A model generated the notes under the pieces. It was not told the origin of the DNA, searched no databases, and saw only the letters and a program-made list of their open reading frames with translations. A stretch of DNA of 64,000 nucleotides from Bacteroidales bacterium (GTDB lineage Bacteria > Bacteroidota > Bacteroidia > Bacteroidales > Paludibacteraceae): positions 1 through 64,000 of the forward strand of contig DUQS01000059.1 in assembly GCA_012837685.1 (NCBI GenBank). The letters run 5' to 3'. How positions within the stretch are numbered: position 1 is the first letter of the stretch; every line of letters starts with the position of its first letter. Positions 1 to 64,000 of the stretch are shown here, piece by piece. The translations under genes were made by a program, and so were the position numbers.

Positions 1-278
1 CATAAAAAATCATTTTATTTGCACATAAAAGAGTGTGAATTTAGATATAATTACAGAAATCAAAATATTTATGTAATTTTGTTGAATAGTATGAGAAAAA
101 ACAAACTTAACTAATCTTGAACCTTTTTTTAAAACAAACCAAACAAATCCGTTGTTTTTTTTGATTGTATTTCAATAATTTAAAATATTACATCATTGTT
201 TATTAAATATCCATAAAGGATGTATAAAAAAAATGAGAGTTACAAAATATTTTGTAACTCTCATTTTTGTGAATTATG
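1..278. other. AT-rich intergenic stretch at the left edge
   Basis: No gene is visible in these 278 bases apart from the terminator palindrome at 229-268. The complement of an ATG lies at 1-3, so a leftward gene could begin exactly at the window edge. A TAAGTTTG on the minus strand (102-109) could be a -7 element for it, but no TTTG lies at the usual distance. Neither can be confirmed from this window. Confidence 0.4.
229..268 (-). terminator. Terminator of gdhA, perfect 40-base palindrome
   Basis: Bases 229-248 are the exact reverse complement of 249-268, giving 20-bp arms with no spacer and TGAGAGTTACAAAAT as the core of the left arm. On the minus strand the stem ends in a T run, as expected for an intrinsic terminator just past the gdhA stop codon. 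The symmetry means it could also terminate rightward transcription. Confidence 0.85.
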
Positions 279-1613
279 TTAGATAACTCCTTGTGCGAGC
301 ATTGCTTTTGCCACTTTAAGGAAACCTGCCACATTCGCACCTTTCACATAGTTAATGTAACCATCGGGCTGTTTACCGTTTTTCACACATTGCTCATGTA
401 TGTCAGCCATGATTTGACGCAGACGAAGGTTAACTTCTTCAGCAGACCAACTGAGGTGCATAGCATTTTGTGTCATTTCCAAACCGGAAGTGGCTACGCC
501 ACCGGCATTTACAGCTTTTCCGGGAGCAAATAACATTTTATTTTCGATAAACAAATCGATAGCTTCAGGAGTACAACCCATATTCGACACTTCGCCAACA
601 CAAAGTGTTTTGTTTGCAATAAGTTGCTTTGCATCGTTACCGTTCAACTCGTTCTGTGTAGCACAAGGAAGAGCAATATCAACTTTCACTTCCCAAGGTT
701 TGCGACCGGAAATAAATTTCGCTCCGAATTTTTTGGCATACGGTTCAACAACGTCATTGCAACTTGCACGCAACTCAAGCATATAATCAATTTTTTCGCC
801 GGAAATACCGTTTTCGTCATAAATATAGCCGTCAGGACCGGAAATAGTAACCACCTTTGCACCAAGTTGCGTAGCTTTAGTTACTGCGCCCCAAGCCACA
901 TTACCGAAACCGGAAACAGCAACCGTTTTGCCTTTGATGTCATGACCAACAGTCTCAAGCATTTGAGTAACAAAATATAATGCACCATAACCGGTTGCTT
1001 CGGGACGTACCAGAGAACCTCCATATTCGAGACCTTTACCTGTGAATACGCCTGTATTTTCTCGCGCCAATTTTTTGTACATACCGTACAAATAGCCTAT
1101 TTCTCGCGCACCAACACCAATATCACCGGCCGGAATATCCGTATCAGGACCTATTTGACGCCACAGTTCCAACATGAAAGCTTGGCAAAAACGCATCACT
1201 TCGGCATCAGATTTGCCTTTGGGGTTAAAGTCCGAGCCACCCTTGCCACCGCCCATCGGCAGAGTGGTCAACGCATTTTTAAACGTCTGTTCAAAGCCCA
1301 AAAACTTCAAAATAGAAAGGTTAACCGTCGGACTGAAACGCAAACCGCCTTTGTAGGGACCAATGGCATTATTAAAATGAATACGATAACCCAGATTTAC
1401 CTGTACATCACCGCGGTCATCTACCCACGACACACGAAATGTATTAATACGGTCGGGTTCAACTATACGTTCGATAATTTTTGCTTTTTCAAATTCGGGA
1501 TATTTGGCATAAACATCTTCAATAGAGAACAACACTTCTTGTACTGCTTGCAAGTACTCATGTTCGCCGGGGTGTTTAACCTCAAGCGCTTTCATTAAAC
1601 TTTGAACATTCAT
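279..1613 (-). CDS. gdhA: NADP-type glutamate dehydrogenase
   Basis: Hexameric class I glutamate dehydrogenase (444 aa, the usual length). It interconverts 2-oxoglutarate plus ammonia with glutamate in the cytoplasm and is a main ammonia assimilation enzyme. Visible landmarks are GPYKGGLRF (residues 85-93, substrate-binding lysine K88), PMGGGKGGSDF (119-129, catalytic lysine K124) and the Rossmann turn GFGNVA (235-240). NADP preference is inferred from similarity to the GdhA subgroup, not from a single diagnostic residue. It stands alone, with its own promoter (about 1667-1698) and terminator (229-268), next to the amidase gene in the same direction. No Shine-Dalgarno site precedes the ATG. 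Confidence 0.96.
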   Translation of the reverse strand: MNVQSLMKALEVKHPGEHEYLQAVQEVLFSIEDVYAKYPEFEKAKIIERIVEPDRINTFRVSWVDDRGDVQVNLGYRIHFNNAIGPYKGGLRFSPTVNLSILKFLGFEQTFKNALTTLPMGGGKGGSDFNPKGKSDAEVMRFCQAFMLELWRQIGPDTDIPAGDIGVGAREIGYLYGMYKKLARENTGVFTGKGLEYGGSLVRPEATGYGALYFVTQMLETVGHDIKGKTVAVSGFGNVAWGAVTKATQLGAKVVTISGPDGYIYDENGISGEKIDYMLELRASCNDVVEPYAKKFGAKFISGRKPWEVKVDIALPCATQNELNGNDAKQLIANKTLCVGEVSNMGCTPEAIDLFIENKMLFAPGKAVNAGGVATSGLEMTQNAMHLSWSAEEVNLRLRQIMADIHEQCVKNGKQPDGYINYVKGANVAGFLKVAKAMLAQGVI

Positions 1614-1666
1614 AACTATAAATTTTAAATTTTAATTGATTAAAATCGGTTTTTCACAAAACCTCA

Positions 1667-1698
1667 CAAAAGTAGTGCTTTTTTTTGAAAATCACAAT
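1667..1698 (-). promoter_or_regulatory. Promoter of gdhA
   Basis: Read on the minus strand, TACTTTTG (1667-1674) matches the Bacteroidota -7 consensus TAnnTTTG. ATTG at 1695-1698, 20 bases upstream, is a near match to the -33 TTTG. It lies about 55 bases before the gdhA start. Confidence 0.6.
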
Positions 1699-1740
1699 TT
1701 TTGATGTATTTTTTTTATAAAAAATTAAAAATAAAGGCAA

Positions 1741-1782
1741 AAATAAAATCGCCTTGAATTTTTCCAAGGCGATTTTATTTTA
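1741..1782 (-). terminator. Terminator of the amidase gene
   Basis: A 17-bp perfect stem (1741-1757 with 1766-1782) around an 8-base loop, with TCGCCTTG as its GC core and A/T flanks on both sides. It lies 15 bases past the stop codon of the leftward amidase gene, and upstream of gdhA. Confidence 0.85.
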
Positions 1783-1796
1783 CATAGAACCAAGTT

Positions 1797-4700
1797 TTAC
1801 ATCACAACTTTAGCAACACGGTTGCCGGCTTTGACGATAATCACTTGTCCTTTTGTCATTTCAAACACATTGACACCTTCATTAGCCAAGCGCGTTGCCA
1901 AGCGAACACCCGTAATTGTGTAAAGTTCTATAGATTCGCCTTCGAACGCCTCAACAAACAATCTGTTATCGCGCACATAGACTACCGCTTGACTGTCCAT
2001 TGCTACATTTTTCACACCAACTGTTTTGTTGTTGATAACAATGCTCGACATTGCAGGCGTAATAGCCGTATTGTCAGCTTTTGGCAATGAGAAAGCCACC
2101 ACACGTTCGCCTGAGTTGGAAACCGAATAGAGGTTGCCGGCATAGTCGAACGCAACATCGTTCGTATTATTACCGTTGCCGGTTGCAAAAGTGTACAATT
2201 TGTTCAAACTCGGCACACCGGAAGCATTATATGTCAATGCAAACACTTTTATTTCGCCTTGTCCGCTAACGGCTATCATGTTGTGTTCCAAATTGATGGC
2301 TATAGCACCATTTCTGGAATTGCCAATCATGGTTGGGTCAATTGCACCCGAATTGAAGTCCACATCACCAGCTGCATTCACATGAATCAGCGCAGGAATC
2401 GCCGGTGCATCCGTAGCACGATATTGTGAAATCCACCAACCACCCATTGTGTCGGGAATAATGCGCGAGTTACCGTTTTGTAACAGGTTGCCCTTTGCTC
2501 CATTGTCGAACACAACCGCCGAAGGTGCTACTTGCCAAATTTCAGCCGTTCCCAAATCGTAGCGCAACACACTGTTTGCTTTACCGCCGGGAGCAACATA
2601 ATCTTCATCGAATACATAAAGTTGCGTGTTTTCGCCCTTACCTTTTACCCACAAGCAGGGAGAAGAACCTCCTACCGGTACATTAGAAGCATTGGTAAGC
2701 AATCCGCTGGCAGCACGCGTGCAACCTTCAAACAGCGTCTTGAAATTGGCAGACGGATTATTAGCATTCATAATATAAACGCCGGAATGGGTATCGCTCC
2801 AGTCGGCAATGAACAGGCGACCATCTTCAGCCACCGATATACGGTAAGGACTGTTTGATGCTGCCCAAGTGATACCACCTGCGTAAACCGTATTTCCTTG
2901 AGCAGTCGGGTCGCCCAACAATGGGTCGGAAATATAAATTCCGGTTCCCGTGTAGCGTCCACCTTCGCAAGTGCCTGCTTTTGCATTAGAAATATACAAA
3001 CGAGCAAATGTGCTGTTTTCCGTATTGTTGTCAATAGCTAAGCCATACGAATTGTAGAATTGTGTTGCGGGATTGGCAGGGTCGGAAAATTTGCTGACAC
3101 GTATAGGACTTGGCGCAGTTGCTTTTACGGCAAACGTCATACCGTCTTCGTTCGGCAAATCAGCTACAACCAAATCTACAGTTTGCGCTCCTTTAGCCAA
3201 AGCACCAACAACTTTTGAACCGATGACAACATTGTCTTTCAAGAATTGGATTTCGACATTCGTGGCATTTTCGTTCAAAATGAATGAGAATTGATGAGTC
3301 GTTTCCGATTTCTTTTCGTACCTCAAATCGTAAGCAAAAATATTAATCGGATTATCGGTAGAAGTTTTGAAACGTGCCAAGCCTTCGTTTTGTGCGAAAA
3401 TGGTTGTGGTAATATCGTAACCATCAACTACGGAAGCTGCCACCATGTGATTAGCCACTTCGGTACCTAAGCCCGTCGACGGCATTTTTTGAGTAACGGC
3501 AACCGCATTATTAAAGCCGTCGGTAATGTCAAACAGTATTACACCAACATTTGCCGATGCTGCATCGCATACGGGAGCCGACATCAAAGCGTGTCCGGCA
3601 TATCTGAAATATGTAGCGCCGTAAGCCACTTTCGGCAGTAACGTTTCGCTCATTACTCCTTTGTTGATAAGCGGAGAGCGGTCGGCTGCCTCCCAATCGA
3701 ATTGGTATTCGGTAGGCATTAGTATTTTACTGTCCACCACAAAACTGTTGGGTTCGCGCGGCGAAATGGTAAATCTCATATCCGCTCCCCAAAGAGCTTC
3801 CGTATATTCCGTAGTAGACATCATATATTTGGACAACGTTACCATTTGTTCATTAAGGTCGTATTCCAAACCGATGATACGCACTTGTCTTGAACTTCCG
3901 GTAGTGGTAGCTGTTGTATAAAGTTTAAACTTCCAGCTTGGACCGCTTATAACCATCGTTGTACCCACATTGCCGTTGCTCCAATTACCGTTAGCTACAG
4001 AAGTGAAGAGCAATTCTGCCGAAGCCGAATCATTTGCCCACTTATATACTTTAAACGCCTGACCTGCTTGAGCCGGAAGTGAAATAAGACTCAGATTACA
4101 ACCCATAAGAATTGAATCGGAAGTGAAAGCAATGTCGCTCAACGGTTTATCACCGCCGGTTACTACTGCAGTATTCATTTGTGCAATGGAATCGCCCGTA
4201 ACGGCATCGGCAATGAACAGTTTTGAATCTTCAGTCAAAATGTACATTTTTCCACCCTTGATGATACTGCGGCGAATATTCAAAGTGTTAACAAAAGGTG
4301 TCTGATTGTTTGACACACTTTCCATAACAAATTCAGTGGGTACTACCGCACCGGCTTCTTGATTAGGTATCGGATAATCGCCCGGATCTATGCGCGGAGG
4401 CACGGGAGGTACGTAATTTTCGTTTACCAATTTGGCGTTTTTAGTTGTTATTTTACCTGCTGTAACGGTTACGTCCACTGTATCGCCAATGTATTCGTTA
4501 GCAGTATAACGCAATTTATAATTCCCCGGTTCTACATTCCAAAATACAAATACGCCATTATAGCACGTATCGACCGTATATTCTTGAACAGGTGTAAAGT
4601 CGGTTTTACACAAATAAACTTTTGCGCCGTTAATAGGTGTCCATTCATCTTTTGAGCCACTAACTACCGGTAGGTATTTCGGATGTGTTAAACGCACTTT

Positions 4701-5513
4701 TTCATCGCGCACATCACCGGCAACAACACCGCTGTTGGGCATTGTCCCACCGAAGAAATTCGTATAAAATTGGAAAAAACGATAGGCTTCCAGTTTACGA
4801 TAATCTATATTCAGAAGACGGTGCGTTTCGGGATGATAATCGTGAAAAGACCCTTCGGAAAGGAAACCCGGAACAGTCAATGCTGAACCAATGACCGTGT
4901 AAGAAGTGACAAAACATGCAATTTTCACATTACTAGGATTGTAAGGATAGTAGTGTGTCCATACATTAATTGGATTGTCTAAAAGGTACGGAAAACATCC
5001 GCGCGCCAAGTTTTCGGTTTGCGGATCTCTAAAATTCAAGTCATTCTCGCCTCCCTTACCCGGACACATTAAATAAAGATAATTGACAGCAGTTGATCCA
5101 CCGGCTGCATTACTATGAATAGAAAGGAATGCGTCCACATTATTTGCCGAAGCTTCTGCGGCTATTACCGAAAGCGGACGGTCACCATAAGAACTATCCT
5201 GTATATGCTCAAATCCTGCATAACCATTATCTCTAAATCCGCTGCGATTGTCGGTACGCGACATGTAGACCGTAGCGTTTTGGCTTTGCAACAAATCGCG
5301 CAATTCCAATCCTTTGGTCAAGTTTGACGACGACTCCCAAAAACCGGTCGTATCCGTCCATTCAGTAGGGAATGGGATAGTGCCCACACTACGGTCGTTG
5401 CCGTTATAGCCTCCATGTCCCGGATTAATGTAGATTTTTACCCCTGTCAAATCGGTAGCCGTCAGCATAAACGCAAACAGCACACCCAAAAAAGATAGCG
5501 TTATTTTTTTCAT
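1797..5513 (-). CDS. Type IX-secreted N-acetylmuramoyl-L-alanine amidase, multidomain
   Basis: A 1238-residue exported protein. After a signal peptide (about 1-19), an Amidase_3 domain spans about residues 24-255. Candidate zinc ligands are H33 (in NPGHGG), E60 and H133 (in SIHSNA), with catalytic E220. A carboxypeptidase-regulatory-like beta sandwich follows (about 265-362), then a long beta-rich region resembling beta-propeller repeats. The last ~75 residues look like a type A type IX secretion sorting domain (ELYTITGVRLATR then a terminal KAGNRVAKVVM). The enzyme should cleave the amide between MurNAc and L-Ala of peptidoglycan. Its sorting domain suggests display on, or release from, the cell surface, so foreign peptidoglycan is a plausible substrate (inference). 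It follows the exported propeller gene by 20 bases, in one operon. Confidence 0.88.
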   Translation of the reverse strand: MKKITLSFLGVLFAFMLTATDLTGVKIYINPGHGGYNGNDRSVGTIPFPTEWTDTTGFWESSSNLTKGLELRDLLQSQNATVYMSRTDNRSGFRDNGYAGFEHIQDSSYGDRPLSVIAAEASANNVDAFLSIHSNAAGGSTAVNYLYLMCPGKGGENDLNFRDPQTENLARGCFPYLLDNPINVWTHYYPYNPSNVKIACFVTSYTVIGSALTVPGFLSEGSFHDYHPETHRLLNIDYRKLEAYRFFQFYTNFFGGTMPNSGVVAGDVRDEKVRLTHPKYLPVVSGSKDEWTPINGAKVYLCKTDFTPVQEYTVDTCYNGVFVFWNVEPGNYKLRYTANEYIGDTVDVTVTAGKITTKNAKLVNENYVPPVPPRIDPGDYPIPNQEAGAVVPTEFVMESVSNNQTPFVNTLNIRRSIIKGGKMYILTEDSKLFIADAVTGDSIAQMNTAVVTGGDKPLSDIAFTSDSILMGCNLSLISLPAQAGQAFKVYKWANDSASAELLFTSVANGNWSNGNVGTTMVISGPSWKFKLYTTATTTGSSRQVRIIGLEYDLNEQMVTLSKYMMSTTEYTEALWGADMRFTISPREPNSFVVDSKILMPTEYQFDWEAADRSPLINKGVMSETLLPKVAYGATYFRYAGHALMSAPVCDAASANVGVILFDITDGFNNAVAVTQKMPSTGLGTEVANHMVAASVVDGYDITTTIFAQNEGLARFKTSTDNPINIFAYDLRYEKKSETTHQFSFILNENATNVEIQFLKDNVVIGSKVVGALAKGAQTVDLVVADLPNEDGMTFAVKATAPSPIRVSKFSDPANPATQFYNSYGLAIDNNTENSTFARLYISNAKAGTCEGGRYTGTGIYISDPLLGDPTAQGNTVYAGGITWAASNSPYRISVAEDGRLFIADWSDTHSGVYIMNANNPSANFKTLFEGCTRAASGLLTNASNVPVGGSSPCLWVKGKGENTQLYVFDEDYVAPGGKANSVLRYDLGTAEIWQVAPSAVVFDNGAKGNLLQNGNSRIIPDTMGGWWISQYRATDAPAIPALIHVNAAGDVDFNSGAIDPTMIGNSRNGAIAINLEHNMIAVSGQGEIKVFALTYNASGVPSLNKLYTFATGNGNNTNDVAFDYAGNLYSVSNSGERVVAFSLPKADNTAITPAMSSIVINNKTVGVKNVAMDSQAVVYVRDNRLFVEAFEGESIELYTITGVRLATRLANEGVNVFEMTKGQVIIVKAGNRVAKVVM

Positions 5514-5533
5514 GATGATTATAATTTAATAGT

Positions 5534-6451
5534 TTAGCGGATATTGATTTCCATTAAATAAACCGCACCATCAGCCACATAAGCGATGGACTTTTCGGTA
5601 GCAGCAGGATACATTACTATTTCATTTGAAGTAGGAATGTATTGACTGTAGGAGCCGTCAATTTTGGCAGCTTTAAGCTTCGACGAAATGGTTTGGTGAC
5701 CGTCATCTTTGTCTTCCATACCCACAATCCAATTGTTGCCCATCCATACCGGCGCACCGATATAGCCTAATTTAACAACGTTCTTGCCATCTATATCACA
5801 CACACAAGTAGTGCAACCGTCATCCAATGCCGTATAAACAATGTGTTTTTGGTCGGGCGAAATAGAGGGCCAAATGTAACTACAGTTACCATTGGGATTC
5901 AACACCTTACGCACATTGTCTTTGTACAGCACCAACGATTGGTCTTCGATATTAACAAGATACGAAGTGTTTACCGTGCGTACGTCGGTAGCGAGACGTT
6001 TGCTAATAATTCTGTCTTTGGAAGCAACTTTTACCGTTCCACCCATAAAGCCAAAAGCGTGCATATCGCGCGACAATTTGTCTACCGTAGAAACTTTTTG
6101 TTTTTCAATGTCAAGGCTTTTGATGGAAGTGTAGCGACGATTGTTCTTGTATTCAACATCGCGGAACACAACCACTTTACCACCGTCTGAAATTTGCGGT
6201 TGGTAACCGGCATTGACAGCATCGGTCAGTTTAGTCGTTTCATTGGTTTTCAGGTCGTATTTCACAAGTCCCTGAAAATTAATACTTGTAAGTAACAAAA
6301 AATCGCCTTTAGGAGAAAAAACAGGATGAAAAAGTTCTGCTCCTTCCTTCAATGGCAATTTGTTTACAGAAATCACGTCCACTTGAGCGTACGCGACCAT
6401 TTGCGCCGCAGCAAGCAGCGCAACAGCAAGAATTGTTTTTTTCATAGCCAT
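5534..6451 (-). CDS. Exported TolB/WD40-like beta-propeller protein
   Basis: A 305-aa protein with a signal peptide (about residues 1-22, ending AYAQ) and repeating beta-propeller blade motifs such as HPVFSPKGDFLLLTS and WPSISPDQKHIVYTA, typical of the TolB/PD40 family. A cysteine-rich loop (DDGCTTCVCD) sits in the middle and could form a disulfide. It is the first gene of a two-gene leftward operon with the type IX-secreted amidase. No catalytic motif is visible; a binding or scaffold role for the amidase is inference. Translation may begin at the first Met or at MKKT two codons later. Confidence 0.75.
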   Translation of the reverse strand: MAMKKTILAVALLAAAQMVAYAQVDVISVNKLPLKEGAELFHPVFSPKGDFLLLTSINFQGLVKYDLKTNETTKLTDAVNAGYQPQISDGGKVVVFRDVEYKNNRRYTSIKSLDIEKQKVSTVDKLSRDMHAFGFMGGTVKVASKDRIISKRLATDVRTVNTSYLVNIEDQSLVLYKDNVRKVLNPNGNCSYIWPSISPDQKHIVYTALDDGCTTCVCDIDGKNVVKLGYIGAPVWMGNNWIVGMEDKDDGHQTISSKLKAAKIDGSYSQYIPTSNEIVMYPAATEKSIAYVADGAVYLMEINIR

Positions 6452-6596
6452 AAATTTTTGAGTTAATAAAATTGTTTTAAAAATGCAATAATGCGATAAA
6501 TTTAAAAATATTACTTCAAGAAAACAAATTATTTTACAAAAAAAATACGCCGACAGAAAACTTTTTGATTACAGTCGTTAATTCATAAAAAATTCT

Positions 6597-6604
6597 TATT
6601 TTTG
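6597..6604 (+). promoter_or_regulatory. Candidate -7 element for the lipoprotein-aroA-sufE operon
   Basis: TATTTTTG matches TAnnTTTG and lies 30 bases before the lipoprotein ATG. No TTTG is present at the expected upstream distance, so only the -7 half is supported. Confidence 0.45.
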
Positions 6605-6633
6605 TAGTCTGATTATATTTAAAGCTAAAAGGT

Positions 6634-7920
6634 ATGAAAACAATCTGTTACAAAATTTTTCTGTTTGCACTTTTTCCCATTTTAGCTCTGTTGTGTTCAT
6701 GCAAGGAAAAAAACTCAGGGGAAAAATCGACTAACGCCACCATTTCCTATTTTGCCGTAAAACACACCCGCCTACCCATTGACTCGTCTACAGTATTCAC
6801 AATAGACGCCAATAGCGGGCTTATTTATAATTACGACTCTTTACCCTACCAAAGTCCGAAAGATTCGTTTGTTCCGACTATTTTCGGTCGCTTGCTGTCT
6901 AAAGTTCTTATCAACGATTCTATTGAATATTCGGGCAAGGATACCATTGATTTTTCTAATTTAGTCAAATTGCAAAGTTGGGCAGAAGATAAAAAGACTA
7001 CCAAAAATTATGTAGTAGAACTGCGCATTCACACCGTTGACCCCGATTTATACATCTGGAAACAAATAAAAAACAACATCTACACAGAAACACCTGTCGA
7101 AGAAAAAGCGTTTTACCATAATGGACAGTTGTGTCTTTTTGTAAAAACCGCATCGGATATAACGCTCTACAGCAGCACCGACGGCAAAACATGGCTTCCC
7201 GCTGCCGTAACAGGACTTCCAACTACCGCTTCTTTGCAAAAAACCATTAAAACCACCGACGGATTTTGCGTAGCCGACAATGGACTTTTGCATCAAAGCA
7301 CCAACGGGCAACAATGGACAAACACTGCTATCAACGCTCCCGTTTCCTATTTACTATTCGAGATGAACAAAAAAATATTTGCGTTAGGCACCGACAATGC
7401 CATATATACAACAGCAGACAAAACACAATGGACAAATATAGGCAATGCACCAACCAATTTTCCGGAAAACGGAGCAGCCATCAGTGTCGATTACTCGCCT
7501 AACGGGAAAGCTCGCGCTTACGTTGCAGGAGGAGAAACCGCCGGAGGCGACTATCTCAATTCGGTATGGAGCACCGAAAACGGCAGTCATTGGGTAAACC
7601 TTACCGACAGCACCAACTACTTTTCAGCCCGAACAGGCGCATCTATCATACAATACGACGGTATGTTGATGCTGTTTGGCGGAAAAGATAAAGATGGTTT
7701 GGTAAAAGACCCGCATTGGATTTCATCAAACTATGGCATGATATGGACTTTGCCGACCGCAAAAATAACCCTTCCCGAAGGTTTCCAAAGACGCTGCGGA
7801 CAATCTGTTGTTGTGGACGACACATCGCGCATTTACATTATCGGCGGATACACTTTCGGAGGTTTTCTAAAAGACGTATGGACAGGAAAGAAAAACAGAT
7901 TTTCTTTTCTTATCCGTTAA
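6634..7920 (+). CDS. DUF6242-type lipoprotein with kelch/propeller-like repeats
   Basis: A 428-aa protein with a lipoprotein signal peptide (lipobox LLCSC, Cys about residue 23). An N-terminal segment resembles the DUF6242 N-terminal domain seen in Bacteroidales. A beta-propeller follows, with blades built around STDGKTWLPA, STNGQQWTN and TADKTQWTN, and kelch-like glycine pairs (MLMLFGGKDKDG, IYIIGGYTFGG). It is probably anchored in the outer or inner membrane facing the periplasm. The stop codon is 3 bases before aroA, so the two are almost certainly cotranscribed. Function is unknown and the pairing with aroA gives no obvious clue. Confidence 0.75.
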   Translation: MKTICYKIFLFALFPILALLCSCKEKNSGEKSTNATISYFAVKHTRLPIDSSTVFTIDANSGLIYNYDSLPYQSPKDSFVPTIFGRLLSKVLINDSIEYSGKDTIDFSNLVKLQSWAEDKKTTKNYVVELRIHTVDPDLYIWKQIKNNIYTETPVEEKAFYHNGQLCLFVKTASDITLYSSTDGKTWLPAAVTGLPTTASLQKTIKTTDGFCVADNGLLHQSTNGQQWTNTAINAPVSYLLFEMNKKIFALGTDNAIYTTADKTQWTNIGNAPTNFPENGAAISVDYSPNGKARAYVAGGETAGGDYLNSVWSTENGSHWVNLTDSTNYFSARTGASIIQYDGMLMLFGGKDKDGLVKDPHWISSNYGMIWTLPTAKITLPEGFQRRCGQSVVVDDTSRIYIIGGYTFGGFLKDVWTGKKNRFSFLIR

Positions 7921-7923
7921 AAA

Positions 7924-9147
7924 ATGCGTATGAAAATTCCGCTATTATCCAATAAACCTATTAACGGCAGCATTACCCTACCGGCTTCCAAAAGCATCAG
8001 CAACAGAGCACTTTTTCTTGCAGCGTTGTCCGATAGAGACATTGTGCTCAACAATCTTGCCCTTTGCGACGATACAAAAGCTTTCGAGCAAGTGGTAAAA
8101 GGTCAATCAAAGCACATTGACATAGGTGCAGCAGGAACGGCTATGCGTTTTGCGACTGCTTTTTTGGCACAGCGAGCAGGACAATGGACATTAACCGGTT
8201 CTGAAAGAATGAAGCAGCGTCCCATAAATCTTTTGGTAGAAGCACTACGCCAACTTGGGGCAAAAATCGATTACGCCGAAAAGGAAGGTTTTCCACCATT
8301 AACGATAGAAGGTGTACCGCTAAACGGCAACTCGGTGAGCATAGACGGTTCGGTGAGCAGTCAATACATTTCTGCACTGATGATGCTGGGAGCCTCACTT
8401 CCCAACGGATTGCAAATCAACTTAACAGGCAATTGCATTTCGCATACTTACATAGAAATGACACGTCAAATAATGGTTGATTTTGGTCTTTCTGTCTCTT
8501 TAAGTGGCAATACTATTAACATACGCCCCGCAAAACCCTCTATCGACTCCTACACCATCGAAAATGACTGGTCGGCAGCTTCTTATTGGTACGCAATGTT
8601 GGCGGTAAACGGTTCGGGGCAAATCCACCTTAAAGGACTTTCGGATAAAAGTTACCAAGGCGATGCCAATATACACAATCTATTTTGCACCCATTTTGGC
8701 ATAGATACAAAATTTATCGATGACGGCATTTTAATTTCCCTTGCAACAAATAGTAACACCGATAGAATGGAATACAATTTCATCAACGAACCGGATATGG
8801 CACAAACTTTCACGGTTTGCTGCTGTTTAACCGACAAACCATTCCGTTTTAACGGACTGCAAAGCCTAAGGATTAAAGAGACCGACCGCATTGCTGCACT
8901 TATTGCCGAATTAGAAAAATTGGGATTTCTTTTGCAAAATCAGAAAGACGACGTTTTAATTTGGGACGGTGCAAAAACGGCTGTTACGGGCGATGTCAGC
9001 ATCGCTACTTACCACGACCACCGCATGGCTATGTCTTTTGCGCCGGTAGCTTTCAAACGTGCCATCACTATTGAAAATCCCGAAGTGGTCAGCAAATCGT
9101 ATCCTAACTTTTGGAACGACTTCAAAAGCATAGTTCATCCGTTATAA
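7924..9147 (+). CDS. aroA: 3-phosphoshikimate 1-carboxyvinyltransferase (EPSP synthase)
   Basis: Transfers the enolpyruvyl group of PEP to shikimate-3-phosphate, step six of the shikimate pathway leading to chorismate. The 407-aa sequence shows the family signatures: PASKSISNRALFLAAL near the N-terminus, GAAGTAMRFATAFLA (PEP site), SSQYISALMMLG, the catalytic EPDMAQTF and IKETDRIAAL region, and DHRMAMSFAP near the C-terminus. It is slightly shorter than the E. coli enzyme, as usual for Bacteroidota. It starts 3 bases after the lipoprotein and precedes sufE by 10 bases. Chorismate feeds the pabB/pabC and pheA operons elsewhere in this window. Confidence 0.95.
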   Translation: MRMKIPLLSNKPINGSITLPASKSISNRALFLAALSDRDIVLNNLALCDDTKAFEQVVKGQSKHIDIGAAGTAMRFATAFLAQRAGQWTLTGSERMKQRPINLLVEALRQLGAKIDYAEKEGFPPLTIEGVPLNGNSVSIDGSVSSQYISALMMLGASLPNGLQINLTGNCISHTYIEMTRQIMVDFGLSVSLSGNTINIRPAKPSIDSYTIENDWSAASYWYAMLAVNGSGQIHLKGLSDKSYQGDANIHNLFCTHFGIDTKFIDDGILISLATNSNTDRMEYNFINEPDMAQTFTVCCCLTDKPFRFNGLQSLRIKETDRIAALIAELEKLGFLLQNQKDDVLIWDGAKTAVTGDVSIATYHDHRMAMSFAPVAFKRAITIENPEVVSKSYPNFWNDFKSIVHPL

Positions 9148-9157
9148 ATTAAGTACA

Positions 9158-9574
9158 ATGACAATAGAAGAAAAACAACAAGAAATTATCGATGAGTTCA
9201 CTATTTTTGAAGATTGGATGGACAAATACCAATATTTGGTAGATTTGAGCAAATCGTTAAAACCGTTTCCCGAAGAATACCGCACCGACGACAACTTAAT
9301 AAAAGGCTGCCAAAGCCGCGTGTGGATTTTTGCCGTAAAAAAAGACGGAAAAATCAACTTTTACGGTGATAGTGACGCTATTATCGTCAAAGGCATCGTG
9401 TCGTTGCTCATCAATGTTTTTTCAGGTTTTACTCCCGAAGAGATATTAAAAGCCGATTTCAATTTTATTGATGAAATCGGCTTAAAAGAGCATTTATCGC
9501 CTACACGCTCCAATGGTCTGTTGGCAATGGTTAAACAAATGCGACTCTATGCACTTGCATTTTCAGCGCACTAA
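9158..9574 (+). CDS. sufE: SufE-family sulfur acceptor protein
   Basis: A 138-aa cytoplasmic protein of the SufE/CsdE family. It accepts persulfide sulfur from a cysteine desulfurase (SufS type) and stimulates iron-sulfur cluster assembly. The acceptor cysteine is C51 in LIKGCQSRVW, and the conserved GIVSLLINVFSGFTPEEI segment follows. Length is normal for the family. It is the last gene of the lipoprotein-aroA-sufE operon. Its stop is 2 bases from the end of the convergent alkaline phosphatase gene, with no visible terminator between. No sufS or scaffold gene is nearby. Confidence 0.92.
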   Translation: MTIEEKQQEIIDEFTIFEDWMDKYQYLVDLSKSLKPFPEEYRTDDNLIKGCQSRVWIFAVKKDGKINFYGDSDAIIVKGIVSLLINVFSGFTPEEILKADFNFIDEIGLKEHLSPTRSNGLLAMVKQMRLYALAFSAH

Positions 9575-9576
9575 TT

Positions 9577-10644
9577 TTATTTGGTTTTTATTCTCAACAA
9601 ATCGAGACATTTCTGTTTCAATGCGGTATTTTCCATTATTCCACTGAATTTTTCCGCACCGGGACCGTATGCAAAAATAGGCACAAGAACACCCGTATGA
9701 CCTTTGGTGGTGAATTGCGCCGTAACTGTTCCGTTCGAAAAGTTACCTGTTTGTAAACTCATTCCGCCCGTTTCATGGTCGGCTGTTATAATTACCAGCG
9801 TATGTTTATCTTTTTTGGCAAATTCAATGGCTTTACCGACAGCTTTATCGAAATCAATCATTTCTCTCACCACGCCTTCGGTGTCATTGTCGTGTCCTCT
9901 GTAATCGATTTGCGAACCTTCCACCATCAGAAAAAAGCCTTTTTTGCTTTGTGATAAAACATCTATCGCTTTCTCTACAGAATTCGGCAACATATCGCCA
10001 CGCGAAGAATATCTGGGCATATCGCTTTCGGCTAACAACGCAGCAATTTTTCCTGATTTTATTGCTTGAAGTTCTTCTTGTGAATAAGCTATTTGATAAC
10101 CGCGACTTCTCAGCGAATCCGTTAAATTGACGCTGTCCGAACGGTTTTCCAAGTGTTTACGACCACCTCCTATAAACACATCAGGAGTGTAGCGGATTAA
10201 ATCTTCAGCTATCTCCTCGTACATTTTTCTGCTTGGCTGGTGAGCATAAAAAGCAGCCGGCGTAGCGTGTGTTACAACACACGTTACCACAATTCCGGTA
10301 GCTAAACCCTTTTGTTGAGCAGCGTACATTGACGAATAGACCGGCAGCGTATCGGGCGACATCCCTACCATACCGTTTTTGGTTTTTTGTCCGCACGCCA
10401 AAGCTGTTCCGCCGGCAGCCGAATCGGTAATGTAACTACTTGACGAATAGGTTTTATGAAAACCCGAATAAGGGCATTGTTCTAAATAGAGTTTATTGCC
10501 GTTAACCGTCATTCCTGCATATACTTGATTGATACCCATTCCGTCACCAATCATAAAAATAATATTGCGCACTTTCTGTTCGGCAAAAGTCGAAACAGCA
10601 ACGCAGCATAATACCGCTAAAAGAAATGTTTTTACTGTTTTCAT
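9577..10644 (-). CDS. Periplasmic alkaline phosphatase (PhoA family)
   Basis: Phosphomonoesterase with a signal peptide (about residues 1-22). The two-zinc/one-magnesium site is intact: D34 (MIGDGMG), the nucleophile pair D74-S75 (TDSAAGGTALACG), H126 (THATPAAFYAH), E242/D247/H251 (VEGSQIDYRGHDND), D289-H290 (ADHETGG) and H316. At 355 residues it is shorter than E. coli PhoA (about 470), mainly through missing crown-type insertions, so it may be more monomer-like (inference). It is last in the leftward parA-parB-DUF5683-mltD-merR run, 12 bases after merR. No phosphate-regulated (Pho-box-like) site was recognised. Confidence 0.9.
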   Translation of the reverse strand: MKTVKTFLLAVLCCVAVSTFAEQKVRNIIFMIGDGMGINQVYAGMTVNGNKLYLEQCPYSGFHKTYSSSSYITDSAAGGTALACGQKTKNGMVGMSPDTLPVYSSMYAAQQKGLATGIVVTCVVTHATPAAFYAHQPSRKMYEEIAEDLIRYTPDVFIGGGRKHLENRSDSVNLTDSLRSRGYQIAYSQEELQAIKSGKIAALLAESDMPRYSSRGDMLPNSVEKAIDVLSQSKKGFFLMVEGSQIDYRGHDNDTEGVVREMIDFDKAVGKAIEFAKKDKHTLVIITADHETGGMSLQTGNFSNGTVTAQFTTKGHTGVLVPIFAYGPGAEKFSGIMENTALKQKCLDLLRIKTK

Positions 10645-10656
10645 CGCTATAATTTT

Positions 10657-11013
10657 TTAGATATTATCCGTAATTTCCATTTGTATTGCTTCTTCTTGGT
10701 TGAGTTCTTTGCGTATGGCTATCAATTCGGCACGTATCGCTTTCAACTTTTCAGCCATTTTGAGTTTACGCTCCACTTCGTTTTTATTGGTTTTCAAACG
10801 CTGTTTAGCACCCGATAGTGTCAGTTTTTGCTCTTTTACCAAATAGCGAATAGTTTTAATGGTCTCAATGTCTTCGGCAGAATAAAAACGCGTGCCCTTA
10901 CTGTTTTTTTTAGGCGAAAGACAATCAAATTCTTTCTCCCAAAAACGCAACAACGAAGGATTTACGTCAAACATTGCCGCAACTTCGGTAATAGAATAAT
11001 AAAGTCGTCCCAT
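10657..11013 (-). CDS. MerR-family transcriptional regulator
   Basis: A 118-aa cytoplasmic regulator. The N-terminal MerR winged helix-turn-helix is clear (YYSITEVAAMFDVNPSLLRF, then WEKEF and RFYSAEDIETIKTIRYLV), and is followed by a charged coiled coil (about residues 70-110) that normally forms the dimer. There is no C-terminal effector domain and no conserved metal-binding cysteine, so it is a minimal MerR of the kind common in Bacteroidota. It is 2 bases downstream of the transglycosylase gene and 12 bases upstream of the alkaline phosphatase. Ligand and targets are unknown. Confidence 0.88.
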   Translation of the reverse strand: MGRLYYSITEVAAMFDVNPSLLRFWEKEFDCLSPKKNSKGTRFYSAEDIETIKTIRYLVKEQKLTLSGAKQRLKTNKNEVERKLKMAEKLKAIRAELIAIRKELNQEEAIQMEITDNI

Positions 11014-11015
11014 AT

Positions 11016-12302
11016 TTAACCTTTTTTGTAAATTTTCAATTTTTTACCGGCACGTATCATCGAACCGCGCAAACCGTTCCAACGTTTTATCTGCGCTACA
11101 GTTACACGGTATTTTTGCGCGATACCACCCAAAGTTTGACCCGGGGTTACTTTGTGATAAATGTAACCTCCCTGATAAACTGCTTCTTTAGGTGGTTCAA
11201 TCACTCCGGGTTGTTCCACCAAGTTTTTATTGTAAGCCAAAATGGTGTCGCGATTGCCTAAATAGGCTCCTATTTGGTTAATTGGCAAAACTAAAGGATA
11301 TTTTTTGATATTACCGGGAATTAAATCTTGGCGATATTGCGGATTTAAGAAACGCAACTCTTCAATTGAAATTTCAAGAACATCCGAAATTTGTTGCAAA
11401 TGCACCCTATCGTTCACCATCAACGTATCCGTAGCTGTGGTAATTGTTGGCTGAGCGGGACACATATTGTGCGCTTGATAATAATTCATAATGTAATTAG
11501 CCGCTATAAAAATAGGAACATAACTGCGCGTTTCAGCCGGTAAAAACGGATAAATTTCCCAATAGCTCTTTTTCCCGCCGGAATTTCTTATAGCACGCGC
11601 CACATTACCCGGACCACAATTGTAGGCAGCTATCACCAAATGCCAATCATTATAAATATTGTACAAATCTTTAAGATAGCGTGCAGCAGCATCAGTAGCT
11701 TTCAAAGGGTCGCAACGCTCATCAACAAGGCTGTTTACCTCCAAATTATAAATTTTCCCCGTGGAAACCATAAATTGCCACAAACCACCGGCACCGGCAC
11801 GAGAAATTGCGCGCGCATTCAGTGCAGATTCAATAACAGGCAAGTATTTCAGTTCCAACGGCAATTGATACTTCATCAACGTTGTTTCAAACATTGGGAA
11901 ATAATAGACTTCACCAAGTCCCAGCATATTTTCCACCATACGCGGATGACGGATATAAAAATTAATCATTTTCGACACAATGCTGTTATAAGGCATTGGT
12001 ATCACGCAAGGCAACTGCTGCAAACGTTCGATGTAAACAGAATCGGGATAAGTGATGGTTGTTGTATCTTTTGAACAATCGGACACTAATGTCTGCTCCA
12101 TATACCAATCGTGCAACATAGCATCTAATGATTCGCTGAAATCGGAAGGCACGAAAAATGCCGAATCCAAATCACTATTTATTTCTTCATCCGTGTGTTG
12201 CACAGTTCCAATGGATACAACCGAAGACAAAGGCGTTTGCGCTGTAAGCGAAATAGAAGTACAGGCAAAAAATGCGGCTACAAAATAAGAATATACTTTC
12301 AT
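11016..12302 (-). CDS. MltD-like membrane-bound lytic transglycosylase with LysM
   Basis: A 428-aa exported enzyme (signal peptide about 1-21). The GH23/SLT domain lies around residues 140-290, with catalytic glutamate E158 in VIESALNARAIS followed by AGAGGLWQFM and AYNCGPGNV. A weak LysM-like segment is near residues 295-335 (QQISDVLEISIEELRFLNP). A clear LysM is at about 380-425 (HKVTPGQTLGGIAQKYRVTV). It cleaves the MurNAc-GlcNAc bond of peptidoglycan to form 1,6-anhydro ends. The gene sits 30 bases behind DUF5683 in the parAB cluster, linking chromosome partition genes with cell wall remodelling. Confidence 0.92.
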   Translation of the reverse strand: MKVYSYFVAAFFACTSISLTAQTPLSSVVSIGTVQHTDEEINSDLDSAFFVPSDFSESLDAMLHDWYMEQTLVSDCSKDTTTITYPDSVYIERLQQLPCVIPMPYNSIVSKMINFYIRHPRMVENMLGLGEVYYFPMFETTLMKYQLPLELKYLPVIESALNARAISRAGAGGLWQFMVSTGKIYNLEVNSLVDERCDPLKATDAAARYLKDLYNIYNDWHLVIAAYNCGPGNVARAIRNSGGKKSYWEIYPFLPAETRSYVPIFIAANYIMNYYQAHNMCPAQPTITTATDTLMVNDRVHLQQISDVLEISIEELRFLNPQYRQDLIPGNIKKYPLVLPINQIGAYLGNRDTILAYNKNLVEQPGVIEPPKEAVYQGGYIYHKVTPGQTLGGIAQKYRVTVAQIKRWNGLRGSMIRAGKKLKIYKKG

Positions 12303-12332
12303 TTAGGTAATAAATTTCTTTCTATCAATAAT

Positions 12333-13022
12333 TTAAAATTTCAATTGAAGTTGCATACCCACCGAAGTTGTGAACTGCTCATTGGGTTCAATCACAGCAG
12401 GCGCAACCTGTATCCACAAATCGGGACTAATGTCAAAATCAGCCAACTGCGCATCGACAAACGCATCGACTACGGTAAGTGCAAAAAATGCCACCGCCCC
12501 AATGATGCTCAAATCCCTATTACGGCGATAGAAACTCTGTTTCTGTTTCAAAATATCTTTTGCCCATTGTGAATTGGGGTCAGTACCATAAGGCAGCAAC
12601 TTTTCGTAACTTTTTGAATTCGGATTGGTGTCCATAATGTCCCTGTAAGCCATGGAATAATCTTTATAATATTTGCCGTTCCACGTAATGGCGTAGGTCA
12701 ATCCGGCAATGCCGCCATACACAATCGGCAATTTCCAATAGCGTCTGTTATAGATTTGCCCTAAACCCGGAAAAAGCAGTGCATACCATACACTTTTTTG
12801 AGGATTTGGTTTAAAAATCGGACGAGCAGACTCCGCTTTTTGTTGCGCCGACGTCATCGCTTTTACCGTATCGGGCGGCACCGTGTAAAAAGCCGAATCC
12901 GGCACAATTATCATCAAAGTATCCGATTCCGCATTTATCCGCAATTCATCTGTTTGTTCCACACCGTGGCAAACAGTAGCGCAACAAACAATTGCAAATA
13001 AGATGACGGGGATTCTTTTCAC
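12333..13022 (-). CDS. DUF5683 family membrane protein
   Basis: A 229-aa protein with a signal peptide (about 1-20) and a core KSVWYALLFPGLGQIYNRRY motif, typical of DUF5683 and reminiscent of TM2-type domains. Hydrophobic segments around residues 82-110 and 170-190 flank it. Translation appears to start at GTG (13020-13022), because this codon opens the signal peptide MKRIPVILF and no ATG is suitably placed. It sits 2 bases after parB. DUF5683 genes recur between parB and a LysM transglycosylase in Bacteroidales (general knowledge), but its function is unknown. Confidence 0.8.
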   Translation of the reverse strand: MKRIPVILFAIVCCATVCHGVEQTDELRINAESDTLMIIVPDSAFYTVPPDTVKAMTSAQQKAESARPIFKPNPQKSVWYALLFPGLGQIYNRRYWKLPIVYGGIAGLTYAITWNGKYYKDYSMAYRDIMDTNPNSKSYEKLLPYGTDPNSQWAKDILKQKQSFYRRNRDLSIIGAVAFFALTVVDAFVDAQLADFDISPDLWIQVAPAVIEPNEQFTTSVGMQLQLKF

Positions 13023-13024
13023 GT

Positions 13025-13885
13025 TTATTTTTTTGTATCAAACAATGCTACAATGCGCTGCAAATCAGCATCCGATTTCAAATGAACGGTCAATTTGCCT
13101 GTTCCGCTATTTGAGTAAGCTAAATCCACTTTCAACGCCAACTGTTGGCTGATGCGTTCTTTTGCTTCACGCTGCGATGCAGTAAGTTCACTTTTCTGCC
13201 GTTTGTTTTTAGGCGATTTTTTCATATAAGCGTGTACCGTCTCTTCCGTTTTTCTTACGGAATAATCGCCTTTAATCACCTCTTCATACAATTTAATCTG
13301 CACAGTCGGGTCGTCCAATCCAGCCAAAGCGCGGGCGTGTCCCATATCTATTTTTTTGTCTTTAAGACCAACCTGAATTTCAGCGGGCAATTTGAGCAAC
13401 CGCAGATAATTGGCAATGGTTGCGCGCTTTTTTCCCACACGCTCACTGAGTAATTCTTGCGTTAATTGATAGTCGGTCATCAACTTGTTGTAAGTCAAAG
13501 CTATTTCTATAGCATTCAAATCTTCGCGCTGTATGTTTTCGATAAGTGCCATTTCCATCACTTGGTCGTCTGCCGCCGTTTTTATGTAAGCCGGAATTTT
13601 TTTCAGCCCTATCATTTTGGCAGCACGGTAACGGCGTTCACCCGCAATGATTTCATAATTATTTTTGTCAATTTCGCGCAACGTGATTGGTGAAATGATA
13701 CCTATTTCACGAATAGATGTAGCCAATTCTTCCAACGCTTCCGCATCGAAATGCGTGCGTGGCTGATTGGGATTGGCATGTATCGCTTCGATAGCAATTT
13801 CGTTGATGGACGAACTACCGCTCGTAGTTACTTCCGTGTCGATGAGTAGCGCACTTAATCCGCGACCTAACGCTTGTTTTTTCAT
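13025..13885 (-). CDS. parB: ParB/Spo0J chromosome partitioning protein
   Basis: A 286-aa DNA-binding CTP hydrolase that loads on parS and spreads to organise the origin region. The N-terminal clamp domain has the GERRYRAAK box (residues 82-90) and the ENIQREDLNAIE segment. A helix-turn-helix follows (about 136-161, TQELLSERVGKKRATIANYL). The C-terminal ~60 residues are basic then dimerising, ending LKSDADLQRIVALFDTKK. The start overlaps the parA stop by 4 bases (ATGA), so the two are translationally coupled. A candidate half parS lies near 15825, upstream of the cluster. Confidence 0.95.
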   Translation of the reverse strand: MKKQALGRGLSALLIDTEVTTSGSSSINEIAIEAIHANPNQPRTHFDAEALEELATSIREIGIISPITLREIDKNNYEIIAGERRYRAAKMIGLKKIPAYIKTAADDQVMEMALIENIQREDLNAIEIALTYNKLMTDYQLTQELLSERVGKKRATIANYLRLLKLPAEIQVGLKDKKIDMGHARALAGLDDPTVQIKLYEEVIKGDYSVRKTEETVHAYMKKSPKNKRQKSELTASQREAKERISQQLALKVDLAYSNSGTGKLTVHLKSDADLQRIVALFDTKK

Positions 13886-14658
13886 TGTTTATTCAAATTT
13901 GTCCGTTCTATCAATTCTTTCGCCAAACTTAAATGATTTTCGGCGCCTCTGGAATCTTTATCGTAAATCAGCACCGGCTGACCGTAGCTACTGGCTTCAC
14001 TCAATCGTACATTACGCTGAATAACTGTATTGAACACCATATTTCCAAAATGTTTTTTCACTTCATTAGCTACTTGATTGGCGTAACGCAAACGCGTGTC
14101 GAGCATCGTCAGCACAAATCCTTCAATGTAAAGAGTCGGATTTAGTTTGCTCTTTATGATTTTAATTGTGTTCAATAATTTGCTAATTCCTTCCAATGCA
14201 AAATATTCGCTTTGCACAGGAATAATAACCGAATCGGCAGCCGTCAGAGCATTCACGGTTATTAATCCCAATGACGGCGAGCAATCTATAAGGATAAAAT
14301 CGTAATGTTCTTTCATGGGAGCCAATAGGTTAGACATTACCTTTTCACGGTTTTCCAAATTCAACATTTCTATTTCAGCTCCTACCAAATCGATATGTGA
14401 TGGCATCACGTACAAATTTTTTATTGATGTTTCCAAAATGGCATCTTTTGCCGCCACATTGTCAATCAAGCATTCGTAAATAGTTTTGCTCATATTCTTT
14501 ACATCAATTCCCAATCCCGATGAAGCGTTAGCCTGTGGGTCGGCATCAACTAAAAGAACTTTTTTCCCGAAATGTGCAAGAGATGCTGCCAAATTTATAC
14601 TGGTCGTGGTTTTTCCCACACCGCCTTTTTGATTGGCAATCGCAATTATTTTACCCAT
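13882..14658 (-). CDS. parA: ParA/Soj chromosome partitioning ATPase
   Basis: A 258-aa Walker-type ATPase. The deviant Walker A box is KGGVGKTT (residues 10-17, signature lysine present). The Walker A' region is VLLVDADPQANASSGLG and Walker B is FILIDCSPSLG. It forms ATP-dependent dimers on nucleoid DNA and moves ParB-parS complexes. Length and order parA-parB are those of chromosomal partition systems, not plasmid ones (no centromere repeats or replication gene nearby). It is 12 bases downstream of a glycosyltransferase family 9 gene in the same direction. Confidence 0.96.
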   Translation of the reverse strand: MGKIIAIANQKGGVGKTTTSINLAASLAHFGKKVLLVDADPQANASSGLGIDVKNMSKTIYECLIDNVAAKDAILETSIKNLYVMPSHIDLVGAEIEMLNLENREKVMSNLLAPMKEHYDFILIDCSPSLGLITVNALTAADSVIIPVQSEYFALEGISKLLNTIKIIKSKLNPTLYIEGFVLTMLDTRLRYANQVANEVKKHFGNMVFNTVIQRNVRLSEASSYGQPVLIYDKDSRGAENHLSLAKELIERTNLNKQ

Positions 14659-14670
14659 AGAATATAGTTT

Positions 14671-15705
14671 TTAATGGTTCTCTTTTAATACATTGTTCAC
14701 TTTTTCGATGATTTTCGCCGATGGAATGGACTCTAAACAGCGATAATCAGAATAACGGCAACGTTTGTTGCTATGTTCCGTGCAAGGACGGCACGAAAAA
14801 CTCACACCCACACAATTGTCGTAAGACTGCTTCCAACCCAAAAAACCCGCATAAGGGTGCGTTTCTCCCCAAATGGACACCACGGGGGTACGAGTTAACG
14901 CTGCCAAATGCATATTTGCCGAATCCATACTTATCATCACATCCAATTGACTCATAAGTGCCAATTCTTCATCTAATTTTAAGGCAGTTTTAACAGCATA
15001 AACGTTATTAAACACTGTTTCCCAATCACTTAACATTTCGTTTTCCATTTCGCCTGCACCAAACAGAAACAGTTTAGTATTCGGCTGTTCATCGAAATAG
15101 CGGATGACATTTTTTGCCTTTCTAAAAGGTAATGTTTTGCCTTTGGCTCTGGAAAACGGTGCAAAACCAATCCATTTTCCACTTTTTTTGCCGTATAATT
15201 CAATGATTTTTGCTTGTTGCTCCTTCGTTGCCGGCGGTAATGACACGAACAAATCGTCAGTTCTCAAACCCGCTTTAGCAAATGTTTCAGCGTATTTTTC
15301 AAAAATAGTGGTCAACTGACGGTAATGAATAGCACCCTTTTTCAACAAATGACGAGTTGCTTTGCGGTGTTTATTGATGGTGAAAGCCTGTTTTACGCCC
15401 GAAAATTTGAACAACCAAAACAAAATTTGCGTTCTGAGATTGCCCTGAAGGTCGAATACAACATCAAATTTTTCAGCTTTCAATCGACGAAACAATTTAA
15501 AAATACCTTTAAGTCCCTTATGTTCGCCACGAATGTCGGCTCCGACAAATGTTACACTATTGAAATGGGTGAAAAGCGGCGACAGAAAGTTGCGGCTAAG
15601 CACCCAAAACTCGTCCTGTGGATAATTTCTATCCAAGGAATCAAGCAGTGGAACAATCGAAGCCACTTTGCTAATATTTGAAAAACAGATGATTAGAACT
15701 TTCAT
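14671..15705 (-). CDS. Glycosyltransferase family 9 (heptosyltransferase-like)
   Basis: A 344-aa GT-B enzyme resembling ADP-heptose:LPS heptosyltransferases, expected to add a sugar to the lipopolysaccharide core at the cytoplasmic face. The N-terminal half begins MKVLIICFSNISKVASIVPL. The C-terminal donor site includes MISMDSANMHLAALTRTPVVSIWGETHP and then a cysteine-rich tail (SCRPCTEHSNKRC). The ATG at 15705 is chosen because the protein then starts directly with the first beta strand; an in-frame TTG exists four codons upstream. It heads the leftward run into parA. The exact sugar donor cannot be told from sequence. Confidence 0.88.
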   Translation of the reverse strand: MKVLIICFSNISKVASIVPLLDSLDRNYPQDEFWVLSRNFLSPLFTHFNSVTFVGADIRGEHKGLKGIFKLFRRLKAEKFDVVFDLQGNLRTQILFWLFKFSGVKQAFTINKHRKATRHLLKKGAIHYRQLTTIFEKYAETFAKAGLRTDDLFVSLPPATKEQQAKIIELYGKKSGKWIGFAPFSRAKGKTLPFRKAKNVIRYFDEQPNTKLFLFGAGEMENEMLSDWETVFNNVYAVKTALKLDEELALMSQLDVMISMDSANMHLAALTRTPVVSIWGETHPYAGFLGWKQSYDNCVGVSFSCRPCTEHSNKRCRYSDYRCLESIPSAKIIEKVNNVLKENH

Positions 15706-15824
15706 GTCACTTCCCAATTTATCTACAATTCAATAAAAATCAATTTATTCAGTCGGTTTTATACTTCAATTTTTAAAAAATCTTTTCGTGTTTTAAATTG
15801 ACAAAAATAATCATTTTTTTTGAA

Positions 15825-15841
15825 TGTTCCACGTTTAAACG
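15825..15841. promoter_or_regulatory. parS-like half site with palindrome
   Basis: TGTTCCACGT (15825-15834) equals the left ten bases of the parS-type palindrome TGTTCCACGTGGAACA; the right half differs at four of six positions. It overlaps the perfect palindrome CGTTTAAACG (15832-15841). Its place about 1.2 kb upstream of parA is suggestive, but a half match alone is weak evidence. Confidence 0.3.
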
Positions 15842-16032
15842 CTTAAAACATCGAAAATATTATCATTTTTTGTTGTAAAAAAAGTGGTTCAACTTCAAAA
15901 GCAGAAACATACTTTATCATAATCAACAACATATTTATAATTAAATTCTTCAAAAACAATACATTTCATCGGTTATTTTGCATTGCAGCAATTATGTTTT
16001 ATAGGCAAAATCTGTACACAAAATGTAACTAT

Positions 16033-16063
16033 TTTGATAATTCGCTTTTTATTCCTACTTTTG
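16033..16063 (+). promoter_or_regulatory. Promoter of fabG
   Basis: A full Bacteroidota promoter: TTTG (16033-16036), 19-base spacer, TACTTTTG (16056-16063). The start codon follows 46 bases after the -7 element. Confidence 0.8.
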
Positions 16064-16109
16064 TGCACCAAAATTATACACCAAAATAATATTTTTAATT
16101 TAATTAATT

Positions 16110-16856
16110 ATGAAATTATTAGAAGGAAAAGTAGCCCTTATTACGGGTGGAGCCAGAGGCATCGGCAAAGCGATTGCCCTAAAATTTGCCTCTGAAGGCG
16201 CAGATATTGCCTATACGGACTTGGCAGACAATGACACTACAAAAGCTACAACAAAAGCCATCGCTGACCTTGGAGTAAAAGTAAAAATGTACGTTTCCAA
16301 CGCCTCTAACTTCGACGAAACACATAAGGTTGTGGAAGATATACACAAAGATTTCGGACGTATCGACATTTTAGTGAACAATGCCGGCATTACTCGCGAC
16401 GGACTTATGCTACGCATGAGCGAACAGCAATGGGATATCGTCATTGACGTCAATCTCAAATCAGCATTCAATTTCATCCACGCTGTATCGCCCATTATGA
16501 TGCGCCAACGCTCCGGCTCAATCATCAATATGAGTTCGGTAGTAGGCGTAGGCGGTAACGCCGGACAAACCAACTATGCAGCTTCCAAAGCCGGTTTAAT
16601 AGCCTTAGCAAAATCGGTAGGAAAAGAATTGGGGTCACGTGGCGTACGCGCCAACTGCATTGCACCCGGATTTATCATCACGGACATGACAGGAGTACTA
16701 CCCGAAGATGTGCGCCAACAATGGGAAAAACAAATTCCTCTGCGCCGCGGCGGAACACCCGAAGATGTTGCCAATGTAGCTACATTCCTCGCCTCCGATT
16801 TGTCGAGCTATGTTAGCGGACAAGTAATAAACTGCTGTGGCGGAATGACCATGTAA
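16110..16856 (+). CDS. fabG: 3-oxoacyl-[acyl-carrier-protein] reductase
   Basis: Short-chain dehydrogenase (248 aa) that reduces 3-oxoacyl-ACP with NADPH in each fatty acid elongation cycle. It shows the cofactor motif TGGARGIG (12-19), the structural NNAG (90-93), and the catalytic triad of a Ser at 142/143, Y156 and K160 (TNYAASKAG). The C-terminal VSGQVINCCGGMTM is a close variant of the FabG ending. It is monocistronic, with its own promoter and terminator. FabG is the best call, but related dehydrogenases share these motifs. Confidence 0.9.
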   Translation: MKLLEGKVALITGGARGIGKAIALKFASEGADIAYTDLADNDTTKATTKAIADLGVKVKMYVSNASNFDETHKVVEDIHKDFGRIDILVNNAGITRDGLMLRMSEQQWDIVIDVNLKSAFNFIHAVSPIMMRQRSGSIINMSSVVGVGGNAGQTNYAASKAGLIALAKSVGKELGSRGVRANCIAPGFIITDMTGVLPEDVRQQWEKQIPLRRGGTPEDVANVATFLASDLSSYVSGQVINCCGGMTM

Positions 16857-16889
16857 GAAAAACTTGACAATTTACAAGTTAAAAATCCA

Positions 16890-16921
16890 CCTATTACCAA
16901 TTGAATTCAATTGGTAATAGG
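16890..16921 (+). terminator. Terminator of fabG
   Basis: A perfect 32-base palindrome (16-bp arms, centre GAATTC) beginning CCTATTACC and followed by GTTTTGTTGT. The T run is short and interrupted. It lies 33 bases after the fabG stop. Confidence 0.7.
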
Positions 16922-16975
16922 TTTTGTTGTGCCAATAAATACGGTCTTGTTTTATTAAATAACTAATTTCATAAA

Positions 16976-17947
16976 ATGCTTGCAAAACAAGTTAAAAAAT
17001 TAATGAATGAATGTGGCGAAAAGAGAGAACCGTTTCTTTTTGCTGTAGATTTTGATTTACAGGAAGGTGTTTTCATCAAAAATCCGCTTGAACAAAATGA
17101 CATACTATTTACAACCCCGCTTGGAAGTAATAAGCCCAAAGCAGAAAAAACGGTTGTTGTCAATAAAACACTCCATTCATTTCCTATTTCTTTTGAAGAG
17201 TATAAAATGCGATTTGATACGGTAATGAAAGGATTAACGTCCGGACAATCACATTTAATCAACCTGACTGTTAAAACACCGATAGAAATTTCGGTTGGGC
17301 TTCGAGATATTTTCATGTCAAGCAACTCTCCTTATACTTTGTTAGTTCCTGATAAATTTGTTTGTTTTTCGCCGGAAAGATTTGTAAAAATTTCTGACCA
17401 AATAATTTCTACCAACCCGATGAAAGGAACTATTAACGCAGATATTCCTGATGCAGAACAAAAAATATTGGAAAATGAAAAAGAGATTGCCGAACATGCC
17501 TCCATTGTAAAGTTATTAAGCAGTGAATTAAGCCTAGTAGCAAATGAAGTAGAGGTGAAACGATACCGATATATTGATAGAGTAAAAACAATTAACGGTG
17601 ATATTCTGCAAGTTAGTTCGGAAATTTCAGGAAAATTACCTGTAAATTATCATTCAAATTTAGGCGATATTATTTTCAATCTGCTTCCGGCAGGCTCTGT
17701 TTCGGGCGCTCCCAAAAAATCGACACTGGAGTTAATAAAAATCTCGGAGCCTCATAATCGTGGATTTTACGCCGGAGTTTTTGGTTATTTTGATGGAAAT
17801 GAATTGGATAGCGGGGTGTTAATTCGTTTTATAACCAATGAAAACGGCAAGTCTTATTTTTACAGTGGCGGAGGTATTACAAGTAAAAGTAATGCAGAAA
17901 GTGAATACAACGAAGTATTAGAAAAAATATATTTACCTTTTGAATGA
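16976..17947 (+). CDS. pabB: Aminodeoxychorismate synthase component I
   Basis: Converts chorismate to 4-amino-4-deoxychorismate for folate synthesis, using ammonia from a PabA/TrpG-type glutaminase. The 323-aa protein is the catalytic chorismate-binding domain with a short N-terminal part. It has STNPMKGTI (about 145-153; the lysine K150 is characteristic of PabB/TrpE enzymes), GDILQVSSE and LPAGSVSGAPKKSTLELI. No glutaminase gene is adjacent, so the subunit is probably shared with TrpG or encoded elsewhere. The stop overlaps the start of the pabC-like gene by 4 bases. Confidence 0.9.
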   Translation: MLAKQVKKLMNECGEKREPFLFAVDFDLQEGVFIKNPLEQNDILFTTPLGSNKPKAEKTVVVNKTLHSFPISFEEYKMRFDTVMKGLTSGQSHLINLTVKTPIEISVGLRDIFMSSNSPYTLLVPDKFVCFSPERFVKISDQIISTNPMKGTINADIPDAEQKILENEKEIAEHASIVKLLSSELSLVANEVEVKRYRYIDRVKTINGDILQVSSEISGKLPVNYHSNLGDIIFNLLPAGSVSGAPKKSTLELIKISEPHNRGFYAGVFGYFDGNELDSGVLIRFITNENGKSYFYSGGGITSKSNAESEYNEVLEKIYLPFE

Positions 17948-18540
17948 GCCATCAATTTACAGAAGCCATTAAATATAAAGACGGTAAGTTTTACAACCTA
18001 TCGTATCATCAACTCCGAATGGACAAAACGTCAGAGCATTTTGGGTTGAATAAGATTAATCTGGCAAAAAACATAGAAAAAGTTCCTTTTTCCGATAAAA
18101 AAGGGTTTTACAAATGCCGAGTGCTTTATGTCAATGAGATAGAAAGTATTGAATTTTTGCCTTATTCTTTCAGAAAAAAGCAAAAAGTCGGAATTGTTCA
18201 GGCTGACGAAATAGATTACAGTTACAAATATGCAAACCGTGAAAAATTGGAAAAACTGATAGCAGGCACCGATTTTGACGATATTATCATCGTAAAAAAC
18301 GGATACGTAACAGATGCACTTTTCTCCAATCTCGTGTTTGAAACAGAAAAAGGACTTTTTACTCCAAAAACATTTCTCTTACCCGGCACAAAAAGACAAT
18401 ATCTTCTTGATAAACAAGTAATAAGCGAAACAACAATCCGAGCAAAAGATATTTTTGATTACTCAAAAATCCGTTTTATAAACTCCATGATTGACATAGA
18501 AGATGATATTTTTATAGAGACAAAAAAGTTGATTTTATAA
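17944..18540 (+). CDS. pabC: Short class IV aminotransferase-like PabC (aminodeoxychorismate lyase)
   Basis: A 198-aa PLP-dependent class IV protein expected to release pyruvate from aminodeoxychorismate to give 4-aminobenzoate. It is shorter than E. coli PabC (about 270 aa), but this compact form beside pabB is known in Bacteroidota. The likely PLP lysine is K95 in DYSYKYANRE. DDIIIVKNGYVTDALFSNLV and LLPGTKRQYLLD follow, as in class IV enzymes. The start lies inside the pabB stop (ATGA), so translation is coupled, and this is the main evidence for function. Confidence 0.83.
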   Translation: MSHQFTEAIKYKDGKFYNLSYHQLRMDKTSEHFGLNKINLAKNIEKVPFSDKKGFYKCRVLYVNEIESIEFLPYSFRKKQKVGIVQADEIDYSYKYANREKLEKLIAGTDFDDIIIVKNGYVTDALFSNLVFETEKGLFTPKTFLLPGTKRQYLLDKQVISETTIRAKDIFDYSKIRFINSMIDIEDDIFIETKKLIL

Positions 18541-18592
18541 TTTATATCCTCCAAATCCCATTAATATTAGAGTAATCTTTTTGAAAAAAAAC

Positions 18593-18624
18593 AAAAAACA
18601 CCGCACAGAAATGCGGTGTTTTTT
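18593..18624. terminator. Bidirectional terminator between pabC and mutB
   Basis: A 13-bp stem (18593-18605 with 18612-18624): A run plus ACACCGCA, loop CAGAAA, TGCGGTGT plus T run. A/T tracts on both sides let it serve the rightward pabB-pabC and the leftward mutA-mutB operons. Confidence 0.9.
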
Positions 18625-18646
18625 TACGTAGTTTTGAATTGGCGAA

Positions 18647-20788
18647 TTATTCAGCCATCAAAATTTCCATAATCGTAGCTGCAGATTTGGCTACCGATGA
18701 ACCGGGTCCAAAAATGGCAGCAACACCTGCTTTATACAGGAAATCGTAGTCCTGAGCGGGAATAACGCCGCCGGCGATGACAATAATATCCTCGCGTCCC
18801 AATTTCTTCAACTCGGCAATAACCTGCGGCACAAGCGTTTTGTGACCGGCAGCCAACGAACTGACACCCAATACATGCACGTCGTTTTCCACAGCTTGTT
18901 TGGCAGCTTCGGCGGGTGTTTGGAACAATGGTCCCATATCTACGTCGAAACCACAGTCGGCATAACCGGTAGCTACTACTTTAGCACCACGGTCGTGTCC
19001 GTCCTGACCCATTTTTGCAACCATTATACGTGGTTGACGACCTTCTTTCTTTGCAAATTCTGCGGTCAAATCACAGGCTTTCTTAAAGTCTGCATCATTT
19101 TTTGTTCCTGCGCTGTACACTCCTGAAATTGTTCTAATTGTTGCTTTATAACGACCTACGACAACTTCGCAGGCATCGGAAATTTCACCTAAAGTAGCAC
19201 GAACGCGTGCAGCTTCGACAGCTAATGCGAGCAAGTTTTTATCGCTCTTTTTGCCGTCGTTAAACTCTTTCACGCATTCGGTAAGGGCAGCCAAAGCTTT
19301 TTTCACGGCAGCTTCGTCGCGATTGGCTTTAAGCTCGTTCAAACGTTCAATTTGCTGCTTGCGAACAGCTGTGTTGTCCACCTCAAGGATGTCAATCGGA
19401 TCTTCGTATTCCAAACGGAATTCGTTGACACCGATAATTTTTTGCTCACCCGAGTCAATACGTGCTTGCGTACGTGCAGCAGCCTCTTCGATACGCATTT
19501 TTGGAATACCGGTTTCGATAGCGGCAGCCATACCGCCCAATTTTTCAATTTCTTCAATATGCGCCCACGCTTTGTTAGCGATTTCGTTCGTCAAAGCTTC
19601 CACATAATACGAACCTCCCCAAGGATCTATTTGTTTGCAAACTTTTGTTTCTTCCTGAATGTAAATTTGCGTGTTGCGTGCAATACGTGCCGAAAAATCG
19701 GTCGGTAAAGCAATAGCTTCGTCAAGTGCATTGGTGTGCAACGATTGCGTATGACCAAGAACCGCACCCATAGCTTCGATACAAGTACGACCAACGTTAT
19801 TGAACGGGTCTTGCTCCGTGAGCGACCATCCTGAAGTTTGAGAGTGGGTACGCAATGCCAATGATTTCGGGTTCTTCGGATTGAATTGTTTCACAATTTT
19901 TGCCCACAACATACGCGCTGCACGCATCTTGGCAATTTCCATAAAATGATTGGTACCAATAGCCCAAAAGAAAGACAAACGCGGTGCAAATGCGTCAATG
20001 TCCATACCGGCATTTACACCGGCACGCAAATATTCGAGCCCGTCCGCCAAAGTATATGCCAATTCGATGTCGGCAGTAGCACCGGCTTCCTGCATGTGAT
20101 AACCCGAAATAGAAATCGAATTAAATTTTGGCATATTTTTCGCCGTGTATTCAAAAATATCGGCGATTATTTTCATGGAAAATTTTGGCGGATAGATGTA
20201 GGTATTGCGCACCATAAATTCTTTAAGAATGTCGTTTTGAATGGTTCCCGCCATCTCTTCCAATTTAGCTCCCTGCTCCAATCCGGCGTTGATGTAAAAC
20301 GCCAAAATAGGCAACACGGCACCGTTCATTGTCATAGAAACCGACATTTTATTCAATGGAATACCGTCAAATAACACTTTCATATCTTCGAGCGAGCAAA
20401 TGGACACACCGGCTTTACCAACATCGCCCACTACACGTTCGTGGTCGGCATCGTAGCCACGGTGCGTAGGCAAGTCAAAAGCAACTGACAAACCTTTTTG
20501 ACCGGCAGCCAAGTTGCGACGATAAAATGCGTTAGATTCTTCAGCTGTAGAAAATCCTGCATATTGACGAATTGTCCACGGACGCATCGGATACATACCA
20601 CTGTAAGGACCACGCAAAAATGGCGGCAAACCGGCGGCATAGTTCAAATGTTCAAGACCTTCAAGGTCTTCTTTCGTATAAATGGGCTTTACGGAAATCT
20701 GTTCCGGCGTCAGCCAATTTTCCGCGTTGCTTTCAGCTTTGCCGGCAGCAACGGATTTAATATTAATTTTACTGAAATCTGGTTTCAT
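18647..20788 (-). CDS. mutB: Methylmalonyl-CoA mutase, catalytic large subunit
   Basis: Adenosylcobalamin-dependent enzyme interconverting succinyl-CoA and (R)-methylmalonyl-CoA, central to propionate formation. The 713-aa chain has an N-terminal TIM barrel with the [17 protein letters not shown] segment and a C-terminal B12-binding domain. The lower-ligand motif DGHDRGAK lies at 596-603 (cobalt-coordinating H598), followed by [19 protein letters not shown] and the [12 protein letters not shown] loop. It follows mutA by 59 bases in one operon. No methylmalonyl-CoA epimerase or decarboxylase lies in this window, and no cobalamin riboswitch was seen upstream. Confidence 0.97.
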
Positions 20789-20847
20789 TATTATTTAAAT
20801 ATCAAGATGTTACAAATTAATTTACTATTTGAAAGAGTCCTGTTTTT

Positions 20848-22743
20848 TTACTTTAATAACTTCGCATTAAATAGTTTGAGCGTATCTAAAACATTCGCTT
20901 TCACATGAATGAAATGTTCAATTCCTTGAGCTTTCAACTCTTCCATACAGGCAGGTGCACCGGCAACTACAAAAATTTGTTTGCCGTTGATAGCTTTGAA
21001 CGCAGCCGGAGCATATTCGGCATATTCGTCATCGCTTGAGCAGAGTACAATAATGTCGGCATTGGCTTCTTGAGCGGCTTTCACACCTTCTTCTACCGTT
21101 TCAAAACCAAGATTATCAATGATTTCGTATCCGGCACAAGCCAAGAAATTGCACGAAAATTGGGCGCGTGCTAAACGCATTGCCAGATTGCCGATGGTAA
21201 GCATAAAGGCTTTAGGACGTTTGCCCGAACGCTCCGTTTCCAAACGCAATTCTTCAAATTCTTGAGCAGCACGCACATGAGGCAACATTTCAAGAGTAGG
21301 CTCTTCGCTGCAACCACGTTTGTGACTACAAGCTTCTTTTACAATCTTTTCAGCAGCTTGTTCATCAAAATTCGGAAATTGGTTGGTACCGAGCAATATT
21401 TCTTTGCGCGACGACACGTCTTTCAAACGTTTGGCAGCTGTTGCTTTCATTTCTTCCTGAATTTTTCCGCTCTCTACGGCAGCAAAGAAACCGCCGTTAG
21501 CATTGATTTCCAAGAACAATTTCCAAGCTTGTTCGGCAATATTCGCCGTCAGATTTTCGATATAATACGAACCGGCAGCCGGATCGGTTACTTTACCAAA
21601 GTGCGATTCATCACGCAACAGCAGTTGCTGATTGCGAGCAATACGCTCCGAAAAATCGTCACTTGCTTTGTAGGTAATATCGAAAGGCATCACCGTCAAT
21701 GAATCTACTCCACCTAAAACCGCACTCATCGCTTCCGTTTCTGTACGAAGCAAATTGACGTGTGCATCGTAAATGGTTTTATTGAATTTAGATGTTTCGG
21801 CATGGATGTGCATTTTTGCTGCGCAATAGCAAGCGGCATCGTTAGTAGCCTCACATTTTTTAGGATAATTTGGTTGGAAGGCATCCACTATTTTAGCCCA
21901 CAACAGACGTGCAGAGCGGAATTTTGCAATTTCCATAAAATAATTACCGCCGACACCCATATTAAATTTGATAGTTTTAGCAGCTTTTTCAGCGGGAACG
22001 TTCGCTTCGGTCAACATTTCCATGTACTGTTCACCCCAAGCCAAAGCGTAACCAAGTTCTTGTGAACAATAAGCCCCTGAATTGTTTAAACTAATGGAGT
22101 TTACGCCAATTAAGCGAAATTTCGGCAATTGCTGTTGCGCATCTGCCATCTCTTTCAGAATAGCAGCTACAGAAGCTTTGTTCAATTTTTTGCCTTTTTT
22201 CAGCATATGGTTAATCGGGTCGCAATTGATAGAGCCTTTCACCTTTGCCAAATCGTAGCCTTGTGTTTTGAAATAATCCGCCAATAGCGTTACAAATTCA
22301 GCCGAATGATTAAGACAAATTTTAAAGTTTAATTCTACACATTCGGCATAAATACCTTTAAGCAAAGTAGCAATGCTCTCTTTGTCCAAAACGCTTTTGC
22401 CAAGTTTGAAACCAATCGAATCAACGCCTTTATTTAAGATGTCCAATGCTTTGGCATTGGCGGCTTTCACATCTTTGGCATCGATGTTTTGACGCACATA
22501 CCAACTGTTATCCTTTTTGGTACCGCGTACAAAAGGAAATACGCCCGGAGCCGATTCGGTAGTTGCAATATCGGCTAAATCTTCGGCACGGTAGAAAGGC
22601 ATCACGTTAAACCCTTCGTTGGTTCTCCAAACGAGCCTTTTGGTAAAATCAGCTCCTTTGAGGTCGGCTTCGATTTTCGCCATCCACTCTTCTGTGGTTA
22701 CTTCCGGAAAATCAGCCAACAGATTTAATTTTTTTTCTGCCAT
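20848..22743 (-). CDS. mutA: Methylmalonyl-CoA mutase, small subunit
   Basis: The non-catalytic partner of MutB in the heterodimeric enzyme (631 aa). It keeps the barrel fold (VWRTNEGFNVMPFYRAEDL near the N-terminus, VTDPAAGSYYIENLT in the middle). It also has a B12-domain-like C-terminus where the cobalt-binding DxHxxG motif is lost (MLTIGNLAMRLARAQF at the equivalent place). This loss is normal for MutA. First gene of the leftward mutA-mutB operon, with a -7 element TACCTTTG about 120 bases upstream (22866-22873). Confidence 0.95.
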   Translation of the reverse strand: MAEKKLNLLADFPEVTTEEWMAKIEADLKGADFTKRLVWRTNEGFNVMPFYRAEDLADIATTESAPGVFPFVRGTKKDNSWYVRQNIDAKDVKAANAKALDILNKGVDSIGFKLGKSVLDKESIATLLKGIYAECVELNFKICLNHSAEFVTLLADYFKTQGYDLAKVKGSINCDPINHMLKKGKKLNKASVAAILKEMADAQQQLPKFRLIGVNSISLNNSGAYCSQELGYALAWGEQYMEMLTEANVPAEKAAKTIKFNMGVGGNYFMEIAKFRSARLLWAKIVDAFQPNYPKKCEATNDAACYCAAKMHIHAETSKFNKTIYDAHVNLLRTETEAMSAVLGGVDSLTVMPFDITYKASDDFSERIARNQQLLLRDESHFGKVTDPAAGSYYIENLTANIAEQAWKLFLEINANGGFFAAVESGKIQEEMKATAAKRLKDVSSRKEILLGTNQFPNFDEQAAEKIVKEACSHKRGCSEEPTLEMLPHVRAAQEFEELRLETERSGKRPKAFMLTIGNLAMRLARAQFSCNFLACAGYEIIDNLGFETVEEGVKAAQEANADIIVLCSSDDEYAEYAPAAFKAINGKQIFVVAGAPACMEELKAQGIEHFIHVKANVLDTLKLFNAKLLK

Positions 22744-22865
22744 AAATAAAATGAGTTATTGTTTATTATTAGTTATAAATTTAGAAAATAGCCCTTATAA
22801 AAATTGAAACGACTTCCATTTTTGATATTAATTCGCCCAAAAACAGAAGCTTATATTCAGAATTA

Positions 22866-22873
22866 CAAAGGTA
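22866..22873 (-). promoter_or_regulatory. -7 element for mutA-mutB
   Basis: TACCTTTG on the minus strand matches TAnnTTTG. No TTTG at the usual spacing. It implies an untranslated leader of about 115 bases, in which I saw no riboswitch signature. Confidence 0.5.
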
Positions 22874-22956
22874 CTAATTTTTTCATTGATACGGCTCATT
22901 TTTTGACATCAAAAAAACAACCTCTAAAATATGGTAATTTATCGAAGGTTTTTAAT

Positions 22957-22964
22957 TACTTTTG
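22957..22964 (+). promoter_or_regulatory. -7 element for nadB
   Basis: TACTTTTG matches TAnnTTTG, 77 bases before the nadB ATG. A clear -33 TTTG is missing. Confidence 0.5.
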
Positions 22965-23041
22965 AAGCGTGGTAATTTTGCAGGATTTATTACCTGTAAC
23001 CATTTGTATAGCAACAAAAAAGATTTTGCAAAAATCAAATT

Positions 23042-24616
23042 ATGGTTTATAAATACGATTTTTTGGTCATTGGAAGTGGCATTGCCGGAATGAGTTTTGC
23101 TTTAAAGGTAGCTGACAAGTACAAAGTCGCCATTTTGTGCAAAACGACATTAGATGAAACAAATACTTCTTTGGCACAAGGCGGCATTTCGTCGGTAACC
23201 GACCTTCAACTGGACGATTACGAAAAGCATATTCAAGACACGCTGATTGCCGGCAGTGGTGTGTGTGATTTGAAAGCGGTAGAAAAAGTGGTGAAAAACG
23301 CCCCCAAACAGATTAAACAATTAATAAATTGGGGCGTGGAATTCGACAAAAAAAATGACGGCACTTTCGATTTGCACAAAGAAGGCGGTCATTCGGAATT
23401 TCGCATATTGCATCACAAAGACACCACCGGCTACGAAATTCAACAACGACTGAAACAACGTGTGCAAGAACATTCCAATATTGATATTTTCGAACATTTT
23501 TTTGCCATCGACATTATTACTCAACACCATTTGGGCGAAATTGTTACGCGCCAAACACCCAATATCGAATGCTACGGCGTTTATGCCCTCAACCAACAAA
23601 CTCGTAGCATCAGCACGTTTCTTGGCAAAATTACCATGATGGCGACGGGCGGCATCGGCAATGTTTATTTGACAAGCACCAATCCGGTCGTTGCCACAGG
23701 CGACGGCATCGCTATGGTGCACCGCGCGCGCGGCATTATAAAAGATATGGAATTTGTTCAATTTCATCCCACGGCATTGTTCTATCCAAAAATACGTCCT
23801 TCATTTCTCATTACCGAAGCTTTGCGCGGCTACGGCGCAGAATTGCGCACTTTAAAAGGTCAAAAATTCATGCTTAAATATGACGAACGTGGCTCACTTG
23901 CACCGCGCGACATCGTTGCACGCGCCATTGACACCGAAATGAAGCAATCCGGCTCCGACCATGTTTTTCTCGACGTTACCCACAAAAATGCGGAAGAGAC
24001 AAAAAAACATTTCCCGAATATTTACGACAAATGCCTCTCATTAGGTATTGACATTACTAAAGATTACATTCCCGTAGCACCGGCAGCGCACTATTTGTGT
24101 GGCGGTATTGCGGTAAATCTGAACGGCGAAAGTAGCATTCAGCGGCTTTATGCAGCAGGCGAATGTTCGTGTACCGGCTTGCACGGTGCCAACCGTTTGG
24201 CATCCAACTCATTGATTGAAGCCATTGTTTATGCCGATGCTGCTGCAAAAGATGCTTTGACAAAAGTGGACAACATTGCTTACAATGACAAAGTGCCATT
24301 GTGGAACGATGAAGGCACTTCGCTGCCCGAAGAAATGGTGTTGATTACCCAAAGCGTGAAAGAAGTAGAGCAAATAATGAGTTCGTATGTGGGTATTGTA
24401 CGCTCCAATCTGCGCCTACAACGTGCCATGGCGCGCCTCGAAATATTGTTCCGCGAAACGGAAAGTCTTTTCGACCGCTCGGTAGTGTCGCGCGAAATAT
24501 GCGAACTGCGCAACCGTATCAGCGTTGCTTACCTAATTATTAAACAAGCAATGGCACGCAAAGAGAGTCGCGGGTTGCACTACACCATTGACTATCCTGA
24601 CAAAAACAAAGATTAA
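23042..24616 (+). CDS. nadB: L-aspartate oxidase
   Basis: FAD enzyme that oxidises L-aspartate to iminoaspartate, the first step of de novo NAD synthesis; NadA (49977-50912) then forms quinolinate. The 524-aa chain has the FAD-binding motif VIGSGIAGMSFAL (10-22), TSLAQGGISSV, the substrate-region GGHSEFRILHHKDTTG, MEFVQFHPTALFYP and the second FAD segment LYAAGECSCTGLHGANRLAS. Length and domain order are those of NadB and not of succinate dehydrogenase. It stands alone with its own promoter; nadA is 25 kb away instead of adjacent. Confidence 0.96.
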   Translation: MVYKYDFLVIGSGIAGMSFALKVADKYKVAILCKTTLDETNTSLAQGGISSVTDLQLDDYEKHIQDTLIAGSGVCDLKAVEKVVKNAPKQIKQLINWGVEFDKKNDGTFDLHKEGGHSEFRILHHKDTTGYEIQQRLKQRVQEHSNIDIFEHFFAIDIITQHHLGEIVTRQTPNIECYGVYALNQQTRSISTFLGKITMMATGGIGNVYLTSTNPVVATGDGIAMVHRARGIIKDMEFVQFHPTALFYPKIRPSFLITEALRGYGAELRTLKGQKFMLKYDERGSLAPRDIVARAIDTEMKQSGSDHVFLDVTHKNAEETKKHFPNIYDKCLSLGIDITKDYIPVAPAAHYLCGGIAVNLNGESSIQRLYAAGECSCTGLHGANRLASNSLIEAIVYADAAAKDALTKVDNIAYNDKVPLWNDEGTSLPEEMVLITQSVKEVEQIMSSYVGIVRSNLRLQRAMARLEILFRETESLFDRSVVSREICELRNRISVAYLIIKQAMARKESRGLHYTIDYPDKNKD

Positions 24617-24694
24617 ATCGGCAAGCCTTACTGTTTAGAAAGACATTTTTCAAAAAACTTCCTTTTTTGCTACTCTACAAGGCTCGTTTCCCGC

Positions 24695-24710
24695 TATTTT
24701 TGTATCTTTG
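24695..24710 (+). promoter_or_regulatory. Tandem -7 elements for the UvrD/PcrA gene
   Basis: TATTTTTG (24695-24702) and TATCTTTG (24703-24710) lie end to end 20-30 bases before the ATG. Either could be the -7 box; no TTTG is placed at 19-21 bases from either. Confidence 0.45.
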
Positions 24711-24730
24711 TATTTTGATATTTTTTGAAC

Positions 24731-26998
24731 ATGGAAATCCCAAACACCGCATACAAAGAGCTTCTTAACGACGAACAATGGGCTGCCGTACAATATAATG
24801 AAGGCGTATCCGTGATTGTGGCGGGCGCAGGCTCAGGAAAAACTCGCGTGCTGACCTATAAAATCGCTTACTTGCTCGAAAACGGCTGGAACCCGTCCAC
24901 TATTTTGGCACTTACTTTTACCAACAAAGCCGCTCGCGAAATGAAAAATCGCATCGCCAATGTTGTAGGCGAAAAGAAAGCCCGATGGCTGTGGATGGGA
25001 ACATTCCACTCTATTTTTTACCGCATATTGCGCACCGAAGCAGAGCGCATCGGATTTACACCACAATTCACTATTTACGATTCGGTTGATTCTAAAAGTT
25101 TGGTGAAAAGTTTGATAAAAGAATTGCAATTGGACGACAAAATCTACAAAGCCAACACTATAGCCGCACGCATATCAAACATTAAAAACAACCTGATAAC
25201 ACCGACTGTTTACACTTCGAAAGCTGAATTTGCGAAAGACGATTTGCACGCCCAAATACCGCGTTTCGGGGAATTATATAAACTCTACTGTCAGCGTTGC
25301 AAAGAGTTCAACGCCATGGATTTTGACGACTTGCTACTCTACACCTATATCTTGTTTCGCGACTGCCCCGATGTGCTCGAAAGTTACCAAAATCGTTTTT
25401 CGTACATCTTAGTAGACGAATATCAAGATACAAACATAGCACAACACCTGATAGTCAATAAATTGGCAGAAAAATGCGGGCGGATTTGTATTGTGGGCGA
25501 TGACGCCCAAAGCATTTACTCGTTTCGCGGAGCAAATATTGACAATATGCTGTCGTTTCAAAAAACACACGACAACTGTCGCCTGTTTCGCCTTGAGCAA
25601 AACTACCGCTCAACACAAATGATTGTAAACGCCGCTAACTCGTTAATTTCAAAGAATGAACACCGTATTCCCAAAACTGTTTTTTCGGAATTGGCAGTAG
25701 GCGAAAAGTTAAAAATAACCGGTTGTTACAGCGATTTCGATGAAGGCTTTACCGTTGCCAACAAAATTTACAACCTTGTAACCGAAAAAGGCATCCGCTA
25801 TTCCGACATTGCCATATTTTACCGCACCCACGCACAATCGCGCATTTTAGAAGAAGCCTTGCTCAAACGCAATATCCCCTACAAAATTTACGGCGGACTG
25901 TCGTTTTATCAACGCAAAGAAATTAAAGATATATTAGCCTACTTGCGCCTTATTATCAATCCTAACGACGAAGAAGCATTTAAACGCATCATCAACTATC
26001 CGATCAGAGGCATCGGCAATACTACTCAACAAAAAGTGCTGGAAACCGCGCATGTGCAACACACCAACGCTTTAGCGGTAACTAGCGACCCAATAGCCTA
26101 CAACTTGCCCGTAAACAGCGGAACAGCCGCTAAATTGATAAAGTTCGGCAACATGATGCAAGAGTTTATAGCATTCAACGCCGAACACGATGCCTATTCC
26201 GTAGCCGAAAAAGTGATTATGGAAAGTGGCATTATGAACGATGTATCGACGGACACGTTACCTGAAAACCAAAGTCGAAAAGAAAACATACAAGAATTGC
26301 TCAGCGCCATACATGAATTTTGCGATATGCGCGTGAACAATGGCAGTATGGATATCGGTTTAGTCGATTTTCTTTCGGAAGTATCGCTGCTCACCGACCA
26401 AGACACCGACCAAGACGACACGACCGAACGCATTACGATGATGACCGTACATGCCGCCAAAGGATTGGAATTTTCCTATGTTTATATTGTCGGTATGGAA
26501 GAAGACCTTTTCCCGTCAATTCTCTGCAAAAATGAACGAGAACTGGAAGAAGAACGACGGCTGTTTTATGTTGCCATTACACGGGCAAAAACAGCTTGTA
26601 ACATCAGTTACGCCAAATCGCGTTTCCGCAATGGACAAACACAATTCAGCAAACCAAGCCGTTTTTTATACGAAATTGACGACAAATTCATCGACTTTCC
26701 CGAAAAGCAAAGAGAAGATATACGAAAAGAGAGATTTTCTTTCCTTTCGCAACGGCAAACAACTTCCGCCCGTCCGCGCAACTTGAAACCGTTGGCGCAA
26801 GTAGCTTCCACACCTACCGAAGAGCAAAACACTTACGGTTTGAAAATTGGCGACAAAATAACACACCTCACTTTCGGTGAAGGCACTGTGCTTGACATTA
26901 CCGGCAGCGGCGACAGCACTAAAGCCTTAATCGAATTTAAAGACCACGGCAACAAGCAACTGCTATTAAAATATGCCAAACTTACAATAATTAGTTAG
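24731..26998 (+). CDS. UvrD/PcrA-type DNA helicase
   Basis: Superfamily 1A 3'-to-5' helicase (755 aa) acting in nucleotide excision and mismatch repair and in removing proteins from DNA. Motifs in order: NDEQWAAVQ (Q motif), VAGAGSGKTRVLTY (Walker A), LALTFTNKAAREM, ILVDEYQDTN (Walker B), VGDDAQSIYSFRGA, LEQNYRST, MMTVHAAKGLEFSYVYIVGMEE split over the UvrD-type loop, and LFYVAITRAK. A Tudor-like C-terminal domain (about 705-752, KIGDKITHLTFGEGTVLDI) is typical of PcrA. The ATG at 24731 is preferred to a TTG two codons upstream. The next gene begins 32 bases after its stop. Confidence 0.95.
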   Translation: MEIPNTAYKELLNDEQWAAVQYNEGVSVIVAGAGSGKTRVLTYKIAYLLENGWNPSTILALTFTNKAAREMKNRIANVVGEKKARWLWMGTFHSIFYRILRTEAERIGFTPQFTIYDSVDSKSLVKSLIKELQLDDKIYKANTIAARISNIKNNLITPTVYTSKAEFAKDDLHAQIPRFGELYKLYCQRCKEFNAMDFDDLLLYTYILFRDCPDVLESYQNRFSYILVDEYQDTNIAQHLIVNKLAEKCGRICIVGDDAQSIYSFRGANIDNMLSFQKTHDNCRLFRLEQNYRSTQMIVNAANSLISKNEHRIPKTVFSELAVGEKLKITGCYSDFDEGFTVANKIYNLVTEKGIRYSDIAIFYRTHAQSRILEEALLKRNIPYKIYGGLSFYQRKEIKDILAYLRLIINPNDEEAFKRIINYPIRGIGNTTQQKVLETAHVQHTNALAVTSDPIAYNLPVNSGTAAKLIKFGNMMQEFIAFNAEHDAYSVAEKVIMESGIMNDVSTDTLPENQSRKENIQELLSAIHEFCDMRVNNGSMDIGLVDFLSEVSLLTDQDTDQDDTTERITMMTVHAAKGLEFSYVYIVGMEEDLFPSILCKNERELEEERRLFYVAITRAKTACNISYAKSRFRNGQTQFSKPSRFLYEIDDKFIDFPEKQREDIRKERFSFLSQRQTTSARPRNLKPLAQVASTPTEEQNTYGLKIGDKITHLTFGEGTVLDITGSGDSTKALIEFKDHGNKQLLLKYAKLTIIS

Positions 26999-27030
26999 AA
27001 TTCAGCGTTAAAAGCTTAAAATTTGAAATT

Positions 27031-29487
27031 TTGAAACCACACTTAATCATTATAGCTCTGTTCTTTTCACTGATTTGCCAAGCACAATCGAAATTTTACG
27101 TGCGCGGCTACGTCATGGACGAATCCAAACGCGCTATTGACTTAGCTAACATAAGCGAAAAAGGCACTACTAACGGCTGCAGTTCAAATGAAAACGGTTT
27201 TTACGAATTGGCACTCACACCGGCAGACTCTTTCACCATCGTTTTTTCGTGCATCGGCTACGAAAGCATTGAACGCACCTTTAAATCGAGTGGGCAATCG
27301 GTGAACATCAACGTAATTTTACCGACTACCAGCACGCAAATAGGAGATGTGGAAGTGAGAGCGCACAGACGCCAAACTTCTACCATGCAAACCATTGATA
27401 CCGACAAATTTCGCCTTATGCCCGACGCTTCGGGCGGTAACATTGAATCGCTGCTGGTAACTTTTGCGGGAGTAAGTTCCACCAACGAACTCAGTTCGCA
27501 ATATTCGGTACGCGGCGGTAACTACGACGAAAACAGCGTTTACGTGAACGGTATAGAAGTTTATCGCCCGCTCTTGGTACGGTCGGGGCAACAAGAAGGT
27601 CTTAGTTTTATCAATCCCGACATGGTAAACAGCGTAGAATTTTCGGCGGGCGGTTTCGATTCTAAATTTGGCGATAAAATGTCGTCTGTGCTCAACATCA
27701 CCTACAAAAAACCTAAAAAATTTGAAGCCGCCACTTCTGTCAGTCTTTTGGGAGCATCGGCTTACGTGGGCTCTGCAGGAAAGAAATTTACACAAATGCA
27801 CGGAATACGCTATAAAACATCGGCTTATCTACTCGGTTCGCTCGACACCAAAGGCGAATATTCGCCGTGGTTTGTTGATTACCAAACTTACCTAACTTAC
27901 CGTTTTAATCCGAAGTGGGAAATAACATTTTTGGGAAATATTTCGCAAAACACCTACCGATTTATCCCCAAAGAACGCGAAACATCGTTTGGTACGTTGC
28001 AAATGAGCCGAAATTTTAAAGTCTATTTCGACGGCATGGAAAACGACATTTTTAGAACTTTCTTCGGTGCTTTTACTACCAATTACAAACCCTCTAAAAA
28101 CGTCGATTTGAGTTTTATGCTGTCGGCATTCAACACCAACGAACAAGAAACTTACGACATTACGGGACAATATTGGTTGGCAGACCTCGACCTTTCGAGT
28201 GCGGACAAAACCGACAAAGCAAAAACCACGCTCGGAGTAGGCACCTACCACGAACACGCGCGAAATCGCCTGTCGGCTACCGTAGCCAACTTTTCGCATA
28301 TGGGCGAATTTCGTTACCAAAACAACACTTTGCAATGGGGTGTTGGAGCACAAGAAGAAATCATTTTCGACCGCATACAAGAATGGGAATTCCGTGATTC
28401 GGCAGGTTATTCCATGCCCTACAACCCCAACAGAGTAGAACTTATCTACAATCTTACATCGCACATCGATATGTATTCCACGCGCTTAACCGCTTATGTT
28501 CAAGACGTTTATAAACTGCGCAGAGAGCACGGTCTTTGGTCGTTTACCGGAGGTTTACGCGCCAACTGGTGGAGCTACAACAAAGAATTTCTCATTAGCC
28601 CGAGAGGAACGGTAACCTATTTTCCGAAATGGAAACAGGATTTCAACTTCCGTTTTGCAGCGGGGCTTTACTACCAAACACCTTTTTACAAAGAAATTTT
28701 ACGTCCCGTAACCGATATCAACGGCAACACTACAATGGTGCCCAACGCAGCCATCAAAGCCCAACGTTCGTTGCACTTGGTGCTGGGAGCCGACTATTTC
28801 TTTAGATTGTGGAACAGACCGTTCAAACTGACCGCCGAAGCTTATTACAAACCAGCCGACCATATTATTTCATACTATGTAGATAATGTACGCATACGCT
28901 ACGCCGGCGAAAATAATGCAAAAGCCTACACCACAGGTATTGACCTGAAGCTGTTCGGCGAATTTGTCCCCGGAACCGACTCGTGGATTTCGTTCTCGTG
29001 GATGAAATCAAAAGAAGATGTTTTGGACGATTCGTACGAAGTTTACAGCAACAAAGGCAACCATTTGGGAACGGTCTATCCGAAATGGATTTCGCGACCT
29101 AACGAACAGCGCTACAGCGTTTCCATTTTTTTCCAAGACTATTTTCCCAATCATCCCGAATATAAAGTACACCTGAAATTTATTTGGGCTGACGGGCTTC
29201 CATTTGGACCACCGCGCAGCGAACGCTACCAAGCCGTTTTGCGTACCAAACCCTACCGTCGCGTAGATATTGGTGCATCGCGCGGATTTATGCAGGGACG
29301 CGAAAAATTTATGAGCAAACAAGATGTAGTAAAATCTTTCTGGATTAACCTCGAATTTTTCAACTTGCTGAATATCAAAAACGTAAACTCTTACTATTGG
29401 GTAACCGACATCTACAACCAACAGTTCGCCGTGCCCAATTACCTTACCGGATTTATGGTAAACTTACGCGTTACAGTCGATTTTTAA
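27031..29487 (+). CDS. TonB-dependent outer membrane receptor
   Basis: An 818-aa receptor. It starts at TTG (27031), supported because that codon opens a good signal peptide (KPHLIIIALFFSLICQAQ) and no ATG precedes it. A carboxypeptidase-regulatory-like domain spans about 22-105, then the plug (about 120-230, with SSQYSVRGGNYDENSVYVNG), then a 22-strand barrel ending in the aromatic-rich FMVNLRVTVDF. No SusD partner is adjacent, so this is not a typical SusC glycan importer. A metal chelate, vitamin or peptide are all possible substrates. It follows the helicase by 32 bases and may be cotranscribed with it. Confidence 0.9.
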   Translation: MKPHLIIIALFFSLICQAQSKFYVRGYVMDESKRAIDLANISEKGTTNGCSSNENGFYELALTPADSFTIVFSCIGYESIERTFKSSGQSVNINVILPTTSTQIGDVEVRAHRRQTSTMQTIDTDKFRLMPDASGGNIESLLVTFAGVSSTNELSSQYSVRGGNYDENSVYVNGIEVYRPLLVRSGQQEGLSFINPDMVNSVEFSAGGFDSKFGDKMSSVLNITYKKPKKFEAATSVSLLGASAYVGSAGKKFTQMHGIRYKTSAYLLGSLDTKGEYSPWFVDYQTYLTYRFNPKWEITFLGNISQNTYRFIPKERETSFGTLQMSRNFKVYFDGMENDIFRTFFGAFTTNYKPSKNVDLSFMLSAFNTNEQETYDITGQYWLADLDLSSADKTDKAKTTLGVGTYHEHARNRLSATVANFSHMGEFRYQNNTLQWGVGAQEEIIFDRIQEWEFRDSAGYSMPYNPNRVELIYNLTSHIDMYSTRLTAYVQDVYKLRREHGLWSFTGGLRANWWSYNKEFLISPRGTVTYFPKWKQDFNFRFAAGLYYQTPFYKEILRPVTDINGNTTMVPNAAIKAQRSLHLVLGADYFFRLWNRPFKLTAEAYYKPADHIISYYVDNVRIRYAGENNAKAYTTGIDLKLFGEFVPGTDSWISFSWMKSKEDVLDDSYEVYSNKGNHLGTVYPKWISRPNEQRYSVSIFFQDYFPNHPEYKVHLKFIWADGLPFGPPRSERYQAVLRTKPYRRVDIGASRGFMQGREKFMSKQDVVKSFWINLEFFNLLNIKNVNSYYWVTDIYNQQFAVPNYLTGFMVNLRVTVDF

Positions 29488-29506
29488 ACCTACAAATAAC
29501 ACGCAC

Positions 29507-29542
29507 AAAAAAGGGCAACCCAAAAAATGGATTGCCCTTTTT
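29507..29542. terminator. Bidirectional terminator between the receptor and rplI
   Basis: Stem formed by AAAAAAGGGCAACC (29507-29520) and GGATTGCCCTTTTT (29529-29542), with one mismatch or wobble and a loop of CAAAAAAT. Flanking A and T tracts let it work in both directions between the convergent genes. Confidence 0.85.
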
Positions 29543-29563
29543 AAATATAAAAATTTGGAAAAA

Positions 29564-30007
29564 TTATTCCGAAACCACGTCTAATTCGATAGTAACAGAA
29601 ATTTCTTTGTGCAATTTGATAACTGCATTGTATTTTCCAACTTCTCTAATTGCGTCTTTAATAACAATAATTCTGCGGTCAATTTCAAAGCCTTTTTTCT
29701 CCAACTCTTCAGCCACCTGAATATTGGTTACAGAACCGAAAATTGTACCTGTAGAGCTTGTTTTTGCACCGATAGTCAGCGACAAACCTTCGAGTTTGGC
29801 AGCCAACTCTTCAGCATCGGCTTTTATTTTAGCCAATTTATGAGCGCGTTGTTTCAAGTTTTCGGCAAGCACTTTTTTCGCCGCTTCGTTAGCGATGATT
29901 GCTTTTCCCGTAGGAATTAAATAATTACGACCGTAACCGTCTTTTACCGTTACAATATCATCCTTGTAACCCAAGTTGATAACATCTTCTTTTAATATAA
30001 CTTGCAT
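29564..30007 (-). CDS. rplI: 50S ribosomal protein bL9
   Basis: A 147-aa protein, full length for bL9. It has the N-terminal rRNA-binding domain ([32 protein letters not shown] in three pieces: strand, turn and the GRNYLIP signature), a long connecting helix and a C-terminal domain ending [14 protein letters not shown]. It sits at the base of the L1 stalk and affects translation fidelity. It is last in rpsF-rpsR-rplI, 16 bases after rpsR. Unusually for this genome it has a strong Shine-Dalgarno site, GGAGG at 30014-30018 (complement). Confidence 0.97.
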
Positions 30008-30013
30008 AATTTT

Positions 30014-30018
30014 CCTCC
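30014..30018 (-). promoter_or_regulatory. Strong Shine-Dalgarno site of rplI
   Basis: AAAGGAGGAAA on the minus strand (30011-30021) with GGAGG six bases before the rplI ATG. Most genes in the window have nothing comparable. Confidence 0.85.
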
Positions 30019-30023
30019 TTTAA

Positions 30024-30296
30024 TTATTTCATCATATCGGTTACATAGGGAAGCAATGCCAAATGGCGTGCTCTTTTAACTGCTTGGGCAACTTTGCGTT
30101 GGTATTTCAACGAAGTACCGGTAAGACGACGAGGAAGAATTTTTCCCTGTTCGTTGAGGAATTTTTTCAAAAATTCCGGGTCTTTATAATCAATGTATTT
30201 GATTCTGCTTTTTTTGAAACGGCAGTATTTCTTTTTCTTGTTATCTACTGCTACCGGAGCCAAATAACGGATGTCTTGTTGATTGTTGTTTGCCAT
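30024..30296 (-). CDS. rpsR: 30S ribosomal protein bS18
   Basis: A 90-aa S18 with the conserved core [19 protein letters not shown] and the [20 protein letters not shown] signature (tail [16 protein letters not shown]). It pairs with bS6 on the 30S platform near the 3' end of 16S rRNA. It lacks a zinc-binding cysteine set. The gene begins 2 bases after the rpsF stop. Its Shine-Dalgarno site lies within the last codons of rpsF, so translation of the two genes is likely connected. Confidence 0.97.
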
Positions 30297-30298
30297 GA

Positions 30299-30646
30299 TT
30301 AAGCCTCCTTTTCTGCTTTAAATTTATTTACTCGTTTAGCTGCATATTCTACCGCATATTTATCCAGACGGAACGTCAGGAAACGAATTACACGTTCATC
30401 GCGACGGAATTGCACTTCCAATTTTTCAACCAAAGACGAATCGCCTTTGAATTGAAGCAACGCATAAAAACCTGTCGATTTGTTTTCAATTGGATAAGCC
30501 AATTTTTTCAAACCCCAGCACTCCTCATTCACGATTTCGGCGCCTTCCGACACCAACAATCCTTTGAATTTTTCTACTGTTTCCTTCATCTGTGCATCAG
30601 ACAAAACGGGAGTTAAAATGAAAACAGTTTCATAATTGTTTACCAT
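30299..30646 (-). CDS. rpsF: 30S ribosomal protein bS6
   Basis: A 115-aa S6 that binds bS18 on the 30S platform. The family start [18 protein letters not shown] and the RNA-contact segment [19 protein letters not shown] are clear, as is [11 protein letters not shown] near the end. The ATG at 30646 is chosen since it gives the conserved N-terminus; an upstream in-frame TTG would add 19 residues and would begin inside the leader hairpin and against the promoter. First gene of the rpsF-rpsR-rplI operon. There is no Shine-Dalgarno site in front of it. Confidence 0.96.
30304..30308 (-). promoter_or_regulatory. Strong Shine-Dalgarno site of rpsR inside rpsF
   Basis: AAAAGGAGGC on the minus strand places GGAGG seven bases before the rpsR ATG, in the last codons of rpsF. 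rpsF itself has no such site. Confidence 0.85.
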
Positions 30647-30675
30647 ACTAAATGATTTGGTGATTAATAAAATAT

Positions 30676-30697
30676 CCGCTTTTTTAGAGAAAAGCGG
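30676..30697 (-). promoter_or_regulatory. 5' leader hairpin of rpsF mRNA, possible S6:S18 site
   Basis: CCGCTTTT (30676-30683) and AAAAGCGG (30690-30697) form an 8-bp stem at the very 5' end of the predicted rpsF transcript. Many bacteria have an S6:S18-binding hairpin with a conserved CCG in this leader. Position and a CCG are present here, but the full motif was not confirmed. Confidence 0.4.
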
Positions 30698-30700
30698 CTG

Positions 30701-30731
30701 CAAAAGTACACATTTTTATTGAATGTACAAA
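30701..30731 (-). promoter_or_regulatory. Promoter of rpsF-rpsR-rplI
   Basis: On the minus strand TTTG (30728-30731), 19-base spacer, TACTTTTG (30701-30708). This is a full match to the Bacteroidota promoter pattern. Confidence 0.85.
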
Positions 30732-30804
30732 ATATTTAAGGTCTGTTTCTTTCTCTTTTTCTTAATTTTATAAAAAAAAGCGTAAGTGTGATTGTAAGAA
30801 AAAT

Positions 30805-30831
30805 GAAATAAAAAATCCACCGAAAAGGTGG
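30805..30831 (-). terminator. Terminator of the small 55-codon gene
   Basis: On the minus strand a CCACC / GGTGG stem with loop TTTTC (30817-30831) is followed by ATTTTTTATTTC. It lies 30 bases after the stop of the small ORF and has no other gene to serve. Confidence 0.75.
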
Positions 30832-30860
30832 GTAAAGTAGAGTTATTTATTTAGAAATAG

Positions 30861-31028
30861 TCATACTTCAAACATCCCTTCTATGAATGCCAACAACATC
30901 CAAGCAAACATAAGATGAAGTGTATAACCACCGTCTATTGGACAAAAAGGGTCAAATGCTGCCCAAAAAAAGAGGGTAAAAAAACTTATCGCACAGACAT
31001 TTTTTAGAAAGTGAATTATCTTTTTCAT
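30861..31028 (-). CDS. Small membrane protein of 55 residues, unknown family
   Basis: Not recognised. The 55-codon ORF starts with ATG at 31028 and stops with TGA at 30861. The protein begins MKKIIHFLKNVCAISFFTLF and has two hydrophobic stretches (about residues 11-25 and 37-53) around a short polar loop DPFCPIDGG, so it should sit in the inner membrane with two helices or be secreted. Support for a real gene comes from its surroundings: a full-consensus promoter ends 5 bases before the ATG and an intrinsic terminator lies 30 bases after the stop. The predicted transcript is leaderless or nearly so. It could instead be a small RNA. Confidence 0.6.
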   Translation of the reverse strand: MKKIIHFLKNVCAISFFTLFFWAAFDPFCPIDGGYTLHLMFAWMLLAFIEGMFEV

Positions 31029-31032
31029 ACAG

Positions 31033-31063
31033 CAAAATTACAACTAATTTTTTAATAAACAAA
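31033..31063 (-). promoter_or_regulatory. Promoter of the 55-codon small gene
   Basis: On the minus strand TTTG (31060-31063), 19-base spacer, TAATTTTG (31033-31040). The transcription start would fall at or within a few bases of the ATG. Confidence 0.75.
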
Positions 31064-31086
31064 ACATTCTAAATGTTTTTTAATGT

Positions 31087-31117
31087 TTTGCCAATAGACA
31101 GTTTTTTTTTACTTTTG
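31087..31117 (+). promoter_or_regulatory. Promoter of the DUF2851 gene
   Basis: TTTG (31087-31090), 19-base spacer, TACTTTTG (31110-31117), 27 bases before the ATG at 31145. Its -33 box is 23 bases from that of the divergent small gene, so one bound protein could affect both. Confidence 0.85.
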
Positions 31118-31144
31118 CGCTATGGATTTTTCTCGTCAGCTACT

Positions 31145-32410
31145 ATGAACGAAGATTTGTTGCACTACATTTGGTTTCAGAAACAATTTCCGCTTTCACC
31201 CACAACTACGGCAGGTGAACCGTTGGAAATTATCGACATCGGTCAGCCCAATTCCGATGCGGGTCCTGACGTATTCAACGCCAAAGTGAAAATAGGCACA
31301 CAATTGTGGTGCGGCAATGTGGAATTTCACGTCAATTCGAGCGATTGGTTTCGTCACGGGCACGAAACCGACAAGGCTTACGATTCGGTTATTCTTCATG
31401 TAGTGTTCAATGCCGATTGTGAAGTAAAACGTACCGAAAAAGGATTAATTCCGCAGTGGGAAATTGCCGTACCAACCGAATTGGCAACAAAATACAAAGC
31501 CATTCAAACTTGTCGCCAAATGCCTTATTGCGCCGATAAACTATCTTCTATTCAGGAAATTACAATTCGTCACTGGCTCAATCGTCTTTTAATAGAACGG
31601 CTCGAACGTAAAGTAAACGCTGTGGACGCCATTCTTGCACAAACGACTAACAATTGGGAAGAAGCGTTTTATATCACTTTGTGCCGCAACTTCGGTTTTT
31701 CGACCAATGCCGATGCGTTTGAACAAACGGCAAAGTCGCTGCCGCTAACCATTTTGGGGAAACACAAGGACAATTTGTTTCAAATTGAAAGTTTACTTTT
31801 TGGGCAAGCGGGTTGGTTGGATAGCGAAAAAAAGGACGATTATGTGCAATCGTTGGCAAAAGAGTACCGTTTTTTAAGCCAAAAATACCAATTGCGACAA
31901 CCAATGTGTATCCAATGGAAATTTCTACGGCTTCGTCCCGCCAACTTTCCAACCGTTCGTATGGCACAGTTCGCCGCATTAGTGCATAAATCTAACCGTT
32001 TGCTGTCCAAATTGTTAGAGTGCAAAAATTATCAAGAGATACGTTCGTTTTTTAACATTTCCGCCGGCAAATATTGGGATACGCATTACACATTTGGGAA
32101 AGAAAGCCCAAAACGCATAAAATCTCTTTCGGAAAGTTCCGTCAACATCATTACAATCAATACTGTCGTGCCGTTTTTGTTTGCTTATGGTAAAAAACAT
32201 GGCGATGAAACATTGCAAGAAACAGCGTTAAATTTGTTGGAAAGTTTGCCACTGGAACGCAACCATATAGTAACAAAATTTCGAGATTTGCACCTGCCTG
32301 CCGAAAATGCTGCTGATACACAAGCCATTTTGCAACTGAAAACTAACTATTGCGATGCAAAAAAATGCTTGCGTTGTGCTATCGGATGTCAATTAATAAA
32401 ATACATATAA
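31145..32410 (+). CDS. DUF2851 family protein
   Basis: A 421-aa cytoplasmic protein of the DUF2851 family found across Bacteroidota. It begins MNEDLLHYIWFQKQFP and has GEPLEIIDIGQPNSDAGPDV, WCGNVEFHVNSSDW and the C-terminal cluster CDAKKCLRCAIGCQLI, whose four cysteines might bind a metal. The central region NWEEAFYITLCRNFGF is also typical. The ATG at 31145 is chosen because 24 upstream codons would overlap the promoter and are unlike the family. No function is known; the acidic/His-rich N-terminal half could be nuclease-like, but this is only a guess. Confidence 0.8.
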   Translation: MNEDLLHYIWFQKQFPLSPTTTAGEPLEIIDIGQPNSDAGPDVFNAKVKIGTQLWCGNVEFHVNSSDWFRHGHETDKAYDSVILHVVFNADCEVKRTEKGLIPQWEIAVPTELATKYKAIQTCRQMPYCADKLSSIQEITIRHWLNRLLIERLERKVNAVDAILAQTTNNWEEAFYITLCRNFGFSTNADAFEQTAKSLPLTILGKHKDNLFQIESLLFGQAGWLDSEKKDDYVQSLAKEYRFLSQKYQLRQPMCIQWKFLRLRPANFPTVRMAQFAALVHKSNRLLSKLLECKNYQEIRSFFNISAGKYWDTHYTFGKESPKRIKSLSESSVNIITINTVVPFLFAYGKKHGDETLQETALNLLESLPLERNHIVTKFRDLHLPAENAADTQAILQLKTNYCDAKKCLRCAIGCQLIKYI

Positions 32411-32497
32411 TGAGTTTTTTACATAAGAAATTGAGCAAATCGGCTTTGTTTGCGCTTTTTAATGGCTGTAACTATTTTTTTTATCAACAAAATAAAT

Positions 32498-32505
32498 TAC
32501 TTTTG
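32498..32505 (+). promoter_or_regulatory. -7 element for rmlB-wza-wzc
   Basis: TACTTTTG, 35 bases before the rmlB ATG. The upstream -33 region is T-rich without a clear TTTG. Confidence 0.55.
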
Positions 32506-32540
32506 CAATCGTTTACTTTATATTGAAAAAAAACAAACTA

Positions 32541-33602
32541 ATGATGGCTAAAACTATTTTTATCACAGGTGGAGCGGGGTTTATAGGCTCTCATGTAGTG
32601 CGTTTGTTTGTTAACAAATATCCCGATTACAAGATTGTAAATGTTGATGTGCTGACCTATGCCGGTAATCTCGAAAATCTTACCGATGTGTGCGATGCGC
32701 CTAACTATGTGTTTGAAAAAGTAGATATTGTCGATTTTCAAGCCATTAACAAACTATTTGAAAAATACCGCCCTGACGGAATTATCCACTTAGCCGCAGA
32801 ATCGCACGTTGATAGGTCTATTACCAATCCGTTTGCCTTCATCCATACCAACGTAATGGGCACTTGCAACCTTTTACACGCTGCCAAAGAAGCATGGAAA
32901 AACAATATGGAAGGTAAACTTTTCTATCATGTTTCTACCGATGAAGTTTACGGTGCGTTGGAATGCGACGGCACTCTCTTTACCGAAACAACCCGCTACG
33001 ACCCACACTCGCCCTATTCGGCAAGTAAAGCATCGTCCGACCATTTTGTTCGCGCCTATCACGATACGTTCGGTTTGCCGATTGTTATTTCCAATTGTTC
33101 GAACAACTATGGCGCCAATCAATTTCCCGAAAAATTGATACCTTTAGCCATCAATAACATCAAAAATAAACGTCCGATACCCATTTACGGCAAAGGCGAG
33201 AATATACGCGACTGGTTGTATGTAAACGACCACGCTAGTGCTATTGATATTATTTTTCACAAAGGCAAAAATGGCGAAACTTACAACATTGGCGGTAACA
33301 ATGAATGGACAAACATTGACCTTATTCACACTTTATGCGCCATTATGGACAAAAAACTCGGTCGCCGCGCCGGTGAATCTGCCGAACTTATTACCTTTGT
33401 AAAAGACCGCGCCGGACACGACTTGCGCTATGCCATCGATTCGTCTAAAATTCAAAAAGAGTTGGGATGGCATCCGTCGCTGCAATTTGAAGAAGGACTG
33501 GAAAAAACTGTTGATTGGTACTTAGCCAACGAAACGTGGGTGAATCACATCACATCGGGCAGTTATCAGAAATATTACGAGCAACAATACAACCAAAGAT
33601 AA
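32541..33602 (+). CDS. rmlB: dTDP-glucose 4,6-dehydratase
   Basis: Extended short-chain dehydrogenase (353 aa) that makes dTDP-4-keto-6-deoxyglucose, precursor of dTDP-rhamnose and other deoxysugars. The NAD motif TGGAGFIGSHVVRLF is near the N-terminus. Then come the HLAAESHVDRSI segment, the catalytic STDEVYGAL, the YSASKAS Tyr/Lys pair and GQxWLYV-type GENIRDWLYVNDH. The ATG at 32541 (or the one right after it) is chosen over an upstream TTG. It is followed after 7 bases by wza and then wzc. rmlA, rmlC and rmlD are not in this window. Confidence 0.94.
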   Translation: MMAKTIFITGGAGFIGSHVVRLFVNKYPDYKIVNVDVLTYAGNLENLTDVCDAPNYVFEKVDIVDFQAINKLFEKYRPDGIIHLAAESHVDRSITNPFAFIHTNVMGTCNLLHAAKEAWKNNMEGKLFYHVSTDEVYGALECDGTLFTETTRYDPHSPYSASKASSDHFVRAYHDTFGLPIVISNCSNNYGANQFPEKLIPLAINNIKNKRPIPIYGKGENIRDWLYVNDHASAIDIIFHKGKNGETYNIGGNNEWTNIDLIHTLCAIMDKKLGRRAGESAELITFVKDRAGHDLRYAIDSSKIQKELGWHPSLQFEEGLEKTVDWYLANETWVNHITSGSYQKYYEQQYNQR

Positions 33603-33609
33603 TTAAAAT

Positions 33610-34395
33610 ATGACAAAAAAAATAGTTCTGTCGCTACTGGCTGCTTTATTGCTATTTTCGTGTGCATCAAACAAAAAAATACCTTATTTTAAGGGTATTA
33701 CAGAACAAGATTCGTTAATGGGTACTTCCACGCTTTACGAAGCGCGCATCGTTACCGGCGACATGCTCACCATTGTTGTTTCCGGAATGGAACCGTTGGC
33801 AGTAGCACCGTTCAACCTTCCCATTATAACTTATACGTCGCCCGGAACACGACAAATATCCACTACACCTACATTTCAACCCTATTTGGTAGACATTAAC
33901 GGTGAAATCAGTTTCCCTGTCATTGGCAAACTAAAAGTGGCCGGACTAAAAAAATCTGAAGCCGTCGATTTGATAACAAGTAAGTTGTCGTCATACCTCA
34001 AAGACCCGATTGTAACCATTCAGTTTCTTAATTACAAAGTTACAGTTTTGGGCGAAGTCAACCGCCCGGGTTCTTATACCATTAACAACGAGCGCGTGTC
34101 CATTTTAGAAGCACTCGGACTTGCCGGCGATATGACAGTTTACGGCAAACGCGAAAATGTATTGTTAATACGTGAAGCTGACGGCAAAAAACAATTTGTG
34201 CGCTTAAATCTCAATTCATTGAATCCGCTGTCGTCGCCTTATTATTACCTACAACAAAACGATGTTATATACGTAGAACCCAACGCAACCAAACTGCGTT
34301 CGGCAGCTTCACTCAATGTGTCGCTTTGGTTGTCTGCCGTATCCACTTTAGCTTCTACAGTAACTATAATTGTGGCACTTATCAATATGAAATGA
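33610..34395 (+). CDS. wza: Polysaccharide export outer membrane lipoprotein (Wza-like)
   Basis: A 261-aa lipoprotein (lipobox LLFSCAS, Cys18) with the Poly_export domain (about 48-140, IVTGDMLTIVVSGMEP) and one SLBB domain (VLGEVNRPGSYTINNERVSI). The C-terminal hydrophobic segment (about 237-258) is likely the outer membrane barrel helix. It should form the export channel for surface polysaccharide. It is smaller than E. coli Wza, as is usual in Bacteroidota. Lies between rmlB and wzc with short spacing, so the three form one operon. Confidence 0.9.
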   Translation: MTKKIVLSLLAALLLFSCASNKKIPYFKGITEQDSLMGTSTLYEARIVTGDMLTIVVSGMEPLAVAPFNLPIITYTSPGTRQISTTPTFQPYLVDINGEISFPVIGKLKVAGLKKSEAVDLITSKLSSYLKDPIVTIQFLNYKVTVLGEVNRPGSYTINNERVSILEALGLAGDMTVYGKRENVLLIREADGKKQFVRLNLNSLNPLSSPYYYLQQNDVIYVEPNATKLRSAASLNVSLWLSAVSTLASTVTIIVALINMK

Positions 34396-34409
34396 ACAAG
34401 TAATTTCTC

Positions 34410-36737
34410 ATGATGGAAAAACCGATAAACACAAACAAACTCAATCAGGAAATCAACGTAAGGGAACTTTTGATAAAATACCTCAAAAAATGGCACATCT
34501 TCGCTATTGCCATTTTTAGTTGTTTAGTGCTGGGCTTTATCTACATTAAGCAAGCACAGGTAAAATTTCAAACTTATTCTACCATACTCGTACACAGCGA
34601 CGACGCTAATCCTATGGCTGGTTTCCTTTCCGGAAGCGGTATGAAAGACATTCTTGCACCAAAAAAAGATGTTGAAAACGAAATAGAGGTAATAAAATCC
34701 AAGACTATTATTCAAAAAATGATAACGGAATTGGATTTACAAACCGCCACCTACATAAAAGATAAACTGAAATATATAGAAGTTTACGGTAACGAGCCTA
34801 TCTCTATCGTTTATCCACAAGAGTTTTACAACAATTTGAAAGGATTTTTCCGCGTAACGGTGAATTACCAAAAAAACGGCACCTACAAATTAACTTTTAC
34901 TTACAAAAAAAATTACAGTTGGTGGCAAACTACCACAGAAAAAGTGGAAGTTGAATCGCTTGCACAACCAATAAAAACACAGTGGGCTGAATTTACTTTT
35001 GTGGAAAACTATCCAAGCGACAAACCCTATAAACTGAAATTTGAAATTGAACCCTTGCAAGTATTAGTAGAACGTTATGGGAAATTGATAACCGCAGGAT
35101 TGGTATCCAAAAAAACGGATGCTATAAAAATAGCCATTGTATATCCACAAATAGAAAAAAGCACGGACATCATCAATAAAGTTGTGGAGTTATACAATCG
35201 CGATGCCATGATGGACAAAAATCGTATGTCAATACAAATCGCCGATTTTATCAATGAGCGACTGGAATTGATATCGAAAGAGTTAAAAGATGTAGAGAAC
35301 AATGTAGAAAACTACAAAAAAGAACATAAGCTTGCCGATATCACTTCACAATCGAAATTGTTCATCGAAACAGCCGGTGATTACGAAAAACAGATAGCCA
35401 GCGTTGAAATACAAATCGGTTTAGTGGCGTTTATCGAAAGTTACATAGAAGATCCGCGTAATCAAGATGCGATGATTCCCGGCAATATCGGCATAGAAGA
35501 CGAGGCGTTATCGAAAGTGATAGAGGCATACAATACGCAACTGTTGGATTATTTGCGCATCAAACGCTCTACCAATGAAATTAACCCGATATTGGAGCAA
35601 CAACATGAACAGATATTGCTGACTAAAAGCAACATTGCACAAACCGTAAAAAACGTAAAAAGCGGTTTAGAGATAATGCGCAAAGATTTAGTTGCAAAAA
35701 ACAAGCAATTTATCGACAAAATAGGCAATGTCCCGACCATTGAAAGGCATTACATAGAGATTGCACGCCAACAACAAGTTAAACAGCAACTCTACCTGTT
35801 TTTACTCCAAAAACGCGAAGAAACCGAACTGACTTTAGCTTCGGCTACAAATGTTGCAAAAATCATCGACCCTGCTTATACCGACTTGACACCGGTATCA
35901 CCAAAACTCAAACTCATCCTCTTCTTTGCTTTGGTAATGGGTTGTTGCATCGGATTCGCTTATATCTATCTTTATGATTTGATAAATGATAAGATAAGTG
36001 ATAAAAAAGAACTTATTTCGCTGACATCCATACCATTGTTGGGGCAAATACCGTTTTGCAAAAACGCATCAAATATCGTTATGCGCGAAGGTGCTCAAAG
36101 CGTTGTGACGGAAATGTTCCGCATGGTGCGCACCAATATCAAATTCGTTTTAAAGAAAAAAGACGACAAAGTTATTATCATTACTTCAAGTGTAGCAGGC
36201 GAAGGAAAATCCTTCTTCTCAATCAATTTGGCACTGTCTTTAGCCATGATTAACAAGAAAGTACTGTTAGTCGGCTTAGACATTCGCAAACCTGTATTGT
36301 CGCAATACTTAAATATTAAAGCCAAACACGGTATCACATCTTATTTGGTGGATGACGCCATTACTGTAAACGACATTGTAAACAAACAAATAGTTCACGA
36401 AAATATGGACGTTATTGTTTCCGGACCTATTCCTCCCAATCCGGCAGAAATATTAACAAGCGATCGCCTTGATACATTATTTGAAGAACTACGCAAACAT
36501 TACGATTATATTTTGGTGGATACTGCTCCGGTCGGGATAGTGGCGGATACATTTACCTTGAGCCACATTAGCGATGCTACATTGTATGTTTGTCGTCAAG
36601 GTGTTACGCCACGAGAACATATAGAAATTTTGAATACGTTAGAAAAAGAAAACCGACTCAACAACGTTTCTCTTATTCTCAACGGTGTGGATGAAGGACA
36701 TTTATCGAATTATGGACATTATGTAAAAAAAGCATAA
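34410..36737 (+). CDS. wzc: Wzc-type polysaccharide co-polymerase with BY-kinase domain
   Basis: A 775-aa inner membrane protein. TM1 (about 30-49) and TM2 (about 500-525) flank a Wzz-type periplasmic domain with long coiled-coil helices. The C-terminal tyrosine kinase has GEGKS (597-601, Walker A), VGLDIRKP with D623 (Walker A') and YILVDTAPVG with D703 (Walker B). It controls chain length and export together with Wza. The tail carries only two tyrosines (SNYGHYVKKA) instead of the large C-terminal cluster of E. coli Wzc, so phosphorylation control may be simpler. A strong terminator follows. Confidence 0.93.
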   Translation: MMEKPINTNKLNQEINVRELLIKYLKKWHIFAIAIFSCLVLGFIYIKQAQVKFQTYSTILVHSDDANPMAGFLSGSGMKDILAPKKDVENEIEVIKSKTIIQKMITELDLQTATYIKDKLKYIEVYGNEPISIVYPQEFYNNLKGFFRVTVNYQKNGTYKLTFTYKKNYSWWQTTTEKVEVESLAQPIKTQWAEFTFVENYPSDKPYKLKFEIEPLQVLVERYGKLITAGLVSKKTDAIKIAIVYPQIEKSTDIINKVVELYNRDAMMDKNRMSIQIADFINERLELISKELKDVENNVENYKKEHKLADITSQSKLFIETAGDYEKQIASVEIQIGLVAFIESYIEDPRNQDAMIPGNIGIEDEALSKVIEAYNTQLLDYLRIKRSTNEINPILEQQHEQILLTKSNIAQTVKNVKSGLEIMRKDLVAKNKQFIDKIGNVPTIERHYIEIARQQQVKQQLYLFLLQKREETELTLASATNVAKIIDPAYTDLTPVSPKLKLILFFALVMGCCIGFAYIYLYDLINDKISDKKELISLTSIPLLGQIPFCKNASNIVMREGAQSVVTEMFRMVRTNIKFVLKKKDDKVIIITSSVAGEGKSFFSINLALSLAMINKKVLLVGLDIRKPVLSQYLNIKAKHGITSYLVDDAITVNDIVNKQIVHENMDVIVSGPIPPNPAEILTSDRLDTLFEELRKHYDYILVDTAPVGIVADTFTLSHISDATLYVCRQGVTPREHIEILNTLEKENRLNNVSLILNGVDEGHLSNYGHYVKKA

Positions 36738-36755
36738 TCGTGCTTTCGAAAAATA

Positions 36756-36793
36756 AAATAAGCGAACCTTTTTTCATAATGGTTCGCTTATTT
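36756..36793 (+). terminator. Terminator of the rmlB-wza-wzc operon
   Basis: AAATAAGCGAACC (36756-36768) pairs with GGTTCGCTTATTT (36781-36793) around a T-rich loop; a T run follows. Confidence 0.9.
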
Positions 36794-36803
36794 TTTATAG
36801 GAC

Positions 36804-36835
36804 TTTGCTATTTTTACACAAAAAAGTTACCTTTG
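36804..36835 (+). promoter_or_regulatory. Promoter of the NlpC/P60-epimerase operon
   Basis: TTTG (36804-36807), 20-base spacer, TACCTTTG (36828-36835), just after the wzc terminator and 14 bases before the ATG at 36850. Confidence 0.85.
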
Positions 36836-36849
36836 TAAAAAAAATCTCT

Positions 36850-38016
36850 ATGAAGAAAATCTGCCTCATTTCAATTTGTTTGTCTTTTTTTAGTGTAACT
36901 CTCAACGCACAAGAAGCGTTCACAAATCTTCAAGATTCGCTGCTTAAAATAAAAGAAGCGTACGCTCCCGATTTACGGGTAGCTATTTTCGAAGTCGCGC
37001 CAACTGACAGCGAAGGAATCGTAACTATAAAAGGAAAAACAAATTTACCCATTGTACAAAAAGCTATTCAACGTCTCTGCGACACTAACGGATGCCGTAA
37101 TGAGGTAACACTATTACCGACTGCTGATATAGGAGATGCTAACTATGGCATAGTAAATATTTCAACCGCTTTTGTGCGGGCTGCACCACATTACGAATCG
37201 GAATTGGTTACTCAAACTTTATTAGGAACACCCATTAAAGTGTGGGAAAAGAAAGGTACATGGTTTCGGATACAAACTCCCGACGGATATTTGGGCTGGC
37301 TTACCGAAACTTCATTCAAACGCCAAAACAAACGTAAACAGCAAGAGTGGCTTGCCAAAGAGAAAGTGATTTTTACCGATTTTTATGGTCAAACGTTGAC
37401 GCATCCAAACAAAAAAAGCATTCCCGTTTCCGACATCGTAGCCGGTTGTCTGTTAAATAAAACACGTAAAGTGGGCAGTTTTTACCAAGTAACCTATCCC
37501 GACGGCAGAACGGCTTACATTCATTCATCGCAGTGCCGTTTATTAGCGACATGGATAAAAACATTACCGAACAAAAACATTGACATTGTGAACACAGCAG
37601 AACGATTTTTAGGATTGCCCTATCTATGGGGAGGAACAACCACAAAAGCCGTCGATTGCAGCGGACTTGTAAAAATGGTCTATTATCTTCACAATATCAT
37701 ATTGCCACGAGACGCTTCACAACAAGTAAAAGAAGGTCAAAAAGTGGAGTTTTCGCCTACATACAAAGAACTACAACTCGGCGATCTTCTCTTTTTCGGT
37801 CCCAATGAACAACGTATCACTCATGTCGGTATCTACATAGGCGACAAACAGTTTATTCATTCTTCAGGCACAGTGCACATCACCAGTCTTGACCCGCTTT
37901 CGCCTCTCTATGTTGAGCGTTACGTTACGCGGTTACAAACCGTTCGGCGAATAGTAGGACACACTACTAAAGGTATATCGTCATTGACAACAAATTCGTT
38001 TTACACCCTTCAATAA
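36850..38016 (+). CDS. Exported NlpC/P60 peptidase with SH3 domains
   Basis: A 388-aa exported protein (signal peptide about 1-20, ending LNAQ). Two bacterial SH3 domains (about 100-160 and 170-235) precede an NlpC/P60 domain with catalytic C270 (AVDCSGLVK), H325 (RITHVGIYIG) and H337 (FIHSSG). By its family it should be a gamma-D-glutamyl-L-diamino acid endopeptidase that splits peptidoglycan stem peptides to L-Ala-D-Glu plus a diamino acid product. It is the first gene of a four-gene operon whose second gene epimerises exactly that dipeptide. The ATG at 36850 is chosen for the signal peptide. Confidence 0.92.
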   Translation: MKKICLISICLSFFSVTLNAQEAFTNLQDSLLKIKEAYAPDLRVAIFEVAPTDSEGIVTIKGKTNLPIVQKAIQRLCDTNGCRNEVTLLPTADIGDANYGIVNISTAFVRAAPHYESELVTQTLLGTPIKVWEKKGTWFRIQTPDGYLGWLTETSFKRQNKRKQQEWLAKEKVIFTDFYGQTLTHPNKKSIPVSDIVAGCLLNKTRKVGSFYQVTYPDGRTAYIHSSQCRLLATWIKTLPNKNIDIVNTAERFLGLPYLWGGTTTKAVDCSGLVKMVYYLHNIILPRDASQQVKEGQKVEFSPTYKELQLGDLLFFGPNEQRITHVGIYIGDKQFIHSSGTVHITSLDPLSPLYVERYVTRLQTVRRIVGHTTKGISSLTTNSFYTLQ

Positions 38017-38024
38017 AAGCAATT

Positions 38025-39167
38025 ATGACTTCATCGCGCAGAGATTTTTTGAAAAAGGCAGCCCTCTTGAGTGCAGGTGCCATTTTACTGCCTAACAACC
38101 TTTTGGCTACAAAAAGTTCCAAAAAGCAAAGTCGCCGTACAAACAGCAAAAAAATGTCTTTAACGTTCCGTCCTTATGATTTGCGGCTTAACCACACATT
38201 TACCATTGCCTCTTATTCGCGCACAACAACGCCCGTGGTATTGGTAGAAATTGCCTACGACGGACTTGTTGGTTACGGTGAAGCTTCGTTGCCACAATAT
38301 TTAGGCGAAACTCAAACCAGTGTTTGTGACTTTTTGAAAAAAGTAGATTTATCACAATTTTCATCACCATTTTTATTAGAAGACATTTTGACTTATGTCG
38401 ATGCTATTGCACCAAAAAACACGGCAGCCAAAGCCTCTATTGACATTGCATTGCATGATTTAGTAGGCAAAATTACCGGTCAGCCCATCTATCGTTTGTT
38501 AGGACTTAATCCGGACAAAACGCCTGCCACATCGTTTACTATCGGCATAGATACACAGGATATTGTTCGTCAAAAAACGCTCGAAGCCAAGCCATATTCC
38601 ATTTTAAAAGTAAAAGTTGGGCGCGACACAGACAAAATGTTGATAGAAACCATCCGCTCTATTACCGACAAACCGCTTTATGTAGATGCCAATCAAGGTT
38701 GGAAAGACCGTCAAGAAGCTTTGGATAAAATTTTTTGGTTGAAAGAGCAAGGTGTTGTTTTAGTGGAACAACCCATGGCAAAAACCGATTTAGAGTCGCA
38801 CGCATGGCTTACAGAACGCAGTCCTCTACCCATTATTGCCGACGAAAGCGTACAGCGACTTACTGATATACAACCACTTGTCGGCGCTTTTTCGGGCATC
38901 AACATTAAACTGATGAAATGCACAGGACTGCGCGAAGCATGGAAAATGATACAAGTGGCGAGAGCTAATAAATTAGACATTATGTTAGGCTGTATGACCG
39001 AAACTTCGTGTGCCATATCGGCTGCTGCGCAACTGTCGCCGGCAATCGATTGGGCAGATTTAGACGGCAATTTGCTTATTGGTAATGATTGTTTCGATGG
39101 TGTAAAGGTTGTTGACGGAAAAATAAAATTATCTGATAGAAGCGGCATAGGTGCAACCAAACGCTAA
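38025..39167 (+). CDS. L-Ala-D/L-Glu (dipeptide) epimerase with Tat signal
   Basis: Enolase superfamily enzyme (380 aa) of the muconate-lactonising subgroup. The catalytic pair lies at K195/K197 (ILKVKVGRD) and K295, with metal ligands D221 (DANQGW), E248 (VEQPM) and D273 (ADESV). The dipeptide-binding D345/D347 (WADLDGN) marks it as a dipeptide epimerase that turns L-Ala-D-Glu into L-Ala-L-Glu. The N-terminus has a twin-arginine signal SRRDFLKKAALLSAGAILLP, so the enzyme should be exported folded. That differs from the cytoplasmic E. coli YcjG. It starts 8 bases after the NlpC/P60 gene. Confidence 0.9.
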   Translation: MTSSRRDFLKKAALLSAGAILLPNNLLATKSSKKQSRRTNSKKMSLTFRPYDLRLNHTFTIASYSRTTTPVVLVEIAYDGLVGYGEASLPQYLGETQTSVCDFLKKVDLSQFSSPFLLEDILTYVDAIAPKNTAAKASIDIALHDLVGKITGQPIYRLLGLNPDKTPATSFTIGIDTQDIVRQKTLEAKPYSILKVKVGRDTDKMLIETIRSITDKPLYVDANQGWKDRQEALDKIFWLKEQGVVLVEQPMAKTDLESHAWLTERSPLPIIADESVQRLTDIQPLVGAFSGINIKLMKCTGLREAWKMIQVARANKLDIMLGCMTETSCAISAAAQLSPAIDWADLDGNLLIGNDCFDGVKVVDGKIKLSDRSGIGATKR

Positions 39168-39183
39168 TTGATTTTATAACACA

Positions 39184-40107
39184 ATGAAAACAAATTACTT
39201 AATTGTTGGCACGGGAGGTGTAGGTGGCAGTATAGCCGGTTTTTTAGCATTGGCAGGACACCACGTAACCTGCATTGCCCGAGGTGAACATCTTAAACAA
39301 ATTCGCGAAAAAGGATTACATTTAAAATCAGACATAAAAGGTGACCATTATCTAAAAGTTGATGCTTATACAACAGAAGAATATAATGGTAAAGCAGACG
39401 TAATTTTTGTCTGTGTCAAAGGTTATTCCATCGATTTTATCAGCGAAGTACTCGTAAAAGCCGCCAAACCGGATACATTGGTTATTCCTTTGCTCAATGT
39501 ATATGGAACAGGTCCACGCATACAACGTTTGGTGCCGAATATTACTGTGTTGGACGGCTGCATCTACATTGTAGGATTTGTATCCGCACCGGGCGAAATT
39601 ACTCAAATGGGACATGTATTGCGGGTTGTTTTCGGAGCGCGTCCCCACCAAAATATAGATAACGAACGCTTGCAAGACATTGGACAATGTTTGAAAGCTG
39701 CAAGTATCGACACCATTGTTTCTGACGACATCAACCGCGACACGTTCATCAAATGGTCGTTCATATCGGCTATGGCGTGTACAGGAGCTTATTTCGATTG
39801 CACCATGGCAGCCATACAACGTGCCGGAAAAGAACGTGATATGTTTACAGGGCTTATTTCCGAAAGTAAACTCATCGGCGAAAAAATGGGCATACCGCTA
39901 TCGAACAATATCATCAGTAAAGGACTGGAAATTATCGACCGTTTAGACCCACAAAGCACAGCATCTTTACAAAAAGACATCGCAAAAGGTCATGAATCGG
40001 AAATACAAGGTCAACTTTTTGATATGATTGATTTAGGACGGCAAGTAGGAGCCACCATACCAACCTACGACATTGTAGAACAAAAATTTTTATCATTCCG
40101 CAAATAA
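39184..40107 (+). CDS. 2-dehydropantoate 2-reductase family protein
   Basis: A 307-aa NADP-dependent reductase of the PanE/ApbA family. The Rossmann motif VGTGGVGGSIAG (8-19) opens it and the C-terminal helical domain has FIKWSFISAMACTGAYF. In pantothenate synthesis this family reduces ketopantoate to pantoate. The setting here, between a peptidoglycan-peptide epimerase and a transglutaminase-like protein, makes another 2-oxo acid also possible. No panB, panC or panD is nearby. 16 bases after the epimerase, 10 before the next gene; no signal peptide, so cytoplasmic. Confidence 0.82.
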   Translation: MKTNYLIVGTGGVGGSIAGFLALAGHHVTCIARGEHLKQIREKGLHLKSDIKGDHYLKVDAYTTEEYNGKADVIFVCVKGYSIDFISEVLVKAAKPDTLVIPLLNVYGTGPRIQRLVPNITVLDGCIYIVGFVSAPGEITQMGHVLRVVFGARPHQNIDNERLQDIGQCLKAASIDTIVSDDINRDTFIKWSFISAMACTGAYFDCTMAAIQRAGKERDMFTGLISESKLIGEKMGIPLSNNIISKGLEIIDRLDPQSTASLQKDIAKGHESEIQGQLFDMIDLGRQVGATIPTYDIVEQKFLSFRK

Positions 40108-40117
40108 TTTTACCACT

Positions 40118-41545
40118 ATGAAATTACTACGTTTACTTTTTTTGTTTTTCGTTCCAATGGCTTGCATTGCAGCCAATACCACTTATCAAACCGTATTGAC
40201 GGAAATGAAAAACGGCAATTTTAAATTTGCCGAAGAGATGATTGATTTTGAAGTAAAAACCAATTTACAGCTTACCGCCACAGACAAACAGGCGTTATTA
40301 GACCAAAAAGAAATTATGCGCCGCATTCGTCTCGATTTCTCAAGAACAGAAGCAGATGTAATGAGTTACGTAAAACGCTATTATCCCAAAGTAACGCCCG
40401 CCATGTTTATCAATTGGGAAACTGCAAACACATTGGAATATAAGATAATAGATGGCGAAAAACGTTATTTTAATCAAGCCGCACCTAATCTATTCCGCTT
40501 GGATACCGCCGCCAAACGGCAAAAAGAGATTGTTGACGGTATCGTGCCAGACAAAAAAGCTATTTTGCTCCAGAAACACATTCCGGACATTATAAAAACA
40601 ACTTCGCACAATAATGTATGTATGGGAAATCCTCAAAAAATGACCGTTACCTACACCTTGACCGTTAAACCCGACCAAGTGCCCGATGGAAAAACTATTC
40701 GTTGCTGGTTGCCTTATCCACGCACCGATGTGGCGCGTCAAAAAAATGTGAAGTTGTTTTCTGTTTCGCAAAACAACTACCAAATTGCGCCTAACAGTTG
40801 CGCTCACAAAACCATTTACATGGAACAAAAAGCAACAAAAGGAAAACCAGCGAAATTTCAAATCGTATTTTCTTACGAGTGTTATCCCGAATTTCACAAT
40901 TTGGAACACCAAACTATTGCACCTCTTACCGATACATTGTTAATCAGCGATTTTCTCAAAGAACGCAAACCGCACATTGTTTTTTCAGACGCAATTAAAC
41001 AACTGTCGGCACAAATAGTCGGCACAGAAACTAATCCGTACCAAAAAGCAAAAAAAATATTTACATGGATTCGTGCCAATTATCCATGGGCAAGTGCACG
41101 AGAATATTCCACTATTCCCAATATTCCCGAATACGTAATTGCCAATCGCCGTGGCGATTGCGGTCAAGTGTCGCTGCTGCTAATTACACTTTGTCGCTAC
41201 AACGGCATTCCCGCGCGTTGGCAAAGTGGTTTTATGATGCACCCGGGAAGCAAAAACTTGCACGATTGGGCTGAAATTTATCTGCAAAATATCGGTTGGG
41301 TGGCAGTCGATGTCTCATTTGGTGTACAAACGTGGGCGAAAGACCCTTCGGAACGTTATTTTTACCTCGGCGGACAAGATGCTTACCGTTGGATTATTAA
41401 TACCGATTTCGGGCAACCGCTCTCCCCTGCAAAACAGTTTATGCGAAGTGAAACAGTCGATTTTCAACGCGGTGAAGTGGAATGGGAAGGTGGCAACCTC
41501 TATTTTAACCAATGGAACTATACGTTCAATATTGCGTACAAATAA
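40118..41545 (+). CDS. Exported transglutaminase-like protein
   Basis: A 475-aa protein with a signal peptide (about 1-19, ending CIAAN). An N-terminal helical region (about 25-165) leads to a transglutaminase-like (papain-fold) domain with the full triad C348 (RRGDCGQVSLL), H382 (LHDWAEIYL) and D398 (VAVDVS). Such domains in bacteria are mostly peptidases or amidases rather than crosslinkers. Within this operon a peptide substrate from cell wall or diet is plausible (inference). Last gene of the operon; it converges on rimM with only a 4-base gap and no visible terminator. Confidence 0.82.
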   Translation: MKLLRLLFLFFVPMACIAANTTYQTVLTEMKNGNFKFAEEMIDFEVKTNLQLTATDKQALLDQKEIMRRIRLDFSRTEADVMSYVKRYYPKVTPAMFINWETANTLEYKIIDGEKRYFNQAAPNLFRLDTAAKRQKEIVDGIVPDKKAILLQKHIPDIIKTTSHNNVCMGNPQKMTVTYTLTVKPDQVPDGKTIRCWLPYPRTDVARQKNVKLFSVSQNNYQIAPNSCAHKTIYMEQKATKGKPAKFQIVFSYECYPEFHNLEHQTIAPLTDTLLISDFLKERKPHIVFSDAIKQLSAQIVGTETNPYQKAKKIFTWIRANYPWASAREYSTIPNIPEYVIANRRGDCGQVSLLLITLCRYNGIPARWQSGFMMHPGSKNLHDWAEIYLQNIGWVAVDVSFGVQTWAKDPSERYFYLGGQDAYRWIINTDFGQPLSPAKQFMRSETVDFQRGEVEWEGGNLYFNQWNYTFNIAYK

Positions 41546-41549
41546 AGTT

Positions 41550-42050
41550 TTATAAATCCAAAAGACCTTCGGGAAGGTTCATATAAAGAATACGTTTATC
41601 ATGGTCGATGTCGTCAATTAGCGATTCATTGATGGGAATGAGTTTGTCGCCAACAATTAAGAGCGTATTGGCAGTAGAATCATCCACATTGTCCACTGTT
41701 CCTAAGTTTCCTTGTTGTGTTTCCACCGAAAAACCTACAAAATATTCGAGCGAAACTTCTGTTTTAATAGTTTCATTCAACAGTTCTTTTTTGACATAAA
41801 CCGTTTTTCCGAAAAATTCGCGTGCGGCAGTTTCGTTAATTATGCCATCGAACCTAACTATTGTCGTAGTGCTGTCTTTAAAACGGTATTCGGCAATGAA
41901 AAATGGAACAAAAATGCCCTCTATATCAAAAACGAAATAATCGCAAGCCTCCATATTAAAATCAGCATTGCAAGCGATTGCCAATTCGCCATTGAAACCG
42001 TGACTTTTAATAACTTTTCCAACAGGGGCTATTTCGTTTGATGTAATCAT
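41550..42050 (-). CDS. rimM: 16S rRNA maturation protein RimM
   Basis: A 166-aa assembly factor for the 30S head that binds uS19. It shows the N-terminal RimM barrel (APVGKVIKSHGFNGELAI) with the conserved GFNGE turn, and a PRC-type C-terminal barrel (LEYFVGFSVET and the ending DHDKRILYMNLPEGLLDL). Typically beside trmD, rpsP and rplS in other phyla; here rpsP is 19 kb away and lgt lies 8 bases upstream in the same direction. Confidence 0.93.
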   Translation of the reverse strand: MITSNEIAPVGKVIKSHGFNGELAIACNADFNMEACDYFVFDIEGIFVPFFIAEYRFKDSTTTIVRFDGIINETAAREFFGKTVYVKKELLNETIKTEVSLEYFVGFSVETQQGNLGTVDNVDDSTANTLLIVGDKLIPINESLIDDIDHDKRILYMNLPEGLLDL

Positions 42051-42058
42051 TTTTATCT

Positions 42059-42964
42059 TTATTTCTTTTTCTTCTGTGTGGGTTTTTCAACAGGCAAATT
42101 GTAAACTACTTTGCCTTTTTTCAATGAATGCACAATAAGATAAACACCCAAAATAACAAACGGAACGCTCAACCATTGTCCCATGTTAAAAGTCATATTG
42201 GCTTCAAACGCCGATTGGTCGTTTTTTAAAAATTCAATGACCTGTCGCGCTACAAACACTCCCGTAAAACCAATTCCGGTCAAAAGACCATTAAAACTTC
42301 CGGCATCTTTTTTCCAATAGAGCCACATCATCAGAACAAAAAGGGCAAAATAAGCAAAAGCTTCGTAGAGTTGCGTAGGATGACAGGGCAACCATTCGGT
42401 GGGCGGACAGCCAACAAATGGCACTGTGAAAGCGGTGTAATTATCAACTGTTCCACAAAATTGTTCATTCCCGCGCAAAAAAACAAATCCCCAAGGTAAA
42501 TCGGTCGGTGTACCGTAAATTTCAGAATTCATCAGGTTGCCCAAACGTATCATGCAGGCAACTAAAGCCGACGGCACAAAAAGGCGGTCGCCAAGCCACC
42601 AAATATTTTGTTTGGTTAGATATTTCGACAACAGCCAACACGTCAGCACCATAGCAATAGCACCACCGTGACTCGCCAATCCGCCGTGCCAAATCTTAAA
42701 AATTTCACCGACATTTTCGCGGTAATATTCCCAATCATAAAAGAACACATGCCCCAAGCGTGCACCGATAATAACGGCTAAAACCATATAAATGAAAACT
42801 TTATCGAGCCAATTATCGGGAGCGTTATCATGCTTAAACATTTTGCCTAAAAGCGTGATTCCTATAAAAAAGCCCGTAGCATAAATAAGTCCGTACCAAC
42901 GCACGGTCAGTGCTCCAAAACTGAACAATTCGGGGTCGGGATTCCAAATAATAGAAGATAACAT
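42059..42964 (-). CDS. lgt: Prolipoprotein diacylglyceryl transferase
   Basis: Integral membrane enzyme (301 aa, about seven helices) that moves a diacylglyceryl group from phosphatidylglycerol to the lipobox cysteine of prolipoproteins. Signatures present are the periplasmic IRLGNLMNSEIYG, HGGLASHGGA near residue 95 and CHPTQLYEA near residue 196. Many of the proteins in this window (Wza, DUF6242, both nucleotidase parts) depend on it. It precedes rimM by 8 bases; a lysine-rich tail (TQKKKK) ends it. Confidence 0.95.
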   Translation of the reverse strand: MLSSIIWNPDPELFSFGALTVRWYGLIYATGFFIGITLLGKMFKHDNAPDNWLDKVFIYMVLAVIIGARLGHVFFYDWEYYRENVGEIFKIWHGGLASHGGAIAMVLTCWLLSKYLTKQNIWWLGDRLFVPSALVACMIRLGNLMNSEIYGTPTDLPWGFVFLRGNEQFCGTVDNYTAFTVPFVGCPPTEWLPCHPTQLYEAFAYFALFVLMMWLYWKKDAGSFNGLLTGIGFTGVFVARQVIEFLKNDQSAFEANMTFNMGQWLSVPFVILGVYLIVHSLKKGKVVYNLPVEKPTQKKKK

Positions 42965-43048
42965 AGCGATTTCTTAATAAATAAATCAAGGCACGATTTT
43001 TGGAAAATAATGCCTTAACTATTTGGTTTATAACTTATTATAAGCTCG

Positions 43049-43741
43049 TTAAGCTTTGCGCACAATAGCAATAGGCGTTTGTTGCGCACTTTGACCGAGC
43101 GGATTGTCTTTAAACAAAGCTTTCAGGAATTTCACGTCCAAATCTTTGGAAGATTTACCCAAAATATCAACATTCAAATCATTGGCATCCAACACGATAA
43201 ATTCGTTACCCAATTTTTCTTTCATTTGGCGCGCCACTTTATCAGGATTTTTCGGCGCCATTTTTGCATAACGGTTGTAAGGTGGAATGGTACAATCGCA
43301 AGGTCCATCGATGGCATAGGCACGTTGTCCGCAAACCTTATAGAATGCTCCGCGCACACCGAAAGGTTTGGTAACTAAGGCAGCCATGCAGCCCAACAGT
43401 AAACGCGGTATGCCGACATCCTTAATAGCCAATTGCATGGTATAAGGGCTACCTAAACCGATACCGTATGGCGATTTGTAAACAAATTTTACCAAAAATT
43501 TGGCGAACCAACTGGGTTTGATTTCCGAAATGGGAAATGCACGACCTTGTGTAATGGCAACTATTTTTTCGCTGCAAAAAATAATGTCATCCGGCTGACG
43601 AAGGTCTTTGGTGTATTTATCAACCACTTCAAAGAGGTCGTCTTCTTTCATAACCACATGAGTTTTAACGGGTATACGCAAATATTTTACACCGTTCACC
43701 TCTATTTCGAGGTTTTTTCCTTCGTTTGCTTGTATTTTCAT
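43049..43741 (-). CDS. CofE-like (coenzyme F420-0:L-glutamate ligase family) protein
   Basis: A 230-aa cytoplasmic protein resembling the catalytic core of F420-0:gamma-glutamyl ligases. The N-terminal strands give IFCSEKIVAITQGRAFPISE; then come SPYGIGLGSPYTMQLA, a cysteine-rich middle GQRAYAIDGPCDCTIPPYNR, and VLDANDLNVDILGKSS (a likely metal-binding acidic segment). Bacteroidota are not known to make F420, so another ligase role is more likely. It stands alone with a -7 element TACCTTTG (43772-43779) 31 bases upstream, and lgt begins 84 bases downstream. Confidence 0.7.
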   Translation of the reverse strand: MKIQANEGKNLEIEVNGVKYLRIPVKTHVVMKEDDLFEVVDKYTKDLRQPDDIIFCSEKIVAITQGRAFPISEIKPSWFAKFLVKFVYKSPYGIGLGSPYTMQLAIKDVGIPRLLLGCMAALVTKPFGVRGAFYKVCGQRAYAIDGPCDCTIPPYNRYAKMAPKNPDKVARQMKEKLGNEFIVLDANDLNVDILGKSSKDLDVKFLKALFKDNPLGQSAQQTPIAIVRKA

Positions 43742-43771
43742 TTTTAAAAATTTGTTTTAAAATTTATTCGG

Positions 43772-43779
43772 CAAAGGTA
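43772..43779 (-). promoter_or_regulatory. -7 element for the CofE-like gene
   Basis: TACCTTTG on the minus strand, 31 bases before the ATG; no TTTG at the proper distance. Confidence 0.5.
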
Positions 43780-43849
43780 CACAAAAATTACCGAGGTTAT
43801 TCTTTGTAACTCTATTTTACGGTAAATTTTTATTTCCGCATCATTTGTC

Positions 43850-44656
43850 TTAATATTCCACTACCGTTTTTGTCAATTCTTCGCACGATTTGGTCGATTG
43901 CGCCACAATCACCGTATCACCATTGAGATTAGGAATGCGGAAAATGCCACGAACATTATGCGTGTGTCCTCCCAAAATCAAATCAACATTTTGTGTTTGA
44001 GCAACTAATGCCGAATCGCCCATTTCGCCGGTGTAACCCAAATGCGAAAGAACAATGACCAAATCACATTTTTTGTCCGATTTCAACATGTGTGCATAAT
44101 GATTGGTCGTTTCTATCGGGTCAGAATAAATTATTCCGCGAAAATTGTCGGGCAAAATCACTTTGTCGGGCATTATGCCCAAGCCGATGATGCCAATTTT
44201 TAATCCGCCTTTTTCAATAATCAAATATTTTTTCAGCCTATTCGCCAAAACAGTGTTAGTGGCATCATAATTAGAACAAACCACCGAGAATTGCGCATTT
44301 TTGAGCATTTTCGCCAAACCGTCAACTCCATTATCGAACTCATGATTTCCCAACGTAATGGCATCGTAACCCATCTCATTGTAGGCTTCTACTTCCACCT
44401 GACCGCCGTACACATTAAAATACGGCGTGCCTTGCACAATGTCGCCGGCATCCAACAGCAGCACGTTGGCATTGACTTTGCGTATGCTATCTATCAAATA
44501 TTTGCGATATTCAAAACCACCTAAATTGTTTGAAGTCGGCTCCACACGGCTGTGACAATCGTTAGTGTGCAAAATAACCAATGTACGTGGTTGCTTGGAA
44601 CATGAAATAGCGGTTAAAACTATGATTGTAAAAATAAAAAATTTACTTTTCCACAT
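43850..44656 (-). CDS. Metallophosphoesterase lipoprotein, catalytic half of a split 5'-nucleotidase
   Basis: A 268-aa lipoprotein (lipobox AISCS, Cys about 19). Its metallophosphoesterase domain matches the N-terminal domain of UshA-type 5'-nucleotidases: ILHTNDCHSR, LLDAGDIVQGTP, TLGNHEFDNG and GGHTHN, which bind the two metals. It should dephosphorylate nucleotides outside the cytoplasm. The C-terminal substrate domain, fused in UshA, is here the preceding gene (44643-45383), overlapping by 14 bases. A nucleoside permease lies 1.5 kb upstream. Confidence 0.9.
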   Translation of the reverse strand: MWKSKFFIFTIIVLTAISCSKQPRTLVILHTNDCHSRVEPTSNNLGGFEYRKYLIDSIRKVNANVLLLDAGDIVQGTPYFNVYGGQVEVEAYNEMGYDAITLGNHEFDNGVDGLAKMLKNAQFSVVCSNYDATNTVLANRLKKYLIIEKGGLKIGIIGLGIMPDKVILPDNFRGIIYSDPIETTNHYAHMLKSDKKCDLVIVLSHLGYTGEMGDSALVAQTQNVDLILGGHTHNVRGIFRIPNLNGDTVIVAQSTKSCEELTKTVVEY

Positions 44657-45383
44657 AGATATTATTTTTTAAAGTCGTTTTTATCACTTGATTTTTCTCC
44701 GTCATCTTTTTTATTTCTTCTATCATCATATCACACATGACCACATCAAGCGGCTCCATTTCGTCCATATAGTTTGCCAACGGCTCCAATCCGTCCATGC
44801 CTTCCGACAAATAATCGGTAGTAATAACTCTATAAATTTTACCCTGTTTCAACGGTTGTCCGCCAATTTTAATATTCACCGCCTTGTTGTCTTTGGTAAT
44901 CATCATAGAAATGCCGGCTACCACATCGCCACCTTTTTTGGCGATAGCTTGACAAATATCGTCCATTTGGTCAGCCGAAAATTTAAGAAATACCAATTTA
45001 TTATAAAACGGCATCAATTCGTAGATGGTTCCGACAGTGATTTTTCCTTCCGGAAGGTCTCGGCGCAACCCGCCAATGTTTGAAATAGCCACGTCGGTAG
45101 GTTTTATTGCATTGCCGTACTTCAGCATTGTTTCCGCCACAAAATTGTTCAATAAGCCTTCGGGGCGGTCGGTTTCCATTTGCTGCGCCGATGTGCCGAT
45201 TTCAACATTCATTTTGTCGGCAATTTCCTGATAATAAACATTTAATTGATTACGAAACGCAGAATCGCCACTCGTTCTCGGCGTTACGGGCACAAATTCT
45301 GCCGAAACAATTTTTGGATTGGGCGCACAACAGGAATACATCACCCCAACAACGCCAACTAATATTAATGTTCTCAAATACAT
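44643..45383 (-). CDS. 5'-nucleotidase C-terminal domain lipoprotein
   Basis: A 246-aa lipoprotein (lipobox MYSCC, Cys about 18 or 19) made up only of the 5_nucleotid_C domain. It shows NFVAETMLKYGNAIKPTD, ISNIGGLRRDLPEGKIT (the substrate-clamping Asn-Gly-Gly region), YELMPFYNKLVFLKF and the end YRVITTDYLSEGMDG. It has no catalytic metal site of its own. Its 3' end overlaps the catalytic gene by 14 bases, so the two halves are made together, and probably form one complex in the periplasm. It starts 3 bases after the ABC ATPase stop. Confidence 0.9.
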   Translation of the reverse strand: MYLRTLILVGVVGVMYSCCAPNPKIVSAEFVPVTPRTSGDSAFRNQLNVYYQEIADKMNVEIGTSAQQMETDRPEGLLNNFVAETMLKYGNAIKPTDVAISNIGGLRRDLPEGKITVGTIYELMPFYNKLVFLKFSADQMDDICQAIAKKGGDVVAGISMMITKDNKAVNIKIGGQPLKQGKIYRVITTDYLSEGMDGLEPLANYMDEMEPLDVVMCDMMIEEIKKMTEKNQVIKTTLKNNIYVEK

Positions 45384-45386
45384 AAT

Positions 45387-46139
45387 TTATACTCTAGTTT
45401 TTTTCTTGAGCTCAAAATCTCGACCAAGGTATTTTTCGCGGACTATAGGATTGGCAGCAAGTTCGGCAGGCGTTCCCTGAAAGAGAATTCTGCCTTCAAA
45501 CAGTAGATACGCTCTGTCGGTGATTGAGAGCGTTTCATCTACATTATGGTCAGTTATCAAAATACCGATATTGCGGTCTTTCAAATGCCACACAATGTCT
45601 TGAATATCTTGCACGGCAATAGGGTCAACGCCGGCAAAAGGCTCGTCAAGCATGATGAAACTCGGTTCTATAGCCAAACAGCGGGCTATTTCCGTCCGAC
45701 GACGTTCGCCTCCCGACAATCGGTCGCCAATGTTTTTGCGCACTTTTTCCAGATGAAACTCTTCTATCAAGCTTTCTAATTTTTGTTTTTGCTTTTGTTT
45801 TGAAAATTTGGTCATTTCCAAAACAGCACGCAAGTTGTCCTCTACTGTCATTTTTCGAAAAACAGAAGCCTCCTGCGCCAAATAACCTATTCCTGCTTGT
45901 GCCCGCTTATAAACAGGATAATCGGTAATTTCTTTTTCGTTTAAGAACACTTTGCCTTGATTGGGTGCTACCAATCCCGTTGTCATATAGAATGTAGTGG
46001 TTTTACCTGCACCATTCGGTCCCAGCAAACCAACAATTTCGCCTTGCCGTACACTAATAGAAACGTCGTTTACAACGGTTCGTTTGCCATAAATTTTTAC
46101 CAAATTTTCGGTGCGCAGCACCATTCCCTCATTTTCCAT
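45387..46139 (-). CDS. lptB: LPS export ABC transporter ATP-binding protein
   Basis: A 250-aa cytoplasmic ATPase powering the LptFG transporter that extracts lipopolysaccharide from the inner membrane. The Walker A box is GPNGAGKTT, the Q-loop region YLAQEASVF, the signature [11 protein letters not shown] and Walker [14 protein letters not shown]; the H-loop is [11 protein letters not shown]. The [12 protein letters not shown] segment is typical of LptB. It lies between the nucleoside permease and the split nucleotidase, but those are not its functional partners. lptC, lptF and lptG are not present here. Confidence 0.92.
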
Positions 46140-46194
46140 AAAAAAGTGTTTCTAAAAAATCACAAATACGCAGAGTGTTTTTGTGTGACTGTTT

Positions 46195-47511
46195 TTAATT
46201 TTTAACCGGTGTTTTCGGGAAAAATATCCAAAACAGTATAGCTACCACAAGAGCGTATGCAGCAAAAATATACCAAGCAGTTTGCCAACCTTGCCAAACT
46301 TCCATCGCCTGATTATATACAGCTTCCACTCCATTTTCGAGACTGGCAAGAAAATCCCATTTTTCTTTGCTGACAACCGGAACACATTTGTTTACAACAC
46401 CTTGTGCAGCAAGCGTGCCAATAGTTGCTCCTACACCATTTGTCATCATCATAAACAAACCTTGTGCGCTCGAACGCATTTCGGGGCTTGTTTCTTGGTC
46501 AACATACAAAGCACCGGAAATATTAAAGAAATCGAATGCAAAACCATAAACAATGCAACTTAATACAAACATCCAAACGCCGCTACCCGGGTCGCCTGCA
46601 CCAAACAAAGCAAAACGAAGTACCCATGCAAACATAGCTATCAACATCACATTTTTAATACCGAATCTTTTAAGGAAAAAAGGAATAAAAAGAATACAAA
46701 GTGCTTCGCTGATTTGCGAAATGGAAATCAATATATTGGAATGTTTTACACCAAAAGAGTTTGCCCATTCCGTAAAGTGACCAAACGACCCAAGAAACGG
46801 ATTGGCAAAGCCGTTGGTAATTTGCAAACTAACACCAAGACACATTGAAAAAATAAAGAAAAGTGCCATTTTCTTTTGTTTGAATAGCGAAAAAGCGCGT
46901 AAACCAAGTGCTTCTACTAAAGACACTTTGCCAACGTTTTTCTTAATGTCGCAATTGGGCAACGTAAGCGAATAAGCAGCTAACACAATGCTCAAACTAC
47001 CACTCACCACAAACTGCCAAGCCGTAGCTTGTAAGCCAAACAAATCGACGCACCACATCATGGCAATAAAGCCAATAGTGCCAAACACACGAATAGGCGG
47101 AAAGTCTTTTACTGTATCGAGATTAGCTTTTACCAAAGCGTTAAAAGCCACCGAATTACTCAATGCGATAGTAGGCATAAAAAACGCTACCGAAAAAGTA
47201 TAGAACGTGAACAGTATGCCAAATTGAACGTCAGCTCCGGCCATCACACCATAAGCACCGGCTGCAATCATAAACATACCTGCCAAAGCGTGGCAAATTG
47301 ATAAACATTTTTGTGCCGGAATCCAGCGGTCGGCAACTATACCCATCAATGCAGGCATAAAAAGACTGACAACACCTTGAATAGAATAGAATACGCCGAT
47401 ATTGCTACCCATGCCGTGGTCGCCCAAATACCGTCCCATACTGGTTAAATATGCTCCCCAAACGGCATATTCAAGGAAATTCATTACGATTAAACGCAGT
47501 TTCATGTTCAT
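46195..47511 (-). CDS. nupG: Nucleoside:H+ symporter (NupG family, MFS)
   Basis: A 438-aa inner membrane transporter with about 12 helices. N-terminal LIVMNFLEYAVWGAYLTSMG is characteristic of the nucleoside:H+ symporter family, as are FYSIQGVVSLFMPALMGIVA and FQKxx-like internal repeats. It brings nucleosides into the cell. Placed 55 bases upstream of lptB and near the split 5'-nucleotidase, it fits a nucleotide salvage route: phosphate removal outside, then nucleoside uptake. No deaminase or phosphorylase lies close by. Confidence 0.9.
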   Translation of the reverse strand: MNMKLRLIVMNFLEYAVWGAYLTSMGRYLGDHGMGSNIGVFYSIQGVVSLFMPALMGIVADRWIPAQKCLSICHALAGMFMIAAGAYGVMAGADVQFGILFTFYTFSVAFFMPTIALSNSVAFNALVKANLDTVKDFPPIRVFGTIGFIAMMWCVDLFGLQATAWQFVVSGSLSIVLAAYSLTLPNCDIKKNVGKVSLVEALGLRAFSLFKQKKMALFFIFSMCLGVSLQITNGFANPFLGSFGHFTEWANSFGVKHSNILISISQISEALCILFIPFFLKRFGIKNVMLIAMFAWVLRFALFGAGDPGSGVWMFVLSCIVYGFAFDFFNISGALYVDQETSPEMRSSAQGLFMMMTNGVGATIGTLAAQGVVNKCVPVVSKEKWDFLASLENGVEAVYNQAMEVWQGWQTAWYIFAAYALVVAILFWIFFPKTPVKN

Positions 47512-47538
47512 AAACAGAATAGATTTAAGTTGTTTATA

Positions 47539-48105
47539 TTAATTTTTTCTATAATTTAACTCATCTCTGATTTTTGCCGCACGTTCGTAGTCTTCGTTGT
47601 CTAAACATTTTTGCAAAAGTTGAGCCAACTCACTATTATTCAGTTCTTTCATACTTTTTTCTTCGACAGTTTTAGTGTTATTGTTTGCCATTTGGGCAGA
47701 GAGTTCACTAAAAATGCTTTCGGCGGCATAAATAGGGCACCCTGCATAAATAGCCATAGCAACACCGTCGGAAATGCGAATTTCCGTTTCAAAACTGCTT
47801 GTTGGTGTGCGCCAAATAAGTTTTGTGCAAAAAATCTCTTTTTCTATTTTGTAGATAAAAGTTTCTTGTAACCGAATCCCCATTTCGGCAGCGCAGTTCA
47901 ACATTACTTCGTATATCAATGGACGTGGCGACTGTATGGCGTGTAGTTTCATGGAAATGGCATTTGCTTCGGCTTTTCCAATAAGAATTGGAAATTTGAA
48001 ATCGCCTTCGGTTTCGCCCAAAAGCAACAGCAAAAACTCCGAAACTACTTTATTTTCGGAGATGCCGATAACTTGTATTTGAACCTTTTTCATAAATCCA
48101 AACAA
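47539..48105 (-). CDS. Bifunctional nuclease (DUF151) with UVR motif
   Basis: A 188-aa protein. An N-terminal bifunctional nuclease domain (about 1-130) is shown by SEFLLLLLGETEGDFKFPIL and IGKAEANAISMKL, the active-site region of the family. A C-terminal UvrB/UvrC motif (about 150-186) is shown by LAQLLQKCLDNEDYERAAKI. The fusion is common in Bacteroidota. DNA and RNA cleavage is reported for the family in plants; in bacteria the role is not clear. 27 bases upstream of nupG in the same direction; divergent from the amylase gene. Confidence 0.85.
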   Translation of the reverse strand: MFGFMKKVQIQVIGISENKVVSEFLLLLLGETEGDFKFPILIGKAEANAISMKLHAIQSPRPLIYEVMLNCAAEMGIRLQETFIYKIEKEIFCTKLIWRTPTSSFETEIRISDGVAMAIYAGCPIYAAESIFSELSAQMANNNTKTVEEKSMKELNNSELAQLLQKCLDNEDYERAAKIRDELNYRKN

Positions 48106-48113
48106 AAAGATTA

Positions 48114-48121
48114 CAAATATA
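48114..48121 (-). promoter_or_regulatory. -7 element for the bifunctional nuclease gene
   Basis: TATATTTG on the minus strand, 8 bases before the ATG, matches TAnnTTTG. It would give a very short leader; no TTTG at the -33 position. Confidence 0.35.
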
Positions 48122-48235
48122 TATTTTTTATCTGAAAATAGACACTAAAAACGGAAAAAACTGCTTGCATTGACTTAAAAAAAGAGTGTTTGAGCGATTT
48201 ATCCCTCTAAACAACGGCAATCGCTGTTTTTTTTG

Positions 48236-48243
48236 TAACTTTG
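48236..48243 (+). promoter_or_regulatory. -7 element for the alpha-amylase gene
   Basis: TAACTTTG matches TAnnTTTG, 21 bases before the ATG at 48265. No clear -33 box. Confidence 0.5.
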
Positions 48244-48264
48244 CCGTAAATATATTTGCAAATT

Positions 48265-49932
48265 ATGGTTATCTATCAATTGTTCATGCGACTTTTCGGC
48301 AACGAATGTTCAACCAATCGTCCCAACGGCACTTTGGAGGAAAACGGTTGCGGAAAGTTCAATTTTATTACCGACAAAGCTTTACAATCCATTAAAAAAC
48401 TGGGAGTTACACATATTTGGTACACAGGAGTTATCAATCACGCTTCGCAAACGGCTTATCCCACCTGTGGCATAACAGCCAGTCATGGCTCCATAGTAAA
48501 AGGAAAAGCCGGCTCGCCTTATGCCATACGCGACTATTACGATGTTGACCCCGATTTGGCGGAAAATGTTGCGGAAAGATTTCAAGAGTTTGAACAAATG
48601 ATAGAGCGCACCCACAAAGCAGGACTGAAAGCCTTTATTGATTTTGTGCCCAATCACGTAGCACGCGAATATTGCTCTTTGGCAAAACCTGCCGGAACCG
48701 CCGATTTGGGCGAAACCGACCGCAACGATTGGCATTTTTCACCGCAAAACAATTTTTACTATTTTCCGCATACGCCTTTCGCTCCACAATTTTCGTTGGA
48801 AGGTTACGAAGAAATTCCTGCCAAAGCCACCGGAAACGACTGTTTTTCACCCTCTCCGTCAGTAAATGATTGGTACGAAACAGTCAAACTCAACTACGGT
48901 ATCGATTATTTGGGCGGAGGCTGCGGACATTTTAATCCAATTCCCGACACATGGTTTAAAATGCGAGATATTTTGTTGTTTTGGGCGGGCAAAAACGTGG
49001 ACGGTTTCCGTTGCGATATGGCTGAAATGGTGCCTGTGGAGTTTTGGCAATGGGTTGTCCCTCAGGTTAAAAAAGAGTTTCCTCATATCATTTTCATTGC
49101 CGAAGTCTATAATCCAAGTCGTTATCGCGATTACATTTTTCGCGGAAAATTCGACTATTTGTACGACAAAGTTGGGCTGTACGACACATTGCGCAATATC
49201 GTATGCGGTTTTGAGCCGGCTTCAGCCATCACTCAACAATGGCAAAATGTGTCCGATATACGCAATCACATGTTGAATTTTTTGGAAAATCATGATGAAC
49301 AACGCATAGCTTCCGACTTTTTTGCCGGCGATGCCGAAAAAGCGAAACCTGCTTTTTTGGTTTCTACACTGCTCACAAATTCTCCTGTAATGGTTTACAA
49401 CGGTCAAGAGTTGGGTGAACGCGGTATGGAAGCGGAAGGTTTCAGTGGCTTAGACGGACGCACTACCATTTTCGATTATTGGAGTGTTGATACACTTCGC
49501 CGCTGGTGCAATGGCGGTAATTTCGATGTGAAAAAATTGAACCAAAAAGAGCGCAAACTGCGAAATTTTTATCAGAACGTACTAAATATAAAGCTAAAAG
49601 AAAAGGCTGCTGCAGAAAGTTGTATGTACGATTTGACATGGATGAATTTCGATAATCCACATTACGACACGTCAAAATGTTTCTCATGGTTGCGCAAAGC
49701 AGACAATGAAGTGTTACTTATTATTGCCAATTTCGGACACGAAGCTGCTTCCATTCGGCTCAATATTGGTAAACATGCATTTGACTTTTTGCAGTTACAC
49801 GAAAACAAATTGCAAACTGTTACCGATTTACTGACAGGAGAAACGTCTGTTCACACTTTTACGCCCACTACTACTTTCGATATTATGATAAACGGTTACG
49901 GCGGTGCTGTCTTAAAATTAAAGACGGATTAA
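48265..49932 (+). CDS. GH13 alpha-amylase family protein, cytoplasmic
   Basis: A 555-aa glycoside hydrolase of family 13 with no signal peptide, so it should act on internal glycogen or imported maltodextrin. The four GH13 regions are visible: IDFVPNHV, GFRCDMAEMVP (nucleophile D251), FIAEVY (acid/base E280) and FLENHDEQR (D344). A beta-sandwich C domain ends the chain. The ATG at 48265 is chosen over a TTG three codons upstream. nadA follows after 44 bases with no terminator, so they may share a transcript. Exact specificity (amylase or glucanotransferase) is open. Confidence 0.88.
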   Translation: MVIYQLFMRLFGNECSTNRPNGTLEENGCGKFNFITDKALQSIKKLGVTHIWYTGVINHASQTAYPTCGITASHGSIVKGKAGSPYAIRDYYDVDPDLAENVAERFQEFEQMIERTHKAGLKAFIDFVPNHVAREYCSLAKPAGTADLGETDRNDWHFSPQNNFYYFPHTPFAPQFSLEGYEEIPAKATGNDCFSPSPSVNDWYETVKLNYGIDYLGGGCGHFNPIPDTWFKMRDILLFWAGKNVDGFRCDMAEMVPVEFWQWVVPQVKKEFPHIIFIAEVYNPSRYRDYIFRGKFDYLYDKVGLYDTLRNIVCGFEPASAITQQWQNVSDIRNHMLNFLENHDEQRIASDFFAGDAEKAKPAFLVSTLLTNSPVMVYNGQELGERGMEAEGFSGLDGRTTIFDYWSVDTLRRWCNGGNFDVKKLNQKERKLRNFYQNVLNIKLKEKAAAESCMYDLTWMNFDNPHYDTSKCFSWLRKADNEVLLIIANFGHEAASIRLNIGKHAFDFLQLHENKLQTVTDLLTGETSVHTFTPTTTFDIMINGYGGAVLKLKTD

Positions 49933-49976
49933 TTTCTAAATGTAAACGCCGAAAACTTCCTATAAATCAGAAGAAT

Positions 49977-50912
49977 ATGGACAAGAAAAATGAATTAATC
50001 GAAAAAATAAATGCCCTAAAAAAAGAAAAGAACGCCGTTATTATGGCACATTACTATCAGAGTGCCGAAATTCAGGATATTGCTGACATAGTGGGCGACA
50101 GTTTGGCGCTGGCACAATGGGCTGCCAACACAAAAGCCGATATAATGGTAGTGTGTGGTGTACATTTCATGGGCGAAACCGCTAAAATTCTTTCTCCTAA
50201 GAAAAAAGTGCTTGTGCCCGATAAAAATGCCGGATGTTCATTGGCAGACAGCTGTCCTGCCGACGAATTTGCAAAATTCATTCAGCAACATCCCGACCAT
50301 ATTGTAGTTTCATACGTCAATACCACAGCAGCGGTAAAAACTCTGACAGATATTGTGGTAACCTCTACGAATGCGCGAAAAATCATCGACCAACTGCCCA
50401 AAGACGCTAAAATAATTTTTGCTCCCGACCGTAATTTCGGCAACTATCTTAATAACGTAACCGGACGTAATATGGTTTTGTGGAACGGTGGTTGCCATGT
50501 GCACGAACAATTTTCGGTCGAAAAACTTATCGAATTGAAACGTCAATATCCTACGGCAAAGGTATTGGCACATCCCGAATGTAAAAATTCTGTGTTGCAG
50601 TTGGCTGATGTAATAGGCTCTACACAAGCGTTGTTGAATTACACGCAACAAAATACGGCTACGGAATTTTTAATTGCCACAGAAAGCGGCATTTTGCACG
50701 AAATGCAAAAACACAGTCCACACAAACGTTTCATTCCTGTTCCACCTATTGACAGTATGCACGATTGCAACGAGTGTCATTATATGCGGCTCAATACGTT
50801 AGAGAAACTTTACGCTTGTCTTCGCGATGAAACACCCGAAATAACCATCGCTACCGACACACAAAAAAAAGCTATCCGCCCAATCCTTAAAATGTTGGAA
50901 ATGAGCAAATAG
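49977..50912 (+). CDS. nadA: Quinolinate synthase
   Basis: Condenses iminoaspartate from NadB with dihydroxyacetone phosphate to give quinolinate for NAD. The 311-aa enzyme has the three cluster cysteines in C87 (KNAGCSLAD), C173 (GGCHVHEQF) and C264/C267 (HDCNECHYM), and the opening MAHYYQSAEIQDIADIVGDSL. Length is typical. It lies behind the amylase gene and converges with ilvE. nadB is at 23042-24616 and nadC is not in the window, so NAD genes here are dispersed. Confidence 0.95.
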   Translation: MDKKNELIEKINALKKEKNAVIMAHYYQSAEIQDIADIVGDSLALAQWAANTKADIMVVCGVHFMGETAKILSPKKKVLVPDKNAGCSLADSCPADEFAKFIQQHPDHIVVSYVNTTAAVKTLTDIVVTSTNARKIIDQLPKDAKIIFAPDRNFGNYLNNVTGRNMVLWNGGCHVHEQFSVEKLIELKRQYPTAKVLAHPECKNSVLQLADVIGSTQALLNYTQQNTATEFLIATESGILHEMQKHSPHKRFIPVPPIDSMHDCNECHYMRLNTLEKLYACLRDETPEITIATDTQKKAIRPILKMLEMSK

Positions 50913-50936
50913 CTTTTGTAAAGTTTACTAATCGGA

Positions 50937-51956
50937 TTATTCTACAATCGTAATCCAGCCGTATTTATCTTCCTCTTCACCCAGCTGAATAGCGCGAATT
51001 TTGTTGTACAATTTTTCGCATATTGCGCCCGGAGTACCGTCTTTCGAAAATACATACGATTTATTTTCGTCCAAATCGTCAATGCGCTGTATGGGGCTAA
51101 TAACAGCGGCTGTTCCACACGCGCCGGCTTCTTCAAATGTAGCCAATTCTTCTACCGGTATATGACGGCGTTCCACTTTCATGCCCAATTCTTCAGCTAA
51201 AACCATCAAACTTTTGTTGGTAATTGACGGTAAAATAGACGTAGATTTCGGTGTAATGTAAGTATTGTTTTTTATTCCAAAAAAGTTGGCAGCACCACAC
51301 TCATCGATATATTTTTTTTCTTTAGCATCTAAATAAAAGACTGCCGAATAGCCCAAATCATACGCACGTTGTCCGGCTACCAAACTAGCCGCATAATTGC
51401 CGCCTATTTTATAAGTACCTGTTCCGAGCGGAGCAGCACGATCGTATTCGCGCAAAATAACAAACGGCGTTGTGTTAAATCCGCCTTTAAAATAGGGACC
51501 CACAGGTGTAACAAAAATAATAAATTCGTATTCGCTTGCCGGCTTTACACCTACTTGTGCCGATGTTCCGATAAGTAGCGGACGAATGTACAAAGAAGCT
51601 CCACTACCATAAGGAGGTACAAAACGTTCATTCATTTTTACTACTTTGAGTACAGCTTCCTGAAATTTTTGAGCAGGAATTTCTGCCATCATAATGCCTT
51701 TGCACGACGAAGCCAAGCGCTTTGCATTTTCATCTAAACGAAAAATGCGGATTTTACCGTCCACCCCACGGAAAGCTTTTAAACCTTCAAAAGCTTCTTG
51801 TCCGTAGTGCAAACAAGTTGCAGCCATGTGCAAATTCAAATATTCACTTTCCGAAACTTCCAAATCGCCCCATTTCCCGTCCTTGTAAGAGCAACGAATG
51901 TTGTAATCGGTCTTAATATAACCGAACGCTAAGTTTTTCCAATCAATTGTATTCAT
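50937..51956 (-). CDS. ilvE: Branched-chain amino acid aminotransferase
   Basis: A 339-aa class IV PLP aminotransferase interconverting leucine, isoleucine and valine with their 2-oxo acids. The eukaryote-like BCAT2 subtype is shown by LHYGQEAFEGLKAFRG, the PLP lysine in YKIGGNYAASLVAGQRA, VFYLDAKEKKYIDECGAANF and AGACGTAAVISPI. It lies 6 bases upstream of the WbqC gene stop and is the last gene of the long leftward run, though probably not functionally tied to it. Confidence 0.95.
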   Translation of the reverse strand: MNTIDWKNLAFGYIKTDYNIRCSYKDGKWGDLEVSESEYLNLHMAATCLHYGQEAFEGLKAFRGVDGKIRIFRLDENAKRLASSCKGIMMAEIPAQKFQEAVLKVVKMNERFVPPYGSGASLYIRPLLIGTSAQVGVKPASEYEFIIFVTPVGPYFKGGFNTTPFVILREYDRAAPLGTGTYKIGGNYAASLVAGQRAYDLGYSAVFYLDAKEKKYIDECGAANFFGIKNNTYITPKSTSILPSITNKSLMVLAEELGMKVERRHIPVEELATFEEAGACGTAAVISPIQRIDDLDENKSYVFSKDGTPGAICEKLYNKIRAIQLGEEEDKYGWITIVE

Positions 51957-51962
51957 GTGTTT

Positions 51963-52601
51963 TTATTTTATGTTGTTTTTTAAAATTAAACGCGCTTCAG
52001 TGCCCATATTAAACAACAGGTCAATAATGCTTAAATCGGATAAAAAACCATGTTTTTGTTCAAAAACTTGATAATATGGTTTCAACTTAAAGTAGTCTTG
52101 CAAAGTTACATTATTTTTTTTAGGATGCATCATTTCTCTAAAATCAATTACGCCTTCGGGTAAATTTTTTTCATAATTTTCCGTGTAGGTAATTTGATAG
52201 GGAAGGTCGATGATATTCAAAACGGTTTTTTGCAATTCGCGGTTAAAATCGAAAAGAAAAGTATGTTTTTTGGTGTAGAAAGGGCGAAAATCGTCTTGAT
52301 AAAATTCAAAAAAAGGCGACGAAAAATAGGCTGCTTCAATGGCGCGCCAATGACACATTTGCCAATTACCGTGATTGGAAATGCGAATGTCGCGCACCCA
52401 CGTTTTTTGTGTCGGATTTTCTACCGGTATCGTCAAATCCATTACCCCGTTAGCCGAAGCTATTCGGCAACGATTGAAATAAGTTTGCCGTGAATAATTG
52501 GCAAATTGCTCGATTTCTGTAGGAAAATTGAGTAGGCAAACGTAGTAGCTGACTGAACCTAAATAAGCAGGCGGAAGCACTATGCGCGGCCGACTGTTCA
52601 T
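51963..52601 (-). CDS. WbqC-like family protein
   Basis: A 212-aa protein of the WbqC family, in several bacteria encoded in surface polysaccharide loci. The N-terminal VLPPAYLGSVSYYVCLLNF and the middle WRAIEAAYFSSPFFEFYQDD are family hallmarks, with a short RxxxANGVMDLTIPV stretch. The fold is papain-like in some family members; no activity is established. Its ATG overlaps the marC stop by one base (TAATG), which couples translation. Confidence 0.82.
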   Translation of the reverse strand: MNSRPRIVLPPAYLGSVSYYVCLLNFPTEIEQFANYSRQTYFNRCRIASANGVMDLTIPVENPTQKTWVRDIRISNHGNWQMCHWRAIEAAYFSSPFFEFYQDDFRPFYTKKHTFLFDFNRELQKTVLNIIDLPYQITYTENYEKNLPEGVIDFREMMHPKKNNVTLQDYFKLKPYYQVFEQKHGFLSDLSIIDLLFNMGTEARLILKNNIK

Positions 52602-53203
52602 TAGCCAAACAAGTAATTAATGTTCGTTACAAACAATTTGACAGCGATAGCCAACAAGATGATTCCGAAGAATTTACGCATAATATAAATACCGCCTTCG
52701 CCCAAAATTTTTTCTATTTTCTTGGTCATTTTCAGCACAAAATATACAAAACACAAGTTCAGCACAAGGGCGATAATGATATTAACGATAAAATATTCAG
52801 CACGTAGCGAAAGTAATGCTGTAAACGAACCGGGACCGGCAACCAACGGAAATGCAATCGGCACAACGGAAGAACTGCCTTTAGGTCCTTTATGTTGAAA
52901 AATTTCGACATCTAAAATCATTTCCAATGCCATAATGAAAATAACCAACGAGCCTGCCACGGCAAACGATTGAATATCAACATTAAAAAGATTTAAAATC
53001 AATTCACCGGCAAACAAAAACAATAGCATGATAGCCAATGCAATAAAGCTTGTTCGCAACGGATAGACTTGTTCGCCTTTTTGTTGAAACGAAAGAATAA
53101 TAGGAATAGAGCCTAAAATATCGATAATAGCAAAAAGCACGATGAACGCGCTTGCTATTTCCATTAAGTTGATTTGTAATAAAGAACCTAAAATTTGCTC
53201 CAT
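52601..53203 (-). CDS. MarC family membrane protein
   Basis: A 200-aa inner membrane protein with six predicted helices. The family region FIVLFAIIDILGSIPIIL opens it and VPIAFPLVAGPGSFTALLS is the conserved loop in the middle. MarC proteins were once linked to multiple antibiotic resistance, a link not upheld for E. coli MarC, and no substrate is proven. It overlaps WbqC by one base and lies 3 bases after a glycosyltransferase gene, so it belongs to the same leftward transcript. Confidence 0.9.
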   Translation of the reverse strand: MEQILGSLLQINLMEIASAFIVLFAIIDILGSIPIILSFQQKGEQVYPLRTSFIALAIMLLFLFAGELILNLFNVDIQSFAVAGSLVIFIMALEMILDVEIFQHKGPKGSSSVVPIAFPLVAGPGSFTALLSLRAEYFIVNIIIALVLNLCFVYFVLKMTKKIEKILGEGGIYIMRKFFGIILLAIAVKLFVTNINYLFG

Positions 53204-53206
53204 AAA

Positions 53207-54013
53207 TTATTGTATATTAATACTTTTCAACGTTTCGGCGTTTATTTTCCGCCGTTCGCTGTCGCACAGCCACCCCCATTTATTGAAATACTTCGCCATA
53301 TTGATAAGGTGTATCCAAAGCAGCTTGCGATTTTTGTATGAACCTTGCGTATGAGCGTGAATTACCGATACATCAGGATAAAAGCAGGTTGCATAATGGC
53401 GGTGTATTCGGCGCGTTAAATCAATATCCTCAGGATACATAAAAAAACGTTCATCGAACAGACCAACTTTTTCCAAAGCCTCCGTACGCAACAGCATAAA
53501 ACAGCCCGACAAGTAAGGCGCATTAATCAGACGATTATACCCCGATGCGCGAAGCTCAAATCGTTCCGTTCGTCGCCGTATCCAACTCTTTGGAAGAAAA
53601 CGCCTTGCCAACAAATCCCATGGCGTGGGCAACAATTTACAAAGGTACTGAATTTTTCCGTCAGGATAAAACACTTTCGGCATCAACAATCCGATGTGAA
53701 CATTTTTATCCATAAAGTGTTTCATTTTTGCTAAAATATCGGCATCAAATTGAATATCGGCGTTAAGCACCAAATGGTAGGGCATTTTTTCTTGAAGCGA
53801 TTGGCGTAACGCAATGTTATGTGATGCACCATAACCAAGATTCTTGTCATTAAAAATATAGGTGATAGGGAGTTTTGTAAAACGGGCATCAGCTTTTGGG
53901 GAATTGTCCAACAAAAGGATTTTCTGTACCAATGCACTTTGGCGCAACGTGGCGACAACAAGTTCTACCTCTTCAAAAGGGGTATTATACAGAACTATGG
54001 AAGCGTTGAACAT
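53207..54013 (-). CDS. Glycosyltransferase family 2 (rhamnosyltransferase-like)
   Basis: A 268-aa GT-A enzyme. It starts with SIVLYNTPFEEVELVV and has the nucleotide site ILLLDNSPKADARF. The DxD-like LVLNADIQFD and the acceptor region YLSGCFMLLRTEALEKVGLFDERFFMYPEDIDL are typical of family 2 enzymes that add deoxyhexoses such as rhamnose. Product sugar is not certain; rmlB in this window makes a deoxysugar donor possible. One of five transferases in the cluster, 10 bases after the next GT2 gene. Confidence 0.85.
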   Translation of the reverse strand: MFNASIVLYNTPFEEVELVVATLRQSALVQKILLLDNSPKADARFTKLPITYIFNDKNLGYGASHNIALRQSLQEKMPYHLVLNADIQFDADILAKMKHFMDKNVHIGLLMPKVFYPDGKIQYLCKLLPTPWDLLARRFLPKSWIRRRTERFELRASGYNRLINAPYLSGCFMLLRTEALEKVGLFDERFFMYPEDIDLTRRIHRHYATCFYPDVSVIHAHTQGSYKNRKLLWIHLINMAKYFNKWGWLCDSERRKINAETLKSINIQ

Positions 54014-54023
54014 AACTGCGATT

Positions 54024-54770
54024 TTAGCGAATGAACTGCATCAGCTTGCGCATATTTTTGCATCCGAGTGTAAAAAATGAACCTATATGATTCTTTTTCA
54101 ACACTTTATAATCCTCAGTCATTTTGCATATAATATTTCTGAAGCTGCCGTTACTCACACCGCCAACATTCATGCGCACCAAAACAGCGGGCAAATGCGA
54201 TGTTTTGTAATCTAAGTTGCCAAACACACGCAACGCAAAATCGTAATCAGCCGATATGCGAAAAGTGGTGTCAAAATGCCCTACCTCGTCGTACACTTTT
54301 TTCCTGCAATATAGTGTCGGATGTGGGGGCATCCAGCCATATTTCAGACATTTGGGGTCGAAACGGTTACTTTTCCAATAACGGAAAACTTTGTTTTTGT
54401 TGGGACATTGCGATTGATAAACAAGATTGCCGTAAACAACATCACACTGCTTGTGTTCAAAACGCTTAACAATAAGTTCAATGATGCGATTGTCGGCAAA
54501 AACGTCATCGGAATTAAGCAGACCGATGATATCGCCTGTTGCTTTGTCGAGTCCCTTATTGAGAGCATCGTAAATGCCTCTGTCTGGCTCGGAAATAAAA
54601 TAGGCTACTCTGTCTTGACGTTGTTTGACAATATCTACTGTACCGTCGGTAGAAGCACCGTCTATGATAATGTGCTCAATATTAGGATAGGTCTGGTTAG
54701 CTATGCTATCCATAGTGTGTGCTAAAGTTTGCGCACTATTGTAGGTTACAGTGATAATTGAAACTTTCAT
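54024..54770 (-). CDS. Glycosyltransferase family 2
   Basis: A 248-aa GT-A enzyme of the WcaA/WcaE-like type. MKVSIITVTYNSAQTLAHTM starts the fold, followed by HIIIDGASTDGT (donor site), IGLLNSDDVFADN (DxD-like) and PHPTLYCRKKVYDEVG HFD (acceptor side). It works on the cytoplasmic face on lipid-linked repeat units. It has a 63-base gap from the upstream GT4 gene and 10 bases to the following GT2 gene. Confidence 0.88.
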   Translation of the reverse strand: MKVSIITVTYNSAQTLAHTMDSIANQTYPNIEHIIIDGASTDGTVDIVKQRQDRVAYFISEPDRGIYDALNKGLDKATGDIIGLLNSDDVFADNRIIELIVKRFEHKQCDVVYGNLVYQSQCPNKNKVFRYWKSNRFDPKCLKYGWMPPHPTLYCRKKVYDEVGHFDTTFRISADYDFALRVFGNLDYKTSHLPAVLVRMNVGGVSNGSFRNIICKMTEDYKVLKKNHIGSFFTLGCKNMRKLMQFIR

Positions 54771-54833
54771 AGAGGTGACATATCTTCCAAATAACGTACA
54801 ATATCTGTTTTTAGTGTGCTATTTCAGCAAATT

Positions 54834-55925
54834 TTAAATTAGTTTTATCTTGTTGTAAAATTCAAGCGTTTGTTGATAGGTTTTATCCCAACTAAAACGA
54901 CGTGCATTTGTTTTGCCTCGTTGGCGCAAATCATCAATGTTTACACGCCCGTTTTTTAAGTCACTCACTATTTCTGCAATAGCGTCAGCGTCACGTTTTG
55001 AGTTTTTGTATTCAACAATCAAAGCTCCGTCCCCTGCCACTTCAGGCAATGAAGCTACGTTGAAACAAACAACCGGACACCCCGCCCGTTGCGCCTCTAA
55101 TACGGGAATTCCAAAACCTTCATACAGTGATGGATAAAGCAAACAGAGTGCACCATTGTAAAGCAAATTCAATGTTTTTACGCTAGCATCAGGCACTACT
55201 GCAAAGTGGTGTTTACCAAGTGTCGCATTCAAAAATTGTTCTTCCTTTTCGGTCAGTTTGGTGCCAACTATTACTAATGGCACTACTACATTTTTTGCAG
55301 TATTCACAGCGACAGCAAAATTTTTATAAGCAACTTGTCGATTGCCTACATAAAGCACATAGCTACCGGACTCAAACGGCACAAACTTTTTAAGTTCTTC
55401 AGTATTAGGTAATTGCCGAAAACATTCATCAACACCATTGTAAACCACTGCTATTTTATTTTCGTCAATATGAGGATAAAAAGCCAACAAATCTTTTTTT
55501 GTGTTTTCCGACACACAGATAATGCCCGCTGAATGATTTATAGCGTAACGCTCTTGCCATAGATGTACAAATTTAGGCAATCCGCTACGAAAATAATTAT
55601 AAGTAAAATCGTGTATAGTGGTAATGTTCTGCACACCTTTTTGAGGTAAAATGCGAAAATAACTCGAGTGAAAAATGGTAGTTGGAAATGGAGTTCGTAT
55701 TTGTGGTGTCAAATAACGTTCTATAAATGGACGTTGAGACGGATACACGGTTTCAGCGATAGGCAATTCTAAATGTTGCCGAAATATATTTTGATGAGAA
55801 TATTCAAGGTAAAGTTTTGAAAAAGAAGTGTCAATAGCGGCGCGCTTTAACAATTCATACCACACTTTAGAAACGCCACCCGACCGTTGAAGAGAAAAAA
55901 TAATATTGTCAAAAATTACATTCAT
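54834..55925 (-). CDS. Glycosyltransferase family 4
   Basis: A 363-aa GT-B enzyme. The N-terminal acceptor domain carries FSLQRSGGVSKVWYELL. The C-terminal donor domain has SYVLYVGNRQVAYKNF and the E-x7-E type motif LLYPSLYEGFGIPVLEAQRA. It is likely a mannosyl- or other hexosyltransferase with retaining mechanism. The start overlaps the stop of the upstream GT4 gene by 4 bases (ATGA). Confidence 0.88.
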   Translation of the reverse strand: MNVIFDNIIFSLQRSGGVSKVWYELLKRAAIDTSFSKLYLEYSHQNIFRQHLELPIAETVYPSQRPFIERYLTPQIRTPFPTTIFHSSYFRILPQKGVQNITTIHDFTYNYFRSGLPKFVHLWQERYAINHSAGIICVSENTKKDLLAFYPHIDENKIAVVYNGVDECFRQLPNTEELKKFVPFESGSYVLYVGNRQVAYKNFAVAVNTAKNVVVPLVIVGTKLTEKEEQFLNATLGKHHFAVVPDASVKTLNLLYNGALCLLYPSLYEGFGIPVLEAQRAGCPVVCFNVASLPEVAGDGALIVEYKNSKRDADAIAEIVSDLKNGRVNIDDLRQRGKTNARRFSWDKTYQQTLEFYNKIKLI

Positions 55926-57079
55926 GTCTTTTTCTTAAGTTGATTAAATAAATCCGTCCATTGAGCCATGATTTTATCGGTAGTAAATGATTTGGAAAAT
56001 TCTTTTGCTTTAGCACCCATCGTTTTACGTAGTGAAGTATCAGCCATTAAACGACAAAGTGCATCGGCTAATGCTTTTGTATCATTTGGCGCAACCAAAA
56101 ATCCGTTTTCACCGTCAGTAATCAGTTCCCGCGGACCTTGCTCGCAGTCAAACGACACAACCGGCAATCCGCACGACATGCTTTCTATCAACGACATGGG
56201 TAATCCTTCGTAGCGCGAACTCATCACATAAATAGAACTTTTGGCGTATTCCGTTTCCAAAGTGTCCGTAGTACCGCACAGATGTACTATACTTTCTAAG
56301 TCGCATCGCTTTATCTGTTGTTTTAGTTTTTCATAATCTTGCCCATTACCAAATATCACCAATTCCCAGTCCGGAAACTTTTTCGCAACAATTTGCCAAG
56401 TCTCTATCAGCATATCGTAGCCTTTTTGTGGTTCTAACCGACCAACAGAAATAACGCGTTTCGTTTCCAATGTGCCGATTGGTGGATTGACAAACGGGCA
56501 AGGATTGTGTATAACAGCAACATTAGTGCAACCTTTGTTTCGCCACTGACGCGCATCCTGTTCCGTAAGCACCACAAATTTATTGAGAAGTTTTACCGAA
56601 CGCACCAATTGGGCGGTTCGAATATCCCCAATCCACCTCCATAATAGTCCGATGTGCCTTGCTTCAAGAAATTGTGAACGCACGTTCATAGCAAAGTGTA
56701 TTTCAGCCATTTTTACGCATGCCACATCAAGTTTTCCCAAAAAATCCACTTCTTTACCACACAACGAGATGCAAATATCAAACCCTTGTTCGTCTATCAA
56801 TTGTTTTAGAAGTTTTTTGTAAACACGTTGTTTACGTGTATGTGCTATATATTTTTTTATCAACGGATAGGCAAAATGACCAACGTAGTCGAGTTGTAAA
56901 TGCACCAATTTTACCCGCTTGTCCAAAGGGAAGCAAATGGGTTGCTCTTCCTTGTGGTCGGTAGTAACAATGGTGATGTCGTAGCCTTGAATATTAACGA
57001 GAAAGTTCACTTTCTCGGTCAGCACGCGTTCCATGCCTCCGGTATTGTACAAAGCAGGTATGCAATAGAGCAGTTTCAT
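55922..57079 (-). CDS. Glycosyltransferase family 4
   Basis: A 385-aa GT-B enzyme. It opens MKLLYCIPALYNTGGMERVL, typical of family 4. The donor domain has VISVGRLEPQKGYDMLIETW and SRYEGLPMSLIESMSCGLPV with the E-x7-E motif. It overlaps the neighbouring genes at both ends by 4 bases (ATGA), so wzy, this gene and the next GT4 are translated as a chain. Sugar specificity unknown. Confidence 0.9.
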   Translation of the reverse strand: MKLLYCIPALYNTGGMERVLTEKVNFLVNIQGYDITIVTTDHKEEQPICFPLDKRVKLVHLQLDYVGHFAYPLIKKYIAHTRKQRVYKKLLKQLIDEQGFDICISLCGKEVDFLGKLDVACVKMAEIHFAMNVRSQFLEARHIGLLWRWIGDIRTAQLVRSVKLLNKFVVLTEQDARQWRNKGCTNVAVIHNPCPFVNPPIGTLETKRVISVGRLEPQKGYDMLIETWQIVAKKFPDWELVIFGNGQDYEKLKQQIKRCDLESIVHLCGTTDTLETEYAKSSIYVMSSRYEGLPMSLIESMSCGLPVVSFDCEQGPRELITDGENGFLVAPNDTKALADALCRLMADTSLRKTMGAKAKEFSKSFTTDKIMAQWTDLFNQLKKKT

Positions 57080-58440
57080 TTATTTTTTTCGTCTTGAATT
57101 GACTTTTTTGGAGTAATTGAGTAAACAACGAATATCAGTAACATTCCCCAAACTAATGTGCGCGGGTCGAACAAAAGCGGAGCTCGGGGATAAAACACAG
57201 CATGAGAGACAAATAGATAATAAATGGCGTAGGCATAACAATTATTATATGAATAATAATAACTTGATTTTATAATTTGCCCGATTAACATCATAGAAAT
57301 GGCAGTGCCCACATAACCAAAGGAGCGGAATGCTTCGCCAACCATATTCGTACCCAAACCCCACACAGAGCCACTGCCTAAATACAGATAGGTTGGCAAA
57401 TCTCCACCATGCAGCAACTCAATAGGTTCGTTGAATATTTTGACCAACCATGAAGATGCTCTTGGAATGGGCGAAAAAATATCAATCAACATGCCATGAA
57501 AAAAAGTTAGTTCATGTGTATCTGCATAATCTACTAGTACATACAAATTTCGATTATTAACGATTAAATCGCCAAAAATATCCATTATATTTTCAATACG
57601 AATATTTTGTATGGTTGCTGTAATTGTTTCGCTATTGATTTGCGAGTGTCGTATGCGCATGACTAAAAACAGCAAAAATGCACCAATAAAAATCAAAGAA
57701 AAAATTTCTAAAATCGAAAAACGACGAACATTATTATTAAAACCAACAATGAGAATAAGAGCAAGCCCTAATGCTAAAGAACGCGAGCCGGTACTAATAA
57801 TAAAAAACATACATACGCATATAAACAGCAGGTAAAACCATTGCTTTTGTTTTTTTATCCGAAATACAAATATCGCCATCAGGTAACAAGCAATAGTAAA
57901 AATGTTGTTAAAATAAGAGTAAATACCTGTGTCACGAATATTTGCAGTGCCGGAATAAACATCTTGTAAAGCACCCCAGCCACCCAAACCTATATAACAA
58001 GCAAAGGCTACAACAGTGATGACAAACAACCATAAAAATTGATTTATTCCGAATTTAAAAGTAGGGCTAACGGGCTCTTCACGTTTCATTTTAAGCAATT
58101 TAGTTGCCCCCAACATATAAAAAGCATAAGCAAAATAGGCGATAGCGGTAGCACGGCTGATTACATTAACATTGAACGGTATGGAAAAGAACAAGTAATC
58201 GGGACGTGTTGGAAAATAGAAAACCGGATATATAAAATTTGTAAAAGCAAATGAAATTGCAAAAAAGAATTCAAATCCCAACCAATTACGACGTTTGTTA
58301 AAATAAAAAAATAAAACATTTTGCACTATATACAGAATGAGAATTGCAAGGCAAAAGTGATAGTTATAAGAAGTCGGTGCACAACAGCATAAAACTATTG
58401 AGGTAATTGCAAACAAAATATTTAAGATAATTAAAGTCAT
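57076..58440 (-). CDS. wzy: O-antigen/capsule repeat-unit polymerase (Wzy-like)
   Basis: A 454-aa very hydrophobic protein with about 12 predicted membrane helices, no soluble domain and the EpsG/Wzy-type pattern. A large periplasmic loop around DIFSPIPRASSWLVK precedes LGSGSVWGLGTNMVGEAF. It should join lipid-linked repeat units outside the inner membrane. The ATG at 58440 is chosen since it is coupled (ATGA) to the upstream gene; 56 upstream codons in frame lie inside that gene and are discarded. Wzy proteins are weakly conserved, so the call rests mainly on topology and context. Confidence 0.78.
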   Translation of the reverse strand: MTLIILNILFAITSIVLCCCAPTSYNYHFCLAILILYIVQNVLFFYFNKRRNWLGFEFFFAISFAFTNFIYPVFYFPTRPDYLFFSIPFNVNVISRATAIAYFAYAFYMLGATKLLKMKREEPVSPTFKFGINQFLWLFVITVVAFACYIGLGGWGALQDVYSGTANIRDTGIYSYFNNIFTIACYLMAIFVFRIKKQKQWFYLLFICVCMFFIISTGSRSLALGLALILIVGFNNNVRRFSILEIFSLIFIGAFLLFLVMRIRHSQINSETITATIQNIRIENIMDIFGDLIVNNRNLYVLVDYADTHELTFFHGMLIDIFSPIPRASSWLVKIFNEPIELLHGGDLPTYLYLGSGSVWGLGTNMVGEAFRSFGYVGTAISMMLIGQIIKSSYYYSYNNCYAYAIYYLFVSHAVFYPRAPLLFDPRTLVWGMLLIFVVYSITPKKSIQDEKNK

Positions 58441-59405
58441 CGTACTATCTCTATGGCTCTGAAAAAGAGGTATGTTATATAAGAAAACATATTGAAAAAA
58501 CGTGTTTGCTCCCAAGCAGACAATGCAAATTGTTTCCCATTGCCAACAAATTGCTGGCAATAATGAATGGAGTGATAATGATAGCCACAAATAAGGCTTT
58601 GTTCCCAAAAATTGAACGGAACAAGCGTTTTTATTTTTTGGTAGATGCTAAAATCTTCTACCATATTGACACCGGTTTCGGCTGCGTGTCCCGAGACTTT
58701 ATGGGTGTGTTGACGAAAAAAATTCAACTTTTCGGCTACATAACAAACTTTTCCTTGCAAACAAATTTGTATCCAAAAAAGTCGGTCGCCACTTGCTTTA
58801 TATTGCGTGTAGTCGTTTGTAACGGCAGTAAGGGCTGTACGTTTGAACAAAACAGCACTGGCATTGCAAATATAATTATATCCCAACAGGTATTTCTTGA
58901 CAAAATCAATACCGTTCATTGTAAAATCTCGTGACCATGTTTTAGTCGTACGCCTTTTAATAGAATGTCCATATTCGTCTATCCATTGAGAGTTTGAAAA
59001 AGCTACAATGGCATTACTTTTATTCATGGCATTTACTAAACATTCGAGAAATGTAGGCTGTGCAATATCATCGCTTTCTGCAATCCAAATCAAGTCGCCT
59101 TTCGCTAACGAAAAACCAAGTTGCCATTGTAGAAATGGAGAGCCACTGTTTGTTGTGTTAATTACCACTTGTGTTACAAGCGGATGTGTTTGATATTGTT
59201 TTAAAATGGTAGCACTTCCATCTGTAGAACAATCGTCCAACAAAATAATTTCAAAATGTCGGTAAGTTTGTTGGAGCACGCTTTCTATACGCTGCTTCAA
59301 AAAAGCTTCGTGACAATAGTTAGGAATAATGACACTTACTAAGGGTGTGTGCATATTTTCAAAACTGATTACTGAATTATTTGCAATGGCTGAATTATTT
59401 CTCAT
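58437..59405 (-). CDS. Glycosyltransferase family 2
   Basis: A GT-A enzyme of about 322 aa. VSVIIPNYCHEAFLKQRIES starts the catalytic domain, then EIILLDDCSTDGSATIL and LIWIAESDDIAQPTFLECL (DxD). The start is uncertain: ATG at 59405, or ATG at 59354 (MHTPLVSVII), which sits right at the fold and would give 305 aa. It follows the flippase by about 30 bases and couples to wzy through ATGA. Confidence 0.87.
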   Translation of the reverse strand: MRNNSAIANNSVISFENMHTPLVSVIIPNYCHEAFLKQRIESVLQQTYRHFEIILLDDCSTDGSATILKQYQTHPLVTQVVINTTNSGSPFLQWQLGFSLAKGDLIWIAESDDIAQPTFLECLVNAMNKSNAIVAFSNSQWIDEYGHSIKRRTTKTWSRDFTMNGIDFVKKYLLGYNYICNASAVLFKRTALTAVTNDYTQYKASGDRLFWIQICLQGKVCYVAEKLNFFRQHTHKVSGHAAETGVNMVEDFSIYQKIKTLVPFNFWEQSLICGYHYHSIHYCQQFVGNGKQFALSAWEQTRFFNMFSYITYLFFRAIEIVR

Positions 59406-59436
59406 TAACAATATAAAAACAGAACCAACGCAATTT

Positions 59437-60702
59437 TTATTGTCTAAATAGTCTATTTGTTAACTTTTTATATGCAATATACATCGCTAAGCAAATGAAT
59501 ATTTCGGAAACCATTAAACTTAAAGCAACTCCTTTGACCGCAAACAACGGTGTTAGCAGACATAAACAAGGCAAGCCGATAGCGACAGCTATAAAATAGA
59601 CGTTGCGGTAATAAAGTTTTGATTTTTCATCGCCCAAAGCCAATAGCCCCAATTGTCCTGAAATGCCGCCAATTGACACAATCAAAGGTAAAAATGCCAT
59701 GATGCGAATGAGTTTTTCCGTACCGATATATTCCTGTCGATGCAATAAATCTACAATTAAATCAGCTCCCAATAAAAACGCTATCCCGATTGCGCTCATC
59801 AACAATAGACAGACAATCAGTAGTTTATTAATTAACTGAACACATTTTTGAGGATATTGGGGAGCCATAGCACTTACTTTAGGAAAAAACGATTGTGCCA
59901 AAGGTGTAAAAACAAAATAGCAAGCCATACGGACTAATTTTTCAGCAGCCGTATATTTTCCCACTACGTCAGGTGCGGCAATATAACCTAAAATTATCAC
60001 AAAAAACGTGGTGTAGAACATTGTTGCCATACCGGACAAAAAAATATTAAATGACGAAGAAAAAATTTCTTTTATTTCCGACTTTTCAATATGCAAACTC
60101 CATTGTGTAACATATTTTTTACCCACAATAAAACCGAATGTTATCAGACTTGCAACAACATATACCGCAGCTTGCAATGCCGCCGCAATAGTAACATCGT
60201 TGCCGGAATGAACAAAGAAAAAAGTGAGCGGTAGAATAGTTAATTTACACAGCGACGTAACAATGGATACAATTCGTATTTTTCCTAATCCCTGAAACAG
60301 CCACACAAAAGAAAAAGCATTGGCTACCACCATCAAAAACATAATCATCAGCACAGAGCGATAGACGGCAAAACGCGGAACACACAACACAATACCAAGT
60401 ATCAGCGCACCAATTCCGAGCAAATAGACGCGTGCCAACAAAGTGGCTGAAGCAATACGATTTACAGCCGTCTGATTATCTTTGGCTTGTGCTATTTTTT
60501 TTGTTACACTGAAATTAAATCCAAAATCGACCAACTGCATCAAAAACAGCATAACCGATTGCGAAAAACCAATGTAACCAAATTTTTCGGCACCAAGTGT
60601 TGCCATTAAATAGGGCCAAACCAGCAACGGAGCAAGATAGGTTAAACCTTGCATCAACATTAACCAAACAGTATCTCCAATTTCGTGTTTATATGATAAC
60701 AT
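59437..60702 (-). CDS. wzx: Wzx-type polysaccharide flippase
   Basis: A 421-aa membrane protein of the MATE/MOP superfamily (PST family) with about 12 helices. It flips undecaprenyl-linked repeat units to the periplasmic side. Recognised features are VWLMLMQGLTYLAPLLVWPYL at the start, GYIGFSQSVMLFLMQLVDFG, and FSFVWLFQGLGKI. The ATG at 60702 gives the usual N-terminus; upstream codons would run through the rpsP terminator. First gene of the cluster, with a -7 element at 60735-60742. Confidence 0.9.
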   Translation of the reverse strand: MLSYKHEIGDTVWLMLMQGLTYLAPLLVWPYLMATLGAEKFGYIGFSQSVMLFLMQLVDFGFNFSVTKKIAQAKDNQTAVNRIASATLLARVYLLGIGALILGIVLCVPRFAVYRSVLMIMFLMVVANAFSFVWLFQGLGKIRIVSIVTSLCKLTILPLTFFFVHSGNDVTIAAALQAAVYVVASLITFGFIVGKKYVTQWSLHIEKSEIKEIFSSSFNIFLSGMATMFYTTFFVIILGYIAAPDVVGKYTAAEKLVRMACYFVFTPLAQSFFPKVSAMAPQYPQKCVQLINKLLIVCLLLMSAIGIAFLLGADLIVDLLHRQEYIGTEKLIRIMAFLPLIVSIGGISGQLGLLALGDEKSKLYYRNVYFIAVAIGLPCLCLLTPLFAVKGVALSLMVSEIFICLAMYIAYKKLTNRLFRQ

Positions 60703-60734
60703 GTGCTTAATCGGATGTTGGAAGAAAATTTTGT

Positions 60735-60742
60735 CAAAGGTA
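60735..60742 (-). promoter_or_regulatory. -7 element for the polysaccharide cluster
   Basis: TACCTTTG on the minus strand, 33 bases before the wzx ATG. The -33 position falls in an A/T tract next to the rpsP terminator and has no TTTG. Confidence 0.55.
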
Positions 60743-60756
60743 CGTAAAAAAACGCA

Positions 60757-60780
60757 TAAAAAAAACCCGATAAAATCGGG
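60757..60780 (-). terminator. Terminator of rpsP
   Basis: On the minus strand CCCGAT-TTT-ATCGGG followed by TTTTTTTTAT. It lies 31 bases past the rpsP stop and separates it from the wzx promoter. Confidence 0.88.
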
Positions 60781-60811
60781 CTTCTTATGCTCGTAGAGCA
60801 CTCACGACGCG

Positions 60812-61399
60812 TTATTCAGCGGCAGGAGCTTCGGGAGTTTCAGAAACTTCAGAAGTTTCTTCCGCTTTCGCTTCTGTTTCCGTTTCGGCTGCAGCTTCTT
60901 TGGCGGCTTCAGCAGCGGCTGCGGCTTCAGCTTCGAGGGCTTCCATACGCTTTTTGGACAACTCGGCGGCTCTAGCTTTGTTGATAGCTTTTTCAGCATC
61001 CAAACGAGCTTTTACTTTGGCAGCTTCCGCCGACTTGTTTTTCTCGCTAATGCCTGCCAACACTTTTTCTTTGTCGGCTTTCCATGCGTCAAATTTCTTT
61101 TGAGCGGCAGCTTCGTCAAATGCGCCTTTTTTCACTCCGCCTTGCAAGTGTTTCATCAGCATTACACCTTCATTGGAAAGAATGTTGCGTACGGTGTCCG
61201 TTGGTTGTGCACCAACGTTTACCCAATACAATGCTCTTTCAAAATTCAAATCTATCGTAGCGGGGTCGGTATTCGGGTTATACGAACCGATACGCTCAAT
61301 AAATCTACCGTCGCGTGGAGCTCTGCTGTCTGCAATTACAATGTGGTAATAGGCATACCCTTTGCGTCCATGTCTTTGCAATCTAATTTTAGTTGCCAT
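60812..61399 (-). CDS. rpsP: 30S ribosomal protein bS16 with long Ala/Glu-rich tail
   Basis: A 195-aa bS16. The first ~85 residues are the normal protein ([43 protein letters not shown]-type [12 protein letters not shown]). The remaining ~110 form a charged, then alanine- and glutamate-rich extension ending ETPEAPAAE that is probably helical then disordered. Such tails are usual in Bacteroidota S16 but absent in E. coli (82 aa). It helps assemble the 30S platform. Monocistronic, with its own promoter and terminator. Confidence 0.95.
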
Positions 61400-61454
61400 G
61401 TCTTTGTTGTTTTAAATATTAATACCTAAATTGCTTTTTCTCGAAAAGCGGATG

Positions 61455-61486
61455 CAAAGGTAATAGTTTTTTTTGTTCGAAACAAA
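61455..61486 (-). promoter_or_regulatory. Promoter of rpsP
   Basis: On the minus strand TTTG (61483-61486), 20-base spacer, TACCTTTG (61455-61462). It leaves a leader of about 50 bases. Confidence 0.85.
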
Positions 61487-61580
61487 TATAATTTTAAAGA
61501 ACAATTTAAACATTAAAGTAATATTTTTCGTTTTTCGCAATTTTTTTTGAAAAAAATACATCGGTTTCCAAAAAATGGTG

Positions 61581-61588
61581 TACCTTTG
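61581..61588 (+). promoter_or_regulatory. -7 element of the aromatic operon leader
   Basis: TACCTTTG matches TAnnTTTG and lies 42 bases before the leader peptide ATG. No TTTG is found at 19-20 bases upstream. A small hairpin GTTGC-GAACA-GCAAC (61598-61612) follows just after the expected start of transcription. Confidence 0.6.
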
Positions 61589-61629
61589 CAACGTTTTGTT
61601 GCGAACAGCAACTAAAAATATAAATCTAT

Positions 61630-61704
61630 ATGAAATCTTTGTTTTTTAGCTACCTCTATTTTTACTTTTACATGAGCTGTAAGAGCAGGATTTCACATAT
61701 GTAA
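61630..61704 (+). CDS. Phe/Tyr-rich leader peptide of the aromatic operon
   Basis: A 24-codon ORF, ATG at 61630 and TAA at 61702-61704. Codons 5-14 encode FFSYLYFYFY: four Phe (all TTT) and four Tyr out of ten. The run ends only 12 bases before the upstream copy of a repeat that competes with the terminator. This is the layout of a classical attenuation leader. The ribosome would stall on these codons when charged tRNA-Phe or tRNA-Tyr is scarce. The product itself is not expected to have any function. It lies upstream of pheA, an aminotransferase and DAHP synthase, all in aromatic amino acid synthesis. Confidence 0.85.
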   Translation: MKSLFFSYLYFYFYMSCKSRISHM

Positions 61705-61754
61705 TTGAACCATTCATTTATTTTACCATAAATCCTGCCGAACAAGCAGGATTT
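61685..61754 (+). promoter_or_regulatory. Attenuator: mutually exclusive antiterminator and terminator
   Basis: Segment A GCAGGATTT (61685-61693, in the end of the leader ORF) and segment C GCAGGATTT (61746-61754) are identical. Segment B AAATCCTGC (61730-61738) is the complement of both. A:B is the antiterminator, B:C the terminator. A ribosome that reaches the stop codon covers A, which lets B:C form. A ribosome stalled on the Phe/Tyr run leaves A about free, which lets A:B form and transcription proceed to pheA. Confidence 0.8.
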
Positions 61755-61764
61755 TTTTATTTTT
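61730..61764 (+). terminator. Rho-independent terminator of the attenuator
   Basis: Stem AAATCCTGC/GCAGGATTT (9 bp), loop CGAACAA, followed by a T-rich tail TTTTATTTTTA. It stands before the first structural gene (pheA ATG at 61770), where a terminator only makes sense as a regulated one. Confidence 0.88.
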
Positions 61765-61769
61765 AATAT

Positions 61770-62609
61770 ATGCAAAAAGTAGCCATACAAGGTTTTGAAG
61801 GTTCGTACCACGACCAAGCGACACGCCTTTTTTTCGGCGATGCGGTAGAGATAGTGCCTTGCGACACGTTTAAAGCGTTGGTAGAAACGGTAAAAATGAA
61901 TCCCGAAATTTTAGGGGTCATTGCTATTGAAAACACCATAGCCGGAAGTTTGTTGCAAAACTATAACCTGATAAGAGACAACACTTTAACCATAGTAGGC
62001 GAACACAAATTGCGGATAAAACACAGTTTTGCCGTACTGCCCGGACAGACGCCGAAAGATATTACCGAAGTGCGTTCGCACTACATGGCTTTGCTGCAAT
62101 GCGAAGAATTTTTGTCGCAATACCCTTGGCTGCGTTTGGTTGGCTCGGACGACACGGCAAAAAGCGCCTTTGAAATTGCTCAACAAAAGCTAACGGGCGT
62201 GGCAGCCATTTGCAGCGCAAATTCGGCACGTAAATTTGGTTTGGAAGTTTTAGCCGACAGCATTGAAACCAACAAACACAATTTTACCCGTTTTTTGATG
62301 ATAGCTAACGTGAAAAAAGGGTGGCATTATGCAAAAAAAGAAGAGTGTAACAAAGCATCGCTGGTATTTTCGCTGCCACACGAAAAAGGCAGTCTCTCCA
62401 AAGTGTTGACCATTCTCTCTTTCTACAACATCAACCTGACAAAAATACAATCGTTGCCAATTGTAGGTCAAGAGTGGGAATACCTTTTTTATATTGATGT
62501 GCTTTTTGACGACTACCACCGCTACCAACAATCTTTAGAAGCTATTCGACCGCTTACAAGCAATATTAAAATATTAGGCGAATACAAGGAAGGTTCTCAA
62601 ACGATTTAA
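61770..62609 (+). CDS. pheA: Prephenate dehydratase
   Basis: Converts prephenate to phenylpyruvate for phenylalanine (279 aa; no chorismate mutase domain). The PDT domain shows AIQGFEGSYHDQA, GVIAIENTIAGSL, and the catalytic TRF at 173-175. The ACT domain (about 195-275) has GSLS (207-210) where GAL is usual, and QSLP (227-230) where many enzymes have the phenylalanine-binding ESRP. First structural gene of the attenuated operon; 12 bases before the aminotransferase. Confidence 0.95.
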   Translation: MQKVAIQGFEGSYHDQATRLFFGDAVEIVPCDTFKALVETVKMNPEILGVIAIENTIAGSLLQNYNLIRDNTLTIVGEHKLRIKHSFAVLPGQTPKDITEVRSHYMALLQCEEFLSQYPWLRLVGSDDTAKSAFEIAQQKLTGVAAICSANSARKFGLEVLADSIETNKHNFTRFLMIANVKKGWHYAKKEECNKASLVFSLPHEKGSLSKVLTILSFYNINLTKIQSLPIVGQEWEYLFYIDVLFDDYHRYQQSLEAIRPLTSNIKILGEYKEGSQTI

Positions 62610-62621
62610 AAAAGAAAAATT

Positions 62622-63788
62622 ATGAAAGATACAATAAAATGCGCTGATAGAGTTTCCGCCGTGCAAGAATACTATTTTTCAAAAAAACTCAAAGAAGTGG
62701 CGCAAATGAACGCCGAAGGCAAAAATATTATCTCACTCGGTATTGGAAGTCCCGATATGCCGCCATCGGAAACGACTGTTAAAACGCTGTGTAACAATGC
62801 TGTAAAAAATGACGTACACGGTTACCAACCTTATACGGGCATTCCCGAACTGCGCACAGCTTTTGCCAATTTCTACAAACGTTGGTACGGTGTAACCCTC
62901 AATCCTGTCAACGAAATACAGCCATTAATAGGCTCCAAAGAAGGAATTTTACACATCACGCTGGCTTTTGTCAATCCGAGCGAACAGGTATTGGTGCCTA
63001 ATCCGGGTTATCCCACTTATACGTCGTTAAGCACTTTATTGGGTGCAGAAGTGGTGCCTTACGATTTGACCGAAGCTAACAACTGGCTGCCCGATTTTGC
63101 AACATTGGAAAAAATGGATTTAAGTCGCGTAAAATTAATGTGGACAAACTATCCACACATGCCCACCGGCACCAACGCTACAATTGAACTGTACCAAAAA
63201 TTGGTCGATTTCGGTCGTCGCCACAATATTGTTATTGTTAATGACAATCCTTACAGTCTTATACTCAACAATAAACCGTTGAGCATTTTGCAAGTTGAAG
63301 GCGCAAAAGAGAATTGTATTGAGCTTAATTCGATGAGCAAAAGCCACAATATGCCGGGGTGGCGCATCGGAATGGCTGTCTCTAACAGCACCTACATTCA
63401 GTGGATTTTGAAAGTGAAAAGCAATATCGATTCCGGTATGTTTCGCTCGTTACAGTTAGCCGCAGCAGTAGCTTGCAACAACAGCGACGAATGGCACGAA
63501 ACAATGAACAATACGCTCTACCGCAAACGCCGAAAAATAGCCGAACAGATAATGGAAGCACTCGACTGTCGTTTCGATAAACAGCAAACCGGTATGTTCT
63601 TGTGGGGAAAAATTCCCGACAGTTGGAACAATGTAGAAGATTTGACCGAAAAATTATTGCACGAAAATCGAGTGTTTATAACACCCGGATTTATTTTCGG
63701 CAGCAACGGCTCACGCTACATCCGCATTTCACTTTGTTGTAAAGAAGAACAGTTACATGAAGCTTTGAAACGAATACAAGAAAAATAA
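62622..63788 (+). CDS. Class I/II aminotransferase (aromatic amino acid type)
   Basis: A 388-aa fold-type I PLP enzyme. It has SKEGILHITLAFVNPSEQV, the cofactor Asp D208 (VIVNDNPYS) and the PLP lysine K240 in ELNSMSKSHNMPGWRIG. Given its position between pheA and the DAHP synthase gene, it most likely makes phenylalanine or tyrosine from the 2-oxo acids with glutamate. An aspartate-type or prephenate-type activity cannot be ruled out from sequence. 33 bases before the next gene. Confidence 0.9.
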   Translation: MKDTIKCADRVSAVQEYYFSKKLKEVAQMNAEGKNIISLGIGSPDMPPSETTVKTLCNNAVKNDVHGYQPYTGIPELRTAFANFYKRWYGVTLNPVNEIQPLIGSKEGILHITLAFVNPSEQVLVPNPGYPTYTSLSTLLGAEVVPYDLTEANNWLPDFATLEKMDLSRVKLMWTNYPHMPTGTNATIELYQKLVDFGRRHNIVIVNDNPYSLILNNKPLSILQVEGAKENCIELNSMSKSHNMPGWRIGMAVSNSTYIQWILKVKSNIDSGMFRSLQLAAAVACNNSDEWHETMNNTLYRKRRKIAEQIMEALDCRFDKQQTGMFLWGKIPDSWNNVEDLTEKLLHENRVFITPGFIFGSNGSRYIRISLCCKEEQLHEALKRIQEK

Positions 63789-63821
63789 ACTATTTATCAA
63801 ACTACAAAATAAAGTACGACT

Positions 63822-64000
63822 ATGAAATTTCAACCTATCAATTTACCCGATGTCGATATGAAGCGACCAATTGTCATTGCAGGACCATGCAGTGCCGAAA
63901 CCGAAGAACAAGTTTTGACAACAGCCAAACAGTTGGCAGCTAACGGTATCCGCATTTTTCGTGCGGGCATTTGGAAACCGCGCACTAAACCCGGTGGATT
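63822..64000 (+). CDS. DAHP synthase (probably fused to chorismate mutase), 5' part
   Basis: 59 complete codons before the window ends. The N-terminus KFQPINLPDVDMKRPIVIAG leads to the signature AGPCSAETEEQ and RAGIWKPRTKPGG of type I-beta DAHP synthases, which condense PEP and erythrose-4-phosphate at the entry to the shikimate pathway. In Bacteroidota this protein usually carries a C-terminal chorismate mutase domain; that part lies outside the window. It puts the entry enzyme under the same attenuator as pheA. Confidence 0.88.
   Translation, partial: MKFQPINLPDVDMKRPIVIAGPCSAETEEQVLTTAKQLAANGIRIFRAGIWKPRTKPGG

Follow-up and report, generated by a model that had tools for sequence, protein, structure and literature searches.

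Results

Operon and leader at the locus

The window, by which we mean the whole 64 kb stretch of Bacteroidales DNA that was analysed, carries on its forward strand the beginning of an operon for aromatic amino acids. Its first gene is pheA, encoding prephenate dehydratase (61770..62609, +; Pfam PF00800, E 1.3e-49, with a weak match to the ACT domain PF01842 just under the cut-off), followed by a class I/II aminotransferase gene (62622..63788, +; PF00155, E 7.9e-63) and by the start of a gene for a DAHP synthase-chorismate mutase fusion (63822..64000, +; PF00793, PF01817), which continues beyond the window. On the same contig, the fusion gene is completed past the window and tyrA, for prephenate dehydrogenase, comes next (L082 2423-3484 and 3522-4295; PF00793, PF01817, PF02153), with an MFS transporter gene after tyrA across a gap of about 100 nt. 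These Pfam matches agree with the pheA, aminotransferase and DAHP synthase genes that an earlier first-pass annotation had named here. The same four genes stand in the same order in Phocaeicola vulgatus (read by eye); a transposase-like ORF (L023 8047-8838, -; by eye) lies downstream of the operon in that species. On the other side of the locus, divergent from the pheA operon, is an ORF for a bS16-like ribosomal protein (60812-61399, -; named by eye), which has a long Ala/Glu-rich C-terminal tail.

Between these divergent genes lies an ORF of 24 codons (61630..61704, +), translated as MKSLFFSYLYFYFYMSCKSRISHM and read here as a putative leader peptide. Codons 5-14 (61642..61671, +) encode FFSYLYFYFY, that is, four Phe and four Tyr residues in ten codons, and since the operon makes both Phe and Tyr, its products agree with a leader holding codons for both. 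Among short ORFs that begin with ATG, it alone in the 64 kb window reaches eight or more Phe or Tyr in ten codons, and 20 first-order Markov simulations of 64 kb yielded neither such an ORF nor a 9-mer triple of the kind described below. A predicted Bacteroidota-type -7 promoter element, TACCTTTG (61581..61588, +; TANNTTTG), precedes the ORF, and transcription is expected to start just 3' of it, a prediction made from the sequence. Of the 104 loci in the comparison presented below, 84 have TANNTTTG in the 110 nt that precede the leader ATG; in random pieces the frequency is 5.9%.

Terminator, antiterminator and 1:2 hairpin

Three segments of nine nucleotides follow the control codons. Segment A (segment 2 of the classical scheme; GCAGGATTT, 61685..61693, +) lies in the last leader codons and forms the 5' strand of an antiterminator; segment B (3; AAATCCTGC, 61730..61738, +) can pair with either A or C; and segment C (4; 61746..61754, +), identical to A, is the 3' arm of a terminator. 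A Phe/Tyr leader ORF with identical 9-mers A and C and a complementary B is what the first-pass annotation had reported, and it is present as described, the A/B/C triple occurring only once in the window. The B:C fold has a free energy of -11.2 kcal/mol (z -5.0 against shuffles) and runs into a T-run (61752..61758, +) that ends 11 nt before the pheA ATG at 61770, so that an intrinsic terminator, backed by covariation, stands 5' of the first structural gene. The A:B fold (-14.6 kcal/mol, z -5.0 against shuffles) shares the B strand with the terminator and hence excludes it; covariation backs this antiterminator as well.

Folding the leader alone gives in addition a predicted 1:2 hairpin (61627..61699, +; -16.7 kcal/mol, z -2.4, with 6 of 200 shuffles equally good), in which segment 1 comprises the ORF start and the first Phe codons and segment 2 includes A. 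The predicted fold pairs GAAATC with GATTTC and so takes up part of A, which would leave A sequestered until it is freed by the ribosome or by B. Within it lies a small inner hairpin, CTTTTACA / TGTAAGAG (61665..61685, +; -6.2 kcal/mol, z -1.3), formed by the last of the control codons together with the bases immediately 5' of A. The first-pass annotation had held that the element lacks a separate 1:2 hairpin; the fold at 61627-61699, together with an outer helix that covaries throughout the class, contradicts this. A 1:2 hairpin is found at the control codons, and the fold and the family evidence place the element in the classical 1:2 / 2:3 / 3:4 scheme.

The same annotation had spoken of a translational attenuator, whereas the presence of an intrinsic terminator points to transcription attenuation. 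Control of translation, with the leader ribosome exposing or hiding the pheA start region or restarting at pheA, would suit the short distance of about 15 nt between terminator end and pheA in the window and some relatives. However, B:C folds strongly and leads into a T-run, as many as about 150 nt separate the terminator from pheA in other loci (L004, L025, L053), and at least about 65 nt intervene between the leader stop and the pheA ATG; taken together, these points make translational control very improbable.

Conservation and range

A leader rich in Phe and Tyr precedes pheA in 79 of the 81 loci of our Bacteroidales set (80 pheA relatives plus the window), with 6-10 Phe/Tyr in ten codons. 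The first-pass annotation had proposed looking for a conserved Phe/Tyr ORF upstream of pheA homologues in this order, and these loci bear it out. In 78 of the 81 the leader starts with ATG and has six or more Phe/Tyr in a stretch of ten codons; that of L065 starts with a non-ATG codon. As for the two exceptions, pheA in L075 comes shortly after another gene, and in L007 a promoter-like element lies right at the ATG. By a fixed rule, 73 of the 81 show a clean hairpin with a T-rich tail; L070 has leader and hairpin, with the T-run absent.

A wider set was drawn from 148 genomes across the phylum, in which the upstream regions of 40 pheA genes were read. Leader and terminator were found by the fixed rule in 31 of the 40 (L113, a poor call, among them), a proportion that is not a phylum frequency, as the loci were picked mainly by best match. 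Two loci that lack the leader, L100 and L106, have pheA directly 3' of an apparent aroA end (by eye), and the leader is also absent from L116-L122, six of which lie outside the class, L121 being a distant member of it. In most leader-less loci, then, pheA lies within another operon or outside the class. Three leader-positive loci (L092, L103 and L104) are outside the class by label. The element is present in Phocaeicola, Bacteroides, Paraprevotella, Alistipes, Dysgonomonas and many other genera.

Both the window and the 104 loci thus have a short ORF, the putative leader, with repeated codons for the products of the operon. The peptide is conserved only in its Phe/Tyr content, its tail differing in length and sequence. 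Trp codons occur as well in 24 of the 104 leaders (L018, L063, L095, L101 and 20 others), where they could bring Trp into the signal. An attenuator that responds to just one of the two amino acids, with the codons for the other serving RNA pairing or occurring by chance, has some appeal, as the U-rich codons of Phe and Tyr resemble each other, the control codons double as a pairing strand in some folds, and the last control codon, which is usually Phe and is nearest to A, should weigh most. Yet at least two Phe and at least two Tyr codons are found in 103 of the 104 leaders across sequences of low identity, the order of Phe and Tyr shifts freely among lineages while the mixture is kept, and the operon makes both amino acids; we therefore consider the sensing of a single amino acid unlikely.

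Elsewhere in the source genome, stretches at hisG and thrA were examined and a comparable leader was not found, nor was one found at ilvD in a scan for coding runs and terminators. A small ORF (MKKLVLFLAVATAVAFASCGAKEEAAEE...) lies 5' of hisG (L123, about 1009-1185); it is Ala/Glu/Val-rich and lipoprotein-like, with its own terminator next to it. Other YFYFY codon runs occur in this genome at about the frequency of the reversed control pattern, and two of them, inspected by eye, had no terminator structure after them. The Anth_synt_I_N domain (trpE) was not found in the source genome, which is rated 100% complete, while 14 of 14 control genomes gave a match; a Trp auxotroph or a divergent gene are possible explanations.

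Covariation of the pairings

Segments A, B and C and the helices were located by a fixed rule in the 104 loci, and pairing between each locus's own strands was compared with that between partners swapped among loci, leaving out L033, L036, L064 and L077, whose automatic terminator picks were poor. With 25 representatives of less than 72% identity, own partners surpassed swapped ones both for B:C (z 15.1, 0/200 swaps as good) and for A:B (z 12.0, 0/200), values from which shared ancestry is not fully removed. In alignment A1 (44 loci), double changes likewise exceeded those in shuffles, shared ancestry again being only partly removed: 26 cells against 8.7 for A:B and 26 against 6.2 for B:C, with 0/500 shuffles as high in either case. 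The covarying A, B and C arms that the first-pass annotation had suggested looking for are accordingly found.

The outer helix of the 1:2 hairpin joins a strand just 5' of the Phe/Tyr run (e.g. AACACATA) to one just 3' of A (TATGTGTT), and throughout the family both A and the control codons lie within it. Swap tests gave z of about 5.1-5.2 (0/200 and 0/300 swaps as good; shared ancestry not fully removed), against 1.6, 1.2 and 0.0 for control strands that were shifted or taken from upstream, and the signal holds when Bacteroidales (z 3.8) and the remaining loci (z 3.2) are each taken alone. Changes on both sides of the helix include TTATAAC:GTTATAA (L029), TTATAGC:GCTATAA (L054) and CAAATACAAC:GTTGTATTTG (L107). 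For the inner hairpin, the swap test with the 25 representatives gave z 2.8 (2/200 as good); its covariation in A1 is not above shuffles (324/500 as high; 44 loci), and 80% of cells are paired.

Position of A and of the ribosome

Segment A starts 5-18 nt (mode 11) 3' of the last Phe/Tyr codon in 104 of 104 loci, a narrow range explained in part by the rule, which sought A within 36 nt of the run. The end of the stop codon, by comparison, varies over 47 nt in the same loci, the extremes being 4 nt before and 43 nt after the start of A. The ribosome covers about 10-12 nt past its A-site codon. With a footprint of this size, a ribosome stalled on the last control codon would leave A just free, and one that has moved a few codons further would cover it. 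We take the fixed spacing of A as the strongest single argument that the position of the ribosome on the control codons matters.

The spacing also bears on a simpler account, in which a conserved small-protein ORF precedes an ordinary, constitutive terminator and nothing switches. A terminator alone would account for B and C, and the ORF has a promoter-like element of its own. But A covaries with B and stays at a fixed spacing from the Phe/Tyr run, the peptide is conserved in Phe/Tyr content only, and the leader stands upstream of pheA every time in these sets; we judge an ORF and terminator without switching extremely improbable.

We modelled the ribosome by folding the transcript up to B, ending before C, with a footprint blocked at each codon; footprint size and equilibrium folding are assumptions of this model, and the probability of A:B can slightly exceed 1 because neighbouring pairs are counted. 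In the model, P(A:B) is about 1 with the ribosome stalled at the last control codons, and about 0 with the ribosome at the stop codon in the window and in 49 loci whose stops lie at most 10 codons past the run. The stalled value is higher than that at the stop in 73 of 73 loci. In 24 loci with late stops, the modelled mean P(A:B) at the stop is 0.54, a ribosome there often leaving A free, so simple masking would not be the whole story in these loci; re-formation of the outer 1:2 helix behind the ribosome is a candidate for the additional factor. Without a ribosome, the model for the window favours A:B (0.97), which suggests that termination as the default rests on translation or on kinetics.

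Discussion

Our analysis of the sequence and the folding model suggest that the element very probably works by ribosome-mediated transcription attenuation, with charged tRNA-Phe and tRNA-Tyr as the signals sensed; stalling, readthrough and the sensing of both amino acids are what we infer from its anatomy. RNA polymerase would transcribe the leader with a ribosome trailing on the 24-codon ORF. When Phe and Tyr are ample, the ribosome would pass codons 5-14 and cover A, the B:C terminator would form and the operon would be off; where the stop lies far downstream, the 1:2 hairpin would re-form behind the ribosome and B:C would again act as terminator. When charged tRNA-Phe or tRNA-Tyr is scarce, a ribosome stalled on the run would block segment 1, with A just past its leading edge. 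A:B would then pair once B emerges, C would be unable to build the terminator, and the operon would be transcribed through tyrA. Conservation and covariation thus support the core of the first-pass reading, namely a ribosome-controlled attenuator with a dual Phe/Tyr leader and A/B/C logic.

More tentatively, and with somewhat less than even confidence, we propose that this is an ancestral, class-wide attenuator of the Bacteroidia that reads Phe and Tyr through one leader. With a covarying outer helix around both A and the control codons, the stop codon may have been free to shift, to before A or far behind it, with the switch kept; in late-stop lineages, termination would come about through the re-formed outer helix and not through masking by the ribosome.

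The element would be a clear example of attenuation by a leader peptide beyond Proteobacteria and Actinobacteria, the phyla to which, by the account of a 2010 survey, such attenuation had been confined before that survey added Firmicutes (PMC2965389). Bacteroidia are a major part of the human gut flora, and little is known of how they control the synthesis of aromatic amino acids. A single element in cis offers a testable control point; it would also be a dual-sensor form of this textbook mechanism, and it is a candidate for a new Rfam family. The first-pass annotation had remarked that attenuators of this type are much less described in Bacteroidota, and the literature covered agrees, with a qualification: a transcriptome study of Flavobacterium psychrophilum describes, 5' of pheA, a structured element that is conserved in Flavobacteriaceae and has no Rfam hit, and it gives strong indications that amino-acid operons there are attenuated through leader peptides (PMC9723704). 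Short ORFs in long 5' UTRs of B. thetaiotaomicron have been likened to leader peptides, in a paper whose main text names neither pheA nor phenylalanine (PMC7366714). A description of the Phe/Tyr leader and its class-wide range was not found in the literature covered, mostly papers available without subscription. In the 64 kb window, no Rfam covariance model matched at its gathering score, Phe_leader included; a T-box riboswitch likewise had no Rfam match there, a conserved coding leader standing in its place.

The Flavobacteriaceae element concerns the same gene and belongs to the same class, but in the accessible part of that paper it is given without a stated anatomy, control codons or a range past the family (PMC9723704). 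A close likeness is to the attenuators of E. coli pheA (pheL) and of the trp, his and ilv operons, which share with the present element a leader with control codons, mutually exclusive 1:2, 2:3 and 3:4 pairings, an intrinsic terminator and a cognate biosynthetic operon. The control codons of E. coli pheL are for Phe only. Here, in contrast to pheL, the leader mixes Phe with Tyr codons, and tyrA and DAHP synthase are also part of the operon; and unlike in the E. coli class, it is the distance from the control codons, and not that from the stop codon, that sets the place of segment A.
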